Source of the DNA: Cytospora piceicola
Taxonomy: Eukaryota > Ascomycota > Sordariomycetes > Diaporthales > Cytosporaceae
Length of the DNA: 64,000 nt
Assembly: GCA_023375675.1 (NCBI GenBank)
Contig: JALQBC010000010.1
Location: 186,001-250,000, forward strand
Reading direction: 5' to 3'
The translations under genes were made by a program, and so were the position numbers. Below are positions 1 through 64,000 of this stretch, piece by piece (the first letter of the stretch is position 1; each line of letters starts with the position of its first letter). Below the pieces are notes generated by a model. That model had not been told where the DNA came from and did not search any database. It was given only the letters and a program-made list of their open reading frames with translations.

Positions 1-63
1 TCAATTATCTCTTCGGAGTGTTGCAACTCGCTTGGGACCCGGGTTCAATTCCCGGCGGGAGAG
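1..63 (+). tRNA. 3' part of a tRNA gene (5' end outside window)
   Basis: A T-arm is visible at 39-55: 5-bp stem CCGGG/CCCGG closing the 7-base loop TTCAATT. It is followed by a 7-base acceptor strand CGGGAGA (56-62) and a discriminator base, then a T run. The 5' half, including the D-arm and probably the anticodon, lies before base 1. The unusual stretch 1-33 may be an intron plus the 3' side of the anticodon arm, so I do not assign the amino acid. Confidence 0.6.
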
Positions 64-64
64 C

Positions 65-69
65 TTTTT
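65..69 (+). terminator. RNA polymerase III T-run terminator
   Basis: Five T residues follow the acceptor stem of the tRNA remnant by two bases, the usual RNA polymerase III stop. Only the run itself is seen. Confidence 0.5.
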
Positions 70-122
70 GCAGTCCGGCCATATACTGCTTGTTCACCTC
101 ACATATTTTTTACAATATTTGA

Positions 123-322
123 TACTACGAAAGACGTTGTTCAACTGACTCGATTTTGATCGAGCGTAGTTTGGTGGTTGGTTGTGAGAGAATAGCTTCC
201 GATGGGGTTATATACCATACGACAGTACCTTAGGGTATGCTTCTTGACTCGTGGTTATAAGGGCTGATCAGATACCGAAGGCTGGTCATGATACCCACAC
301 GACAGTCCTTCTAAGCTGTGAA
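123..322. repeat. Diverged dispersed repeat, copy A (interrupted by MITE)
   Basis: This stretch matches 8727-8913 over about 200 bases with small indels. Shared blocks include 'agcttccgat', 'ccatacgaca', 'atgcttcttgactc', 'accgaaggctggt' and 'cccacacgaca'. The match resumes after the inverted-repeat element at 918 (gtcaagac). A second partial unit starting 'actacgaaaga' follows at 932. It is non-coding and its origin is unknown. Confidence 0.7.
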
Positions 323-324
323 TA

Positions 325-915
325 CCCGTGGGCCCCACCCTGCTCGCTGTGCTGCCTACTACGTGCTGCGCCCGTAGTGGGTGCTAAAATCAGTCCGTAG
401 CCAATTTTAGTCCGTACACTAAATCGGCAGATAGTTCCTATTTTCCTTTCTACTTTTAACCTTTAATATCTTTATATATAAATTAGTTATAAAAATAATA
501 AAATTACTTTTAAATAGCTAAAAGCTTATATTATATATAATAAAAAGAATTATATAATAAGCTAACTTATATATATTATAATTATAAAAAGAAACTAAAT
601 TAACTTTACTTTCTAATATCCTTTTTTCTAAGTTAATATAAATAGTAATAAAGTAGAGAAAGTAATATTAATATATAGTAGAAAAAGAGCTATTAAATAA
701 TATATAGCTTATTATTATAAGTAGAGTAACTAAAAAGTTATTCTTAAAAGAAAAAGCGGGAGGAAAGCGCCTTAATTCCGATGTACTAACAGTTTTATAC
801 TTAGATTTAGTACAAATCTGTTCTGCGGACTGAAATTAGCCGCGGACTGATTTTAGCACCCACTACGGGCGCAGCACGTAGTGGGCAGCACAGCGAGCAG
901 GGTGGGGCCCACGGG
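325..915. mobile_element. MITE-like element with about 90-bp terminal inverted repeats, TA target
   Basis: The ends are near-perfect inverted copies of about 90 bp (325-414 and 826-915), starting CCCGTGGGCCCCACC. They flank an extremely AT-rich core (about 430-770). Dinucleotide TA sits directly outside both ends (323-324 and 916-917), as for Tc1/mariner-type insertion. No coding potential is visible, so it is non-autonomous. The paralogous repeat at 8911-8918 lacks the element and looks like an empty site. Confidence 0.8.
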
Positions 916-917
916 TA

Positions 918-1964
918 GTCAAGACTCAGCACTACGAAAGATGTGCCAATTGAACATTTGAATCTGTATAATAATCTGGTTGGTTTGTCACCACTCTTAT
1001 CTCCTGTTAGTAGCATACCTAACTAAGTATTTTACACGGAAGCGCAACTGTGATGAGCAGCGATAGGCAGGGTATGCCTTATAATAACATAGAAATACGC
1101 CCTTCAATTATAAATACAAAACATAAAATACAGTTTTAACTCTGATTATCATAGCTATATAAGGCAGGATGGATCGGTATAGCTAAGCCTATACATATAG
1201 CATTTCAGCAATATAGGTTACGTTTCAGTGACTTTTAAATTAATAGAGATATAACTAGTAATTAATAGCCTCAGTTTTTTTCTCGGCTTAAGAAAGAAAC
1301 CACCTGCGCATTTGGGTATCTATGGGTATAATTTAGTACTTGGAATCTATAGGCCGGGCATATAAATAGATGTTTACTCTCTCTGGTTGACCCATGACTA
1401 GGATCCTGGGTATAGTGCCGTTTAACGCTTAGATCTCCTAACCATTCATTATACGCAGGAAAGTGACGAGGGCGATAAGGAACAGTTTTTGCCTGTGGAA
1501 GGAAGCCCAGAGTGGGACGTGGGGTGGATGTGGGGTGAGGCCAGACATCTGCTGCCGTTTTATAACATACTGCCGGCAGGTCCTGATCGATACCAGTTCT
1601 ATGAGCGTCCGTCTAAGGTCTACGGCCGATGATGAAGATGGTTTCGGGTTGCACGCGATACTGGTTTAACGATTCTACTACTCCAGCCTCAAATTCTACA
1701 TGAACTCTAAATGCTCATACACGTATAGATTGCCCTCACCAATGAACATTGCCCACCTTATACCTAACGCAGCCTGATCATGGCTGCCCTTTGCCATCCG
1801 ACGTCTCCGAGCCTTTCAGCACGGTGAGAATGGTATCTAGGTAGGCCTCATTAAGTTATTATTACCTTTCTATGACGAGGATGAGTTCCTGGGCCGCCAA
1901 AAGTGTGGCGACGTCGATGGACTCTCGAATACAGCTTGCCACTTTCCAGACCAAACTATCTTCT
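918..1964. other. Intergenic, repeat-derived, no gene seen
   Basis: It begins with the remainder of the dispersed repeat (918-1017) and continues as AT-rich sequence without a convincing ORF. The last part is presumably the 3' flank of the CAP10-family gene. Confidence 0.5.
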
Positions 1965-4900
1965 CTACGGGGCATAACCAAGTTCTTCTCGGTTGTCGTC
2001 TACCAGTCTGCCCCACTCCAATAACAACCTGAACATGTAAACCTGCATGTCCTCTTTTCTCAACGCTTTCGCCGCCCAGTTGCGTCCTTCGCCAGCAATA
2101 TGCTGGGCTAAAGGTACCGGTGTTTCCGACTCGGTACTTACGACAATGTACTTACTCACAAGCCATATCACATCCCATATCCCGCTCAAACTAACATCCA
2201 GCGGTACGTAGTGTTTCCATGGATGCGTCCTTTCATCCATCCACGTGCGAAATAGGGTCGCTCTATACACAGTACTTTTGCTCTGTAAGAACGGCAAGAA
2301 TCGCCCCGAAAAGCCGACCCCGTCAAAGTCGATGAGGTGTCGGTGCAACCAGTGGTCCTGAAAGTCTACCGTTGGAGGATCTTGCGCCGTACCGTCGTGG
2401 CCGTAAAATGTAGACGCCATACTCTGGCAATAAGTCTGGTCACAGCGGGTGAACTTCCCGGTAAAGGAGATATCGACGGCCGGAGCATCGATCCGGGTTG
2501 ACAAGCCTGGCCGAGCCGTCTTCGCGAGGTTGACGGCTCGCGCCCTCATAAACCCGGGCCAAGTGTTCCCGGCAAAGCCGTCCGAGCTTGAACCGCGCCA
2601 GAAAATGGTATCAGCTTTGGTCTCCCACTCTATGTCTTTGATGTCGTCCACAGCCACCTTGTCGACGAAGTTCCACGGGCTCGGCACGAGGATATCATTG
2701 AACCCGCCCGCTCTGCTTTGGCTGAAAATGGGCATTGCATGTTGCGTTATGGCAAGCCCACTCCTAGGAGAGAGAAGGAAGCCGTGCATTTGAGCTAGGT
2801 CGGGTCGATTGCATAAGTCCGGTACAGACGCGATGACACCACCTCGAGCTTCAGCCATTGCGCGATTTCCATCCCACCATCTATATCGCAGCGCAGCAGA
2901 ATTGGGAGGGCACGTCGGCGCGATCCACTCATCAAAAACACCCAATTTGGGGTCCTTCTCGTTGAAGTACTCGGAGCGACGAGTTTCGCCATGCTCGAAC
3001 GCGTCATCATCCCACGGCGGATCAGCTGCCTTGCTGAAAAGCTTACGCAAGGGATAGCTGTCAGCCTCCGGCGTAGACGACAGCTTGGCGAGATCGTGAG
3101 CGGGTATTGCCACACGACACTCATCGTCAAGATTGAACACGAGGTCCATGTCGGGAAGCTTGGCTGCAAACGGCTCAATCATTGCTTTCCATGCCTCTAC
3201 CATCCACCTGTGTGTTGGCTGAGTGTTTGGGCCCATCTCCACACTACCACCGCGAATCCGCAGTCCTCCAAGACCAAGACCCGTTTGCGCGAGCAGGTGG
3301 CTTGTCCGCGACCGCAGCTCAGCAGGCGTTAGCCCCCAAAAGGGCTTCAAGTCACTGTGGATTTGGTCGAAGATGTCGATGATCGGTGAGTTATGTGCAA
3401 CGGCGAAGCTAAACCACTCGTCAAACTTCGGTGGCGGGGGCAGTCCGTACCGTGCTTTGTACACAACGGCCGCCTCGCGGGCGCTGTGGCTTGTCCCGGC
3501 GTGATTAATCCAGTCGTCCGAGGCCAGCTGTCCGTTTTCAATGATGCTGATGGGGTCCAGCGGTTGCGAAAACGTCGAGCGGGTGAGATTGGCGGCGAGA
3601 AAGAGGGTGATGATGATAAAGCACATCGTTAGGCGCTTTTGATGCTGCGGTTTCTCTGCGGATGAGAAGGGCCAGTCCTCGGTGTCGAGGCGGATTGTAT
3701 CTCGAGCAAGGAATGCCAAGCATATTACAGCAAATAGGCCTAAAATTACGGCTATCGCAGGTATGGGGTATGCGACACCATATCCAGTAATGGGTTGTGA
3801 AGTGTAAAGTGTTGCTGTTAATGTAGCGACGCCTATAAGGGCTAAAGTAGTTGGTGCTAGGTAGGCTAGGAGATATAACCCGGACAGGAGGACGCCAGCA
3901 GCTACAAGGCTGTTCAAAAAGAGGTTTCTGACGACAAGGCCTCGAAAAGCTGAGGTTGCTGCTATTTCCCTCAGGCTTGATGTCGCCAATGGCGAAGTGA
4001 CTGCGAGGGCAAACAGCATAGCCAGCGCTGCAAGAACACAACTCACAGCTAGGCGACCTACATGGGCCTTAGATGTCGACGTTTCATCTGACTGGAAGGC
4101 TCTTCTCCTTTGTCGGCTCGCCAGGAACAGCGCACTGGCATCGAAAACTTGGACCAAGAGCTCGACGAGACCTGCTGCAGTGCCGGTGGGGCAGACCATT
4201 CCGGTGTTTGGCTTCGTGGTGAGGGCGAGAAGCCTGTTTGCCAAAACAGCCCAGGCAAAAGCAAGGACGAAGTGGCGAGTGGGAAAATGCTGCCTAAGCT
4301 CCGTCTGCTTCTTGGTAGTTACTGGTGTGCCGGTATAGGCGTGCTTGTTGGGCCACGACCATTGCACGAGAATGAGTACTGCGGGAAGGAGCAATATCTA
4401 GCAGATCGAGGTTCAGTATGCGTTTCTTTACACCCGGCAGCCTTCCTCTCAGGCTTGCAATCTTGGTGTCGAAGACTTACGAAACCTCCCTGGGGAGTGC
4501 ACTGTGCCCACCAAAGCGCCTCGCGGGAAAGAAAGGCTCTCACCACCATTGCGGCAGAGACGCCCAGAACATAAAAGATGTCGGTCCTCGTCCGGCTCTG
4601 CGCGACATCACGCCAACATTGTATGCCTGAAGAAAGCTGTGCTCCAGAAATCCACCTCAGGTGGAGAAGAAGGACAAGGCCAGTCCATAATAAGCTAAAT
4701 GCGGAGAGGACGACAGGTCGTTCTGTGGCTTCAATATTAGCCCTGTGCAATACCTCGCCAGCCTGTGTTCTGTTCGGAACATGACTCTGCCAAGAAGAAC
4801 TCACCCAGGGAGGTTGTTGTCAAATGGGCGCACGAAGTGAAGAAGATGCCCAGAACGAAGATACTACAGCTACAGTCAGCTATGTGAAATCAGGAGGTTT

Positions 4901-4982
4901 GTTTCCTAGTGTATCTTGAGGGAAGGACTGACCACAACGCAAATGACTGTTTCGCCCCCACAGCCCCGAGCGCGTCCAGCAT
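1965..4982 (-). CDS. Polytopic membrane protein with CAP10 (GT90) glycosyltransferase domain
   Basis: Four exons join in frame: 4982-4933, 4869-4805, 4722-4481 and 4397-1965, giving about 929 residues. The introns are 63, 82 and 83 bp with GT..AG ends; the middle one has a CTAAT branch-like motif. The first ~330 residues hold many hydrophobic segments (for example FVLAFAWAVLANRLLAL and LTMCFIIITLFLAANL). The C-terminal third is a CAP10 domain with DTIFWRGSSSDGF, the FDGVGFSGRFLPFLQSKS stretch and the WKHYVPLD motif. Members of this family (GT90; cryptococcal CAP10/CAP64, animal POGLUT) transfer xylose or glucose in the secretory pathway. Membrane location in ER/Golgi is inferred. The 3' exon is one long uninterrupted frame, with no sign of RIP despite the transposon-rich surroundings. 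The exact 5' exons are my reconstruction; an alternative 5' ORF lies at 5003-5293. Confidence 0.85.
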
Positions 4983-6221
4983 AGCGCGTGGGTTCTTGGG
5001 TGTTATCCACGGGCGACAACGGATATAAGAAACAGCACAACCAGCGGCAGAATGGAATCAACTTTTCTTACCAAATCGAAAGAAACAGGATGTAGACAAT
5101 AAAACGGATTGGAACAGCTATTGCCGAGACCGGTGGCAAGACAGGATAAAAGGACTAGAAAGGTTTCTTCGTTATAGCACTGCGTAGGCAGGCAGCTACG
5201 AGCGGGGGATGATCCCGTCCACTGTAGTTTCGCTTGATCAGACATGGAAGAACCTAGTTCCGATGCACCCAATGACGTCCTGCTGTGGTACATGTTGAAG
5301 CCCCAGAGCCCCTATCCGCCAGTGACCGCCAAAACACATAGCTTTCACTAGCGCTCAATCCTGCGGAACTGCAAGTGTATATATTCGGGCCTGATCGGCA
5401 AGTAAGCTGAGGTATTTTTACTATATGTACATACCTACCTAGGTGCCTAAGTATGTAATCAATCAGTAACTCGGCCCCTGTGTGCGTGAAGGCTATACAG
5501 GAGTGACCCTCTATAGTGCGCCTTGGTATTCTCAGCTATTCCTCAATCCTCAACCAACGTTGAATGTTTCACACTAAATTCTCACTTCAAAAGACAGACA
5601 CTTGCACAGATGCAATAACGTGGGTCTGACTGATAAGCTTCACCGCTCTTTATTTATGGGTCATTGAGTGTAACATGCTGCTCGTGTGCCTTTCGTGACA
5701 TTTCTGGAAGAACAGCAAGCTTGGGTGAAACGCGCAGCGTAATGTTTGGACCTCGGACTTCTATGTTGTATACTGCGCTATCTCAGTCCCTAAGATCGAG
5801 GATCGCAAACCGTGAAGTAGGATAGATCGATACAATGAATGGCAGAGGGATCTAATCATGGGGGAATTTTCATCCTGCAGGAAGATCCAGGTTGCATATC
5901 AAGTACAACGTATAATTACTACCCTAGGGTATCTAAGCTGTATTCCTGAAGGGCAGGCAGGCTATATTGCAACACATACATCAATGATAGTATACGGTCA
6001 AGTAGATAACCCCCCATTTATCATATCCCTTTGTATCATTAAACCCCCATTCAGCATGTATATCTCGAGGATGGATTAATAGATAATATATGTAACCCCT
6101 TGCCCCTATGTATATATCATATGAACCCCCATTCATCATATAATTCAAGGTTGCCTTGGATGGTGGCTATAATAAATGGGGGGTATCTACTGTACCGTCA
6201 ACTGGTGCTGTGCAGATCATT
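4983..6221. other. Intergenic, no gene supported
   Basis: This covers the promoter side of the CAP10-family gene and AT-rich sequence. Short imperfect repeats of 'aacccccatt(c/t)atcat' occur at about 6008, 6043 and 6125. A hydrophobic 96-codon ORF at 5003-5293 (-) could be an alternative first exon, but it does not join cleanly. Confidence 0.4.
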
Positions 6222-6520
6222 TGTTGTGTATACTTGTAAAAGATACGAGGTGCAAGGCGCTGTGTGATTGTCACCAGTTTTCCAGAAGATATAGATTATT
6301 TCAGGCTGGTAGTGATGAAGATGGACAAGGAGGATGAGTGAAGGTGGAGAAGGAGGATGAGTTGTAAAAAATACGAGGTGCAGGTGTTGTGTAACTGTCA
6401 CCAGCTCTCCAGAAGAGGTAGATTACTTCAGGCTGGGAGGATTACATATGTAGTGAGGGTGGAGAAAGGAGGATGAGTGGAGGTGGAGAAGGAGGATGAC
6501 TGAAGGTGGAGAATGAGGAT
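6222..6520. repeat. Local duplication plus GA-rich minisatellite
   Basis: About 90 bp at 6226-6313 recur diverged at 6361-6446; shared blocks are 'aatacgaggtgca', 'ctgtcaccag' and 'ttcaggctggga'. Both copies are followed by units of 'ggtggagaaggaggatgag' (about 6320-6360 and 6457-6520). It lies upstream of the cysteine-rich protein gene. Confidence 0.7.
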
Positions 6521-6717
6521 GAGTAGCCAGGCTGGTAGCCGTTCCTCAAACTCCTCCTTCGGGCCCATAGCCCACCTTTGCGGCTGACTGCTAAATTCGG
6601 TCGGCCGATTTTCTTCGAATAGCTAACCTCGAGGCTCGAGCAATACAATTTAGGCATCAGGGGGGAGTTCCGTAAGGATCGGGATGTTGATACAGCAAAC
6701 TAGCCAGAAGAATTCAA

Positions 6718-6724
6718 TATATAA
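6718..6724 (+). promoter_or_regulatory. TATA box of the cysteine-rich protein gene
   Basis: TATATAA lies 158 bp before the ATG and is followed by a CT-rich leader (about 6745-6881) ending in 'ccaacaaaATG', the arrangement common for strongly expressed fungal secreted-protein genes. It is a motif match only. Confidence 0.5.
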
Positions 6725-6881
6725 GTATCGGTCAGAAGGCTGTAAACCACTCTATCCTTCTCAGCAAACCACTTCAACTCACCTTCTGGATCAAACTTCC
6801 TCATCAAACTTCCTTACAAACCTTCATCACTAAATCATCTTCACCAATATTCCATCTTCATCAACCTTCTCGACCAACAAA

Positions 6882-7070
6882 ATGCGTTTCATCACCATCG
6901 CCGCCGCTGTCCTTTCCGCCATGACCATGGCGAGTGCCACCCACGTGTCTTGCACAGGTGGCCTCTCCGATACCAACAAGTGCGAGAAGACATACTGCCA
7001 CTGTGACGAATACGTTCTCACCTGCGAGGCCGGAACCACATGCGCATCCTCGTGTATCTGCGCTGCTTAA
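6882..7070 (+). CDS. Small secreted cysteine-rich protein (effector-type candidate)
   Basis: This is a single-exon 62-residue ORF. The N-terminus is a clear signal peptide (MRFITIAAAVLSAMTMASA), with likely cleavage before THVSC. The mature part of about 43 residues has eight cysteines (SC, KC, YC, HC, TC, TC, SC, IC), an even number consistent with four disulfides. A TATA box and a pyrimidine-rich leader lie upstream. The gene is alone between repeats and close to the RIP-damaged retroelement, a position where plant-pathogen effectors are often found. I do not recognise the family and infer no activity; antimicrobial-peptide-like or effector roles are both possible. Confidence 0.75.
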   Translation: MRFITIAAAVLSAMTMASATHVSCTGGLSDTNKCEKTYCHCDEYVLTCEAGTTCASSCICAA

Positions 7071-8216
7071 AGATTGCTGTATGTATGGATCCCTCCAGTG
7101 CTCCTATCGAAGTTTATTGTTTACTGTGATACTAATGTTATTACAGCAGCAACATACCAACCAAGGTGAAGGGAGTGTGGTAAAGAGCATGTGATGGCAG
7201 GCTTGGTACATATGTAGTATAGGTTGGATTGAAAACAGTCGGGCGGTAGATTCAAACCATCTGGGCAGGCACTGGGATGCATTCAACATGCCACTCATTG
7301 AATAATGAGCTCCCGCCTTCCGATCTCTGCGTCGCTGGATTCTTAATATTATATCAGAAAATGCGTGTGTACTTGTTGTCCCAATTCTTCTTTTATTGCT
7401 CAAGTGTCTTCTATGATATACTTTGCATTGCCCTACATAAAAACAACCAATCCTGCTGCCCTGTCCAGGGCATCTGGAAATATTGCACAAGCTACTCCAG
7501 GGCACTTATCAGATAGGCGGGATACCGTGTCAATCTTACCTAGGTAGTCACGCAAGCACTTGAGGTCACGGAATGAACAAAGGGAAAAACAGAATAACTG
7601 CCTCAGTATATATTCATCAGTCGCATGGTATACTTGGCGTCTTCTTGGTCCCAGACCAGTTGTCCCAAGGTTGCAGCAGTACGGCCGATCACTTTGAATA
7701 CTACCTCCCAATTATGAACTATTCGAGACTGCCTGGTATCTGCTCTCATTGGCTGCGTTCTGTCTGAAATGCGTTCCCAAGGTCAAGTCTGGTCCGAAGC
7801 AGCATGACCCAGAAGCTGTGAAAATGGGGGGGGGGGGGGGGCGCCACTGGTTCGAACCTTCAGTCTGATCAACAGACCTACAGTGAATGTAATATGTACC
7901 AACGTTCTGCAGATCATCAGAGAGATCGTCAATTCTATGTATGTACCGGGTGGTAGGCCGAATATCAATCACCCTGTCCGGTATCTCTGGCTCGTGCTTA
8001 TTGTGGACCGTACCTACTTAGGTAGGTATCGTCAATCCTTTTGCTGTAAGAAGTACCGGAGGGACATCTGGACTCGTGCATCTGTATCACAATACCAGTC
8101 CGGGGTGTTATATTTACCCATCCGATTAAATAGTTGTGATTTATTTTGCAGCCTGCTAACTGTAATATATGTAGTAGCAAGGCTGCCAAACTTCCCCCAC
8201 ACCAATCAAGTACAAG
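7071..8216. other. Intergenic, no gene supported
   Basis: 3' flank of the cysteine-rich gene, then unassigned sequence. A 16-17 base poly-G run lies at about 7826-7841. Several short ORFs overlap in different frames with no recognisable domain. Confidence 0.4.
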
Positions 8217-8251
8217 CCCCACCGAGCCCTATGTAGTGGCGCTCGGTGGGG
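8217..8251. repeat. Perfect 11-bp hairpin
   Basis: CCCCACCGAGC (8217-8227) is matched exactly by GCTCGGTGGGG (8241-8251) across a 13-base loop. It stands just before the 190-bp inverted-repeat element and has no associated gene. Confidence 0.8.
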
Positions 8252-8288
8252 TCTTAAGGATCAGAGGATCTGCTACCCAGTGACCGTA

Positions 8289-8478
8289 CAGGGCGCCAGG
8301 ATTACAATTACTAGTATGGTCCACCTGTGGAGGGGATCAACAATACTGAGTGCTGTGGGCGAATCTTTGTGCGATATGAAGTCCTGATCTTCTATCGACC
8401 CAATTCTCAAGGCCTTCGAGCAAATCGGTAGGCCTTGTCCCCGTGGACCGTACTAGTAATTATAATCCTGGCGCCCTG
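8289..8478. mobile_element. 190-bp MITE with 36-bp terminal inverted repeats, TA target
   Basis: The arms 8289-8324 and 8443-8478 (starting CAGGGCGCCAGGATTA) match as inverted repeats at 34 of 36 positions, and both differences are C/T transitions. TA flanks each end (8287-8288 and 8479-8480). There is no coding capacity. The size, CAG start and TA target fit a non-autonomous Tc1/mariner derivative. Confidence 0.8.
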
Positions 8479-8726
8479 TATTTTCAGCCAACCGAAACCA
8501 CCCCTGGGGTCGTATTATCAACCGATCAATTGCCGTCCACGACCTTACACACTGGCCGTTTGCTGTTTGCAACCAGTTGACTATCACGGCGCGTTCCTAA
8601 ACGCAATGGAGATGGTTCGAGCCCGCCGTCGGCTTGCTTCCAGTTCGAGCTGTATCATCAATTCTACTTCGTCGCCCTTTCCTACCACGGTCTTGTATAC
8701 TGACCACGTACTACGTACTACTACGA

Positions 8727-8926
8727 ATGACCCTATCCAAATGACCCGATTGAGATCGAGTGTGGTTTGGTGACTGGTTGTGAGTGAACAGCTTCCGATA
8801 GGGTTACTGGTATAAACCATACGACATTATGCTTCTTGACTCATGGGGTTGCAAGGGCACCGAAGGCTGGTTGATCATGAAGACCCACACGACAAGTCCC
8901 TCCAAGCTGCGAACGGTCAAGACTTG
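8727..8926. repeat. Diverged dispersed repeat, copy B (uninterrupted)
   Basis: This is the homologue of 123-322 plus 918-925. At 8911-8918 it reads 'gaacggtcaa' where copy A has 'gaa-TA-[element]-TA-gtcaa'. It therefore shows the unoccupied state, with CG in place of the TA target. Confidence 0.7.
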
Positions 8927-9499
8927 GCTGGCATTGTTTACTTCCAGCGTCCAGGGCTTCAAAAAAACGATCTGAACAACTACGGTACCTGAAAACCCAT
9001 TCCCTACTCTACTGACAGATTCTGGATCCATGGACATGGGCAGCTTTTTCTATGACCTTCCCTGATGCCTTGGGTAAGTATTCTCAGACACAGCACAACA
9101 TGATGGGCACAGGTGCAAACCGAGCTGGGGGTGCTGCATTGTCATCTACCGTACCGGTAGTGCTGGCAGCCCTGGAGTAGCATCGACAACGTCACGCTTG
9201 TCCAAATGAACTTCTGTGACCTAAGATGCAATAAAATTCAGATGGTTCAGACGGGTGGTGTGGATAAGGTAGCAGACACTGAAAATTGTATGGATTTGGA
9301 CTTGGCTGTGGTGGGACACCCAAAGCTTGATATCGCCTACCTACAACGACCAGCTACTGTCGGCCCAACCCAGTGCCTTCCATCACACTCAGTGAAACAA
9401 CCCCGTATGAAAGAAAAAAAATCCGCCAAATGAAGACCCCCATGAAGAAGAGAAGAAAAAAAACTGAGCCATGGCCACCCTGACTGGCAGCTCACTCAC
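8927..9499. other. Intergenic, no gene supported
   Basis: Sequence between the dispersed repeat and the retroelement target site. Only short unsupported ORFs are present (for example 9206-9433). Confidence 0.4.
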
Positions 9500-9504
9500 T
9501 CAAC

Positions 9505-9693
9505 TATCAGGTATCAACACGAGCTGGATCTAACTGAAAAACAGGCACGATAGCATGTATGATACAGTCTTCAATTCCAGTATGGGTATGTTGTTATTGT
9601 CTGGAGAGAAAAGAAGAAACTAACTAACTAACTGGAAGGGAAGGAAATGGTATTTAGGGTGGCTAGCTAAAGTAGCTTACGTAAGCCCTGACA
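9505..9693 (-). repeat. 3' LTR of the retroelement
   Basis: It matches the copy at 24725-24913 at about 94%; all eleven or so differences I count are transitions. It is preceded by TCAAC at 9500-9504. Confidence 0.9.
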
Positions 9694-9695
9694 TA

Positions 9696-9703
9696 CCCCC
9701 CTC
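9696..9703 (-). other. Polypurine tract
   Basis: Read on the minus strand, GAGGGGGG lies two bases before the TGTCAG start of the 3' LTR. This is the expected position for priming plus-strand DNA synthesis and supports minus-strand orientation. Confidence 0.7.
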
Positions 9704-9889
9704 GTGAAATAAGACGATCATGTCTTTATAATGCTTTTATCCTTTGTCTTTTGTCTTTTGTCCTTCCTTTGTCCTTTGACCTTGTTTCCTCCGTTTCTTT
9801 ATCGCTCATATCGCTTATATCGCGTATTATAGCGTTCTAATATCCGTACCCTTACTTTCTCCTTGCTCGTATCTATCCTATGTCGCTAT

Positions 9890-12800
9890 GTCCTTTACTA
9901 GGTTAAAGGTCTTGCAGACTTCGTCTAATCCTGATTATTAGCGACTTTCGTTGTCGTGTCTCGATCGTTTTAGTTAGAGGTCGCAGCTACTACTATAGCG
10001 TTGTTATTATCCTCGTTTCCGGTAGTAGTAACGTTGTTTTAGCCGTCCTAGCCGGTAGTGTTTTACTCTCTGCTAGTAGTAGTTGCGGGGGCTATATTAT
10101 CGCCGTCTTAGCCGGTAGTGTTCTACTTTCCGCTAGTAGTAGTTACAGGGGCTGTATTATCTTAACCTCCGGCGGCGACTACCTCTATAGTAATATCCGT
10201 AAGGGCGCCGATGTTCAGTCGTTTTTTCTTTAAGGCATTGCGTTAGCGACGTAGGTTATAACGTTAGTTTTTAGATATAAGAATCTTAGGATGCTAGATT
10301 TCGCCGCCGTCGTTTAACTTTATTACCTGTTCCTCTTCTTTCTCGTCGTTAGCTTTCTTAACTTCTTTTCTAGCCTTACGGTCTGCCTTATCCTAGCGTG
10401 TTTAGTCCGGGTCGAATATTAAATCCTTAGCTAAAGGGGTAATGTTAGCGATATCGATAACTTACTTATCTTCTTTAAGCAGGCGGTAGGCTTAGTCGAT
10501 ACGCTAGTCCTTATTCGCTTTAGTTCCTTACTTTAGTAGAAGGGTTCGACCGGTTCCCTACTAACCTAAAGACTGATTATTAGCGAAAGGGTTGTAGTTA
10601 TAAGCGGGGTTATTTAAAAGACCGGTATTATTTACGGTAAGGAGTAATATATAAGTCCGAGTGTAGTAGATGTTATTAGCGTAGTATATATACTAAACCT
10701 TTATATTACCGTAAGCTATAACAAGAGTAAAAAAACGGAGATCGATGCTTTCTTAATCACGTCTGTCGGAGATATAGGCGTTATCTATGTTTATAATATA
10801 TCCGAACGTATGTTAGTAAGCCTATTTAGGTCTTCTTTTAACGATAAGGTCGGGATAGATAATATTAATACGACTGTAAACAGGTCGGCTAGATACGATA
10901 ATTAGCTTAAATAGGTCCTATAAAAAACCTGCTTTCTTATTAATAACTTAGACGTTAATAATAAACGCGGTCTAGTTTCCTTAGTATCCGTCGATAGTAG
11001 TTAGCTTAACCTGTTCTTTATAAAGTTCGTAAAAGGATATTAAGTTAAACTTACAACGAAGGTATTATAATATCGTATTATAGGGAGTAAGGATAACGAT
11101 TTTAAGAAGCCTGCTATCCGGGCTATAGACTCCGTGTTAATAAAGTATAGCCGCTTTATATAAAGCGATACGTACCTAGGAAGTGTTAGATAGACTTATA
11201 CCCGAGGTATATAGTTTACCGAGAGTCGTAATCGTAAGGTAGTTGCTAAAGAGTAGTATCGGCTTTTAGTTTTTAGGCTTAGCTTTAGAAATAATACCGC
11301 TAAAATAGCGATAAATAGCCTTAATAGTTAGATCGGGGATGCTAGTATCGTAAGATAACTGTATTCTGCCGTTATATATAATTTCTACGGCGATTACGTA
11401 TATTCTTACCTTATTCCGATAATTAATAACGAGCTTTAACGTTTATTCTAGGACTTTTAATACGACTTTTTTAAGAGTCGACGTTTTAAACTACTCTATA
11501 AATAGCTATTTAAATATAGCGATGTCGTTGCTTACGCGGTATACTTTATCCGCGAAGAGTATGTTTTAGCCTTTTCGTATAACTTTAAGAATCGGTAGGT
11601 TAGAATAGGCGTTATTAATAGCCCCGAGATCTGCCGAAAGTATAAGGATGTTTCCTTACTAGTAGTTGCTCGAAGTAAGGAAGACTAGGGATTTTAGATA
11701 ATATTCCTAGATTATAATAGTGTTTACTTTAGGTTAAAAGGTACCTTCGTTAACGGCGATGATTTCTAGATAGTAGAAATTATATTCGGTAAGTTAAACT
11801 ACGACTACTATAATGTAAATTATAGCGTTTACCCGGCTAAGTAGGCTTTTAATAAGCCGCTTTAGGTAGCGCTTAATCTCTTTAAGACGATTTACGTCTT
11901 TAAGCGCCTTAGGATTGCTAACGTTTTAGATAAAACGGGATAGCTAAGGCTTTCGTTTTTAGTTAAAGAGAGTACAGATAACAGCGTTAAGGCGGAAAAT
12001 ACTTTCGGTTAGTTTACGATACTCGAAATCCCTTTCTTGTTTAGCGAAATCCTGGACTATATCGAGGTTAAGGCTTAAGTTTATACGCTGTCCGTTAGTA
12101 AGGATGTCGGGTTTAAAGAGTACGTGGTTAATCTTACGTCTCGTTATTTAAAATATAATATTGCCGATAGTAACGTCGATGTTATTAACTTTAAATATAA
12201 CACGGTTTTTAAAGCTTAGAGGGTGCGCGCCGATGTTACGAAAGAGGTCGTTGTATTTTCGGGCGACTCGTTTACTATGTTTGTTTTAGTTAACGATATG
12301 TAAGACTTTAGGCTAATATAACTACATGTCCGGCCGAAGCTGTTTTACTTATTAGGCTTTGTCTGATTATACTACTAGCTTTTAAGGCTCGGGATTGTTT
12401 ATATCTATTAGCCTAGTGATAAAATTTACTATTAGGGGCTTTACCGGAGGAACCTAAGATGAAGAAGCTTTAGCCGGGGGAGCCTGAGATAAGGAGGCTT
12501 AAGCTAGAACTCGGGCTAGAGCTTAAGCTAGAGTCTAAGCTAGAAAAGCCTTAGGGGATGTGTTTACGATGTTATTAGTCGCGAGGTTAATTATGTCGTA
12601 GGGGACGCTGAAGTCTGTAAACTTATTATCGATGTAAAAGAAGGCGTATTCTATAGAGTGTATTTAGTTCTTAAGATGTTCTATACGTTTAAACTACTAG
12701 CGTTAGTAATTAAGGTTAAAAAGAGCTTCGTACTTATTAAGGAGATCTTTAGGATGTATGTGTCTTAAACCTGTAAGTGTAATAGTATCGTGGAAATCGT

Positions 12801-15800
12801 GCTGTATAAAGTTCTGGGCGTAGGGAATAAGGTTCTAGATGTAGATACTGCGAATAGTAGGGAAAATAGTCTAAAGAATATCCTCGACTATAGACGGTTT
12901 AAGGTTAATTATATCTATAAGAGGCTGTAGAACCGTGATATCTAGTCTGTAAGAGAGCTTAAGGAAGGTAATAATATTATAAATTGTCTTAATTAAAGTA
13001 TCGACTTTATTCGGTACGCTTTGCTTACCTATCTGTAGCTACTATAGTTCGTTTTAGATTATCTTAATGCTTTCGGGGAGTTAAGGCTATATTACGTTTT
13101 AGATATCGGACGGAAAGCTAACCGTAGGCTTTATAGTAACCTTATCCTAAATTATAAATTAAAGGCGTAAGGCTTACGTTATCGCCTTTTGTTCTGTGTA
13201 AAACTTTTTTAATAATTCGGAGTTAACTAAAGAGTTTTATATAATACTACAGACTATATTCTGAGTGTAAGATTTCCCGGATCCTGTATAACCCTGTATA
13301 AATCCTTTACTAAATAAGAGTTTTAAGAAGTTAAAGAAGTAGTCGAGCTAGCCGTTATCGAATTATAAAATCTTTATCGCGTATATATAAGCGAGATATG
13401 CTATCCGAATATTATACTTATAAGTAGTTTAAAGAATTAGCTCGCTTTACTTATCTATCTGTTAAAGAGGGAATTCGATGTTTTAAGGAATCTCGAGGTT
13501 CGCGTCGTAGACTAGTTTATTAAGTACGAGCGTATAGACCTAATCGAGGAAGGGGAACAGCTTAAAAGCGTTTAGTATAACGGGAGTGTCGGTAAGCTTA
13601 CGGAACTACTAGTATATTCTTTATTAACGATAGGTATCGTACCTTCTAAAGCTTTTAATACAGCACTTAATTATAGTGAGGTCGATAGTATAAGATATTA
13701 TAGTTAGAAGCTCTAAAGACTTCTATACTTTCTGTAGTACGTATATAAATATTTCGACTGATTTCGTACGCTAAAGGTACGGCGGTATCTTAAGTAAGAC
13801 GTAAAGACGGCTAAAAACGCCTTTAGGCTAGTTAAAAACCTAGGGAAGTCGAATTATAAAGTAAAGGAGGCTAATCTAACGTATATCGTTATCCGGGTTT
13901 ACGCAGACTTTTATTTATTAGGTAGTTCTTATAATAATCCTAGAAGGTATACTTAATATATCGATTTACTAACTTACTTAACGACCGATATGCTTTCGAT
14001 AAGTCTGATTAAACTCGTCGGCCTCGACAGTCTTCGTCTTTTTATTAAACCTTAGCGGAGTCTAAGCTAAAAACTTACTTGCCTAAAGAAGCTAAGCCTT
14101 ATATATTATAATCTAGTCTTAAAGGTCGGATTTAGTAGCAGCTTTTAGGCTACGGAGGTAGACGGCGAGGATAGCTATAACTCGGTAAGCTCGGTTTTTT
14201 TTTTTTTTTTTACGAACTTTAAAAATAAGGGAATGTAGCTCGTTAGTAAGGAGGTTTTAAACAGATTTATAGTTCTTAAGGACTCCGTATAAGGCTATAG
14301 GGACGGCAATATTAAATACGAAGTCTGATTTAACTAAAGGTACTATATCGATAATAGTGCGTATATCCGCTGTACTAATAATCTATAGCTACTATACGAG
14401 CGGAACGGGGACTAGGTTTTAATTTAGATTTATAACGTTAACTTATTAAGATCCGATAGGAATTAGGATAATACAGAGCTTCTAAGTAAAGAGTTTTGTT
14501 AATATTAAGTTCTAGAACTCGTGTTTACGAAAGGTCGAGTCTAAAAGTATAGTAAGATACTGTTCCGCTAAGTCGAAGGTTATACGGGCTAAGAGTTAAG
14601 TCGTATTTACCGGTAGTTAAAGGTTAACTATACGAGGTTTAATAATATAACCGTCGGTAATATTACGTATAAGTTCTAAGATAATATTAGTACGACCTAT
14701 AAGGTAGAGTTCGTTTAACCGGTTTACTTAATTTATAAAATTAAGCTACTCGATAGGGAGAAAGGCGTTAAGTTCGAGATGAGTAGCTTTAAGGTATCGG
14801 TTTTAAATCTAGCCGATTTCGGCCTGAAAGTTAGGAACTCCTATTTACTAGAGGTCTTCCTGTGTTCGCTTATTGTAATAGAATTACAGCCGGTTCGGGT
14901 TAACGCGGAGCCGTATATACTACGCGTTAGACGTAACGTCGGTTTTACGATCGAGCGTGTTAAACAGCTACTATACTTACTAAGTAGTGTTTTAGGAGTA
15001 TTAGGGAGGTTGTATAATTACGGTAACGGGAATAATTACTCGAAGGAAAACGACTTAACGGTTAGCGATAGTATAGGTGTGCTTAATAATAAACGACGGC
15101 ACTTCGAAAGGTCGGGCGAGTAGTTGTAAATTTATACGAAGTCGTCTTTAAACGTCGTTACTTAGCCTGCTAAGGGTGTTATTTATATAGTTAGTAAGTA
15201 GCTTTAACTGTTTCTAGTTAACGAGAACGATATAACTGTAAGTATAGGATTGCTTTAAAAGTATAACTTTTCCCTCGAAGTCTACTGCCTTTTCGAATTC
15301 CTGCTCTTTCTTAAGATTAATGTCGATGTTCGCTATAGGTTAATTGGGCATATTCTTAAACGGCTTACTATAAGGAGTAAGTGTTTTATCTTTAAACTCT
15401 TTTTTAAAGATAGCTTCGAGGTTTATGTACTTTATATATTAAACGTTTTTAAGGGTAGGATTTCCTATATAGAAGGCGTTAACCTGATCGTGCGTAAGGC
15501 TTTACTCGGACGTTACTATATCGAGAAGGGATAATAAAGGGTTGTTAACGGTAGCTTCGGGTTCGTTTTCGCTCTATACGGAAAATATAGGCGTAGTTTC
15601 GGCGGGATCGTAGAATTAAGAGGCGGCTTACTTAGCGTTGTCTATACGGAAAGTAGATACAGGTACCTTAATTGTTTTACGATAGTTAATCTAGGTGAAG
15701 TCGGAAAGGGGATATACTACGTAAGCTTTATCGAAGTCTTTTCTAAGCTTATATTTTATAGTATTAAGATCGTCGAGTACCGCTATTCGTTTCTTCTAAG

Positions 15801-16660
15801 AGATAGATACGAACTAACGAGTATTATAGGATAACGCGTCTATAAGTAGAGCGTAATAGATATATTATTAGATTAAGGTAAACTCTGCAGATAAGATAGG
15901 TATAGTTCGGAGCGCTTAAAGATAGTCGTTAATAGATTAATCGTAGAGGATATAGTTATAAGAAGAGATGTTATAGTAAGGTTCGGGGATCTTAGGTTAT
16001 AGCGTTTAGTTAAAGTTAGTAGGCGAAAGAATATTAAATATATATAAGACGCGATTATTATCGTTAGGTCCTTCGAAGCTGTATAAGGCGTTACGATACT
16101 AGTCGATATTCGTAATAAATCTTAAATCCGCTTTAGCTATCGAAAGATCGACGTTAGACGCGAGAAATTATCGTATCTTATCCTTAGAGATAACGTTGTT
16201 ATATACATATTTAAACGCGTTTATCGCGAACTCGCCGTTAATTTCGTACTTAGTTTCTATTAGTTCGTTATAGTTAATAGGGAGGGGCGCGTCGGACGTA
16301 TGACTAACGTAAAAGTTAGTAGTTTATTTATTAGACTTAGTAGCTTAGTTAGCAGACTTTGTAGTCTGCTTATTAATGTCGCCTGCGCTAGCTCGAATCT
16401 TGATCGCGTTAATAAGTTACTTCGTAGTAATGCTAACAGGAGCCTGAATACGGAAAGCTAGAACTATTTTACGATTAGTCTAAAGCTGTTTAGCTGTCTT
16501 ACAAAGAGTTTTATAAAGGGTGTCGCGAGGATACTTAGAGAAGAATAGAACACCGTTATTATAATTAACGTAGAGGCCGGTGAATGCCTTTATCGCGTCG
16601 GGCGCGTTTAGCGCGTCCGCAAAAGCCGTAGGCTCGATATTAATAATAAGGTTCTTACGA
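9890..16660 (-). pseudogene. Second long ORF of the retroelement; C-terminal part superfamily-1 helicase-like
   Basis: Read on the minus strand, the region stays open over every stretch I translated except for TAA/TAG codons explicable by RIP of CAA/CAG (16650-15920, 12540-12361, 11760-11560, 11160-10810, 10165-9950). At 11100-10810 it shows LTPYN, then TIDGY(stop)GN, then GFL(stop)D and IVSSRP. This is the order of motifs IV, V (TxDxxQG) and VI (ALSRA) in the AAA_12 half of Upf1/Dna2/NAM7-type SF1 helicases. Around 11700-11640, ILILSADLGAINN resembles motif Ia. I could not find an intact Walker A. A Q/P/S-rich linker lies near 12500. The N-terminal ~1,300 codons match nothing I know. It could be one ORF or several, and could be element-borne or a captured host gene. 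Confidence 0.6.
10042..10161 (-). repeat. Two in-frame 60-bp tandem repeats in the second ORF
   Basis: Units 10042-10101 and 10102-10161 are aligned without gaps. On the minus strand they encode related 20-residue units rich in Thr and Asn near the C-terminus. The exact 60-bp period preserves the reading frame, supporting that this was coding. Confidence 0.75.
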
Positions 16661-17179
16661 GCTATTTTAATTAATAATAGTAAGTAGATTAAAAAAAGGA
16701 TTGTGTAATAATTTGCTTAGTATAAAGTTTAAGGTTTATAATTATAAGGGAATTAATAAAGTTGTAGAAGGTTTAGTAGTTTAAAGGTTTAGTGGTTTAA
16801 AGGTTTAGTAGTTAAAAGGTTTAGTGGTTTAAAGGTTCGGTACAGTAGAAGGGTTTTTATAGTAGTAGGTTGCTACCTAGTAACGCTAAAAAAAAGCGTT
16901 TATAGCTAAAATAGGTGTAATATATTTTTTTAACGCGAAAATTCACATATTACGTTACGGAACGCTTTAATTTAGAATTAAAGGTAAAGAGAATAATAGG
17001 AATTTCGTTATTATATATATAGGGTGTTAGTCTTACTCGCGGGTTATTCTAACGCAACGATCTATCGCTTCCGTTCTTACCTAAGCTGCGTTTAATTAAT
17101 TCTAAATTAATATTCTTTAGCGTAGCAGGAGATAATAATTACTAAAGGTAAGTTATTTATAAGAGCGTGAGATATAATG
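16661..17179. other. Spacer between pol and second ORF inside the retroelement
   Basis: This is the AT-rich non-coding junction. Four to five 16-bp tandem units of the type 'aaggtttagtggttta' occupy about 16766-16840. An inverted pair, 'taatttagaattaa' near 16968 and 'ttaattctaaatta' near 17093, follows. It could hold a promoter for the second ORF or mark an old insertion junction; the sequence does not decide. Confidence 0.5.
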
Positions 17180-20100
17180 GTTTTATCGGTAGGTTTTAAC
17201 GAGCTTCGGGACGTCGTAAATAAGGCTAGAATGCGGTTCCTAGGTTATACCGTCGTAGTTTATCTACTTAACTTCGTAGTAGAGAGATTTAACCTCGTCG
17301 CCGGGCTTTTATATTTAACTATAGCCGATAATAGCTTTAATAATGAATTTTTGCTCTTTATCTATCGTAATTAGTCCTAGGCTTAAAGGGGTAGTTTTAG
17401 CTTACGTAGACGAGGTAGGGATAAGATATTCGACGGAGATTTTAAGGTTTTATTTTAACTAGCAGGGGAGTTCGATACGGTACTTAAGAGGGCTAAGTTT
17501 ATCAAGGATACGATAGGGGCCGGCCTGTTTAAAAAACAGCTTAGTCTAATAGTCGAATTTATAGCTTCGGTTAGCTTCTTTAGCTAGTTTAATATAGACG
17601 TAGTTATCTTTATCGAGGTTAGGTAGTTTATAATGTCGCGCGTTATAATATATTTTTATACGAGCCTATACGATTTCTAGGTGTTTTACCGCTTCTTCTT
17701 TAGCGATTTACTACTAATAACTAAACTTATATAATAGATTCTTAAATAAGGGGAGGAAACCGCGGGGAAGTTGTCCGTAAAGTATAATATATAGAATCTG
17801 CTTTATCGATACTAACTGTAAGGTATTTAATATATACAGGACGTAAGGTAATCGGCGTTCTTAAGATAAAGGATCTTACAGGGCCCCGACGTATAACACG
17901 AGGCTTAAGATTATAGTCTAAACTATCCGCTCGGCTTATTTATTTACGGCGGGATAGTTAGCTGCGGTTATACGAATATCGATACCTACGGCTTAATATA
18001 AACCTCGTTAAAAGACTATTGTAAACTTACCGTTTATATTAGAGATAAAAACGTCTAACAGGCTTTAATTAGGATAAATATACTTAATATAAAGCTTAGC
18101 TTAATTTTCTACGTTAAACGTAGTCTTACTAATAAGACCTCTAATGAACTTAGACGTCTTATAGGTAATAAGGAGAACGTAGTTATTGCCTTTTATAGAA
18201 ACTGGTAAACCTACAGAGAAATCGAGATATAGCACTAATAAAGGGATTCGGGGAGTATTAATCGGCTATAGATTACCGAAGGGGAGATACTTAGAGGTGC
18301 TACGAAGTCTATAAACAGCGTATTCCTTAACGTAATTTTTAACCTTCTGTTTTATTTATAGAAAGAATATCGTGTTTCGGAGGAACTTAAAGGTACGATT
18401 AATACCGATATACGTATAATTATTATAAGCTATATATAGAATTCGGCGGATTCAGGAAGAAGGTATAACTAAACGGCTACGGTCTTTATCTATATAATAG
18501 AGGAGGCGGCTATAAGGATGGAGACGGAAATTATAAAAGCTAAGATCTGGTCTTTAAGGATTGCTTTAAGTTTTGTTTAACTGGTCGTATAGGTTCTTAT
18601 AGATAGATTTAAAACCTTTATTTATTTTTAAGGCCTGGATAAGGTCGGTTTCGAATGCTTTAGACATTTGTATAGTTACTGTGACTATACTATTAACAGA
18701 GGCGGTGACGATGTCTGTTATAGGCACGTGCTGTAGAGTTATTTCTGCTTGTTTAGTTGAGTCTTCCGGAGCGATTGCGGGCGAAGGGGGTCTGTCTAAG
18801 GGCTGTAGCTTAGGCAGAACCTTAGGAACCTTAGGCACGGGCTGAGTATTAACTAGAATAGCTGGAATATCGGATGTAATTAACGTAGCGGGCTTTATAA
18901 CTAAACGAGCTTACTGTTTAGTAACGATATAAGTACGGACAATAAGATCCGTAAGTCTATAATTAGGGGCTTACGGTGTCGGTTCTGTAGGGGTATACTT
19001 ATCTTTAATTTTAGGTAGTTTTAATAAGGCGTCGGTATTAATATGAGTTTTACCTAGCCGATAAGCGATATGAATCTTGTTAGCGTATTTAGCTAGGAAT
19101 AGCTGCTATTTAGTAATACGACAGGCGTTTCCGGGAAACTTAGTTACGGCTTTAAACGAGTGCTTAATAGATTTATGATTAGTAATAACGTAGATATCGT
19201 TATAGTCGAGAAAATAAGAGTATTTCTCGAGGGCTTAGATAAGTTTTAATATCTTTAGTTTTAAAGCGAAGTATCGAGTCTTTACGGAGCTAAGTGTTTA
19301 TAACAGAAATAAGATTAGACGGCTTTTTCCGTCGGCTTATAGTTAATAAAGGCTAGTATCGATACCTTTTTTACTAGTGTTAACGTACAGATAAAATAGC
19401 TTAGTATAATCGGGAAACGTTAAGTCTACGGTATTAATTAAAGCTTATTTAAGTCGCTTTTAAGCTTTAAGACATCGTTACTAGAGTACGTTATAATAAT
19501 TTTACTTTTTTTTTTAAGCCGCGACAACTACAGGCGTAGTATTAGCAGGTGGGGTTATAACTTTAGGGGGGAATTTAAAGTAGCGAGTATACGTATCGCG
19601 TTAAGGATTCGCGTAAAGGCTACCTTTAAAACCTAAAGTCTTTAACTCGTTAAGCAGGTTAGCGATAATAGAGTAGTCGGGGATAAAATCTCTATAGTAA
19701 CCTATAAGACCTAGACTTATCTTAAGAGTTTATAAATCGGTCGGTATCTTTAAGTTACAAATGGCTTCGGTCTTTTTTTTCGTCGTAGATAGTCTTAGAC
19801 GCGAGATAAAATATCTTAACGCTTTTAAACCTAGCTATGCGAAATAATATTTACTTAATGATATAGTATAACCGGAGTTCTTAAAGATAGTAAAAACTAC
19901 TTTTAAATAGTCTAAGTAATTATTAATGTTTTTAAAGAAGATAATAATATCGTCGATATAGACTAAGACGAATTACTAAAGATAGGAACTAAATAGCCGT
20001 TTTATCTTATACTAAAAGAAAGCTAGTGAATTTATAAGACTTATAGTGCTAACCGTTATATATTATAAACCGCGATAAAGAGTAACGAATATAGTTTTCT

Positions 20101-21850
20101 AGCGGTCTTCCGGAGTAATCGGTTATTAAAAAAACCCTTTTATAATGTTTATAATTATAAAGACGGTAAAACCTTTTAAGGAGTTAAAAATATTATCCTG
20201 TCGAGGTAAGGGATAGCCGTGAAAAACGAGTTTAGTATTAACGCGACGAAGGTCTACGACTACGTATAGCTTAAAATTACGTTAAACGATGAACGCGAGC
20301 GATGCGTAAGAATAAATTTCGCCGACCGGGACGTCTTTAACAACGCCGATACTTCTTAAAGGGTTAATAATTAAATTAAAAGCCGCCCGATCTCTATAAA
20401 ATATATTATACGGTCTTTAGATAAGGTCGTCGAAGTTAACGCTTTTTTTAAATAGAATGCTTATCTTAATACTATTATTAAATTAATCTAGGCTTAGACT
20501 AAATAGCCGGGTATAACGAAGGATTAACTATCGAACCTTATTAATCTGTTTCGAGGTTTACTTATTATAAATATCGGCGTCGTTAATATTAAAATCGGGA
20601 TCCGGCACAGGTATATTAAAAGGGTGACCGTCGGGAAATCGTCCTTCTTTTTTATTAAAGGGTATATCGTTTAATAGGTCGGCTAAAGGAATCGCTATTA
20701 GTGTTTTATCTTTCTAAGTAAGATATATCTGAATATTTTCGACGATAGTAAGGCGTTAGAGATAACCTATAACCTGGCCTTTACGAATTGTAATAGGGAA
20801 GTTATCGAAATTTAAGAAAGGGAATATATAAGTATGCTTATCTGTAATAACGTTAAGAAGAGATTTATATATAGTGTTACGGCTATCGACTATAGCTCGT
20901 AAGGTGAGTAAATATCTATCGACTACTACAGGTAACTGCTAGTAACGAGTTTTAATATTATAACCTTATTTAGGTAATATAATAACCTTTTATATAGCTT
21001 TAAAGACTGCGGTTTATTTCTAAACTAAGGGATTTCTAATATAAGTAACTTAGATTTAACGACTAGTGTCGGTAATATAAATCGTTTTATTACGCCTCGG
21101 GGGGCCTTATTTAATATATAGCTGCTTCGCTTTTAAGAAGGGAAGTTTAAGAAGTAGTCTATAAGAAAGTTCGTTGATAATATATATATATTTAGTTATA
21201 GTTTAAGATTGCTTTTCTTTATCGGGAATGTCGATAGGGATTTTAACGCGGTAGGTAATTAGTAGACCTTAGCTAATACTATTAAGGGGAATAGGTTTAA
21301 ATAGTAGCTAACGCTAGGTATCGGGGTAATTTTTTCGAAGGAGTTCTTCCGATATAAGAGTAACGCTTAAAGTAATATCGAGGACTTCTAAAATATACTT
21401 ACCGGCTAGAGTTCGTATAACTATTTTTAAGTAATCGAGTTTAAAAGGGGAATAGGACTAATCCTGTCGGTCTAAAGCTATAAAGGTAGATAATAATATA
21501 TTTACTAGAGGTAGTTTATATTCGCCTTATATAACCTAGACTTTAAGGTTATTACGACGGGGCGGCGTTTTAGATTTAGTAGATGATTTGCTAGCTGATA
21601 AGGTCTTCCGTTTTAATGTAGGGGATGATTTCTTATCTAATAAGGTTTTTATAGATAATTTACTGCCTAATAAGATTTTACGTTTTGATTTAAGGGATGA
21701 TTTAGGGGATGATATATTCTAAGGTTACGGCTTTATAATATCGCGGCGTAGCGGAAGCCTAAAATTAATAGAATTAAGTGCTTCGGCCAGGTTTAGTCGA
21801 TAAGTAGGTAAAATATCGTTAGCGTTTTTAATAATAATAGAAGAGGGGAT
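17180..21850 (-). pseudogene. Ty3/gypsy pol (protease?-RT-RNase H-integrase), RIP-inactivated
   Basis: Minus-strand reading gives reverse-transcriptase landmarks: YPLP-type motif near 20240, catalytic YIDD at 19949-19960, and 'LGLIGYYRDFIPDYS' in the connection region (about 19690). RNase H-like 'LFYLYVNTSKKGI' follows near 19400. The integrase core reads from about 18340, with 'LYLDFSVGLP', a degenerate second Asp block, and 'AERIVQT' carrying the catalytic Glu. The chromointegrase-like tail with 'GPYRILDKLSPLKYRIELP' ends near 17400. The order RT-RH-IN is Ty3/gypsy, not copia. Dozens of in-frame TAA/TAG codons make it non-functional. The protease was not identified with confidence. Confidence 0.8.
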
Positions 21851-24420
21851 TTATACCGCTGGCGGAGGCGTCTTTTAAGCTATCCGCCGGGCTATTTTTC
21901 CGACTTAACGGAACTAAAACCCGAGGGCTTAGAACCGTTAAACTCGGATGTAGAGTCTACGTAATAGCGATTATTATAGTATTACTTAATATTATCTAGA
22001 ATCTCCGGAGTAAGTTTCTCTTTAATTATATAGGCCTTAATATTAGATCGACGATTGTTATCCGTATTAGAGTAGCGGTTACCTTTAGCGTACCTTTTTA
22101 TACGTCGGTAGCCTCGATCGTTACTACGGTTGTTATAGGCAGGCTTTTTATATCTCTAGCTATTGTTTTTGTTTCGGGAATCTTAAGGTTTGTTAGTAGT
22201 GGGTCCGGAAGGCTTATCCTAGCGATCTCGGTCTTAGTTCCGGCTATAATCCCGACGGTCTTATAGGTTACGGTTACGGTTATAGTTCTGATTACGGTAG
22301 CGGTCGAAATCTTATCCGCGGTTATTATTACGAAGGGTAAATTTAAAAGGTACTCGATTATTATACCGACGGTTATCGAAACGATCTTTATTAAAAGTCC
22401 GATCGACGCGAGTGCTAAACTTCTAGAACTTTTAGAGCTCTCGCCGGAGATCCTTAAGCTCTTAAGCTTACTTATCTGTATTCTCCTTATCTTTACGCTA
22501 TTTTTAGCGGATATTATACTCCTTACAAGTAACCGTGCGTTTAAATTCTTTTAATATATTGCCTTTTAAACGGAACGTAATAGCCGCCTAAAGATCGGCG
22601 TTTAAACCTTTATAAATACGGTAGACTTTAACGTCTTCGTCGATTTTACCGGCTTTATTATATAAGCGAATCTTCTTATCGATATATTATTAAAGAGGGA
22701 GCTAGTCTTTTTTATTAAAGCTGTATTATATCTTATCGGCTTAAAATATAAAGTCGTTACAATTAGACGTAAATCGTTATCGTAATTTAATTTCCTAAAA
22801 AGAGAGATTATCTTTTAGTATTTCGCGTTTACCCGGAGTTAACGATATAAACTATCTGGCTTCGTTATTATCGAGGTAAGAAATAATACTAATAGACAGA
22901 TTAGCGAGAACGTTCTCTTCTCTATATAGCTTAACTAAGTAATAGATTTTAAAGATATAGGTGTTTATATCTTTACCGTTAAATTTAAATATATCTAGCT
23001 TTAATTTAAATGCTATGTTCCGGAATATAGCGGAGGTTCGGTTTACGTTATTACGTAAGTTCCGGAATTACTTGAAGCGGCTTCGATTGCGTTTACGGCT
23101 GTAGTCGTAGTCTTTCGCAGGTGATAAAGCTCGGAATCGTTTAAGTTTCTTTAATAGTCTTTAACGCTTTAAAGATCTCTAACGAGATCGGGAACGAGGA
23201 CGGGATCGAAAGCGAGGTCTACGGTCTTCGACTTATAAGAGCGACGCGTTACGTCGACGGCGACGGCGTTCCGAATTATCTTCCGTCTTAGATTCTGCTA
23301 TTCTTCTTCTGCTAAATGCCCGTTATCGAGATAGGCCGAAGGCTAAGCCGGCTCGGACGGGAGACTATACGTTTATAAACCTAGCGTTACGGGCTTTTTA
23401 TCGTCGGTCCGGTAATTAAATAGTAAGTCCGCGTCGGAATCGTGTTAATATAGCGACGAAAGCGTTCTCCGAACATATCGCGGCGCGGGGGGAATTAAGG
23501 TCCCGATAAACGGCGTTAATCCGGGCTATACGTTCGTCTTCGTAGAACTGTCTTAAAAGGTTCCGGATCTTATAAGAGACGTCGTATAATATATACTTTA
23601 CTAGCTCCGGGAAATCGTATAAGGCTATAGCCTGTTCTACAGTATAGATAAAAGTAGTATCGTAAAGGTAGTCGATTTAGGAGTATAGGGGAGCTTAGGG
23701 CAGGGGATTATTTATATCTGCTATAGCGGGAGAGGTAGGCTGTAATCGGGAAAGGGGTTTAATATAAGATAGACTGTACGGACGAGGGCTGTTAACTCGG
23801 GGTTATTCGATAGGCTCGACTATACTGTTAGGGTGTTAATGATATAGAATGGCCGGTTGGATAATTTTATTAGTCGCGATATATCGCGGCTTTAGGGGCT
23901 CTAGGGTAGGGGAAAATATAAAGCTTAATAACTTCGATATAATAATCTCTGTGTCCTGCGGAGCGTTGATAATCTTTGTGTCTTACGGAGCGTTAGTGCT
24001 TTCCGTATCCTGCGGAGCGTTAATAACTTTCGTGTTCTGCGGAGCGTTACTCTTTCTTCCGCTTACCGAGTGATTAGTGTTATTTAGCTTAAACAGGAAG
24101 GAGCGGTTCTGTGTTCGAATAGCTGTGTCCTTTATTAAGAAGGTACGTTTCTGATCCGCTTTTGTTGTTGACTGGAATAATGACGTCGAGGGACTTTAGT
24201 AAATAGGAAGAGGTCTGGTAGGTAACTTGGGGGTGACTGGGGCTACTAGGGCTTTGTCGGGGGGAGCCTCTGGGGCTTTGTTGTCGCTGGGAGCCTTTGG
24301 GGCTTTATTGACCTTGATGAATCGGCCGTTCGGTTTACGAGCTTTATCGCGTTTGCCTTTGCTACCTATAAGGGTGTTTTTTGTCGTAAAGTAGTAAGGG
24401 GAAGAAAAAATCAAACCAGA
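21850..24420 (-). pseudogene. gag-like region of the retroelement
   Basis: This lies between the 5' LTR leader and pol. At 22440-22020 (minus) the translation is rich in Arg, Asn and Asp (for example 'YNNRSNDRGYR'), typical of a nucleic-acid-binding gag tail. A CCHC knuckle is not clearly readable, though Cys-to-Tyr change by RIP could hide it. A 72-codon ORF rich in Lys/Pro/Ala (24414-24196) lies near the start and is less damaged. Boundaries are approximate. Confidence 0.55.
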
Positions 24421-24706
24421 TTAACTAGCACGCTGTTGGAATTGGGGGATCTCGAGGCTGGCTATTATCGAGGACTGCTCGGTTTATTTTAGCCGACGCA
24501 GGCGAAGGTCGTTCGAGCCGATCTCCCTAACACCGCGGGATCAGTTACGGTGTTAGTGTTCGTCTTAGGCCGCTAGCCGACCTGGCCTTATTGTGAAGCT
24601 TCTCAGCAGGGTTTCGTGCTAGCACCGTGGCAATGGTATCTTAGGCGCGTCTGAACGCGGCGCGGAGGCGTTTTGAATCGTGAGAATTGACGTGAAAACG
24701 ATCAAA

Positions 24707-24724
24707 TCGAGGTTGTAGCTACCA
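24707..24724 (-). other. Primer-binding site
   Basis: Directly inside the 5' LTR, the minus strand starts TGGTAGCTACAACCTCG. TGG pairs with the CCA end of a tRNA, as in most LTR elements. The plus strand here resembles the last 18 bases of a tRNA. Which tRNA is not determined. Confidence 0.7.
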
Positions 24725-24913
24725 TATCAGGTATTAACACGAGCTGGATCTAACTGAAAAACAGGCACGATGGCATGTATGGTACAGTTTTTAATTCCAG
24801 TATGGGTGTGTTGTTGTTGTCTGGAGAGAAAAGAAGAAACTAACTAACTAACTGGAGGGGAAGGAAATGGTGTTTAGGGTGGCTAGCTAAAGTGGCTTAC
24901 GTAAGCCCTGACA
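24725..24913 (-). repeat. 5' LTR of the retroelement
   Basis: 189 bp, about 94% identical to 9505-9693, and followed by target duplication TCAAC at 24914-24918. It lies 17 bp downstream of the stop codon of the GH128 gene on the same strand. Confidence 0.9.
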
Positions 24914-24934
24914 TCAACCACATCATCATACCCA

Positions 24935-26507
24935 TCAGTGCCTAGCACAGCCCTTGGGCTTCGCACCACCACCGTCACCCTCCGCCGGAGGAGGGGGAGC
25001 ATCACCTACACCCGCATACGGCGTGAAGGCGTACGCCTCACCGAGGTCGGAAAGGGAGGGACCATCGTTCTCGAGCAGGCTGGTGTAATGGTCCGCAGTG
25101 CCAAAGTACGCGTACCGCTCCACGCAGTCCTGCTCGTCGAGCCAGGCGATGGCCTCCTGCATGAACTGCTTGTTCGCGGTGTTGTTGTTGCCAAGGGGCA
25201 TGAACTGTGAGCGGGAAGAGAAGGGCCAAGGGTTAGCGGCAGTCCTCCAAGGGGATTGAATCGTCACTGATGGGGGGGGGGTATTGTTGGATATACCTCG
25301 GTGACCCAGATAGGCCTATTTCCGACCAAGCCACACATCTCCAGGGTGAAGGCCTTGAAGTCGTCGATCAGGATAACGGGGTTGTACCAATGGATAGGGA
25401 CGAAGTCGATGGTGCAATTAGTGCAGAGGGCCAGGAACTCGGTCATCCAAGTGTAGCCATCGTTGGAGACCGCAGGGGCGCCGAGCTTGGCCTTTCCAGC
25501 AAAGGGCTGCATGTACTGGAGGTAGGCATTGGCAGCTGTAGCGGGGTCGATGTTGGACTGGCCCGCGTTCTCGGGCTCGTTGAAGGCCAGGAGGTGTGAA
25601 GTACCAGCATCGATCCAGGCGTTGGAATGAGCGAACCACACGTCAGGCTGGCCGGGGATCGTCCAGAGCATGGGAACGTACTCGCAGAACGGCTGCTTGT
25701 TTGTGGTGTTGGAGTCCCAATTGTACTGCCAGACAATCTGGGAGTTGTCACCACCGAAGTCCTGTTCAAATTGATGTGGGATGTCAGACATCAATTTCTA
25801 AAGAATTTCTTGTTGAACAAGAGACTTTCCAGAGTGGTATTCTGGGGAAAACTGCAGTAGGAGACGGAGACTTTGTCACAGGGGATTTTCTTCTGGATAG
25901 GGGACGACGTGCTCGTGGTTCAAATGAAAAGAAAGGATATGAAGGGGCATGAGAGAGTAATCCAAGGGGAAGCGCAGGTTCAATAAGAAGCAGCACAAAG
26001 ATGATGATACCCATGATATTATATCATGGAAGACTAGCCATGGTGCCATGTTTGGAACTGGGACACCAGCAAGGGAAGAAGATCCCAGGTAGTGAAATAA
26101 CACAGCCCACCAAGAGGAAGGGGAATCAAATGACAGAGAAGGGGGTGTAAGAGGATGTGAAAACGATCTGTCACATACCGTGATCTTGATATCGTCATTG
26201 GCACCGAGGCCGCGCTTGGGGTTGGCGGCAAGAAGCACATCAGCCATCAGGATGGCTATGAGAAAGGCGGAGAAGACGACCCTGAAGTATATACAGGTCA
26301 GCAAAACACAATGAAGTTCTCCGATGGCGCTACCATAAGGTCTCTGGATGCGATGGTATCGCAAGTGTTGTGTAGTAGGGTGGTGTTGCAAGAGAAGCTT
26401 CAATGCGATGCGATGCGACGCGACGCGACAGATTCTCAGAGCTGCGGTGTAGTGGGAGCAGGAGCAAAGCGGAGGTTGAAGACGACATACTTCTTTAGAG
26501 AATCCAT
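24935..26507 (-). CDS. Asl1-type GH128 glycoside hydrolase (secreted beta-glucanase family)
   Basis: Four exons join in phase: 26507-26491, 26281-26179, 25761-25297 and 25204-24935, giving 284 residues. Introns are 209, 416 and 92 bp. Exon 1 encodes only MDSLK plus two bases; the spliced N-terminus is a signal peptide (VVFSAFLIAILMADVLLA) followed by NPKRG. Family landmarks are the KRGLGAN start of the mature domain, WQYNW, the FNEPE acid/base Glu block (about residue 95), and WVTEF with the candidate nucleophile Glu at the exon 3/4 junction. GH128 enzymes cleave beta-1,3-glucan; S. pombe asl1 acts at the cell wall. The Pro/Gly-rich C-terminal tail is short. Splicing inside WVTE/FMP restores the motif exactly, so I trust that join. 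The 416-bp intron is long for this genome. Confidence 0.88.
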
Positions 26508-28095
26508 GTTGTATCAGCTGGTAATAGCTCTGGTCCATGAAGTGGTTGTTGTTTTGCGATGAGAAGGTTGTTGGTAGCAGTGATAGTGTGTGAAGCGGTT
26601 GGAGGGGAATATGGTATCGAAGGAGGAGCACGTCGAAAGATATCTTGGGGTGGTAGGAAGTCGGAAGAAAGTTAATAAGGGGACGAGTTGCTACAGGTTT
26701 AAGAACAGGTCGGCGCCAGCAACCTACTTCTGCATTTTAGAAAGGCAGGCCAGCAGTAGACTGGATGGGAAGCTAGCTATGGTGCCTATAGGGGGTAGCT
26801 ATATGGTATAGAGGGCTACTGATAAGTACTGGACGATAGGACCCACTCCAGGAGCCAGGAAAATTGGGATGAATTTGATTACTTGTAGGAATGGCTGTTC
26901 TGAGGCCCTCCGAGGGGAAGGGAAGTCTTGGTAGAGCAAGCTAGGAGGCCATGAGATTAGCAAAGGCAGAAGTTGAGGGCATCCTATAATTTCCACAGCA
27001 GCAAAGATATCTGAGGCAAGCCATGCCAGGCGTGAGATATGTTCATTATCCCAAAGTAAAAGTCGAGGGTGTATTCACACGACTGTCACATATAGTGACC
27101 ACAGAAAGCACCATCTTACAAAGCCAGCGACTGTCCAGCATACAGAGACTCACCTATGAGTTATAGGATGGGCTGGAATTTTGAAGATATGCAGAGGTCG
27201 TACCCAACTTCCAAGTCTATCTCGGAAAAAAGCTTACGTATGTGTTTTCTCATTCTGAGTCCCAATCTAAAAGAAATGTGTGCTTGAACTGGATGAGTGT
27301 GTCTTCACACACCAGCCAAGTATCACACCGGGACCATCTTGACAGAACAAGAAAGGCGGCCGAAACCAACCTGAGCACCAGAGTCAAGATGTGGCACGTA
27401 CATGACAGGAAGGCAAACATCACAGAGTTGAGGAAAAGGGAAGGTTGTCTTCATCTCGGGTGGGTAGGTTCACCCAAACAACGTTGATTCATTCTTGTTC
27501 TCTCTGCTCTGTCCCGGCAAAGCTATACCTGACCTGTGACCATATCATCAACCAAGGCCTATACTTTCACCGTATCACACTATGATCATTTTACCCATGA
27601 CCCGTGTAACCCCGTCAATGCTTCTACCTGCTCCTCGGAATGATATATGGTTGTGCCAGCCAAAAGATGGTGATGAGTTGGGAAAAGGTGGAATGGGTGT
27701 TGTTTGAAGGTGGGCCGAATCAACAACAACAACAACAACAACATTATGGAAACCTTTCCGGTGACATACTTTTTTCCCTCGCATTTGCGCATTTTCCGCC
27801 CTTCCGTTCCGTTTGGCCCTTTGGTGAAAATCATACATAGACACATAAAACAATACACAAGAGGCAACTTCATGGGTGGAACGAATCATCATGCCAAGGC
27901 CATCGACCCATCCGTTTCAATCACACCAACCGCCCTTTGATCCGAGTGATGAAAAATATCCTTTTGATTTCTCATTAACGAAGACAATGCAAATCGATTC
28001 CTTAGTCCGTCTGTCCCTCAAGTCAAATAAACGAGAGGCATATATCACTACCGATCTCGCGACGAAGACGACGAGTCATGACCAGACCCCTTCCT
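26508..28095. other. Intergenic between GH128 gene and DEF1
   Basis: Promoter side of the GH128 gene and 3' flank of DEF1. A CAA microsatellite (caacaacaac...) lies at about 27720-27742. No ORF here has a recognisable domain. Confidence 0.4.
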
Positions 28096-31000
28096 CTAGA
28101 AGTTGCTGCCTCCACCGTAGTTCGCACCCCAGCCGCCGTGGCGAGGCGCCGAGCCGTAGTAGCTGTTTCCGCCGAAGCCTCCATACCCGGAGTAGGGGCT
28201 GTTCTGGTGTGCCTGTCCGGATGCGGCTCCCATGCCGTAGCCAGTCGTGCCGGTCTGGGCACCGTGCAGGCCGTGAGCAGCGTGGCTGGGGTAGCCGCCG
28301 TATCCCATACCCTGCTGAGCAGCACCGACGGATCCTGGGGGAGGGAGACCAGCCTGCGAAGGGCCGGTGTTGGTGGCGGATCCAGGTCTAGCACCGACGA
28401 GAGATGGGCTGGGTCCGCTGGCCGCCTTGGCGTCACCGAAGGGCTTCAGGTCCTCGGCGCTCGATGCAGCACCACCGGGCTGTGTGGAGGGCGCATTGAA
28501 AGACTGGCCAGCCTGGCCGTATGAGGTGGCACGGCCGAAGCTGTCTATGCCTCCGAAACCAGCGCTCGCGAGGCCGGGCTGGGCACCAGACTGAGCAGAC
28601 CCAGCACGGCCGTAATCACCGAGGCCGGATCCGACACCGCTATCAGCACGGTGCAGAGAGGCCTGGGGGTATCCAGCCGCAGGCGAGGACGTGTGATCAA
28701 AAGGCGTTTGCTGGGACATTCCGTAGTGGTGGGGCTGTCCGTACAGACCAGCACCCTTGCCATATGGGCCAAAGCCACCCTGGCCGTAGCCGCCGTACTG
28801 GTTCATGTAGTTAGAGTAGTATTGTCCGTATCCGCCGTAGGGCTGGTTGTAGAAGTGGCTCCCATGCTGCTGTTGCTGCTGCTGCTGCTGCTGGCCAGCG
28901 TGGGTCTGAGGACCGGCTTGCTGTTGGGCCTGGACTGTAGGGTTGGGCGTGGTGTTTCCGCTGCTGGGGTCCTGCGCTACTGCAGTGCCGAAACGAGTCT
29001 GGTTGGCGCTCTGTGGGTACTGGCTGGCGAGATCAGCCTGAGAGCCACCGTAGCCACCGAAACCAGCCCGAGCAGCCAGACCGCTGTCCTGCTGAGCCTG
29101 GCTAGTCTGCTGCTGCTGCTGGCCGTAGTTCTGTGCGTAGTTGTAGTAGGGGGGTCGGCTCTGTTGGTCAGCAGTGTAGAAGGACGAGTACTGGTCAGCG
29201 GCGGAGCTGTAAGCACCACCGGGCTGCTGGCTCTGGGGCTGCGACTGCTGCTGGCTGGGGAAGCCCTCGAACTGAGACTGAGGCGCAGATGGGGTGCCTT
29301 GGCTGTACGCGTCGAAGGACTTGGGGGGGAAAGCAGTCTGCTGCTCCTGGCCAGTCTGCTGGCCGAATCGACCGAACTGCTGGGCAGCCGGTTGGGTTGG
29401 GGGCTGGGCAGCCGGGGCTGGTGGGGGCAAGGGTGTCAGCACGCTTCTTCCTATCTGTTGAATCGATGGGTCTAGAGAGACCGGGTCGGGCCAAGTACCT
29501 TGGGCAGCGGGGGACTGTTGCTGTTGAGCGGCGGGCGCAGTTGGGGGAGCCGGGGCTGCTGCACTGGCATTAGTATAATAGTATTGAAAATCGCCATAGG
29601 CATCTCGAGCGCCCTCTTGCGAGATGGGGAACGCAGTACCGGAGGGACCTGAGGTCGGTGGGAGGGTGACGGCAGGCTTCTGGACAGAGAAAGCGTCAGG
29701 AGCAGCGGCGGGTGGTGCAGGAGGCAGAGAGGCGCGAGGCTGGGTGACGGGGGAGTCAGCAGGAGGCTGGGCGCGCGTCTCGGGCTCCTCGCGATCGCCA
29801 TCGATGTCGTCCTCGGACCCGTTCAAGTTGAAAGCACCAAACTGGAGTGTGGTGCGCTCCAGCTGCTGGCTGGCCGCCTGAGGCATGCGCACGGCCTCCT
29901 CTTGGTTCAAGAATCGTCGCTGGGTGTGGCTCGGCGCGCGGGGGATGGGAGTACGGTCGGTGGCTCGGCTGGCAGTAGCAGCAAATCCGCTGGCGGGCGT
30001 CTTTGCGGCCTGGTGCTGGGCCTGCGAGGCGGAGATGGGGGTAGCGGTCGCGCTGGCCTGGGCAGCTCGAGGGTCCCATGAGCTCGCAGCCTCACTGGCT
30101 GCCGTCTCCGTCACGGGTGGGTGGGATTCGTCGGCAACCTGCTCAAGGTTCGTCTCAGTCAACTGGTCCTTGGATGGCGGCAAAGCAACTTCTGGCAGGA
30201 CTACCGTTGGGGTCTCCGCGGGAGCTTGCTCTTGTTGAGGCTCAGCGGACAGTTCAGCAATCGGCTCTGGCTCGGGCTCAGGCTCTGGTACAGGAGGTTC
30301 TGCGGGGGCGGGAAGAGGTTCGACAGGGGGCTCTGGCTGGGGCGCAGGAGACTCCTTGGGCGGCTGTGGAGCGGGCTTGGGAACTGCGGACTGTCGCAAC
30401 ATGCTGGCCCAAGTCTTTGCTGTTCCTTGAGGGATGACAGTGGCCTTGGCAGGCTCAGGAGCGGCAGGTTTGGCAGAAGGGGCGGAGGGAGCATCGGTAG
30501 CGGCATTGGAGTCAGTAGTCGCGTTCGCAGCAGCAGCACCCCAACCGCCATCATCGGCAGTCTTGGTGGTATCCCAAGCGGAGGACTCTTCGGTAGGGAC
30601 AGACAAAGGCTGGCTCTCCTTGAGACGCCCATTAGTCGTCGCTTGCGAAGGTTTGGCGCGGGCAGCACCACGTCCGCCGCGCTCAGTAGCACGGCCACGG
30701 CCACGGGTACCCTCTGGGCGTCCACCTCGAACGGTTCGTGCATTCGTAGTGTTGGAAACATCGGCGCCGGTGGTAGTGGTGAATGTGTCCTTTGCCTTTG
30801 CCTTGGACTTGTCCTTCTTTTGCTTGGAGACTTCGCCCCACTGTGAAATAGTACCTAGTAAGAGCGGGTCAGACGAGTTAGCCTCAGTCACAAGGTAGCA
30901 ATAGTAAGTAGCAGCAGCAGCAGCAGCAGCAGCAGAGAAGGATGGTAGGAAAGCAATTGGAAGGGCAGAACAAGGGGCAGGGGGTGGGACAGTGACATAC

Positions 31001-31322
31001 CTTCGGCCATGCGCTCGATTGTGGTGGTCTCATCGCCATCAGTCTCCTTGAGGGCATACAGGATATCGACCTCAGTCCAGTCTGGGAACATCTCCTTGAT
31101 CAAAGAGACCTTGGTGCCATACTGCTTGTTGAGGTCACCGATCTCTCCTTGGTCCTCAAGGGAGGGCAGGGCAGTAGATTCAGAGTCATGCTTTGCGTCG
31201 CCGTTAGTCGCAGTAGCAGACCGACTGGCATTGCGTCCGCCTCGACTAGAAAAACCACCTCTGCCGCCGCGAGGTGTGCCTCTACCGCGCGAGGCGGCTG
31301 GTCTTGTCTGTACGTCAGACAT
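28096..31322 (-). CDS. DEF1: RNA polymerase II degradation factor DEF1
   Basis: Two exons, 31322-31001 and 30854-28096, joined by a 146-bp intron, give 1026 residues. The N-terminus is RGG-rich. A CUE domain follows at about residues 60-106 (IGDLNKQYGTKVSLIKEMFP, WTEVDILYAL), then EGTISQWGEVSKQKKD spans the splice site. The rest is low-complexity: Pro/Glu-rich in the middle, Gln-rich with a polyQ run (about 28866-28890), and a Gly/Tyr-rich tail. In yeast, Def1 promotes ubiquitylation and destruction of stalled Pol II and is processed to a nuclear form, with the CUE domain binding ubiquitin. This matches the fungal family in order and length. The intron's (gct)n tract at its 3' end is polymorphic-looking but non-coding. 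Confidence 0.9.
30906..30935. repeat. AGC/GCT trinucleotide microsatellite in the DEF1 intron
   Basis: About ten 'cag/agc' units on the plus strand, inside the intron 30855-31000. Confidence 0.8.
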
Positions 31323-31759
31323 TTCTGAAGATGTGGTTTTGAGTTGGTATGTGTGGATGAATGGGTGGATAGGAGAGGTTGCGCAAGTCAGGACAGGTAA
31401 GTCGAGGGAGTCGGTCGCGATCGGACGAATCCTTCGTGGGGTGGATTGTATTGGTTGGTGGAGGTTGTTAAGGTGGATGGTGGAGGAGGTAGGAATTGGG
31501 CGGTTCCTCAATCGCGGTGAGGATTGTGTTTGGTCAGAGATGGGGGAAAAAAAGTTCAAGTTGGTAGACCTGAAGGAAGAGAAACCAAGAACGCCTAGGC
31601 TCCTTCTGGTGACAAGAAGAGGGCGAAGGTGGAAGAGATGGGAGGTCTTGGAAGTGGGATGTGAGAGTGTGGTGATTCCAAAAGCCTTAGCTGAGTCCAA
31701 CGATTGGAATTGCCATTTGCGAAGGGAGGAAGGTGGTGAAAGGTGGTCGACCTTGCTGT

Positions 31760-31848
31760 GTGGGCAGCGGGCTGTGTGGGCTGTGGGCAGTAGGCAGTGG
31801 GCAGTGGGCAGTGGGCAGTGGGCTGTGGGCTGTGGACAGTCAGACTGT
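31760..31848. repeat. 7-bp tandem repeat (gggcagt / gggctgt)
   Basis: About ten consecutive 7-bp units alternate between gggcagt, aggcagt and gggctgt. The array lies about 440 bp upstream of the DEF1 start. Confidence 0.8.
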
Positions 31849-32227
31849 CAGACAGTGGGCAGCAGGGACTGCAGCAAGGACAAATTTGGACATCTGGACT
31901 TGATGAGCTTGCTTCTCAGGCGGACGGGAAGATGATGCACGGACCCCACTAACAGAAGTGCACCATTCTAACTGCTAAACCTGATAGTAAGTGCACGGTC
32001 TTTTTTTGTGTTTTGTTTTTGGCTTGTGCTAGGCTAGGCTAACATCTGGGGGAGGGGCACAGTACAAGTACCATGTACTTCTATCGATACGTATACGTAT
32101 ACGCGTAGGTACGTACCTAGGTATCTGGGTAGGTACCATACCGCGGCGACGGTTATTTTGAAAACGCTCCGAGGTACCGTTTACTTCCTCTAAAACGGTT
32201 TTGGCTTCAAGTTCAGTCAGGCATTAT

Positions 32228-32330
32228 TCACTATTCTGAAATGGTTACTTTACTCTGAAATGGTCCCTTCATTCTAAAATGGTCACTTATTCTGAAATGG
32301 TCCCTTCGTTCTAAAATGGTTTCTAGATTC
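32228..32330. repeat. Imperfect repeats of 'ttctgaaatggt'
   Basis: Five units of about 19-22 bp with core ttct(g/a)aaatggt. Similar 'aaacggt' words flank the region at about 32200 and 32885-32910. Confidence 0.65.
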
Positions 32331-32346
32331 TTAAGTACCTAGGTAC

Positions 32347-32532
32347 CAGGTGCCTTCCCACCAGGTGCCTTCCCACCAGGTGCCTTCCCACCAGGTGCCT
32401 TCCCACCAGACGATGCCTTCCTACCAGACGATGCCTTCCCACCAGACGATGCCTTCCCACCAGACGATGCCTTCCCACCAGACGATGCCTTCCCACCAGA
32501 CGATGCCTTCCCACCAGACGATGCCTTCCCTT
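32347..32532. repeat. Compound minisatellite, 4 x 15 bp then 7 x 18 bp
   Basis: Four exact 15-bp units (caggtgccttcccac, 32347-32406) are followed by seven 18-bp units (cagacgatgccttcccac, 32407-32532). The units share 'gccttcccac' and differ by a 3-bp insertion. Both strands are open by chance of the 3-multiple period; I do not regard it as coding. Confidence 0.9.
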
Positions 32533-32539
32533 TAAGATC

Positions 32540-32670
32540 TTAAGGCAACAACTTTCAAGACCTTCCCTTTAAGATCATCAAGACTATTAAAGACCATCAA
32601 GACTATCAAGACTATCAAGACCTTCAAGACCTTCAAGACCTTTAAGACCTTCAAGACAGACCTTCAGACC
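32540..32670. repeat. 'tcaagacc' short tandem repeats
   Basis: About a dozen imperfect 9-12-bp units (ttcaagacc, atcaagacta) directly follow the minisatellite. Confidence 0.7.
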
Positions 32671-33300
32671 TTAAAGTAGCTACGTAGGTAGACTAAGTAA
32701 GTTACTCTCGAACGGTGAAACTTCATCCCTAGCCGAGATCTCTACGTCTAGGCTCCTAAGAATGATTTCAGTAACGAAACGATCTAAGTACGAGACGATC
32801 TAGGTACGAAATAATCCAGGTACCTAGAAACAGTTTAGACCTTGAAATGATTTTGATAACCTAAGATATATTCCACTCCAGAAACGGTCCTACGTGTTTA
32901 AAAACGGTCTTTCCGTTTTAAGTTCAATCAGCTACAGTTTCTAGCCAAGGCAGCGTACCTTAGGCGTTTTTAAAATAATCAGCGGCGCGGTATGGTACGT
33001 ACGGATCTGTAGCTAGCACTTGAGGTTCAACGAGGGGATCAACAATGGTTTCTTAGTTTTTGTTCTTTTGTTCTATAGCTGTGAGGCGAGATAAACAATA
33101 AGAAAAAACGCATAGTTACCTTGGACTCCAAAAGACAAGGTACATATTGTTTTCCTCTCCTTTCCTTCTTCCACATCTCAGTCAGCTCTTCTATCACTAC
33201 TACTAGTAGAGTAAAGGATTTGTACCTGCAGGAACGGGAGGCTCAGGCAAGAATTTCAGGCGATTCAGGTACATTGTACTCTGTACCTGTACCAACCAAG

Positions 33301-33334
33301 CCGACCTAGGTACTTAGTTAAGTACCTAGGTCGG
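33301..33334. repeat. Perfect 16-bp-arm palindrome
   Basis: CCGACCTAGGTACTTA, a 2-base centre, then its exact reverse complement. It contains the 'acctaggta' word that recurs elsewhere between genes. Confidence 0.9.
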
Positions 33335-34192
33335 CACGCAGACAGCTCGAAGACCCTTAAAGCAGCTGGAGTCACCTCACCTCACCTCAGTTTTCTTCTG
33401 CAGTACTTACCTAAGTAGATATATCCATGACCGGGCCAGCAACCTACAACTCACTGTGTTACTGTGTACAGGATCTGCATCTCCCAAACCACCTCTTTCT
33501 TGACTTTAAGATGCCATCAAAATGAAAGATGATGAAATTTGTATACCCTATGAGCATTACCTAGGTACCTAGGTATAATCAAACCTAGAAAACACTTGGT
33601 GGCATAATTCCCGCCAATACATTACAGGCAAGCAAAGCAGGCAAGCTGCATTCGGTCAGGGTTTTAAGTTTACCTAGAGCAAGTAGGTAAGTACTACGTC
33701 AGGCACCCTTCGGCTTCTACTGTGGTAGTAGCCTCGTGAGTCGTTCCATCCATCACGTGTCGTCACAAATAAGTCAAAGCTCAATATTTTGACCCACAGC
33801 CGAGCTTCCTTGAAGCCTTGCAGCTCTTCCATATGAAGTTAGCGCATCCAAGGCAGTCAGTCAGGCGCCTTTGAATGAGATATGAATCGGGGTTCACCGG
33901 ATATTTCCAATCGCGGGGAGTAAAGACGACCACGACAGAAGTGATATGACCACCCACCCTCCTCTCCGCTGATAACTTGACAATATCAAACCAAAATAAC
34001 AACACCCCCCCTATCTCAAACGGATTTCTATCCCGTAGCCTTGACCCGCTAGCAGCCACTTACAGACCGATTCTTGAGTCGTCCTCTGAAGACAATTGAT
34101 TACCAAGGGCCGTGGATCAACGGTAGATCATCATCCCCTGGGCCGGCGACGGCGGCAGCAACAGCGGCGGCAACGCCAGCAACCACGGCAAC

Positions 34193-35470
34193 ATGTTGGG
34201 AACAAAGGCTCTCAGCTCTCTCAAGGACTTCCTCCCCAAGATCCACCAACCTCTTCCTCTGAACCGACGCGAATCCCAACAACTCCTCAAGACCCTGACC
34301 ACCTCCTTCCGGAAGAACCTCGACAAAGAACATGGCTATTGGAGCAGTGAAGACACCGCGGTTGCCTCCTTGAGGGCCGCAACCACCACTCCAGCCACAA
34401 GCCCCTCCGCCCACGAACTACACCACCGTCCTACCGACCGTCACGTACGAGCCATCCTGTCCAATCCTCTTTTCAGCTACGACCGCGCCACACAGCTCAA
34501 CCCCCGCGTCACCAGCCAGCGAGATCCCATGGACGTCTTCGACGAGGCTGTCGCCAAGGGTCTGATGACCGTTCGACGTGCCGCGGGTGTGCTCAAGGCG
34601 AAGAGACAGGCCATCACCGAGTCCTCTTCTATCTCTGTCAACGAGACCATGGCCACGTCCGGCACCGCCCTTCGCGTCCTCCAGTGGCTCCGCTCCTCCG
34701 GCCACGAGCGCGACATGTCCTTCGTTAACTGCACCCCCTTGATTGTCTACCTGACGAATTTCATGGTGGAGGAGGGTTTGGAGGAGATTTCTTGGGTATG
34801 GCTGGAAAGACTGATGAGTGGCGAGGGACCAGACTTCAGGGACAGGAAAGGCCCATCGCCGGCCGCCTACATCCTCGATGCCTTGGTCAGGGCCAAGGTC
34901 CCTCATGGCGATAGTCTAGACGGAGGTTACGCCTGTATGGTTCGTGCCAAGGAGATGTTCCGCGAGAACCCCAGTTTCGAGACCGACGCCATGTCTGCAT
35001 GGCGCGCCCTGTCATGGTGGTCGACTGTTTCCGCCTGGCAGCGGTCGCAACCGTCAGAGGCGCTGTTTGACGCATTTTCTGCCATGGGTAGACAGCTGCA
35101 GAAACTCAAAAAGTCCATCCAGGTCGACAGGGCCCATTTGGACCTGCACCATCCTACCGATCCGGATGCCACTCTTGCGATTGGATACCTCAAGTCATCC
35201 TCGCTCCAGAACCTCATCGACCAGGAGAAGCAAGAACAGCAAGATGCCGGACAGATCTGTAACCTCTCTCGGCCGTACAACACGACAATCAGGAGGGTCG
35301 GTCTGATGGGCATGGATGCGGCAAACTATCTGTCCCGAGTCGGCCGGGAAGATGATGCGGCTTGGGTGCGGGATGTCTTGTTTGACAAGTTTGGTGACAC
35401 GTTGGTGAACGCATTCAGGGGCAATTCATATATTGCGCGTGACTTCCAACACGGCTTGTCGACGGGTTGA
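34193..35470 (+). CDS. Conserved fungal protein of unknown function, possibly mitochondrial
   Basis: This is a single-exon 425-residue ORF. The N-terminus (MLGTKALSSLKDFLPKIHQP) is basic and lacks acidic residues until Asp12, compatible with a mitochondrial targeting peptide. The body is helical and contains 'ALRVLQWLRSSG', 'EISWVWLERLM' and 'ANYLSRVGREDDAAWVRDVL', but no catalytic motif I can name. There is no signal peptide or transmembrane segment. Codon use is GC-rich like neighbouring real genes, and the opposite-strand ORFs are shadows. The start at 34193 is the first Met of the long frame; a CGG/CAG-rich leader precedes it. I do not recognise the family and give no function. Confidence 0.7.
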   Translation: MLGTKALSSLKDFLPKIHQPLPLNRRESQQLLKTLTTSFRKNLDKEHGYWSSEDTAVASLRAATTTPATSPSAHELHHRPTDRHVRAILSNPLFSYDRATQLNPRVTSQRDPMDVFDEAVAKGLMTVRRAAGVLKAKRQAITESSSISVNETMATSGTALRVLQWLRSSGHERDMSFVNCTPLIVYLTNFMVEEGLEEISWVWLERLMSGEGPDFRDRKGPSPAAYILDALVRAKVPHGDSLDGGYACMVRAKEMFRENPSFETDAMSAWRALSWWSTVSAWQRSQPSEALFDAFSAMGRQLQKLKKSIQVDRAHLDLHHPTDPDATLAIGYLKSSSLQNLIDQEKQEQQDAGQICNLSRPYNTTIRRVGLMGMDAANYLSRVGREDDAAWVRDVLFDKFGDTLVNAFRGNSYIARDFQHGLSTG

Positions 35471-36123
35471 AAGAGTCTGCCGTTCTGTCGCATGATTCTC
35501 CTTCTCGCCATCCACTCATCTCCAGGGCAGATGCCACGATATGGGTTCACTGTCTCTAGTTTTGCCGACTTATCTCGAGGGTACCTCGAAGTCAAACTCG
35601 ATCGTTACGATCTCCCACCGACGTTCACCGCGTTACACAACCTTACCTTGGTTTTCCACCATCAGCAACATTAACCGGCATAGCGGTCATGAGAACAGCC
35701 TCATGCCTCCTCCCGTCCCGGGCCAGATCAAACTGCGCCGACGGCGCGCCGAAGAGATGTTGCATAAGGGCCTGTTTGCTTCCGGGTTGGAGCATGGGCC
35801 ACGAGGTACGGTCAGATTGACCGTATCTCGTAGGAAGTTCTGATGAGGAAAGCCCACTTCAAGATTTAGTCTTTGGCTCAGGGCGTTGGGCATCAAACTG
35901 TTTCACATGTACATCGTATCGCGTATCTTCCATTTTCGTGGTATATAACAAAGACACTCAGGTGTCCAACAAATTAAATAGCGATCGCAAAAAAGAAGTC
36001 CCAACTGGGGAGATTTGACCCCTCAAGTTCAATCACTTTTCGCGTTGACACAAGACCCAACGCACCATTAAAATCCAGGCCCATCCTTTTCCGTTTTACC
36101 TATTTTGTAACAAGAAAACCCCC
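35471..36123. other. Intergenic between convergent genes
   Basis: 3' flanks of the 34193 gene (+) and the kelch gene (-). No gene is supported. Confidence 0.5.
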
Positions 36124-38998
36124 TTACTCATTTGTGTCCAGCTGGCCCCCTTCACCCTCCTCCAGCCCATTGACAACCCTCAATGCCCTCCTAGGACCCA
36201 GCACCACGCTAAAGAAACTCGGCTCCTGTCCCTCCAACAAACCCTCGGTCGAGCTGGTGGTGCTCCCGCCGCTCGCACTGCTCCTCCTCGGCAGCCCACC
36301 ACCCCTCCCGCTCCCGCTCGCCTCCCCAGGCGACGTACCCGACTGGTACGAGCCACCCTTGCCGTCGTCCCCAGACCCAGCACCCCACGCGTCAGGCCGG
36401 TCGCTAGCCCCGCTCGAAGGAGTCACCTGCCAACCGTTCGGGTCCAACAGGTCACCCACGCCGCCGCCGGCGCCGCTCTTCCGGTCCCTCCCCACCCACG
36501 CGAAGCTCTCCTCGCCCGACGTCGAGCCCGGGTCCGCCTTCTCCTTGTGCTCGTTGGCCGTGAACCACCCGGCCACCTTCTCGCCGCGGCTCAGGCGCGC
36601 CCTGCGCGACTGCTTGCGCCCGCCGCCGCCCCCGCCGCCGAACGCGCCGAAGAAGAAGGACGCGTGGGACGCGGACCGCGCGGGGAACCGGTTCGTCACG
36701 GCCAGGTGCGTCTTGTACGCGCGGACCTGCCGCCTGTACAGCCACGCGCAGTAGCCCAGGTACCCCGCGGCCAGGCCCGCCAGGCAGGCGACGACGATGG
36801 CGGCGACGAGGCCCGGGGAGACGCCTCCGCCGCCGCCGGCGGCGGCGGTGCCCGTCGCCTGGCCGGGGGAGGACGTGATGGTCGCCGTCGAGCCGGACGC
36901 GGTGACGGTGAAGACGGGCGGCGAGCCCGTGGCGAACGGGCCGCCGGTCGCGCTGACGGCGGGCGCCGTGGCTGTTGCCGAGCCGGAGGGGCCGCCGCCG
37001 ATGACGCCGACCACGTCGTCGGGGACCGTGTAGCCGTAGCTGGCCGCGAGGACGGTGTTGCCCGGGTCGAGGTCGGCCGAGGGCGCGAGCGCCGTGAAGG
37101 ACGGGCCCCACTCCAGCGAGGACGCGTTGAAGACGTAGACGCCCGGGCTGTCGCAGGTCGTCACCGTCGTGTTGAAGCCGCCTACGACCACCATCTGTCC
37201 ATCGCGGAGGCTGCAGGTGTGGCCGGCCCGGGCGAAGGGGATGTTGGAGCCGCCTTGGGAGACGGGGCCGACCCACGTGAAGGATGGGATGGTTAGGATG
37301 TACATGTCGTCGTATTGTATCTGTTCGCCCTACAAGCAAGTTGGGCATTAGCATTGTGTGGCACCCGATCTGGATCGAGGAAATGCGACACTTACGGCAG
37401 GCTGCAGGTTCTGTCCACCGTGCAGGTAGATCTGAAAGCTGCTCGCATCGGGCGCACTCGCAACAACAGCACATGGGTTAACCCTCACACCAGGCGCGGC
37501 ACCGGTCGTCTGCTGGTGATACCACACCGAATTGGCAATATCATACACATCCAACGTGGACATGTCCTCGGCAAAGTCGTTTGCCGTTCCACCACCAAGA
37601 CCAATCAGAACCCCAGAAGTGCCCCATCCAGGGACAAACACCAAAGCACCATCCGCACGCTCGGTGAAGCCATCGGTGGTTTGAAGACCCCCCTGCGTGA
37701 TATTTCGATATGTACCCGAGCTAGGTGCGCCGCTGTTCCTGAGCGAGGAGACGCCGTCGTTGCTGTAGCCCGGGTGGGTGAACTCGAGCAGCGTCTTGAG
37801 GTACACGCGGGCGGTCTGGTCGCTCCACCCCGGTGTCGTCGAGAGATCGAGATGTCCGCCGAAGTACCAGCTCAGCCCCAGTTCCGGGACGCTCACGCCT
37901 GCGCCTTCAGCCGCTCGCTGCACGGCGACGCCTCCGCCGTCTGAGCTGTTGCCAGAGGAAGTCAGGGGGTTGGAGTATTCGGTCCAAGTGCCGTCACTGA
38001 CGGAATACTGCCATGTCGAGACTGCAGCGGGTTTAACGTAGGGGTTGTCGGCAAATTCACCGCCATAAAGATACAGGTTGTTGTAGTCGTACCAGAGGGT
38101 GCCGAGCGCAACGGCAGGCGGCCCGCTGGGTTGGGTCAGCCCGGTCAATGAAGGCGAGCTGATGTCCCATGTCGAGGCCAGGTCCAGAGTGACGAGGTCG
38201 TTGTTCCAGGTGTTATCAGTCTGATCTAAGCTTGTCTTTGCTTCTCCTCCGTAAATGAAGAGTGTCCCATTGAGAACAGCCGCTGGCTTGATGGTCAGTC
38301 CCAACCCCTAGTATAAGCACCACATCTCACAGGATTTCGCATGGCGACTCACTTTGCATAGCCCATCTCGCGCAAACGTCTGTCGGGCTCTTTGCTTTCT
38401 TCATGATAGGACCAGCATCGGCCAGACCTGCCGTATCTTGCTTGCCACGACCAGTAAAGGGTATTACGAGAGCCAATGCCAGGACAACCATTGTGGCTCT
38501 CGACAGGCCCTGGAAAGAAGTCGGCGGCGTACTCGATCCAGTCCTCACTCTCGGCCTTATCCCAGTCGCGATCTTAGCATACCAAGGCGTCTTGCTGTTT
38601 ACGGTCTGCGGTGAGGACGGCTCGGATTGTGCAGTACGATATGAGTCTCTCTGTCCAGACTGTTGCTTCACAACCACCTCGTCGTTTCCGGCGTTCCCGT
38701 CCTTGTCTTTCACATGCACATGGTCGGCAGTGCAACCTAGCTCGGCAGACTTCGTATCTAGTGGCGCGAGTCTATTCTCGTCGAAGCCTGGCATCGCACC
38801 GCCGTCCTCTGGGACCAGTCCCACCTCCTTAAAGACGGACTTCCGGTCTTTCCTAATATTGCTGAACATGGAGAAGGGTGACGGTCTTTTCGCCGCCTCG
38901 CGCAAACGGTCTTGGGTATTTTGGTGGTTGAATTTTGGCCGCACCACGCGGTGAGCATCGGACTCGAGAGGGCGATGGGTAACCTTGACGAAAGACAT
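36124..38998 (-). CDS. Kelch-repeat membrane protein
   Basis: Three exons (38998-38353, 38282-37396, 37329-36124) join in frame to 912 residues; introns are 70 and 66 bp. Residues 1-~165 are polar and probably cytosolic, followed by a hydrophobic anchor (TMVVLALALVIPF). From about residue 213 come kelch-type blades: NGTLFIYGGEAKTS, NLYLYGGEFAD, VLIGLGGG, SFQIYLHGG and DGQMVVVGGFN. A Gly/Ser/Thr stretch precedes a second transmembrane segment (LVAAIVVACLAGLAAGYLGY) and an Arg/Ser-rich tail. The acceptor at 38283 was chosen because it gives CARWAMQTAVLNGTL in frame; the more upstream AG does not. Kelch propellers bind proteins; the ligand is unknown. The architecture resembles many uncharacterised ascomycete 'kelch repeat' surface proteins. 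Confidence 0.85.
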
Positions 38999-40663
38999 AA
39001 TGAAGGGGCCTCAGTCATTGAGGTGCATAGTATTCATGGATGTATAAAGCAGATGTTGTGCAAGGGAACCAACTAGCAGCCCAAGATGATTTTCGCCACC
39101 ATGCAACGTCTACGATGTGGATAGGGGAACGGACGTTACAACGAAGGATGAGGTCATCAAACAGGGCCCTGATACATGAGTGTGTATACAGGTCAATATC
39201 AATCAATGAGACTGGCACCTGGGTGTCAGTAAGAGGCTAGATGTGAAGTCTAGAACGACTTGGAAGTGAAGCGTGGAGGGGAAGAGAATGGGAGGGAACA
39301 GGTGAGACATTCTGGCTGTTTTCAACATCCGCCTTGTTTGGGCGGATTTGAGGCGATCATGGGCCATGACCGCTCTGATCATCTACCGGTATCACCATCG
39401 AGATGGACACAGGCGACAACGAGGACCCGGGATCTACCCTAGGGTAGTGTACTGTGTACTGTGTAGTAGGGACAGGCTACTACCCCTGGCAGCCCTGGCT
39501 GGCACGACATCATCACAACCAAAGTCAAGCAAGCAGGGCAAGCTGACAAGTCGACACGGTAAGTAAAGATGGTGTGGGGGACAGTCTGGGGGTGGCCTGG
39601 TTGGTAAGGTGGCGCCGGGAATGATGTCGATGATCACATTAGAGTGGCAGGCAGCTCACTGTTAATTCGATAACCATAAAACTGACGACAGGCAGGACAG
39701 GGCCTGACAGGCCACCAATGCAGGTTGAAAAGAGACCCTCAAACACAGCGACAAATCAGGTTTTCTGGAGGTTTCGATTCCATCTTCGATTCGACTAAGT
39801 CGCAATTGAGTCTTGTGATACGCCAGGCGCAGACAACCGCTGCCAAATAAGGAGGAGACTCCGGCTTGTCTTTCTCGTCTAGCCCATCAAAGTCAGCCGG
39901 GCTGTCGGGCCAGGTCAAGCCCGTCCACACTCGCCCCGTCTACTGTGTAATCGACTGGTGAGGAGATCTCCATCATGATGATGGTCGGTCTTCCAAGCAG
40001 CCAGCCAAATCACAGTAAAGGCCCCATCCGGACCGGGATCATTGGCGTGTCTCAGCGAAAAACATTAAGCGGGGACTTTTCCTCCGGGACCTCAGCCACA
40101 CTGCCGCACTGCCGCACTGCCGCACTGCCGCACTGCCAGAACTGCCGTACTGTACACTGCTACCATTATGAGATTGTCTGTGGCTGGTTCCTGTGGCTGT
40201 GCCAGAATTACAGCTCGGAAGGGTGGCACAGTTTTGGGAGGTATCAAGTATTTACGTACCTCCTAGATAAGTCCAGATGCAGTTGCCATAAGGCATTTAT
40301 CCACTGGGCTTACAATAAGACACAGAAAACCTGGGTACCTGAGGATATTGTATTTAACATCTATGAATTGCTCACCCTCATCCGATACGTTGCAAACGAG
40401 ACGTGATGGGACGAACCGGATGAGATGAGTAAATGAGGCTTTGGAGGAGAATTTGGCCTGCCAGCCGACACCAGCTGTTCATCCCGGAAAATGTCAGCTG
40501 GTCGACTTTGATTTTTTTCGAAATGCAGGTGGCCATTGGCCCGTGCGCTTGGCTAGCTCCGCACCATTCTTCCAAAATTTTGAGACTGCCTCTCAAATCC
40601 ACCCTCCTTTCGAGAATCGAAGCATTTTGACGACGACCATCATCACCCACATCGCCAGTCAAG
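38999..40663. other. Intergenic between divergent genes
   Basis: Shared upstream region of the kelch gene (-) and the L28 gene (+). It includes a short 8-9-bp tandem tract at 40098-40138 (cactgccg units). No gene is supported. Confidence 0.5.
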
Positions 40664-41405
40664 ATGCCTACTCGATTCTCCAAGACGCGCAAGGTACGCC
40701 ACAACACGACTCGAAGCCTCCATTATTGTATTAATGGAGAGATGAATTTCTTTTACTGACTTCTTCAATAGCACCGCGGCCACGTCAGTGCCGGTAACGG
40801 TCGTGTTGGCAAGCACAGGAAGGTACGAAGCAATCCCCGACGACTCGATCCGAACTCGAAACATGACGATGCAAAACGAGGAAATCCCGCGACAGCAGCG
40901 AACGACCAGTACGATTGAATACTGACAAGTTGTCTTATCTTACAGCATCCCGGTGGTCGTGGTATGGCCGGTGGTCAGCACCACCACAGAACCAACATTG
41001 ACAAGTACCACCCTGGTTACTTCGGTAAGGTTGGTATGCGTCGCTTCCACCTGCTGCGCAACCACCAGTGGAAGCCCGAGATCAACGTCGACAAGGTACG
41101 AGACAAAAAACCACCCACTATACCCAGGGGATCACCGATCGCCCACCCCCGAGCGAGGTTGGACATGGGTCACTAATATTCTGCAGCTGTGGTCTCTGGT
41201 TCCCGTCGAGCTGCGCGAGAAGCACCTTAACAACGCTTCCGCCGACACCGCCCCCGTCATCGACCTCCTCTCCCTCGGATACGCCAAGCTGCTGGGTAAG
41301 GGTCGTCTGCCCGAGGCCCCCATTGTTGTCCGCGCACGATACGTCTCCAAGGAGGCTGAGAAGAAGATCCTCGAGGCCGGTGGAGTTATTGAGCTCGTCG
41401 CTTAA
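40664..41405 (+). CDS. RPL28: 60S ribosomal protein L28 (uL15)
   Basis: Four exons (40664-40693, 40772-40822, 40946-41095, 41187-41405) give 149 residues, the usual fungal length. The sequence starts [20 protein letters not shown] and contains the Gly/His-rich uL15 signature [11 protein letters not shown]. It continues with [11 protein letters not shown] and ends GGVIELVA. It is a structural component of the large ribosomal subunit. All three introns are phase 0 and follow an AAG lysine codon with the same GTACG donor. Introns are 78, 123 and 91 bp. Confidence 0.96.
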
Positions 41406-42981
41406 ATTAGCGAATGGGATCAGGGAATTGCGAAACAAAAAGGAACTTTTTTCAGAGAATCGGTCGGACGGGCTGGCTGATGGACTTCATACCTGGCGTC
41501 AATAGGGTTTGCCGTGTTTAGAGCAATGACACCAATGCTACGATGAACAAAAACAAGAACAAAAAAACCCTTACAAAAAGGTTCCGGAGGCAGTTCTGTT
41601 CGAGGCGTGCCATGCGTGCAGTGCTAGGCGACATGATGGACTGAGGTGTGTGCTAAACATACGATGACAGGTTCGACGGATTCTTGGGAACCACGGGTTT
41701 GCTAGCGAGGCAGAGTTGATGAGCGCCATACTCGGAACTTACCCAAGGCGCAAATGAGCACCCCGTTGGTAGTGCATAGCATCATCATCATCACCACCAC
41801 CGTACCGTCACGAACAGTCCGGATATAACACGAACCTGATGGACCGCGACACAGGGAGACAACGCAAACCAGGACGCACGATCATTCAACAAAGGCCATG
41901 CTATCTCGGAATAACGTTGGCCCACTTCGGCAAGTGGAAGTCCACTGCTTCTGGACGCAAGAACTGAAATCGTTCCGCTTTATGAGCATGGGTCACGTTG
42001 ATTGTATTGTAATCATCACGAGTGCAACGTACCTGGACCCAGGCATGGTCGCGTATCGCACCCAAATAACTTTCGACTTGATTCAGTCTCGAGGCGGAGC
42101 CATTTACATCCTGGGACATTCCAATCGTTCTGATGGCGGCCTCTTTCTATCGAGAACGTAACCAGCTGTGCTTTGTCTATTTGTTCCACCTCGGTTTGTC
42201 TTGTCTTTCCAGCCGGCCTGGGAGGGAAAGACTCGGACGGCCTTGCTACAGACATGCTCAAAGCAGTGAGCCCGTAGTACCTAGGTAGGTACTCTCAGGA
42301 CCACCTACCTAGGTGCCTAGGTAGGTCCGATATGTTGTTCTTCGTTCTGCAGTCTCCCACTTGGCGATTGTATCAGTCGACTAGCTGACCAGTAGCGAGT
42401 ATGATGATGCACCTGCTTGTCTTACTCGATCCGACCCTGCTCCAGAACAGATCTTTCAGGGTTGACTCCTGCAGAGTCAGGATATATAGTATGTGGCGTC
42501 CAGTCAAACCTGACGGTGCAGACAAGGGCCGTGTCATATTCACCCCGGCTTGGATACTGTAAGTATATGTCAACTGGTGTGTGTATACCTACCTAGGTAC
42601 TTGAGTAGGTATGTGGGCAGTTACGGACAAGCGGGGCCAACATGGAATAGCCTTGGCATCCATCGATCCCTGGATTTTACATGTTTACTTCTATTACTGT
42701 GTGTGCTACCTTGTACTATTGGTGGTGACATCACTTCCAACCTGAAACCGCGGAGGAGTTGGACTGTGGCTGCCCTCTAAGAGCATTACACAAGTGGACA
42801 ATGCCTACCTGGCTGACTAGATAAATGTGTCCAAGTAGCCGCATCTCTGGTGGGCTCTTCTTCTCTTCTTTCCATATCTAATACTCCTTCTTACTCTATT
42901 CGGAAATACCTGTACCAACCTCAGCATACCAAACCATACCAAACTCTACCCTACTCAAACAATCGGACTCATCCTCTCAGC
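41406..42981. other. Intergenic, no gene supported
   Basis: 3' flank of L28 and promoter of the next gene. A cluster of 'cctaggta' palindromic words occupies 42270-42330 and recurs near 42590. Confidence 0.45.
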
Positions 42982-43474
42982 ATGGATTTCGTCAAGAACC
43001 TGACCGGCGGTAACAAGGAGGGCGAGCAGCAGGCACAGCAGCAGCAGCAGACGTCGTCATCATCCTCAGGAGGCGGCTGGTCGGACAAGCTGAACAGCAT
43101 GGCTGGCGGCGGAGCAGCGGGCGAGAAGAATGAGGACGCCCTTGACAAAGGTAAGCACCCTTCCTGCTTCCATTTCCCATGTTCCATCAGTGCAGGTTCA
43201 AGTTTTGTGTGTCTCCGTATTCGTGTCTAACTCGGTTCGTGACGAACGACAGGTGTCGACTGGGTCCAGGAGAACATCATGGGACAAGGTGATCAGTCCA
43301 ATGAGTCCGCCTTGGAGCAGGCCAAGGACGAGCAGATCTCAGGTGAGCGAGCACGCCCTCAGTATCCGAGGGGATTTTGTGCAGTATTGACCATGGCCTT
43401 CTATTCTGTCAGACTTCATCCGAGGCCAGTACAAGAGCACGACCGGCAAGGACGTTCCCATTGCCGACAAATAA
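42982..43474 (+). CDS. Small hydrophilic stress-response-type protein
   Basis: Three exons (42982-43150, 43253-43342, 43413-43474) join at phase 1 to give 106 residues. The sequence is MDFVKNLTGG, then a Gln/Ser/Gly-rich stretch, WSDKLNSMAGGG, EKNEDALDKGVDWVQE and DFIRGQYKSTTGKDVPI. Filamentous fungi have a conserved family with this layout, often annotated 'DNA damage-responsive protein'; I know of no proven biochemical role. There is no signal peptide or membrane segment. The charged, intrinsically disordered composition suggests a stress-induced cytosolic protein (inference). A CT-rich leader precedes the ATG. Confidence 0.85.
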
Positions 43475-43755
43475 ACAACTCCACTCCTATGGACAACTCC
43501 TCTTCGGATCATGCATATATGCCTGTGACCTACTGAAGGTTATCGGGACTGGATGGTTTGGGACACTCAGCCTTGATTATTGTTATGCCAAATTGAATGG
43601 ATTATGAAAGAAATAAAAATTACTTCCACCGCTTGAGCCAATTGATCTGGGATTGAGCATCGTGTATGTGAAGTGTAGTGTTTGTTGCAGCTGGCTGAGT
43701 GATGACGTTAATAGTGTAGACCTGGTTTGTACGTAGGTACCTACTAAAGTAGGTA
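43475..43755. other. 3' flank of the small stress-type gene
   Basis: Untranslated and intergenic sequence ending at the TA target of the mariner element. 'gtaggtacctactaaagtaggta' type words adjoin the insertion. Confidence 0.4.
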
Positions 43756-45142
43756 CAGTGGGTGGATAAAAATACCGATCCCGACGCGATTTTTCGCGTT
43801 AATCTCGTACCGACTTTTTAACTTTTACCTTTTAAAGTTTAACTACGATAACATTATAACACCTACGGGGCCTTAAACAGCACTATTCTCCTTATATAAA
43901 AACTAAAATTATTATAGAATATTATCTAGGGTAAACTCGACGATATCTTTTTATTAAATATAACGTACCCGAGGGTACGGTGTCTAGAATAGTCCTTCGG
44001 TATAACACTTAAATCGGAGCTAAATCTTCCCCCGGCCGCGGTATACCTAAAAAGATTACTAACGATTAAATTAAATAAGTCTATAATATCGTTAAAAGGT
44101 AACCTTTTATTTCTTTTTAAAACTTAATTAGAAAAGCACGTTTAAGGTATTATATAAAGACTTTAATTAAACGCTTTAAAGACGATAGCATTAATTACGT
44201 TAAAGTATTTCGACGGCTTTTTATTATAAAAATAGTAGCTGAAAAACGCTTTATATATACTTATCTTTACGTTCGAAAGCCTTTTTCCTTTTAGAAACGT
44301 ATTATTTAATTAGATAAATTAACTATCGCTCGAAAAGACAGCGATCGTACGAAGTATATATAATACCGCCGAGTAAGTTAACTTACTTTTTTTATATTAA
44401 GTCGATTTCTAATAGTTACGATTTTTCTATAAAGTAAACGACTATTACTTTAAAACGTATAACTAAAAGCGAAGCTATTACGATATTCTTAAATATTTTA
44501 AAGCGCTTTTTTATTTAATAGACGAACTTCTTTTATACCTTTAATAGGAAATCTAAACTCTACTCGTAACGACGTAAATTTAATACGAATACTTAAGCTT
44601 TATACAGAAACTTTAAAAACTATTTATAAGCCTAAGTCTATTTTTTAATAAGATAACGCTCTTATTTATACGGCACGGATTATAATAGCGTAGCTAAAGT
44701 AATTTTACGATAAAAATAGTATAGAATTACTCGATTATTCTCCTTATAGTTTTAACCTTAATCCGATCGAAAATATATAGAAGTTACTTAAAGAAGAAAT
44801 TAATAAAAAGTACCTCGAGCTCGCTACTTTTAGTATAAACTAAGACTCGTATATAAGATTAGTACGGGTAGCGATTAAAGTATAAGAAAAGATTAAATAA
44901 AGTGTACTTCGAAACTTAGCTTTAAGTATACTGTAACGACTTAAGGCTGTTATTAAGGCCGGGGGCTATTATATAAAATATTAGATAGTTGTATTTTAAA
45001 TACGATTAATTCGTGTAACTAGAAATTTAATTTACTAGCAAATCGTACGTGATTTAGAAGATCTGTTATATTTAAAAGTGATTTAGTTGATGCTGTGATT
45101 TAATGTGGTTTGGCTGGGATCGGTATTTTTGTCTACCGACTG
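43756..45142 (+). mobile_element. RIP-degraded Tc1/mariner DNA transposon (1,387 bp)
   Basis: The terminal inverted repeats begin CAGT(G/C)GGT and share the block AAAAATACCGATCCC. TA flanks both ends (43754-43755 and 45143-45144). The interior is AT-rich with CA/TG depletion. A transposase is readable on the plus strand but full of TAA/TAG codons. Confidence 0.9.
43900..45050 (+). pseudogene. Tc1/mariner transposase (DDE_3), inactivated
   Basis: At 44643-44660 the plus strand reads F-stop-stop-DNA, matching the QDNA block that holds the second catalytic Asp. At about 44731-44780 it reads YSPYSFNLNPIENI followed by a stop where Trp is expected, the classic 'PYSPDLNPIE.W' block with the third acidic residue. 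Stops fit CAA/CAG/TGG changed by RIP. Gene limits are approximate. Confidence 0.8.
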
Positions 45143-45582
45143 TAGGTACCCTTGCAGCCTTGCTAGAGATTCGCTTGCTGGGTCTGTGAGTATACCTAGC
45201 AGCCTAGGTAGTGTAAGACAAGCACGCGGCCCAGGTGCTGTCGGCATCGGAATCGGGGCCTAGCAAACGCCCCGGACCCCCTGGACCCGTCGGCACGGGA
45301 GCTGCTTCAGTGGGGTAATGCAGCCCAGTCCAAGCTCCAAACTGCTCCAAACTGCTGCTCCCATCATCAAGCCGCTTGCGCGAACCATTGCTGACAGAAT
45401 CATGATTTAAAGCTGACCCCGAGCAGACGTGCACACTTTCCCCCACCTTATCTACCTACCTAGGTACTCAGTTCAGCAGCTTCTCTCACTGTTTAACAGC
45501 TGCTTCCGGCACCCAGCATTGCCTTTTCCCTGTGTGACTTTGGCTGTTCTGTTCATCGTCGACAGTTACAAAACAAACCACC

Positions 45583-46235
45583 ATGGACTACGTCGAGCAA
45601 CGCATGGCCCAAGAGGCTCAGAAGGCCGCCGCAGCAGCCGAGTATGTGCATCCCCTCACCTTCCGCCCCTCACCTTCCGGCCCTCTGTCCCTCCCATGCT
45701 CTCTCTTGCCCTCTCCCAAGGTCTGCCAACAAAGCTAACCTCCCCGTCTACTCACTGCAGGAACGTCGACACCAACGCCCTCATCACGCCACTAAACATC
45801 ATCCTGCTCCTCATCACGGGTTACGCCCTCTACGCCACCCTCAAGCCCACCCCGCCGCCCGTCCTCCCCAAGGAGCCCCCCGCCACCGTCTTCCGCACCT
45901 TCACGCCCCACACCCTGCTGCCCTTCAACGGCGAGGACGGCGCCCCCGTCTACCTGGCCGTGCGCGGCCGCGTGTTCGACGTGTCGTCCGGGAGGAACTT
46001 CTACGGGCCCGGCGGCCCCTACGAGAACTTTGCCGGGAGGGACGCGTCGAGGGGCCTGGCCTGCGGCAGCTTCGACGAGGACATGCTGACCAAGGACCTG
46101 GACGCGCCGCTGGACACGCTCGAGGGCCTGGGGCCCGACGAGATGGACGCCCTGCAGGGGTGGGAGGAGAGGTTCCTGGGCAAGTACCTGGTTGTCGGCA
46201 AGCTTGTGCCTGTCAGCGAGGCCGAGGGCAAGTAG
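45583..46235 (+). CDS. dap1: Dap1/PGRMC-type membrane haem-binding protein
   Basis: Two exons, 45583-45641 and 45761-46235, give 177 residues. A short N-terminus precedes one membrane anchor (ITPLNIILLLITGYALYATL), a proline-rich linker, and a cytochrome-b5-like fold. Landmarks are VYLAVRGRVFDVSSGRNFYG and GGPYENFAGRDASRGLA, which carry the conserved tyrosines used for haem ligation in this family. Dap1 proteins sit in the ER membrane and support cytochrome P450 enzymes of sterol synthesis (Erg11/Erg5). Length and layout are standard. The mariner element lies 440 bp upstream. Confidence 0.92.
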
Positions 46236-48025
46236 ACGGCTCGAGCTTGGTCGGCCGGGGTTGCCCGTTGTTCGGCTGGAAGTTGGCCCAGAGGAGCATA
46301 TTCCAGGCCAGAGATTCTATATGAGGTCTACGTTCATGGTGCCGTTCCTTCACTGATGTTGGTTTAAGAAAGACGAAGCGTGCTTGGAGAATTGACTTGG
46401 CTATTCTTTGGATACTTTGGCGCAGTACACGTATATGCTACCGAAGATCCTCCTGGTCTACGAGCTTCACACCCCAGCCGGGTGCCCATCAATGGCTAAA
46501 CCTCCCCCGGCCTTGCCATCCTGGTGCCGCCACTAGCATCCCAACTGCCTGACTCTCTTCTCCTTTGACTCCACTTCGACAGCCTAGAACTGTTATACAC
46601 GAAAGCCAACAAGCTGGCAAACTTGTCAGCATACAGAGGCAACTCCTTGATGCGCCTCCCATAAAACACATGAATGGCCAGTATGACGGACGCCTGCACC
46701 CACGGCGCCACGTCCAAATGCGAGTGCCCGGAGTGGTATTTGACAGCAGCGCCTGTCGAAGTGTCGATGTTTCTCAACGCAATGGTTTTTGAACACGCAT
46801 CCCCAATTTCATTGCAACAAGTCATTTCCCTTGGTAGGTCAGTGTCCTGGCACCTGGGGTGCTGAGCGCTCTTGTTTCGGGTACAGAGAAAGGATTGGAC
46901 ATGACTTTCGAGGTTCCGTTCCAACAGATCTTGACCCTCTTCTCCGTGAGACTGCCCTCTTATTCTCCCATACTTCCTGGGCACGGCTCTGGCTATCGTC
47001 ACTCGAGGCACGTGATATGCACCTGCCAGTATCTTGCCACAGCTCAGACACTCTACCCGAGAAGACTTATATTGACATTGGGGCATGCTACGGTGGTCTT
47101 CAAAGACCTCAGGTTCATATGCCGGAGTACAGTCCAGATCTAACGTCCTTGAGGCCTGACCATGTCTCTTGGTCTTCCTTCCTCGTCCGTTGAGGCGACG
47201 AAGTGAAAAATGCAGGTTGTTTCATGATTACACAGGAGGAAGCAACGAAGTCTCGCAATATCCTCCCCTGAATCAGCACATAAGGAGTGGTTGTCAAGCT
47301 TGAATGGGTTTTAGCCATTCTTAAACCTTCCGACCTGTATCGATATTCTACCTTGTGGCCGTGGTCAACTGGTGTGTGGCTTCGGGCAATCCACTGATAG
47401 AGACATGGTCATTTGATTAACTTCCACAAGATAACCTGGGGAAAAGGCACCGGTCACTGACTAGTGTAGTATAAACTAGTAAACGTATAATTAGACAGAG
47501 AACACCACCAATCCATCACGAGGTCCAATTCTGACGAACCAAGTAACTCTCACTAGATACCACGAGAGACGACAGAGTTTCTAGTAACCTAACGAGGTCC
47601 AACGAGTTCGGTATGAAGATACCCCGGATTCGGATACCCCGGATTCGGGCATCGACTCCACGCCGATCTTACCGTGGAGGTGGAACGCCCCCAGGTGACC
47701 CCACGGGGTAATGCCAATCCCCTACTGTTCTAGTGATGGTGACGAGCTATTCATGCGCTATGGCTTGGCCGTGCCCCCGACTTGAGTCTTCTGCCAACCT
47801 TAAATGTCTCCGAATTGATGACTGTCTCCAAGGGGCCCAACTTCGGTCTAAGTCGACCGAGAGTGGACGACTCTGTGACCAAGGCCATCTATGGCCTCCT
47901 TACCTGGCTGCTGCATCTTATAAAGTCTCGATTGTCCTCGTATCACCCTCCTCGACCAACATCTTACTGCCAACTCATCAAACAAATCGAGAGGCTTATA
48001 CCCCAAGAGTTAAAAGCGGAGCAAA
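46236..48025. other. Intergenic, no gene firmly supported
   Basis: A 196-codon minus-strand ORF (47086-46496) is the longest here, but it shows no domain and no coding-like composition. The stretch 47560-47700 has repeated 'ccccggattcgg' words. The last 300 bp are the sugar-transporter promoter. Confidence 0.4.
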
Positions 48026-49701
48026 ATGCAGCTCTGGAAGCACAATTTCAGGGGCAAGGCCCTCGTCGTGGCTATAACCGCGGCATCATGTCAAGCCTTT
48101 CTCCTGCTGGGGTTTGACCAAGGTAAGAACGGCGGTGGCTTGGTCCTCTTCGAAAGGAAGCCAGACTGACCACTGTATCAACAACACCACAGGTGTCATG
48201 GCTGGCATTATCGGGGCCGACAATCGGTTTGGGCGAGACTTCAACAACCCAGGAGCAGATATGCAAGGCAACATCACGGGCCTGTACGACATCGGCTGCG
48301 TCCTGGGATCGATAATGTGCTACTTCATCGGCGAGCGCTTCGGGCGAAGAACAATGCTCATGACAGGCGGGTTCATCATGATCATCGGGGCAGCACTGCT
48401 GGGCTCGTCGTACACCGTCGCCCAGCTCCTGGTCGGCCGGATCGTGACGGGCTTCGGGAACGGCATGAACTCGTCCACGGCGCCCGTGTACCAGAGCGAG
48501 TGCTCGCCGGCGAGCATCCGCGGCGCGCTGCTGACGCTCCAGGGCACCGTGACGATCCTCGGCGTCGTCATCGCCTACTGGACCGACTTCGGGACCAACG
48601 CGTACACGTCCTCCTTCCAGTGGCGCTTCCCCCTCTCGCTCCAGGCCGTCTTCGCCGTCTTCCTGATCCTCCAGATCGCCGGCCTCCCCGAGACGCCGCG
48701 CTGGCTCGTCGCCCACGACCGCCACGAGGAGGCCCGCGCCGTCATCGCCGCCATCACGGACCGGCCCGTCGGCGACGCCGACGTCGCGCGCACCGTCCTC
48801 GACATCCAGTCGCAGCTGGAGGAGGAGCACAAGGACGGGCCGTTCCGCGTCCGGGAGCTGTTCGCCTGGGGCGAGCTGCAGAACCTCCGCCGGCTGCTCA
48901 TCATCATCTCGGTGCAGCTCGGCCAGCAGTTCAGCGGGTCCAACATGATCAACTACTACCTGCCCGTGATACTGCAGGGGACCATGGGGCTAAGCCGGAC
49001 CCTGTCCCTGATCCTCTCGGGCTGCGCGCAGTGCACCTACCTGATCGGCTCGGCCATCCCCGTCCTGCTGATGGACAGGTACGGGCGCCGCGTCCTGCTG
49101 ATGGCCTGCTCTGCCGGGCTGTGCATCTGCTTCGTCATGGTCTCCATCTTGCTGTCCGTCGGCACGACCGGCGCGGCATACGCGGCGGTCGCCTTCATCT
49201 TCATATTCCAGCTCGTGTGCGGCGTGGGGTGGCTGCCTGTCCCCTGGTTCTACCCGTCGGAGCTGACAACGACCCGCGTGCGCTCGAGGATGCAGTCGAT
49301 AGCGTCGGGGTGGAACTGGATGGCGGTGTTTGCCGTGGTCAAGATCACGCCCATCTCCTTTGGTAAGGAAGACACCTGCCTACCTTTGACACAGTCTCGA
49401 AGAGAGGCGAGCTATGAATCACAGCTGACGTTGCCCTTCTCATTCCACAGCCAACATCGGGTGGAAGACGTTTATCATATTTGCCGTTCTGAACGCCTTG
49501 TTCATCCCAATGGTCTATTTCTTCTACCCGGAGACCAAGGGTCTGGAGCTCGAGGACATACCGCTGCTGTTCAAGAAGGGGGGATTCACCGGCGGTGTCT
49601 TCTCCTCGCGGGGCAAGACGGTAACTCCGGGACAACACGCCATAAACCTGCATCTGGATACTAAGGTAGAGAAGATAGAGGAGGTGGAAGACGCGGTATG
49701 A
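48026..49701 (+). CDS. MFS sugar transporter
   Basis: Three exons (48026-48122, 48193-49362, 49451-49701) join at phase 1 to give 505 residues. Sugar-porter motifs are ERFGRR after TM2, PETPRWL after TM6, QQFSGSNMINYY in TM7, DRYGRR, and PETKGLELED at the end of TM12. These mark the sugar porter family (TC 2.A.1.1), a plasma-membrane facilitator or proton symporter for hexoses or related sugars; the substrate is not readable. The spliced start is MQLWKHNFRGK. The GC-rich exon 2 produces long open shadows on other frames. Confidence 0.92.
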
Positions 49702-52700
49702 GGGCCGAGGATGGGTAAGTCTGTTTTGTATTGGTGGTTTTATGGTGTTGGTTTTTCCTTCCAAGGGGCCCCGCCCATTCTTCTGAAGCTGTGCTCAGAT
49801 GCTGAGCCGTTCACATGTCCGAGTGTTGTTATCCGAGAGCACATCTTGCCTGTCGTTGCTGTTCGTTCCACACCTATACGGACCAGTAAACTCATTCCCG
49901 GCGTCCAATTATACCAGAAACCTAGATGATTTCCTCTTAATATGCTTACATTGCCATTCAAGCTCGAACGCACGAGGCAAAACAAGCATCTCGTCAGGTC
50001 CAAACTTGCCATGAGTTCCTCAGTATTCCACTTCCATGCCCACCTGGACAGGCTCAAGAAGCAGTCTGCACGAGTCGCGAGATCAAGACTCGAGCTGAGC
50101 TTCCGCAAAAGTATTAAGGGACTGTTGTGGAACAGTGTACGTTGTGGTTATCTTGAGAATAAGAGTTGTTAAAGACTCAAGGGCATTCATTCTTCGTAGG
50201 CCGGAGTTGCTGAGACATATCATCCGAATCGGATCCGAAGTACGATCCGTAAATACTGGAGTAGCTGAGGTAGATACACTAGATAACACCCGGTGAAGAC
50301 GACCCACTCAGTGAAACGAGGTCCACCAGTCGTCATTCCGGATCCCGGTCCGAAGGAACATGCGGGATGCCGAAAGAGAGCAGAGCCCGGCCACCTTCCA
50401 AAACCACGGGGGAGGAGAATTCCTTGCTGTGCGACCATCGAGGCGCGTCTACGGCGTGCAATAGGACGGCTAGAACATAGATGCGCATGTGTGTACGGCA
50501 AGGATCCCGCCGCCGATGGCAGTGATGTAGGCCGGCGAGCCCGACGAAGGATGCGCCTGGAAGCGAGGGGTAGATACATTACATGCCTGAGTATGCATGT
50601 CAGGTCATACATGCGGCCAGACTTCAAAAGTACCTGCCTACTTGAAGTGTAAGCAAGACCTGGCAAATGCAGCCCAAGCAGCCCAAGCAGCCCAGGGCGA
50701 CTTGACTACATGAGCTTCCCAGTCTGGCAGGCCACCAGCACCAGCCCGGCGGATAACTGTGGTGCCATGTACTCCGTGCGCCGACCGAACTGTAGGTATC
50801 TCGTAAGTTGTAGGGCACGCCTCAGCCCTTTTGGGTGTGTGGTACGGATCCCACATGGGCATAACGTGACCGGTTTCCAGGGGACCAGGCTGTTTCTGAG
50901 GTGACCATGACGACTCGGATGTTCTGGAGATAAATCAAGATCCGAGAAACAGTGGGAGAGAAGATAAAATGTGTCAAACCTCCCGAGGACCAAGGGAAGT
51001 TCAAGGGGGGGGGGGGAAGGATGGATGATAACGTTCCCCTTCCTGGATGGGATGGGATGTGCCTGACCCATTATCTGTGCCATTTGAGGTTACTGTATCC
51101 GTGGGCAGGGGCAAAGTGGATGATGGGACGATGGGACCTTGTCACAAGGAGTAATTGTATGTATGCCAGGCCTGCCAGCCCTGCCAGGTATACTGGTATA
51201 CTGGTATACTAATACTAATGTAATGTACTTTGGCGATCCAGACCAAAGGACTTGTTCGCATCGCACGGGACAATACTGTGTACATGCATGATTCCGTCAC
51301 TCTATCGTCTGTCATCCATCAATGGGCAGATGAAGAAGGAGGAGGAGGACGTCTTCCGGAAGCACTCTACATGTCTACATGTGTGTGCACCGGGGCGGGC
51401 TTGCCACAGAACAGGACCAACTTATCAACTTTCAACTTATCAACAACAGGTATGTAGGGCCACGGTTCTCGAAGGGGAGATGACCATAAATGATTGAATG
51501 AATGGATGAATGGGTACAAGGGTTCATTTGCTCAGGCGGGATGCAACTCGCAGATCATCCGGGCGGCCAATAGAGACTGGAATGTTATCAAACATGGGAC
51601 GTGACAACGGGGGTGGATACAATACGGGGAGGGATCTATCTATCTATGTACCACGGCGCCCGATGGGGCAGAGAGATAGATATGTACATCCTGGCAAGCA
51701 GGCAAGGAAAACACCTCCTCCTACTCGTCCTCCTCTCCTCTTCTCTGATAAGCACCGGAGCCCTCGCTGGCTGAGACCAGTAAACACACCCGAGATGGGC
51801 AGGTTGATTGTACCCAAACCAGCAATGGTCGCCGGCGGGCCTTTTTTTTTCTCTCTCTCTTTTTTCCCCCTTCCTTTTCGTTCCCTTAACTTTGTTTTAT
51901 TCTGAATTCTTTGCTTTGTTTCTTTTGTTTCTTTCTTTTTATTTTATGTACTTCTTCACAACGTTACACCTTTACAGGGCCATGTTGGCATGTTGGCATA
52001 TTGGCAGGTTGGCTGACAGCCATCACAGCCATCAATCAGTGTGGCTTTTCGGCTGGCATGTACCTCAACATGCTTTCCCGGGGTTTTGATTCGAGAGGAC
52101 ATGTCCGTCAACAATGTGGCAGACCCGCAGAAATAAATAAATAAAATTAATGAACCTCCCAACCCCTCGAAGGTTGGTCGAGTGGTGGTTGAATTAAGCA
52201 TCGGCCGTTGTCTCTGGACGGCCAGTGCTCCCTCTTCATTCTTATCAGTTATAAATCCTCCGCCACACTGACTGTCTCCCTTGGACCAGGTATCCGGATA
52301 TCTATGTAACCGGGTATCTGGGTATTTATCTATGTAGTGTGGTATCTACGGGTCCGTCCTTCTCTTTGAGTTCATCAGGGCCCCGCTGTGTTGACAGTCC
52401 TACTTCAGCCACATTCTACTCACTCACTCACTCACTCTTTCAACCTCACACCCTCTCATCCCGGACTGTTTAACGAGCCCGTGGGCCTAGCGAGGCACTC
52501 TGACACTCTTGACCCGACCCTACAACACAATATAACCACTTCCGAGACTGGCTTCCGCCTTGTGTCTCTTGGACGAACCCGCGGACTGGCTTGAAAGACG
52601 GACAGGCAGCTTGGCAGCTTGGCTGTGTACCACTAAACATGTGAGTCGATCCTTAGAGACAGTATACAGTTTGGTTGGGCCAACCAGATGGTTGGACAAC

Positions 52701-53968
52701 ATCCATACATAAAGTAAGTGGCTTGAGCAGACAGGCAGGAGGGTGTCGGGATCCATGGATGTCAGGGTATGTGTGTGATACCTGTGATACCTGTGATATC
52801 TGTGATACATACTACTGTGTACATACAATGTGCTACCCTCCTACAGTATGACTGGCACATTACTAGTACATTCCATTGTTCCAGAAGAAATCGATGCAGG
52901 ACATCGGCGCAGTCAACAGCGACCCCTCCGAGCCCTCGAGCTGGGCCCTTGTCTACTCCCTTGTCTACTACCTTGTCTACTACCTTGTCTAGGTACTGTC
53001 TCGCCGTTCCTTTCTCTCTCTCTCCCTTGCACCGTTCATCCTTCCATAAGAACCGGGCGAGGAACCCACTACACTACACTATATTATGCTGTAGTATACT
53101 ATGTACGGTATCAAACTCTCATTCCTGGTACGGTACATGATCCCCAAGTCAAACCCGACAACCTTCTTGATTGGTTAATATTACGGATGAAAAGGGGACC
53201 CATATACCATGGCGCATCTCTCTCTCTCTCTCACTCTCACTCTCATATCTGCTCGTCCACGCGGATGCTCCGCCCAACTGCAGCTGCACCGAATCTGCAA
53301 TGGCAGGCCAGGCGCAGGTAGGCAGACCTGGCAGACAGGCAGATAGGCAGATAGACAGGGTCTACTTCTTCATCCTTCCGGGAATGGTATGAGGCAACGG
53401 CCATCCTCGGCCCAGTATGTACATGGGTTTGACGCCACACACACACGCACCCTCTCACTCCTTCTCAGTCCCTCCCCACGCCCACTCCTCCTGCCTGGAT
53501 CAGGACTCCACCAGTCAGCCTGCGAATACACCCTCCCATAAGCACTATAACCACCATGAGCAGCCAAGATTGCAAAGGCAGGGGGGGAGGGGTTGTCTTA
53601 TTGCCTCTTGACACTGTGAAGGAAAAGGTTGTGTACGTGCCCATGTGTGTGGTAGCATGCGTCCTTGATCTGCGTTAAATGGACTGCACGCCCCGAGCTC
53701 TTGGGCCCAGGGCCCCTAGCTGCATCTCGTCCTCTTCTTTTTAAATCCTCGGACCCTTTCACTTCTTGTCGAACCTTTTGCGTTTTTCAAGGGTCTCTCG
53801 GTCTTACTGGTAGGGCAGATCGTGGAGAAGATCAACTTAGCATCATCACCACCACCACCACCACCACCACCACTTATACTAGCCTTGCTCTCCGGCAGGT
53901 TCACATTGTCTTCTTTCTCTTTCTTTCGGTTCTTATAGACAGAGCTTCCTGTCAATAAGCCGCCCACC
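49702..53968. other. 4.3-kb intergenic region, no gene supported
   Basis: Low-complexity features are frequent: a poly-G run (about 51005-51016), a pyrimidine tract (51840-51950), 'ccttgtctacta' repeats (52950-52992), CT repeats (about 53219-53245) and a CAC array (53838-53872). None of the many short overlapping ORFs has a domain. The right part is probably a long 5' region of the permease gene. Confidence 0.45.
53838..53872 (+). repeat. CAC trinucleotide microsatellite
   Basis: About ten CAC/CAT units lie roughly 100 bp before the permease start, probably in its 5' untranslated region. Confidence 0.8.
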
Positions 53969-55818
53969 ATGGGCTCGAGCGAGGAATATGGCAACGAGAA
54001 ATCGGTGCCTGCGTCGCCGGACCATGACATCGACCACGGCATCGTTACGGCCGATCATGGCGCCGACAGTGAGTTGCAGAGACGTCTGAGCAGTCGGCAC
54101 ATCACCATGATTGCCCTTGGATCTTCCATCGGTATGGGTCTTTGGCTTGGTACCGGAACGAGTTTGATCGACGGTGGCCCAGCTGCGCTTCTCATCGGCT
54201 GTAAGTCTTCTGATATTATCCTACTACCTCTTGGACTATCATGAACTCAACATCAAACACTACATGTGGGAACTGGGCGACTGCTAACAATGGCTCTCTC
54301 TCTCTCTCTCAAAAGACTTCCTCTCCGGAACCATGATCTGGGCCGTCTCACAGTCCATCGGTGAGATGGCCATCATGTACCCCCTCCCGTCGGCTTTCGT
54401 CCAGTGGTCAAACAAGTTTGTCGACCCGGCCTCCGGGTTTGCTCTGGGATGGTGCTACTGGTTCTCATACTGGATCACCATCGCCAACGAGCTCGCCGGT
54501 CTCGTGACGGTGCTGAGCTTCTGGAACACCAGCGTGCCCAAGGCGGCCTGGATCACCATCTTCCTCGTCGTCATCATCATCATCAACATCGGCGCCGTCA
54601 ACTGGTTCGCCGAGGTCGAGGTCGTCTTCGCCGCCATCAAGTTCGGCTGGATCTTCATCGTCATCATCACCATGATCGTCATCTCGGCCGGCGGCGCCCC
54701 CAAGGGCGACCCCATCGGGTTCAAGTACTGGGACACGACGGGCGGCTTCACCCACGGCTTCAAGGGCTTCCTCGCCATCATGCCCACCTGCATCTTCGCC
54801 ATGTCCGGGTCCGAGAACTGCGGCCTCGTCGCCGCCGAGACCGACAACCCCCGCAAGTCGGTCCCCCGCGCCGTCACCTCCATATGGATCCGTCTGGCCC
54901 TCTTCTACCTCATCGGCTCGCTCATGGTCACCATAACCGTCAGCCCTTCCAACCCGTCGCTCTTCGGTGGCTCCGGGACCCAGGCCTCGCCGTATGTCAT
55001 TGCCTACAAGGAGTCCGGCCTGATGCCCCTGGCGCACATCATGAACTTCATCATCTTCATCTCGGTGCTGTCTACCGGCAGTATCTCTGGCTATGCCGGC
55101 GCGCGTACACTCGTCGGTCTTGCTCAGATCGGAATGGCTCCCAAGGTTGGTGGCACCTCCTCTTCCCTCCCTCCCCCTCCCTTCCCTTCAAATCTTGCGA
55201 CAACAATGCAGTCTTGCTAACTATCTCCCCCTCTCTTTCCCACCCCTCCAGCAAATGCTCAAGGCCGACAAGACCGGCCGGCCGTGGTGGGGCCTCGTCC
55301 CCACCCTCATCATCGGCGGCGGCCTCTCGTACCTGAACGTCAACGAGTCGGGCGCCAACGTCTTCACCTGGTTCTCCAACCTGACGTCGCTCTTCACGCT
55401 GTTCGGCTGGGCCATGATCTGCCTGTCGCACATCCGCATGCGCCACGCCTGGAAGGTCCAGGGCCGCGCCGTCAGCGAGCTCCCCTGGAAGACGTGGACG
55501 TTCCCCTGGGCCGCCTGGTGGGGCCTCATCTGGTGCATCATCCTCGTCGTCGCCGAGTTCTACCTCGCCGTCTGGCCGCTCGACGGGCCCATGAGCGCCG
55601 AGAACTTCTTTGCCAACTTCGTGTCCATCATCGCCGGCGTCGTCATCTACCTCGGCGCCCGCGTCTACTACATCATCACCGAGAAGCAGCCCTGGTGGGT
55701 CGACGCGCGCACCATCAACCTCGACGAGGGCCGGAGGTTTTACTCGCAGGCGGCTATGGACGATGCTGAGGCCGGTGATATAAAGAAGAGTGCGTTCGGG
55801 TGGATCCACCATATCTAG
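53969..55818 (+). CDS. Amino-acid/GABA-type permease (APC superfamily, YAT family)
   Basis: Three exons (53969-54200, 54316-55145, 55252-55818) give 542 residues. A polar N-terminus precedes LSSRHITMIALGSSIGMGLW in TM1, the signature of fungal amino-acid permeases. Further landmarks are GEMAIMYPLPSAFVQWSNKF and FAMSGSENCGLVAAETDNPRK. The C-terminus is hydrophobic with a final EKQPWWVDARTINLDEGRR. Twelve membrane segments are expected in the plasma membrane. The substrate is an amino acid, not further defined. Intron 2 uses a GTTGGT donor with a TGCTAAC branch site. Intron 1 ends in a CT microsatellite. Confidence 0.92.
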
Positions 55819-56487
55819 AGGTGCTGGGGGGTTCGTTGAGCCAGTGTCGTTCACTCTTCGACATGGCTGTCTGGGCTGGACAGAAAGACCAATATGTTTG
55901 CCGCTCTCCCGTCTTGCTGGGACAGAGAGGTGGATGTTGGTTTGCCATCTCCGAGCCCCAGGCCTATGTTAGATGAGGTGTCGATCCTGTGATGGTAAAT
56001 CTGCTAGTAGCGGGTATTGAACCGGTTATCTTAGACATGCTGTAGCTAGCCGACCATTTCTTGTATTTCCTTGGGCTTATTCAGAGATACCTCATTACAT
56101 TTGCTTGTACCGTAATGGGCCTCTTGCATCCATTGAAGGCCTCTAAGTGATGATCCCTCATCTCGTGACATCTGAGCCTCATATGGCTGATGACTAGTAG
56201 CGGTTTCCCTGTCATATAAACTTTTGAAGGGCGAGTGAGCTGTGTAGATAGGGCGAGTGTTTCACCCGAGGCTGGAATCAAGTAAAAGTCTGGAACTCGG
56301 TGATCCGAGCCAGTTTCTCATCACGAAAAGTGTGACCAGGCATTGCGGTGTTGACACACGATGTATCACTATTTATGAAGCAGGTCAACCAGACTCCATC
56401 CAAGTGCCCTAGATGTATGCGTGAACCAAACTGCCGCATCGACCTGTGACCATGCACAGCAACGTACCAGGACTAGGTAGGTACACG
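55819..56487. other. Intergenic between convergent genes
   Basis: 3' flanks of the permease (+) and the FAD dehydrogenase (-). No gene is supported. Confidence 0.5.
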
Positions 56488-58203
56488 TCACAGCGTCGCA
56501 TCGGCAGCCTCGCCCTCCAGCTCCCTCGCTATGGCAAGTCCTGCAGCGCGGCCAGAGAATATACAGCCGCCGAGGAAGGTCCCCTCCAGGGAGTTGTATC
56601 CGTGGACTCCGCCCCCACCGAACCCAGCAGCCTCACCAGCAGCGTACAAGCCTGGGAAGGGCTGTCCGTCGGGCCTCATCACGTTGCTGTCCAGATCGGT
56701 CTCGAGGCCACCCAGTGTCTTCCGGGTGAGGAGATTCATCCGAACGGCGATCAGAGGACCATGCTTTGGGTCCAGCAGTCGATGAGGTGGCGCGACCCGG
56801 CTTTTGCTATCCGGCCAGTAGTTCCTCGCGTTGTGGATGAGCATTGCCTGCGCGTCCTTCGAATATGAGTTGTTGAACTGGCTGTCGCGCGTCTCGACCA
56901 CGTCCTTGACGCTGTCGTAATCTAGTTGCGGCCCGTCGCGCTCCTTGGCCAGCTCGTTCATCGCGGCAACGAGGTCTTGGAGGTTGTCCTTGACAACAAA
57001 GTCTGCGCCGTGTTTCTGGAAGTTCTGGACCGGGATCGTGCCCTTCTTCCCGAAGACGCGGGTCAAGATCTGCCACCACGACTTGCCTGTGACATCCGGG
57101 TTCTGCTCTGAGCCGGACAGAGCAAACTCCCTGGCGATGATGGACTGGGTGAGGATGAACCACGTGTAGTCGTAACCAGTGTTGCAGATATACTTGAGGG
57201 TGGCTAATGTGTCGGATCCTGGGAAGAGGAAAGGAGGTAGTCTTTTTCCGTTGGCATCGAGCCATAGCGACGATGGGGCTGGCAGGACCCGAATACCGTG
57301 ATTAGGCCAAATCGGGTTCCAGTTGGCCAAGCCTTCGGTATAATGCCACATTCTGTCTTTGTTAATTACACTGGCTCCTGACTTCTCTGTTATGGATATC
57401 ATGCGGCCGTCAACATGAGCGGGCACACCGACAACGAAGTGCTCGGGGACCTTGGGTCCAAGCCGGTCCTTTGGCCAGAACGCCTTGACCGCGTCGACGT
57501 CTCCCCCGATGCCTCCGGACGAGACGAGCACAGCAGAGCCATACAGCTCGAACGCCCCCGAGACTTCCCTGTTTGTCTTGACGCCCCGGGCCGAGTCGTC
57601 AGGCTCCAGGACGCGGCCCTTGACGCCGACGGCCCTGCCGGTAGCCTCGTCTATGACGAGCTCGTCCACCATGTGCCGGAATCTGAACTCGACGATGCCC
57701 TCCTTCTCCTTGGCCTGCACGGGCTCCGCAAAGACCCGGACGACCTCGGGCCCAGTCCCCCATGTGATGTGGAAGCGAGGGACCGAGTTCCCGTGACCGC
57801 CAGCAGTCCCGTCGCCTCTCTCTGCCCATCCCACATTGAACACGAAGCCCATGCCCCTAGCCTTCAGGTACTTCTCCAAGTCGTCGGTGGCAAAGTTGAC
57901 GAATGCTTCGGCCCACTTGCGTGGCCAGTAGTCCTCCTTTTCCCTGTCGAAGCGAGCCGAGTTGAACCAGTCCCTCATTGCGAGCTCCCTAGAGTCCTTG
58001 ATGCCCAACCTCCGCTGCTCCGTCGAGTCGACGCAGAAGATGCCGCCGAGGGACCAGAAGGCCTGGCCTCCCAAGTTGCCCGCGTTCTCCTGGTCGACGA
58101 TCACGACGGGGATGTCGTTCCTGCTGAGCTCAAAGGCGGCCACCAGGCCCGCGAGGCCGGCACCGACGATGATGACGGGCTTGACATCCTTGCGTGAAGC
58201 CAT
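56488..58203 (-). CDS. FAD-dependent dehydrogenase (fumarate-reductase/ketosteroid-dehydrogenase-like)
   Basis: This is a single-exon 571-residue protein starting MASRKD. The N-terminal Rossmann dinucleotide-binding motif reads VIIVGAGLAGLVAAFEL, followed by VVIVDQE and GGQAFWSLGG. The C-terminal FAD motif is LYAAGEAAGFGGGGVHG, then SLEGTFLGGCIFSGRAAG. This is the FAD_binding_2 family (fumarate reductase flavoprotein, 3-ketosteroid dehydrogenases). Members oxidise or reduce C-C bonds next to a carbonyl; the fungal substrate is unknown. The frame stays open upstream to 58389, but the Met at 58203 sits just before the Rossmann strand, as in the family. There is no targeting signal. Confidence 0.9.
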   Translation of the reverse strand: MASRKDVKPVIIVGAGLAGLVAAFELSRNDIPVVIVDQENAGNLGGQAFWSLGGIFCVDSTEQRRLGIKDSRELAMRDWFNSARFDREKEDYWPRKWAEAFVNFATDDLEKYLKARGMGFVFNVGWAERGDGTAGGHGNSVPRFHITWGTGPEVVRVFAEPVQAKEKEGIVEFRFRHMVDELVIDEATGRAVGVKGRVLEPDDSARGVKTNREVSGAFELYGSAVLVSSGGIGGDVDAVKAFWPKDRLGPKVPEHFVVGVPAHVDGRMISITEKSGASVINKDRMWHYTEGLANWNPIWPNHGIRVLPAPSSLWLDANGKRLPPFLFPGSDTLATLKYICNTGYDYTWFILTQSIIAREFALSGSEQNPDVTGKSWWQILTRVFGKKGTIPVQNFQKHGADFVVKDNLQDLVAAMNELAKERDGPQLDYDSVKDVVETRDSQFNNSYSKDAQAMLIHNARNYWPDSKSRVAPPHRLLDPKHGPLIAVRMNLLTRKTLGGLETDLDSNVMRPDGQPFPGLYAAGEAAGFGGGGVHGYNSLEGTFLGGCIFSGRAAGLAIARELEGEAADATL

Positions 58204-59390
58204 CCCTGCCCTGCCCTGCCCTGCACTAAGGGGGCCTCCTCGGGTTCCTTTTGGGCGGGGAAAGGGTGTAAGTCGGTCTTGGGGACCTCCGGACACCTGG
58301 ACACTGTGCAGGACCGTGACGGCAGCGAAGTTGTGGTTGGAAAGAACGCAATGAGACGAGTGACTACTTTTATATTGACCAATTGGCAATAATGGTTATG
58401 AAGACGGGACTGAAGCTGATAGATAGGATGGGTGGGAATTACGACGAGTCACACAAGATGGTTGCCAGCATCGCACGGCTGTCGGCTCGACGGGACATCT
58501 GAATCCCCATATGGAGAAACGTTGGATGACCGGGAACAAGTGGAGCTTGTGAACATGTGCTCACACACAGCAACCTTGGAAGTCTCTTAGTGCTCTCACT
58601 AGCATAGGACGGGCCACATTTGTTAGTGTATTATCTCCCTCTGACTTGCCTCCAGCTGTCAGCAAGTCAGAAATATAAAGCATGTCCTTGCAGTTACATG
58701 GTACGGGGATGCAGAAGCACATTGCTATTGCTACCTAGGTACTTTGAACCCTAACTTGGACAGGAAACCTTATCCATTAGAGGCCGGAACCATAAATAAG
58801 ACCATGAAGCCATTGAGACTGTTATGATATCAATTCACCTGGCTGGGTATCAAAAATGGCCACTCTATTCTGGAATGCAGTATGTCTTGCCAACTTTAGT
58901 CGTCAATTTCCACATCTAAACAGCCACTGTGTAAGAAGCACACTGCAGGAGGAAACGAACAACGAATAAGCGAGACTAAATCTAGGAATTCTACCTGCTC
59001 GACCTGCGGCAGAAGCTTACGTGATAATCATCACTCGTCGTTCAGACCGAACTGCCGTCGGAAGGGCCGTGGATATCAAGGAGGTTCTAAGGGTGGTAAT
59101 GGACAAGGAAGCCGCCACATCAACTGCGAGCATCGTTAAATGCGGAGACAAGGTCACAGTCTGCCATTGCCTGTGAGAGGTGAGGCCGTGTATGGGCTGC
59201 GCGCCCCAATATGACACGTCTGTGCCTGAGGTCCTGTTCCCTGTCATCTGTACGTGCTGTACTGGACATTGGATCGAGCAGGGCTCTATATTCTCCGGCG
59301 GCCATAGTCGTTGGTGCTGTTGTCGTTGAGCCGCAGTATTGAGGATGTGGGCACACCCGAGTAAAGGGTTAGGATTAGTTGTCTCATGCT
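58204..59390. other. Intergenic, no gene supported
   Basis: Promoter of the FAD dehydrogenase and 3' flank of the second sugar transporter. Short ORFs only. Confidence 0.5.
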
Positions 59391-61332
59391 TTAGCCTGAC
59401 TTCGCCTGCGCGTTTTCAACTTGTTGCTGCTCGACCCGGTCCTCGTGAGCCTCAATCTCCTTCTCCTTAGAGTCCAAGACTTCCTCTGCGACTGGGTTGA
59501 CCCTGCCAATATTGGCATCCTTGCCATCGAACAGGAGCGCAACCTGCTCCAGACTCGGTCCCTTCGTCTGTCCCACTTGTCAGCACAGAGCCCACGTCGG
59601 CAACCAGGTGGAGGAACACAGATTTACCTCGATGAAGAATATGTAGACAACAGCGAACTCAACGAGAATCCAGCCGACGTAGAAGAAGTAATACTTCCAC
59701 CCAAAGGCGTCCATCCCGAGAGGGTTCACGTAGGTGTTGAAGGCGCCGCACGCACCGGTGAGGAGCCAGAACAAGGCCATGCCCTTCGCTCGAAGACCGT
59801 ACGGGAGGATCTCAACAACTGAGGATTGTGTAAGTCAGGTAGCACCAACAAGTGACAGTGATGACAGCGATGGGCTTGCTCACCATAGACCATCATCGCT
59901 CCAGTCCAGCCCAGGTTATGGACACCGTTATAGAGATAGATGAAAGCCACTGTGGCGTTTCCAGCAGATCGGCTGCCGGTCTCTACAAAGGTCCCAGTAG
60001 TTGCCGTGATGATAGAAAAAACCAGCCACATCAAGGCCATGCTCCACAGCATCAAGGTGCGCCTGCCAACTCGGGCTGGCAAGAAGGCAAAAGTCAGGGA
60101 GCAAGCGAAGCTGAACATATTGCTGGTCGCGGTGATGAGGGTCGTGTCCAAAGTCTTGGTGATACCTGCCGACTTCAGCATACTCCCCAGGTAATATGAT
60201 ATCAGTCCGTTGCCCGACCATTGCTTGCAGACACCACACCAGATCAGGATCAAGGATCGCCATCGGTTCCCACGTGTGGAAAACAGAGTCTTCCAGGACG
60301 TCTTCTTGGCGGCTATCTCCAATTCTATGGTCTGCCTGATCTCTTCGAACTCATAGCTGACGACCTGGTCGTTCTCGTTACCGGCAGCGTGGTACTTGAC
60401 CAGAACTGCTCGTGCTCGGTCTTCCTTGCCCATGCTGACCAGCCATCGTGGGGACCTTGAGATGGGGTGTTCATTAGTACTGCGAAAGAGATAGATGGTG
60501 GGTTGCGGGTGACTAGATACCTACTCCGGAAGTACAAGAGCACCAATCATAATAGCGAAGGATGGAAGTGCTTGGATGATTGTTGGCGTTCTCCACGCCC
60601 TGGAGAAGCCAGCGTTAGCAATGTCAGGCCAGAGCCATACACAATGCCAGTGGTCTAAGCAAGGGCCAATGCTTACCAAGTGCTCTTCAGGCTAAAAGAA
60701 CCGAAGGTGACCCATGATGCCAGAATCGACCCAGCGCTGTAAGTTGTGTTGGATATGGCAGTCGCAGTCGTCCTATGCGCAGGGTAGGCCAGCTCGCTGA
60801 TGAAGACCGGGCCAATCGCCCCAACCACGACGCCGCCCATGCCAAGGAGCAATCTTCCGGCGACAAACGCACCGACATTGATAACGGCAGTGCATATGGC
60901 GACCCCGATGAGGCACAGGATAGAACCAAACAACAAGCTGATACGTCTGCCGAAGCGGTCCGATATACTAGAGATAAAAATGACGCCGGCAATGTTACCA
61001 ATCCAGTATGAGGCGCTGAGAGCACCTAGAAGACTACCCGATGGGTGGCCAAAATCTGTGGTGATGCCTCCTATATCAGTTTCCCTTTCCTAATAGGGCG
61101 GAACTCAGATGAGTGGTGATTTACCGCTTTCCCACCGTGTCAGCTGCTGGATGTTGTTTATGAGAGAAGCATCATAGCCTTGTGTGAATTCGCTAAACAT
61201 CAGGAAGAAGAGGCCACAGTTTAGCCGGCGCAGACCAGAGTCCCTCCACCACGGTACCGTCTTGTTGTTGGTCGGGGTTGTGGCGGCGAGAGCATCACGC
61301 TCAGAACGGTTCTCATCTGACTTCCAGAGCAT
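59391..61332 (-). CDS. MFS sugar transporter (lactose/hexose permease-like)
   Basis: Six exons (61332-61125, 61070-60677, 60599-60525, 60455-59884, 59818-59628, 59567-59391) join in frame to 538 residues. The five introns are 54-77 bp. Landmarks are FTQGYDASLINNIQ in TM1, DRFGRR after TM2, PESPRWLVSMGKED restored across intron 3, QWSGNGLISYY in TM7, RVGRRT, and ETKGPSLEQVALLFDG after TM12 restored across intron 5. These are the sugar porter motifs. The start MLWKSDENRSERD was chosen as the Met that gives a polar N-terminus of family length; an in-frame codon at 61440 is less likely. The substrate is not readable. Confidence 0.9.
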
Positions 61333-62732
61333 GACTGCGACTCGGGACTGACCAAGTACAGTATCTGCGAAAGGGTAGAAACAGGAGCTGGGGAGGCGAG
61401 AGAGCACAGAAGAGCTGTCCACGGTCTGGAGAGGCGTCAAGGGAGGACATCATTAAGTACTGCCCTCCCCATGAAGACTGACACTCGGTTACACTTCCGG
61501 TAGCGAACCTTCCCCGCCATGCACGATGTCCAACGGCTCCCGTGCTTCACGGTATGGTCTCAGGCCGACTATACCAAGCCTGGGGATGAGTTGCTTCTCC
61601 AAGCTCACGAATTGGTGGGAAAATCGACCTCCCCCTCCCCACCCCCCGACGACTATCCTTACCCGATACCTCGTGGGGGAGTGAGAAACAAGTTGCGAGG
61701 GGGGTTTCCCCGCGTTCAACTGCCATCCAATGGTCGGGCGTAACGGAGTTGGGGAGGTTTGGCAGACAAGTTGATATTGGCTTCCAGCACCTATTATATT
61801 GGCGATGAAGCATGTTGCCACCTGGCAAACAACGAGAATGTGTGTCCCGGGCTTTGGACTAGGTCTGAATGACAGACAAGGCTCGAGACAAAAAAGTTCG
61901 ACAACTCGCGGGAGACACAGATCGGCCTCGTCCCAGAAGATCGAAGACGTAGAGTAAAACGGAAGTTCCTGTGAGGCAGGATAGCTTGTTTGGGGCACTA
62001 GTCCTGAGCGACATGGAGGGCATTCTCCCCCAAAAGAGGTACTGGTTGCGAATCAGCCCATGTTGTGCAAGCCGCTCAATTCCATCACCCTCAGCCCGAA
62101 TTTCGAATTGTCCTGTGGTAGTCCAATGAGTTGAGGCACGACGACATAGGATGGATGGTAGTGACAATGAACAGTGAGTGTTCCTAAGAAACCCAGACGT
62201 TTTCATTGGAAGCCCCAATATGGTGGATTGGTTATAAGTCCAGCGTAAGCATACCTACCTAAGTACCTAGGTAGGTAGTCAAGGAAACAAACATCTTCGA
62301 ATACATTGGGAAAGGGTTTGACTGAGGAAAAGAGAGGAAGGGGGTCGCCCATCATGGCTCCCATTATCGTACGTAGTGTGTAGTGAGGGGCTGGAATAAT
62401 AATTATTTATTCACTTAGCGAGGTTTTGCACCAAAGTAAGACCCCGCACGCTCCGATATTTTATGTACTGTGTATTTTGGTGGGGAAGCTTGGAGCTTCA
62501 AAGTTCCCGGGGTTTACAATTAAGATCGAACCCACCTTGATGATCACTGTCAACCCGTCAGCCAGACTGCCAGACTTGATCCTACCATCCCAAACTCGAA
62601 AAGGCAAACCTGGTTTTTGGCCTACCACGAACACGAAACGTACCCAAGTACCTTCGACTGCTTCGAACTCTCCCGAAGGCTCTATCTCGCAAAGAAAAAC
62701 AAAAACAAAAAAAGACACACAAGGCTTCCAAC
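61333..62732. other. Intergenic between divergent genes
   Basis: Upstream regions of the second transporter (-) and the ankyrin gene (+). A 'cctaagtacctaggtaggta' palindromic cluster lies at about 62254-62276. A 303-codon open frame from 62426 crosses into the ankyrin gene in the wrong frame and is a shadow. Confidence 0.5.
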
Positions 62733-63368
62733 ATGCCGCCCAACCCTTTCCTCCTCGCCGCAGACAACCCCTCCGCTCTGCTGGACCTCCTCCGCGAGGA
62801 CCCCAGCCTCGCCTCGGGCCAAGACGAGCACGGCTACTCCCTCATCCACGCCGCCGCGAGCTACAACCACCTCGATCTCCTGCGCGCCCTCGTGGACGAG
62901 TTCGGCGTGCCCGTCGACCTCCGCGACGAGGACTCCGAGACCGCCCTGTTCGTCGTCGAGACCGTCGAGGCCGCCAGGGTGCTGGTCGAGGAGCTCGGGC
63001 TGGACGTCGGCATCACCGGCGACGAGGGGCAGACGGCCCACGAGAGGATCGAGCAGGAAGGCGACTACCCCGAGGTTGCCGCGTACCTCGCGACCAAGGA
63101 GTCAAACGGGGTCAACGGGACCAGCGCCAACGGCGTTGGTCTGCCACCGGTCCCGCAGGGCCTGTCCGTCAACTTTGGCACAATGCCCGAGGGGGAGGTC
63201 GCGGAGGGAGCCCCCGACCCCGAGTTCAGGAGGCGTATCGAGGAGCTCGCCGCAAGGGAGGACTTCGACACAGATGCTGGCCAGGCGGCTCTCCGGCGCC
63301 TGGTGATGGAGGCTGTTGCCGGGGAGGAGCTGGCTGAGGATCGCAATGTCCGTCCTAGGCAAGGCTGA
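62733..63368 (+). CDS. Ankyrin-repeat protein, YAR1-like
   Basis: This is a single-exon 211-residue protein. Ankyrin repeats run from about residue 10 to 120: ADNPSALLDLLREDPSLASG, DEHGYSLIHAAASYNHLDLL (a textbook repeat), DEDSETALFVVET, and DEGQTAHERIEQEGDYPEVA. A linker and an acidic/Arg helical C-terminus follow (EFRRRIEELAAREDF). Size and layout resemble yeast Yar1, a chaperone for ribosomal protein Rps3, but the assignment to that orthologue is inference. A CAAAAACAAAAAA-type A-rich leader precedes the ATG. Confidence 0.8.
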   Translation: MPPNPFLLAADNPSALLDLLREDPSLASGQDEHGYSLIHAAASYNHLDLLRALVDEFGVPVDLRDEDSETALFVVETVEAARVLVEELGLDVGITGDEGQTAHERIEQEGDYPEVAAYLATKESNGVNGTSANGVGLPPVPQGLSVNFGTMPEGEVAEGAPDPEFRRRIEELAAREDFDTDAGQAALRRLVMEAVAGEELAEDRNVRPRQG

Positions 63369-63393
63369 AGCCAGTTGCCATAGCTGGCATCGG

Positions 63394-64000
63394 CTACTCA
63401 TGGCTTCTGATATCCCACAGCAGGTATTCGCCGGGGGAATCTGGCTGCCGTAGAAAGGTGGACTCGGCTGCGTCCCCCGCGAACCCCCTGGAGAAGGAGG
63501 AAACAGCCACGGAGAACCAGGTGCTGGAAGGCAATGCGAGGATGGTGTCCACCAACAACTGTCGGGTGAAGTGTGGCGAGAGAAAGCCTTCCCAAGTGAC
63601 GGTACATAATTTTGAGGCAGTTTGTTGCCCTGATTCGCCAGGTACCTGGTATCGGCTCAGGTATGGGTCAATCTTGTCTGTCGACGATACCCGTGGACTC
63701 TGAAGGCGGGTGAGAGATAGCCATTCATAGATCTCGCTTGCGAAGTCGGGGAGGTCTTGGGCTTCAGCATCGGAGATCATGTCGGAGCTTAGCTTTAGCG
63801 GTGGTACGGCAGCGTCTATATCCTCGGTGACCTGAGGAGACGACGTGCACTTGGACGGCTTGAAAGCTTCGAGGGGATCGGGGTTGGGAGCTGAGCGACG
63901 TCAGTAGGGCGCATACTCGAGTAGAAGAGGAAGTACATGTTGATGAAATGGCGAGTGTCCAGCAGGAGTAGGAAAGTGCCGGTAGGGAGCTGGCGACTCA
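63394..64000 (-). CDS. 3' part of an unidentified gene (cut by window edge)
   Basis: A 128-codon minus-strand frame ends at 63394. It reads MISDAEAQDLPDFASEIYEW, YLSRYQVPGESGQQ, TWEGFLSPHFTRQLLVD, WFSVAVSSFSRGFAGDAAES and ends LLWDIRSHE. The frame continues upstream (DPLEAFKPSKCTSSPQ) to about 63890, where a short intron seems likely. The C-terminus loosely resembles the RNase P/MRP p40 (Rpp40) family, but I am not sure. The 5' part is outside the window. The 3' end lies 25 bp from the convergent ankyrin gene. Confidence 0.5.

What the first reader, a model, noticed from the sequence alone, without database searches (positions are those of the whole stretch)
9505..24913. 15.4-kb LTR retroelement carrying a second giant ORF with a superfamily-1 helicase end
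Seen: matching LTRs, TSD, primer site and polypurine tract bound a single unit. It contains gypsy pol and, after the integrase, about 6.7 kb of minus-strand frame open except for RIP-type stops. Near its end are LTPYN, TIDGY(stop)GN, GFL and IVSSRP in the order and spacing of SF1 helicase motifs IV-VI. Known: fungal gypsy elements are usually about 5-8 kb with gag and pol only. Inference: an unusual lineage of retroelements with helicase cargo, or a host helicase gene captured between pol and the 3' LTR.
Basis: partly seen in the sequence, partly recalled or inferred. Interest (0 to 1): 0.88.

Follow-up and report, generated by a model that had tools for sequence, protein, structure and literature searches.

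The report
Giant fungal retrotransposon encoding a helicase
A 15.4-kb retrotransposon in a fungal genome, now mutated to death, carries between its replication genes and its end a very large extra gene for a helicase-type motor protein that has jumped around the genome with it, so the helicase was part of the element and is not a chance neighbour.

Summary
Window 9505-24913 is one LTR retroelement on the minus strand: 189-bp LTRs (10 differences, all transitions), TSD TCAAC, PPT and PBS-like sites, and Ty3/gypsy pol at about 17165-21463. It is heavily RIPed. Between pol and the 3' LTR lies a second frame of about 2.1 thousand codons (about 10252-16650). Unmended, with X at stops, it matches Pfam AAA_12 above the curated cut-off (E 6.7e-8), with a Walker A motif upstream. 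The block is not a nested insertion: all 6 copies that keep the 3' end of pol show the same pol-ORF2 junction. All 6 copies whose outer flanks were both read have 5-bp TSDs at different sites (5 exact, one with a single C/T difference). ORF2 looks protein-coding across copies: 23 of 47 transversion sites are third positions (20 of 36 outside a repeat), and 9 of 9 listed gaps in the repeat are multiples of three. No ORF2 relative was found in the protein database, at limited power; the pol profile found 77 proteins. Best reading: a fungal gypsy element with an Upf1-like SF1 helicase as a retained accessory gene. Its function is inferred.

The parts
9500..9504 (.). target-site duplication TCAAC, left copy
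   Evidence: identical 5 bp at 24914-24918
9505..9693 (-). 3' LTR (minus strand TG...TA)
   Evidence: 95% identical to 24725-24913
9694..9706 (-). polypurine tract, minus-strand CACGAGGGGGGTA
   Evidence: sequence next to the 3' LTR, similar tracts in other copies
10037..10156 (-). 60-bp tandem repeat (2 copies, 85%) downstream of ORF2
10252..16650 (-). ORF2: frame of about 2.1 thousand codons with 137 in-frame stops, helicase at its C-terminal end; both ends approximate
   Evidence: AAA_12, third-position transversions and 3n gaps, stop counts
10897..11484 (-). Pfam AAA_12, second RecA-like domain of SF1 helicases
   Evidence: E 6.7e-8, 32.8 bits, cut-off 27; 2 of 7 copies scanned singly, window included
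10873..10905 (-). motif VI-like LIIVSSRPVYS
   Evidence: position; motif name recalled
10963..11004 (-). motif V-like LTTIDGYxGN (x = stop)
   Evidence: position; motif name recalled
11068..11100 (-). motif IV-like IVILTPYNTIL
   Evidence: position; motif name recalled
11401..11433 (-). LVINYRNKVRI, resembling the L-x-x-N-Y/F-R segment of SF1 helicases
   Evidence: position; hhalign to a host helicase sets it against LTENFRSK but without significance (probability 0.7%, E 0.081)
11620..11721 (-). motif II/III-like stretch (TIIIxEYYLKS ... ILILSADLGA)
   Evidence: position; the expected Asp codon reads as a stop, so tentative
12436..12519 (-). Ala/Pro/Ser-rich repeat; copies differ by gaps of 3, 9, 12 or 18 bases at 12503-12546
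13264..13305 (-). Walker A (motif I) GYTGSGKS
   Evidence: window sequence; GYTGSGKS also in two other copies, variants in the remaining three that cover it
16768..16847 (.). 16-bp tandem repeat in the pol-ORF2 spacer
17165..21463 (-). pol: RT, RNase H, integrase, flanked by stretches aligned to the protease side and the chromodomain side of P0001
   Evidence: P0001 residues 26-1435 at 50% identity, 69 in-frame stops; chromodomain of P0001 at 1375-1430
19838..20194 (-). reverse transcriptase core (RVT_1)
   Evidence: E 3.5e-8
19085..19411 (-). RNase H (RT_RNaseH)
   Evidence: E 1.3e-11, 1.9e-11
18305..18466 (-). integrase zinc-binding domain
   Evidence: E 7e-4, below the curated cut-off
17453..17602 (-). 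integrase SH3_Tf2-1
   Evidence: E 9.9e-6, below the curated cut-off
21464..24710 (-). 5' leader and presumed gag region; no family found
   Evidence: 0 families in the three frames of 21801-24502
24711..24724 (-). primer-binding-site-like TGGTAGCTACAACC; tRNA not identified
   Evidence: a genome pattern search found only two element loci
24725..24913 (-). 5' LTR
24914..24918 (.). target-site duplication TCAAC, right copy

Best explanation
This is a RIP-inactivated copy of a roughly 15.4-kb Ty3/gypsy element, most likely a chromovirus. It carries a second, separate gene in the sense orientation between pol and the 3' LTR, encoding a protein of about 2,100 residues that ends in an Upf1-like superfamily-1 helicase. 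Shown: the unit, its TSD, the recurrence of the same pol-ORF2 junction in independent insertions, the AAA_12 match, and signs of coding constraint across copies. Inferred: the element moved by ordinary tRNA-primed reverse transcription and integration of one RNA spanning both genes, with ORF2 made from a spliced or otherwise separate message as env-like genes are. The helicase acted on the element's own RNA or cDNA, either by clearing structure and proteins from an unusually long template or by protecting the RNA from host surveillance and silencing.
For: LTRs, TSD, PPT and PBS-like site. Pol domains and an intact relative aligned nearly end to end. AAA_12 above cut-off, seen in 2 of 7 copies scanned singly, with Walker A upstream in frame. 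pol-ORF2 junction unbroken in 6 of 6 copies that keep the 3' end of pol: window, C31, C34, C90, C19, C35. 8 of 8 strong ORF2-end matches abut a 3' LTR. 5-bp TSDs in 6 of 6 copies with both flanks read, 5 exact and one with a C/T difference. Third-position transversions: 23 of 47 distinct sites in ORF2 (p 0.019), 20 of 36 outside the repeat (p 0.005), 16 of 22 in pol as control (p 0.0002). 9 of 9 listed gaps in 12503-12546 are multiples of three. pol and ORF2 show similar densities of transversion sites: 22 in 3.9 kb and 47 in 6.4 kb.
Against: The repeat was excluded after seeing the data; with it the third-position bias is weaker (p 0.019). Some of the nine 3n gaps are shared events, so they are not independent. 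Stop counts do not single out the frame (137 against 149). AAA_11 was not matched, and AAA_12 was reached by only 2 of 7 copies. Profile searches of solved structures found nothing and the hhalign comparison with a host helicase is not significant. No ORF2 relative was found elsewhere, so a wider lineage is not shown. The AlphaFold model failed (mean pLDDT 28.6). Gag was not identified. No data bear on function.
Confidence: 0.72

Rival explanations
1. Passenger: an element ancestor captured a helicase gene once, and ORF2 then rode along in a short burst of transposition without doing anything for the element.
For: Only this genome shows it; no ORF2 relative in the protein database. Gene capture downstream of pol has precedent (PMC6431247, passages).
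Against: Third-position bias and 3n gaps in ORF2 suggest constraint while the copies diverged. Many copies may post-date one burst, so this is not strong.
Confidence: 0.22
2. Nested composite: a separate helicase-bearing transposon or a host gene lies inside an ordinary gypsy element.
For: Nested insertions do occur in this family: a different element with repeats of about 233 bp sits inside the C19, C35 and C31 copies, and C34 and C90 share another insert. A telomeric helicase-plus-gypsy composite is described in Colletotrichum higginsianum (PMC5576322, passages).
Against: Same junction in 6 of 6 copies and six TSDs around the whole unit at different sites. No long inverted or direct repeats bound the block; the inverted pairs found are 18-21 nt and scattered. 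8 of 8 strong ORF2-end matches abut an LTR; two weak 71% fragments on C30 were not followed up.
Confidence: 0.04
3. The helicase call is wrong: AAA_12 is a chance match and ORF2 is a large protein of another kind, or not a protein.
For: RIP has changed much of the sequence, AAA_11 is not matched, AAA_12 is reached by only 2 of 7 copies, the single-sequence search of solved structures gave one weak hit (8ftm, E 0.75), profiles gave none, and hhalign to a host helicase was not significant.
Against: E 6.7e-8 above the curated cut-off, with no family in the eight other pieces. The weak hit is itself an entry named 5'-3' RNA helicase-like protein, aligned on the same segment.
Confidence: 0.06

Closest known systems
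Ty3/gypsy chromoviruses of Pezizomycotina
   Same: pol domain order, 5-bp TSD, PBS-like site, PPT. The four best-scoring named pol hits are from Metarhizium majus, Rhynchosporium graminicola, Lasiodiplodia mahajangana and Cordyceps javanica.
   Different: About twice the usual size (usual size recalled), with a separate helicase ORF of about 2.1 thousand codons between pol and the 3' LTR. None of the 77 listed pol hits shows a helicase domain in the same protein (only 7991 candidates of limited length were scored, and a helicase in a separate ORF would not show).
Insect retrotransposons with SF1 helicase domains (Morozov et al. 2017, PMC5563155; Morozov et al. 2019, PMC6338049; passages read)
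   Same: A SF1 helicase coded by a retroelement, including Ty1/Copia LTR cases in Aedes and Leptopilina.
   Different: There the domain is described as derived from plus-strand RNA viruses, in or beside LINE proteins and in two Ty1/Copia fusions. Here it matches AAA_12, in a separate giant ORF of a gypsy element in a fungus.
Burro, giant gypsy-like elements of planarians (PMC6431247, section 7 read whole)
   Same: Gypsy-like, very large, with host-like domains; a Dugesia tigrina relative shows homology to the AAA ATPase midasin.
   Different: The extra domains lie in the ORF1 polyprotein upstream of or within gag-pol; here a SF1 helicase lies in its own frame after pol.
LTR elements with additional ORFs between pol and the 3' LTR in plants and rotifers (PMC7264820 passages; PMC6431247 passages; PMC5408684 search listing only)
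   Same: Position of the extra ORF.
   Different: 'helicase' occurs 0 times in PMC7264820; the three occurrences in PMC6431247 concern Helitrons, a giant-virus helicase-primase and Teratorn.
DHX-chim_G203 of Colletotrichum higginsianum (PMC5576322, passages read)
   Same: Fungal repeat with helicase plus RT and integrase; its three families measure 11.3-18.5 kb.
   Different: The authors read it as a gypsy insertion into a telomeric RecQ-like helicase repeat; here the LTRs enclose the helicase.
Helitrons
   Same: Transposon-coded helicase in fungi.
   Different: LTRs, TSDs and RT here; the helicase matches AAA_12 (Helitron features recalled).

Membership tests
LTR retrotransposon | Paired LTRs with target-site duplication | tested here: met
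LTR retrotransposon | PBS complementary to a tRNA, next to the 5' LTR | tested here: inconclusive
   TGG-starting site in place; no matching tRNA found (window scan, genome pattern)
LTR retrotransposon | PPT next to the 3' LTR | tested here: met
   GAGGGGGG in the window, similar tracts in other copies
Ty3/gypsy | pol order RT, RNase H, integrase | tested here: met
   integrase domains are below their cut-offs in the window but above them (H2C2, SH3) in P0001
Ty3/gypsy | gag upstream of pol | tested here: inconclusive
   no family matched in 21801-24502
Chromovirus | chromodomain after the integrase | tested here: inconclusive
   alignment runs to P0001 residue 1435, past its chromodomain at 1375-1430; no direct chromodomain match in window 17003-17602
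SF1 helicase, Upf1-like | second RecA-like domain (AAA_12) | tested here: met
   E 6.7e-8 above cut-off
SF1 helicase, Upf1-like | first RecA-like domain (AAA_11) | tested here: not met
   no match at E <= 1 in any of 7 copies scanned, of which one does not reach the Walker A region; the Walker A motif alone is present
SF1 helicase, Upf1-like | motif II DE box | tested here: inconclusive
   xEYYL with a stop at the Asp position
SF1 helicase, Upf1-like | ATP-dependent unwinding | not testable with these tools
   needs biochemistry
Insect-type viral SF1H retroelements | RNA-virus-type helicase | tested here: not met
   AAA_12 is the only Pfam match to ORF2 pieces
Nested composite | block absent from sister copies or with ends of its own | tested here: not met

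The most novel reading that the evidence does not exclude
A distinct lineage of 15-kb fungal chromoviruses has made an Upf1-like SF1 helicase a core gene, used either to copy long RNA templates or to disarm host RNA surveillance and silencing. Intact relatives would sit in environmental assemblies such as the 12-15 kb contigs that code P0001-P0005.
Probability: 0.4. Interest if true: 0.78.

Novelty: new variant of a known kind. Interest (0 to 1): 0.62.

Why it matters
LTR retroelements with extra genes are known. Among the papers I saw, those with a helicase are insect elements with virus-derived domains, and a planarian giant gypsy element has a midasin-like ATPase stretch. A fungal gypsy element that carried and copied a helicase gene of about 6 kb bears on two questions: how retroelements exceed the traditional limit of about 10 kb (PMC6431247), and whether they arm themselves against RNA surveillance and silencing. 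RIP-active genomes would hide such genes, since their frames are full of stops (inference); this one showed only by reading through stops.

Tried and rejected
Protein database search with ORF2, single sequence (5879 candidates) and profile (7992 candidates scored): no hit. Power is limited. One search drew words evenly from residues 1050-2100 of a RIPed sequence holding many X, and by the tool's description one search drew words from the first 500 residues, before the helicase. The pol profile gave 77 hits at E <= 1e-5 among 7991 candidates.

Solved structures: one weak hit, none with profiles. NCBIfam (3 proteins) and PHROGs (2 proteins): none. AlphaFold of a 500-residue stretch with 7 rows: mean pLDDT 28.6, so no fold search was made. 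Viral contigs with A1 and P0001, and prokaryote genome contigs with P0001: none. hhalign of A1 with the C30 helicase: probability 0.7%, E 0.081, not significant.

The C30 helicase gene (1745 aa) near an LTR match was considered as a parent or an intact copy. tblastn of ORF2 pieces found nothing, and the LTR lies in the other relative orientation. Pol-only ancestor on C24: rejected, since its pol stops at residue 1218 of P0001 next to an LTR. Alignment A5 was made with a wrong frame for L029 and was not used.

In the genome survey, AAA_12 and AAA_11 family searches did not list the window copy itself, so they undercount RIPed copies. LTR dating was not attempted: all ten LTR differences are transitions.
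Full report
Unit. The element runs from 9505 to 24913 on the minus strand. Its LTRs are 9505-9693 and 24725-24913, 95% identical, with 10 differences, all transitions. TCAAC flanks it at 9500-9504 and 24914-24918. Directly inside the 3' LTR lies CACGAGGGGGGTA, a polypurine tract; directly inside the 5' LTR lies TGGTAGCTACAACC, a PBS-like site whose tRNA I could not name. GC is 0.34-0.41 in the three internal regions measured and 0.48-0.54 in the flanks and rest. RIP indices are extreme in the element and normal in the flanks.

Pol. Pfam finds RVT_1 and RNase H above their cut-offs and integrase SH3_Tf2-1 and H2C2 below theirs, in one minus-strand frame. A search with the six-copy pol profile gave 77 proteins at E <= 1e-5 among 7991 scored candidates. 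The best, P0001, is an intact 1441-residue protein with a chromodomain at 1375-1430. It aligns over residues 26-1435 to window 17165-21463 at 50% identity, through 69 in-frame stops. The window itself gives no direct chromodomain match. The four best-scoring named hits are from Pezizomycotina (grouping recalled). The species of the window was not identified.

ORF2. From about 16650 down to 10252 a second minus-strand frame, different from that of pol, follows a spacer with a 16-bp tandem repeat. Nine pieces (three stretches in three frames) of 9701-17202 with X at stops gave one Pfam family in one piece: AAA_12, E 6.7e-8, 32.8 bits against a cut-off of 27, at 10897-11484. In the same frame lie a Walker A motif (13264-13305), NYRNK (11401-11433), LTPYN (11068-11100), TIDGYxGN (10963-11004) and VSSRP (10873-10905) (motif names recalled). 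A stretch like motifs II and III lies at 11620-11721, but the Asp codon reads as a stop. AAA_11 is not matched. Of seven copies scanned singly, two match AAA_12; other copies carry changes in the motifs. The first half of ORF2 matches no Pfam family in five copies.

Is ORF2 coding? Because RIP makes only transitions, I counted transversions between the window and the other copies. In pol, the control, 16 of 22 distinct sites are third positions (p 0.0002). In ORF2, 23 of 47 are (p 0.019), or 20 of 36 outside the repeat at 12400-12640 (p 0.005; the exclusion was made after seeing the data). All 9 gaps listed in 12503-12546 are multiples of three, though several are shared events. The other 12 listed gaps are frame-breaking ones of 1 or 4 bases in single copies (at 12709, 13378, 14198 and 16022) and four pairs that cancel within about 12 bases. 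Stop counts alone do not choose the frame: 137, 149 and 236 stops in the three minus frames.

One element or two? BLAST of the element against the fetched loci shows the pol-ORF2 junction unbroken in copies on C31, C34, C90, C19 and C35 as well as the window: 6 of the 6 copies that keep the 3' end of pol. In C19 and C35 a later nested insertion lies just upstream, inside pol. The seventh pol locus, C24, ends at residue 1218 of P0001 beside an LTR and is a deletion derivative. A copy on C15 has lost pol but keeps ORF2 between LTRs. For six copies I read both outer flanks: window TCAAC, C31 GTTGT, C15 GGCTG, C90 GTGCC and C34 CTGAC match exactly; C19 reads GTATC and GCATC, one C/T difference. 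So the whole unit, ORF2 included, inserted at six different sites. The larger spans of the C19, C31, C34, C35 and C90 copies come from later insertions, parts of which were not fetched for C19, C31, C34 and C90.

Host relatives. AAA_12 and AAA_11 occur in several open host frames. The one I read (C30, 1745 aa) has no tblastn match to ORF2 pieces, and its hhalign comparison with ORF2 is not significant (probability 0.7%, E 0.081). The other host genes were not compared.

Relatives elsewhere. ORF2 searches of the protein database found nothing, with limited power as explained under Tried and rejected. Viral and prokaryotic contigs gave nothing, as expected for a fungal element. The five best pol relatives lie on contigs of 11.9-15.3 kb, longer than a plain gypsy element; that is a lead and no more.

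Literature. Eight searches of the open-access library were made. Six exact phrases for helicase-bearing retrotransposons gave 0 papers. Passages of PMC6338049, PMC6431247, PMC5563155, PMC10799480, PMC5576322, PMC4522978, PMC3248453 and PMC7264820 were read, and section 7 of PMC6431247 whole. The nearest precedents are insect retroelements with virus-derived SF1 helicase domains, including Ty1/Copia cases (PMC5563155, PMC6338049), a planarian giant gypsy element with homology to the AAA ATPase midasin (PMC6431247), and LTR elements with captured ORFs downstream of pol (PMC6431247). In these searches I saw no fungal gypsy element with a helicase gene inside its LTRs; most subscription journals are not in that library and repeat databases were not searched.

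Mechanism. Shown: an LTR unit that moved as a whole, with a second frame under apparent coding constraint that ends in a SF1-type helicase domain. Inferred: expression from a separate message, and a role on the element's own RNA or cDNA. Between helping reverse transcription through a 15-kb template and defending the RNA against host surveillance or silencing I cannot choose. A passenger without function remains possible (about 0.2).

Noticed in passing
L045 1313-2916 (G000 C90, near 260105): A 1.6-kb LTR element with 185-bp repeats (97% identical) shares the LTR and about 330 bp of 5' leader (86%) with the giant element. It looks like a small non-autonomous relative that could have been moved in trans. 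11 of the 41 LTR matches cover the same part (1-149 of the query).
   Followed up: partly
L016 5233-9999 with L017 1-5832; L010 from 9674 with L011; L009 from 540: A different, very AT-rich LTR element (repeats about 233 bp, 10.6 kb on C35) is nested in three copies of the giant element; another insert is shared by the C34 and C90 copies.
   Followed up: partly
window 44001-45000: 1-kb block of 27% GC with extreme RIP indices, apparently another RIPed repeat.
   Followed up: no
window 25267-25797: Glyco_hydro_cc frame (E 3.1e-43) just right of the insertion; the left side holds a Glyco_transf_90 frame at 1968-4397.
   Followed up: no
L036 and L037 (G000 C30 about 241752-242366): Two fragments at 71% identity to the helicase end, in opposite orientation to each other, a possible older relative of ORF2.
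   Followed up: no
L038 512-5746: Intact 1745-aa host frame with AAA_11 and AAA_12 matches and apparent cysteine-rich knuckles near its end.
   Followed up: partly
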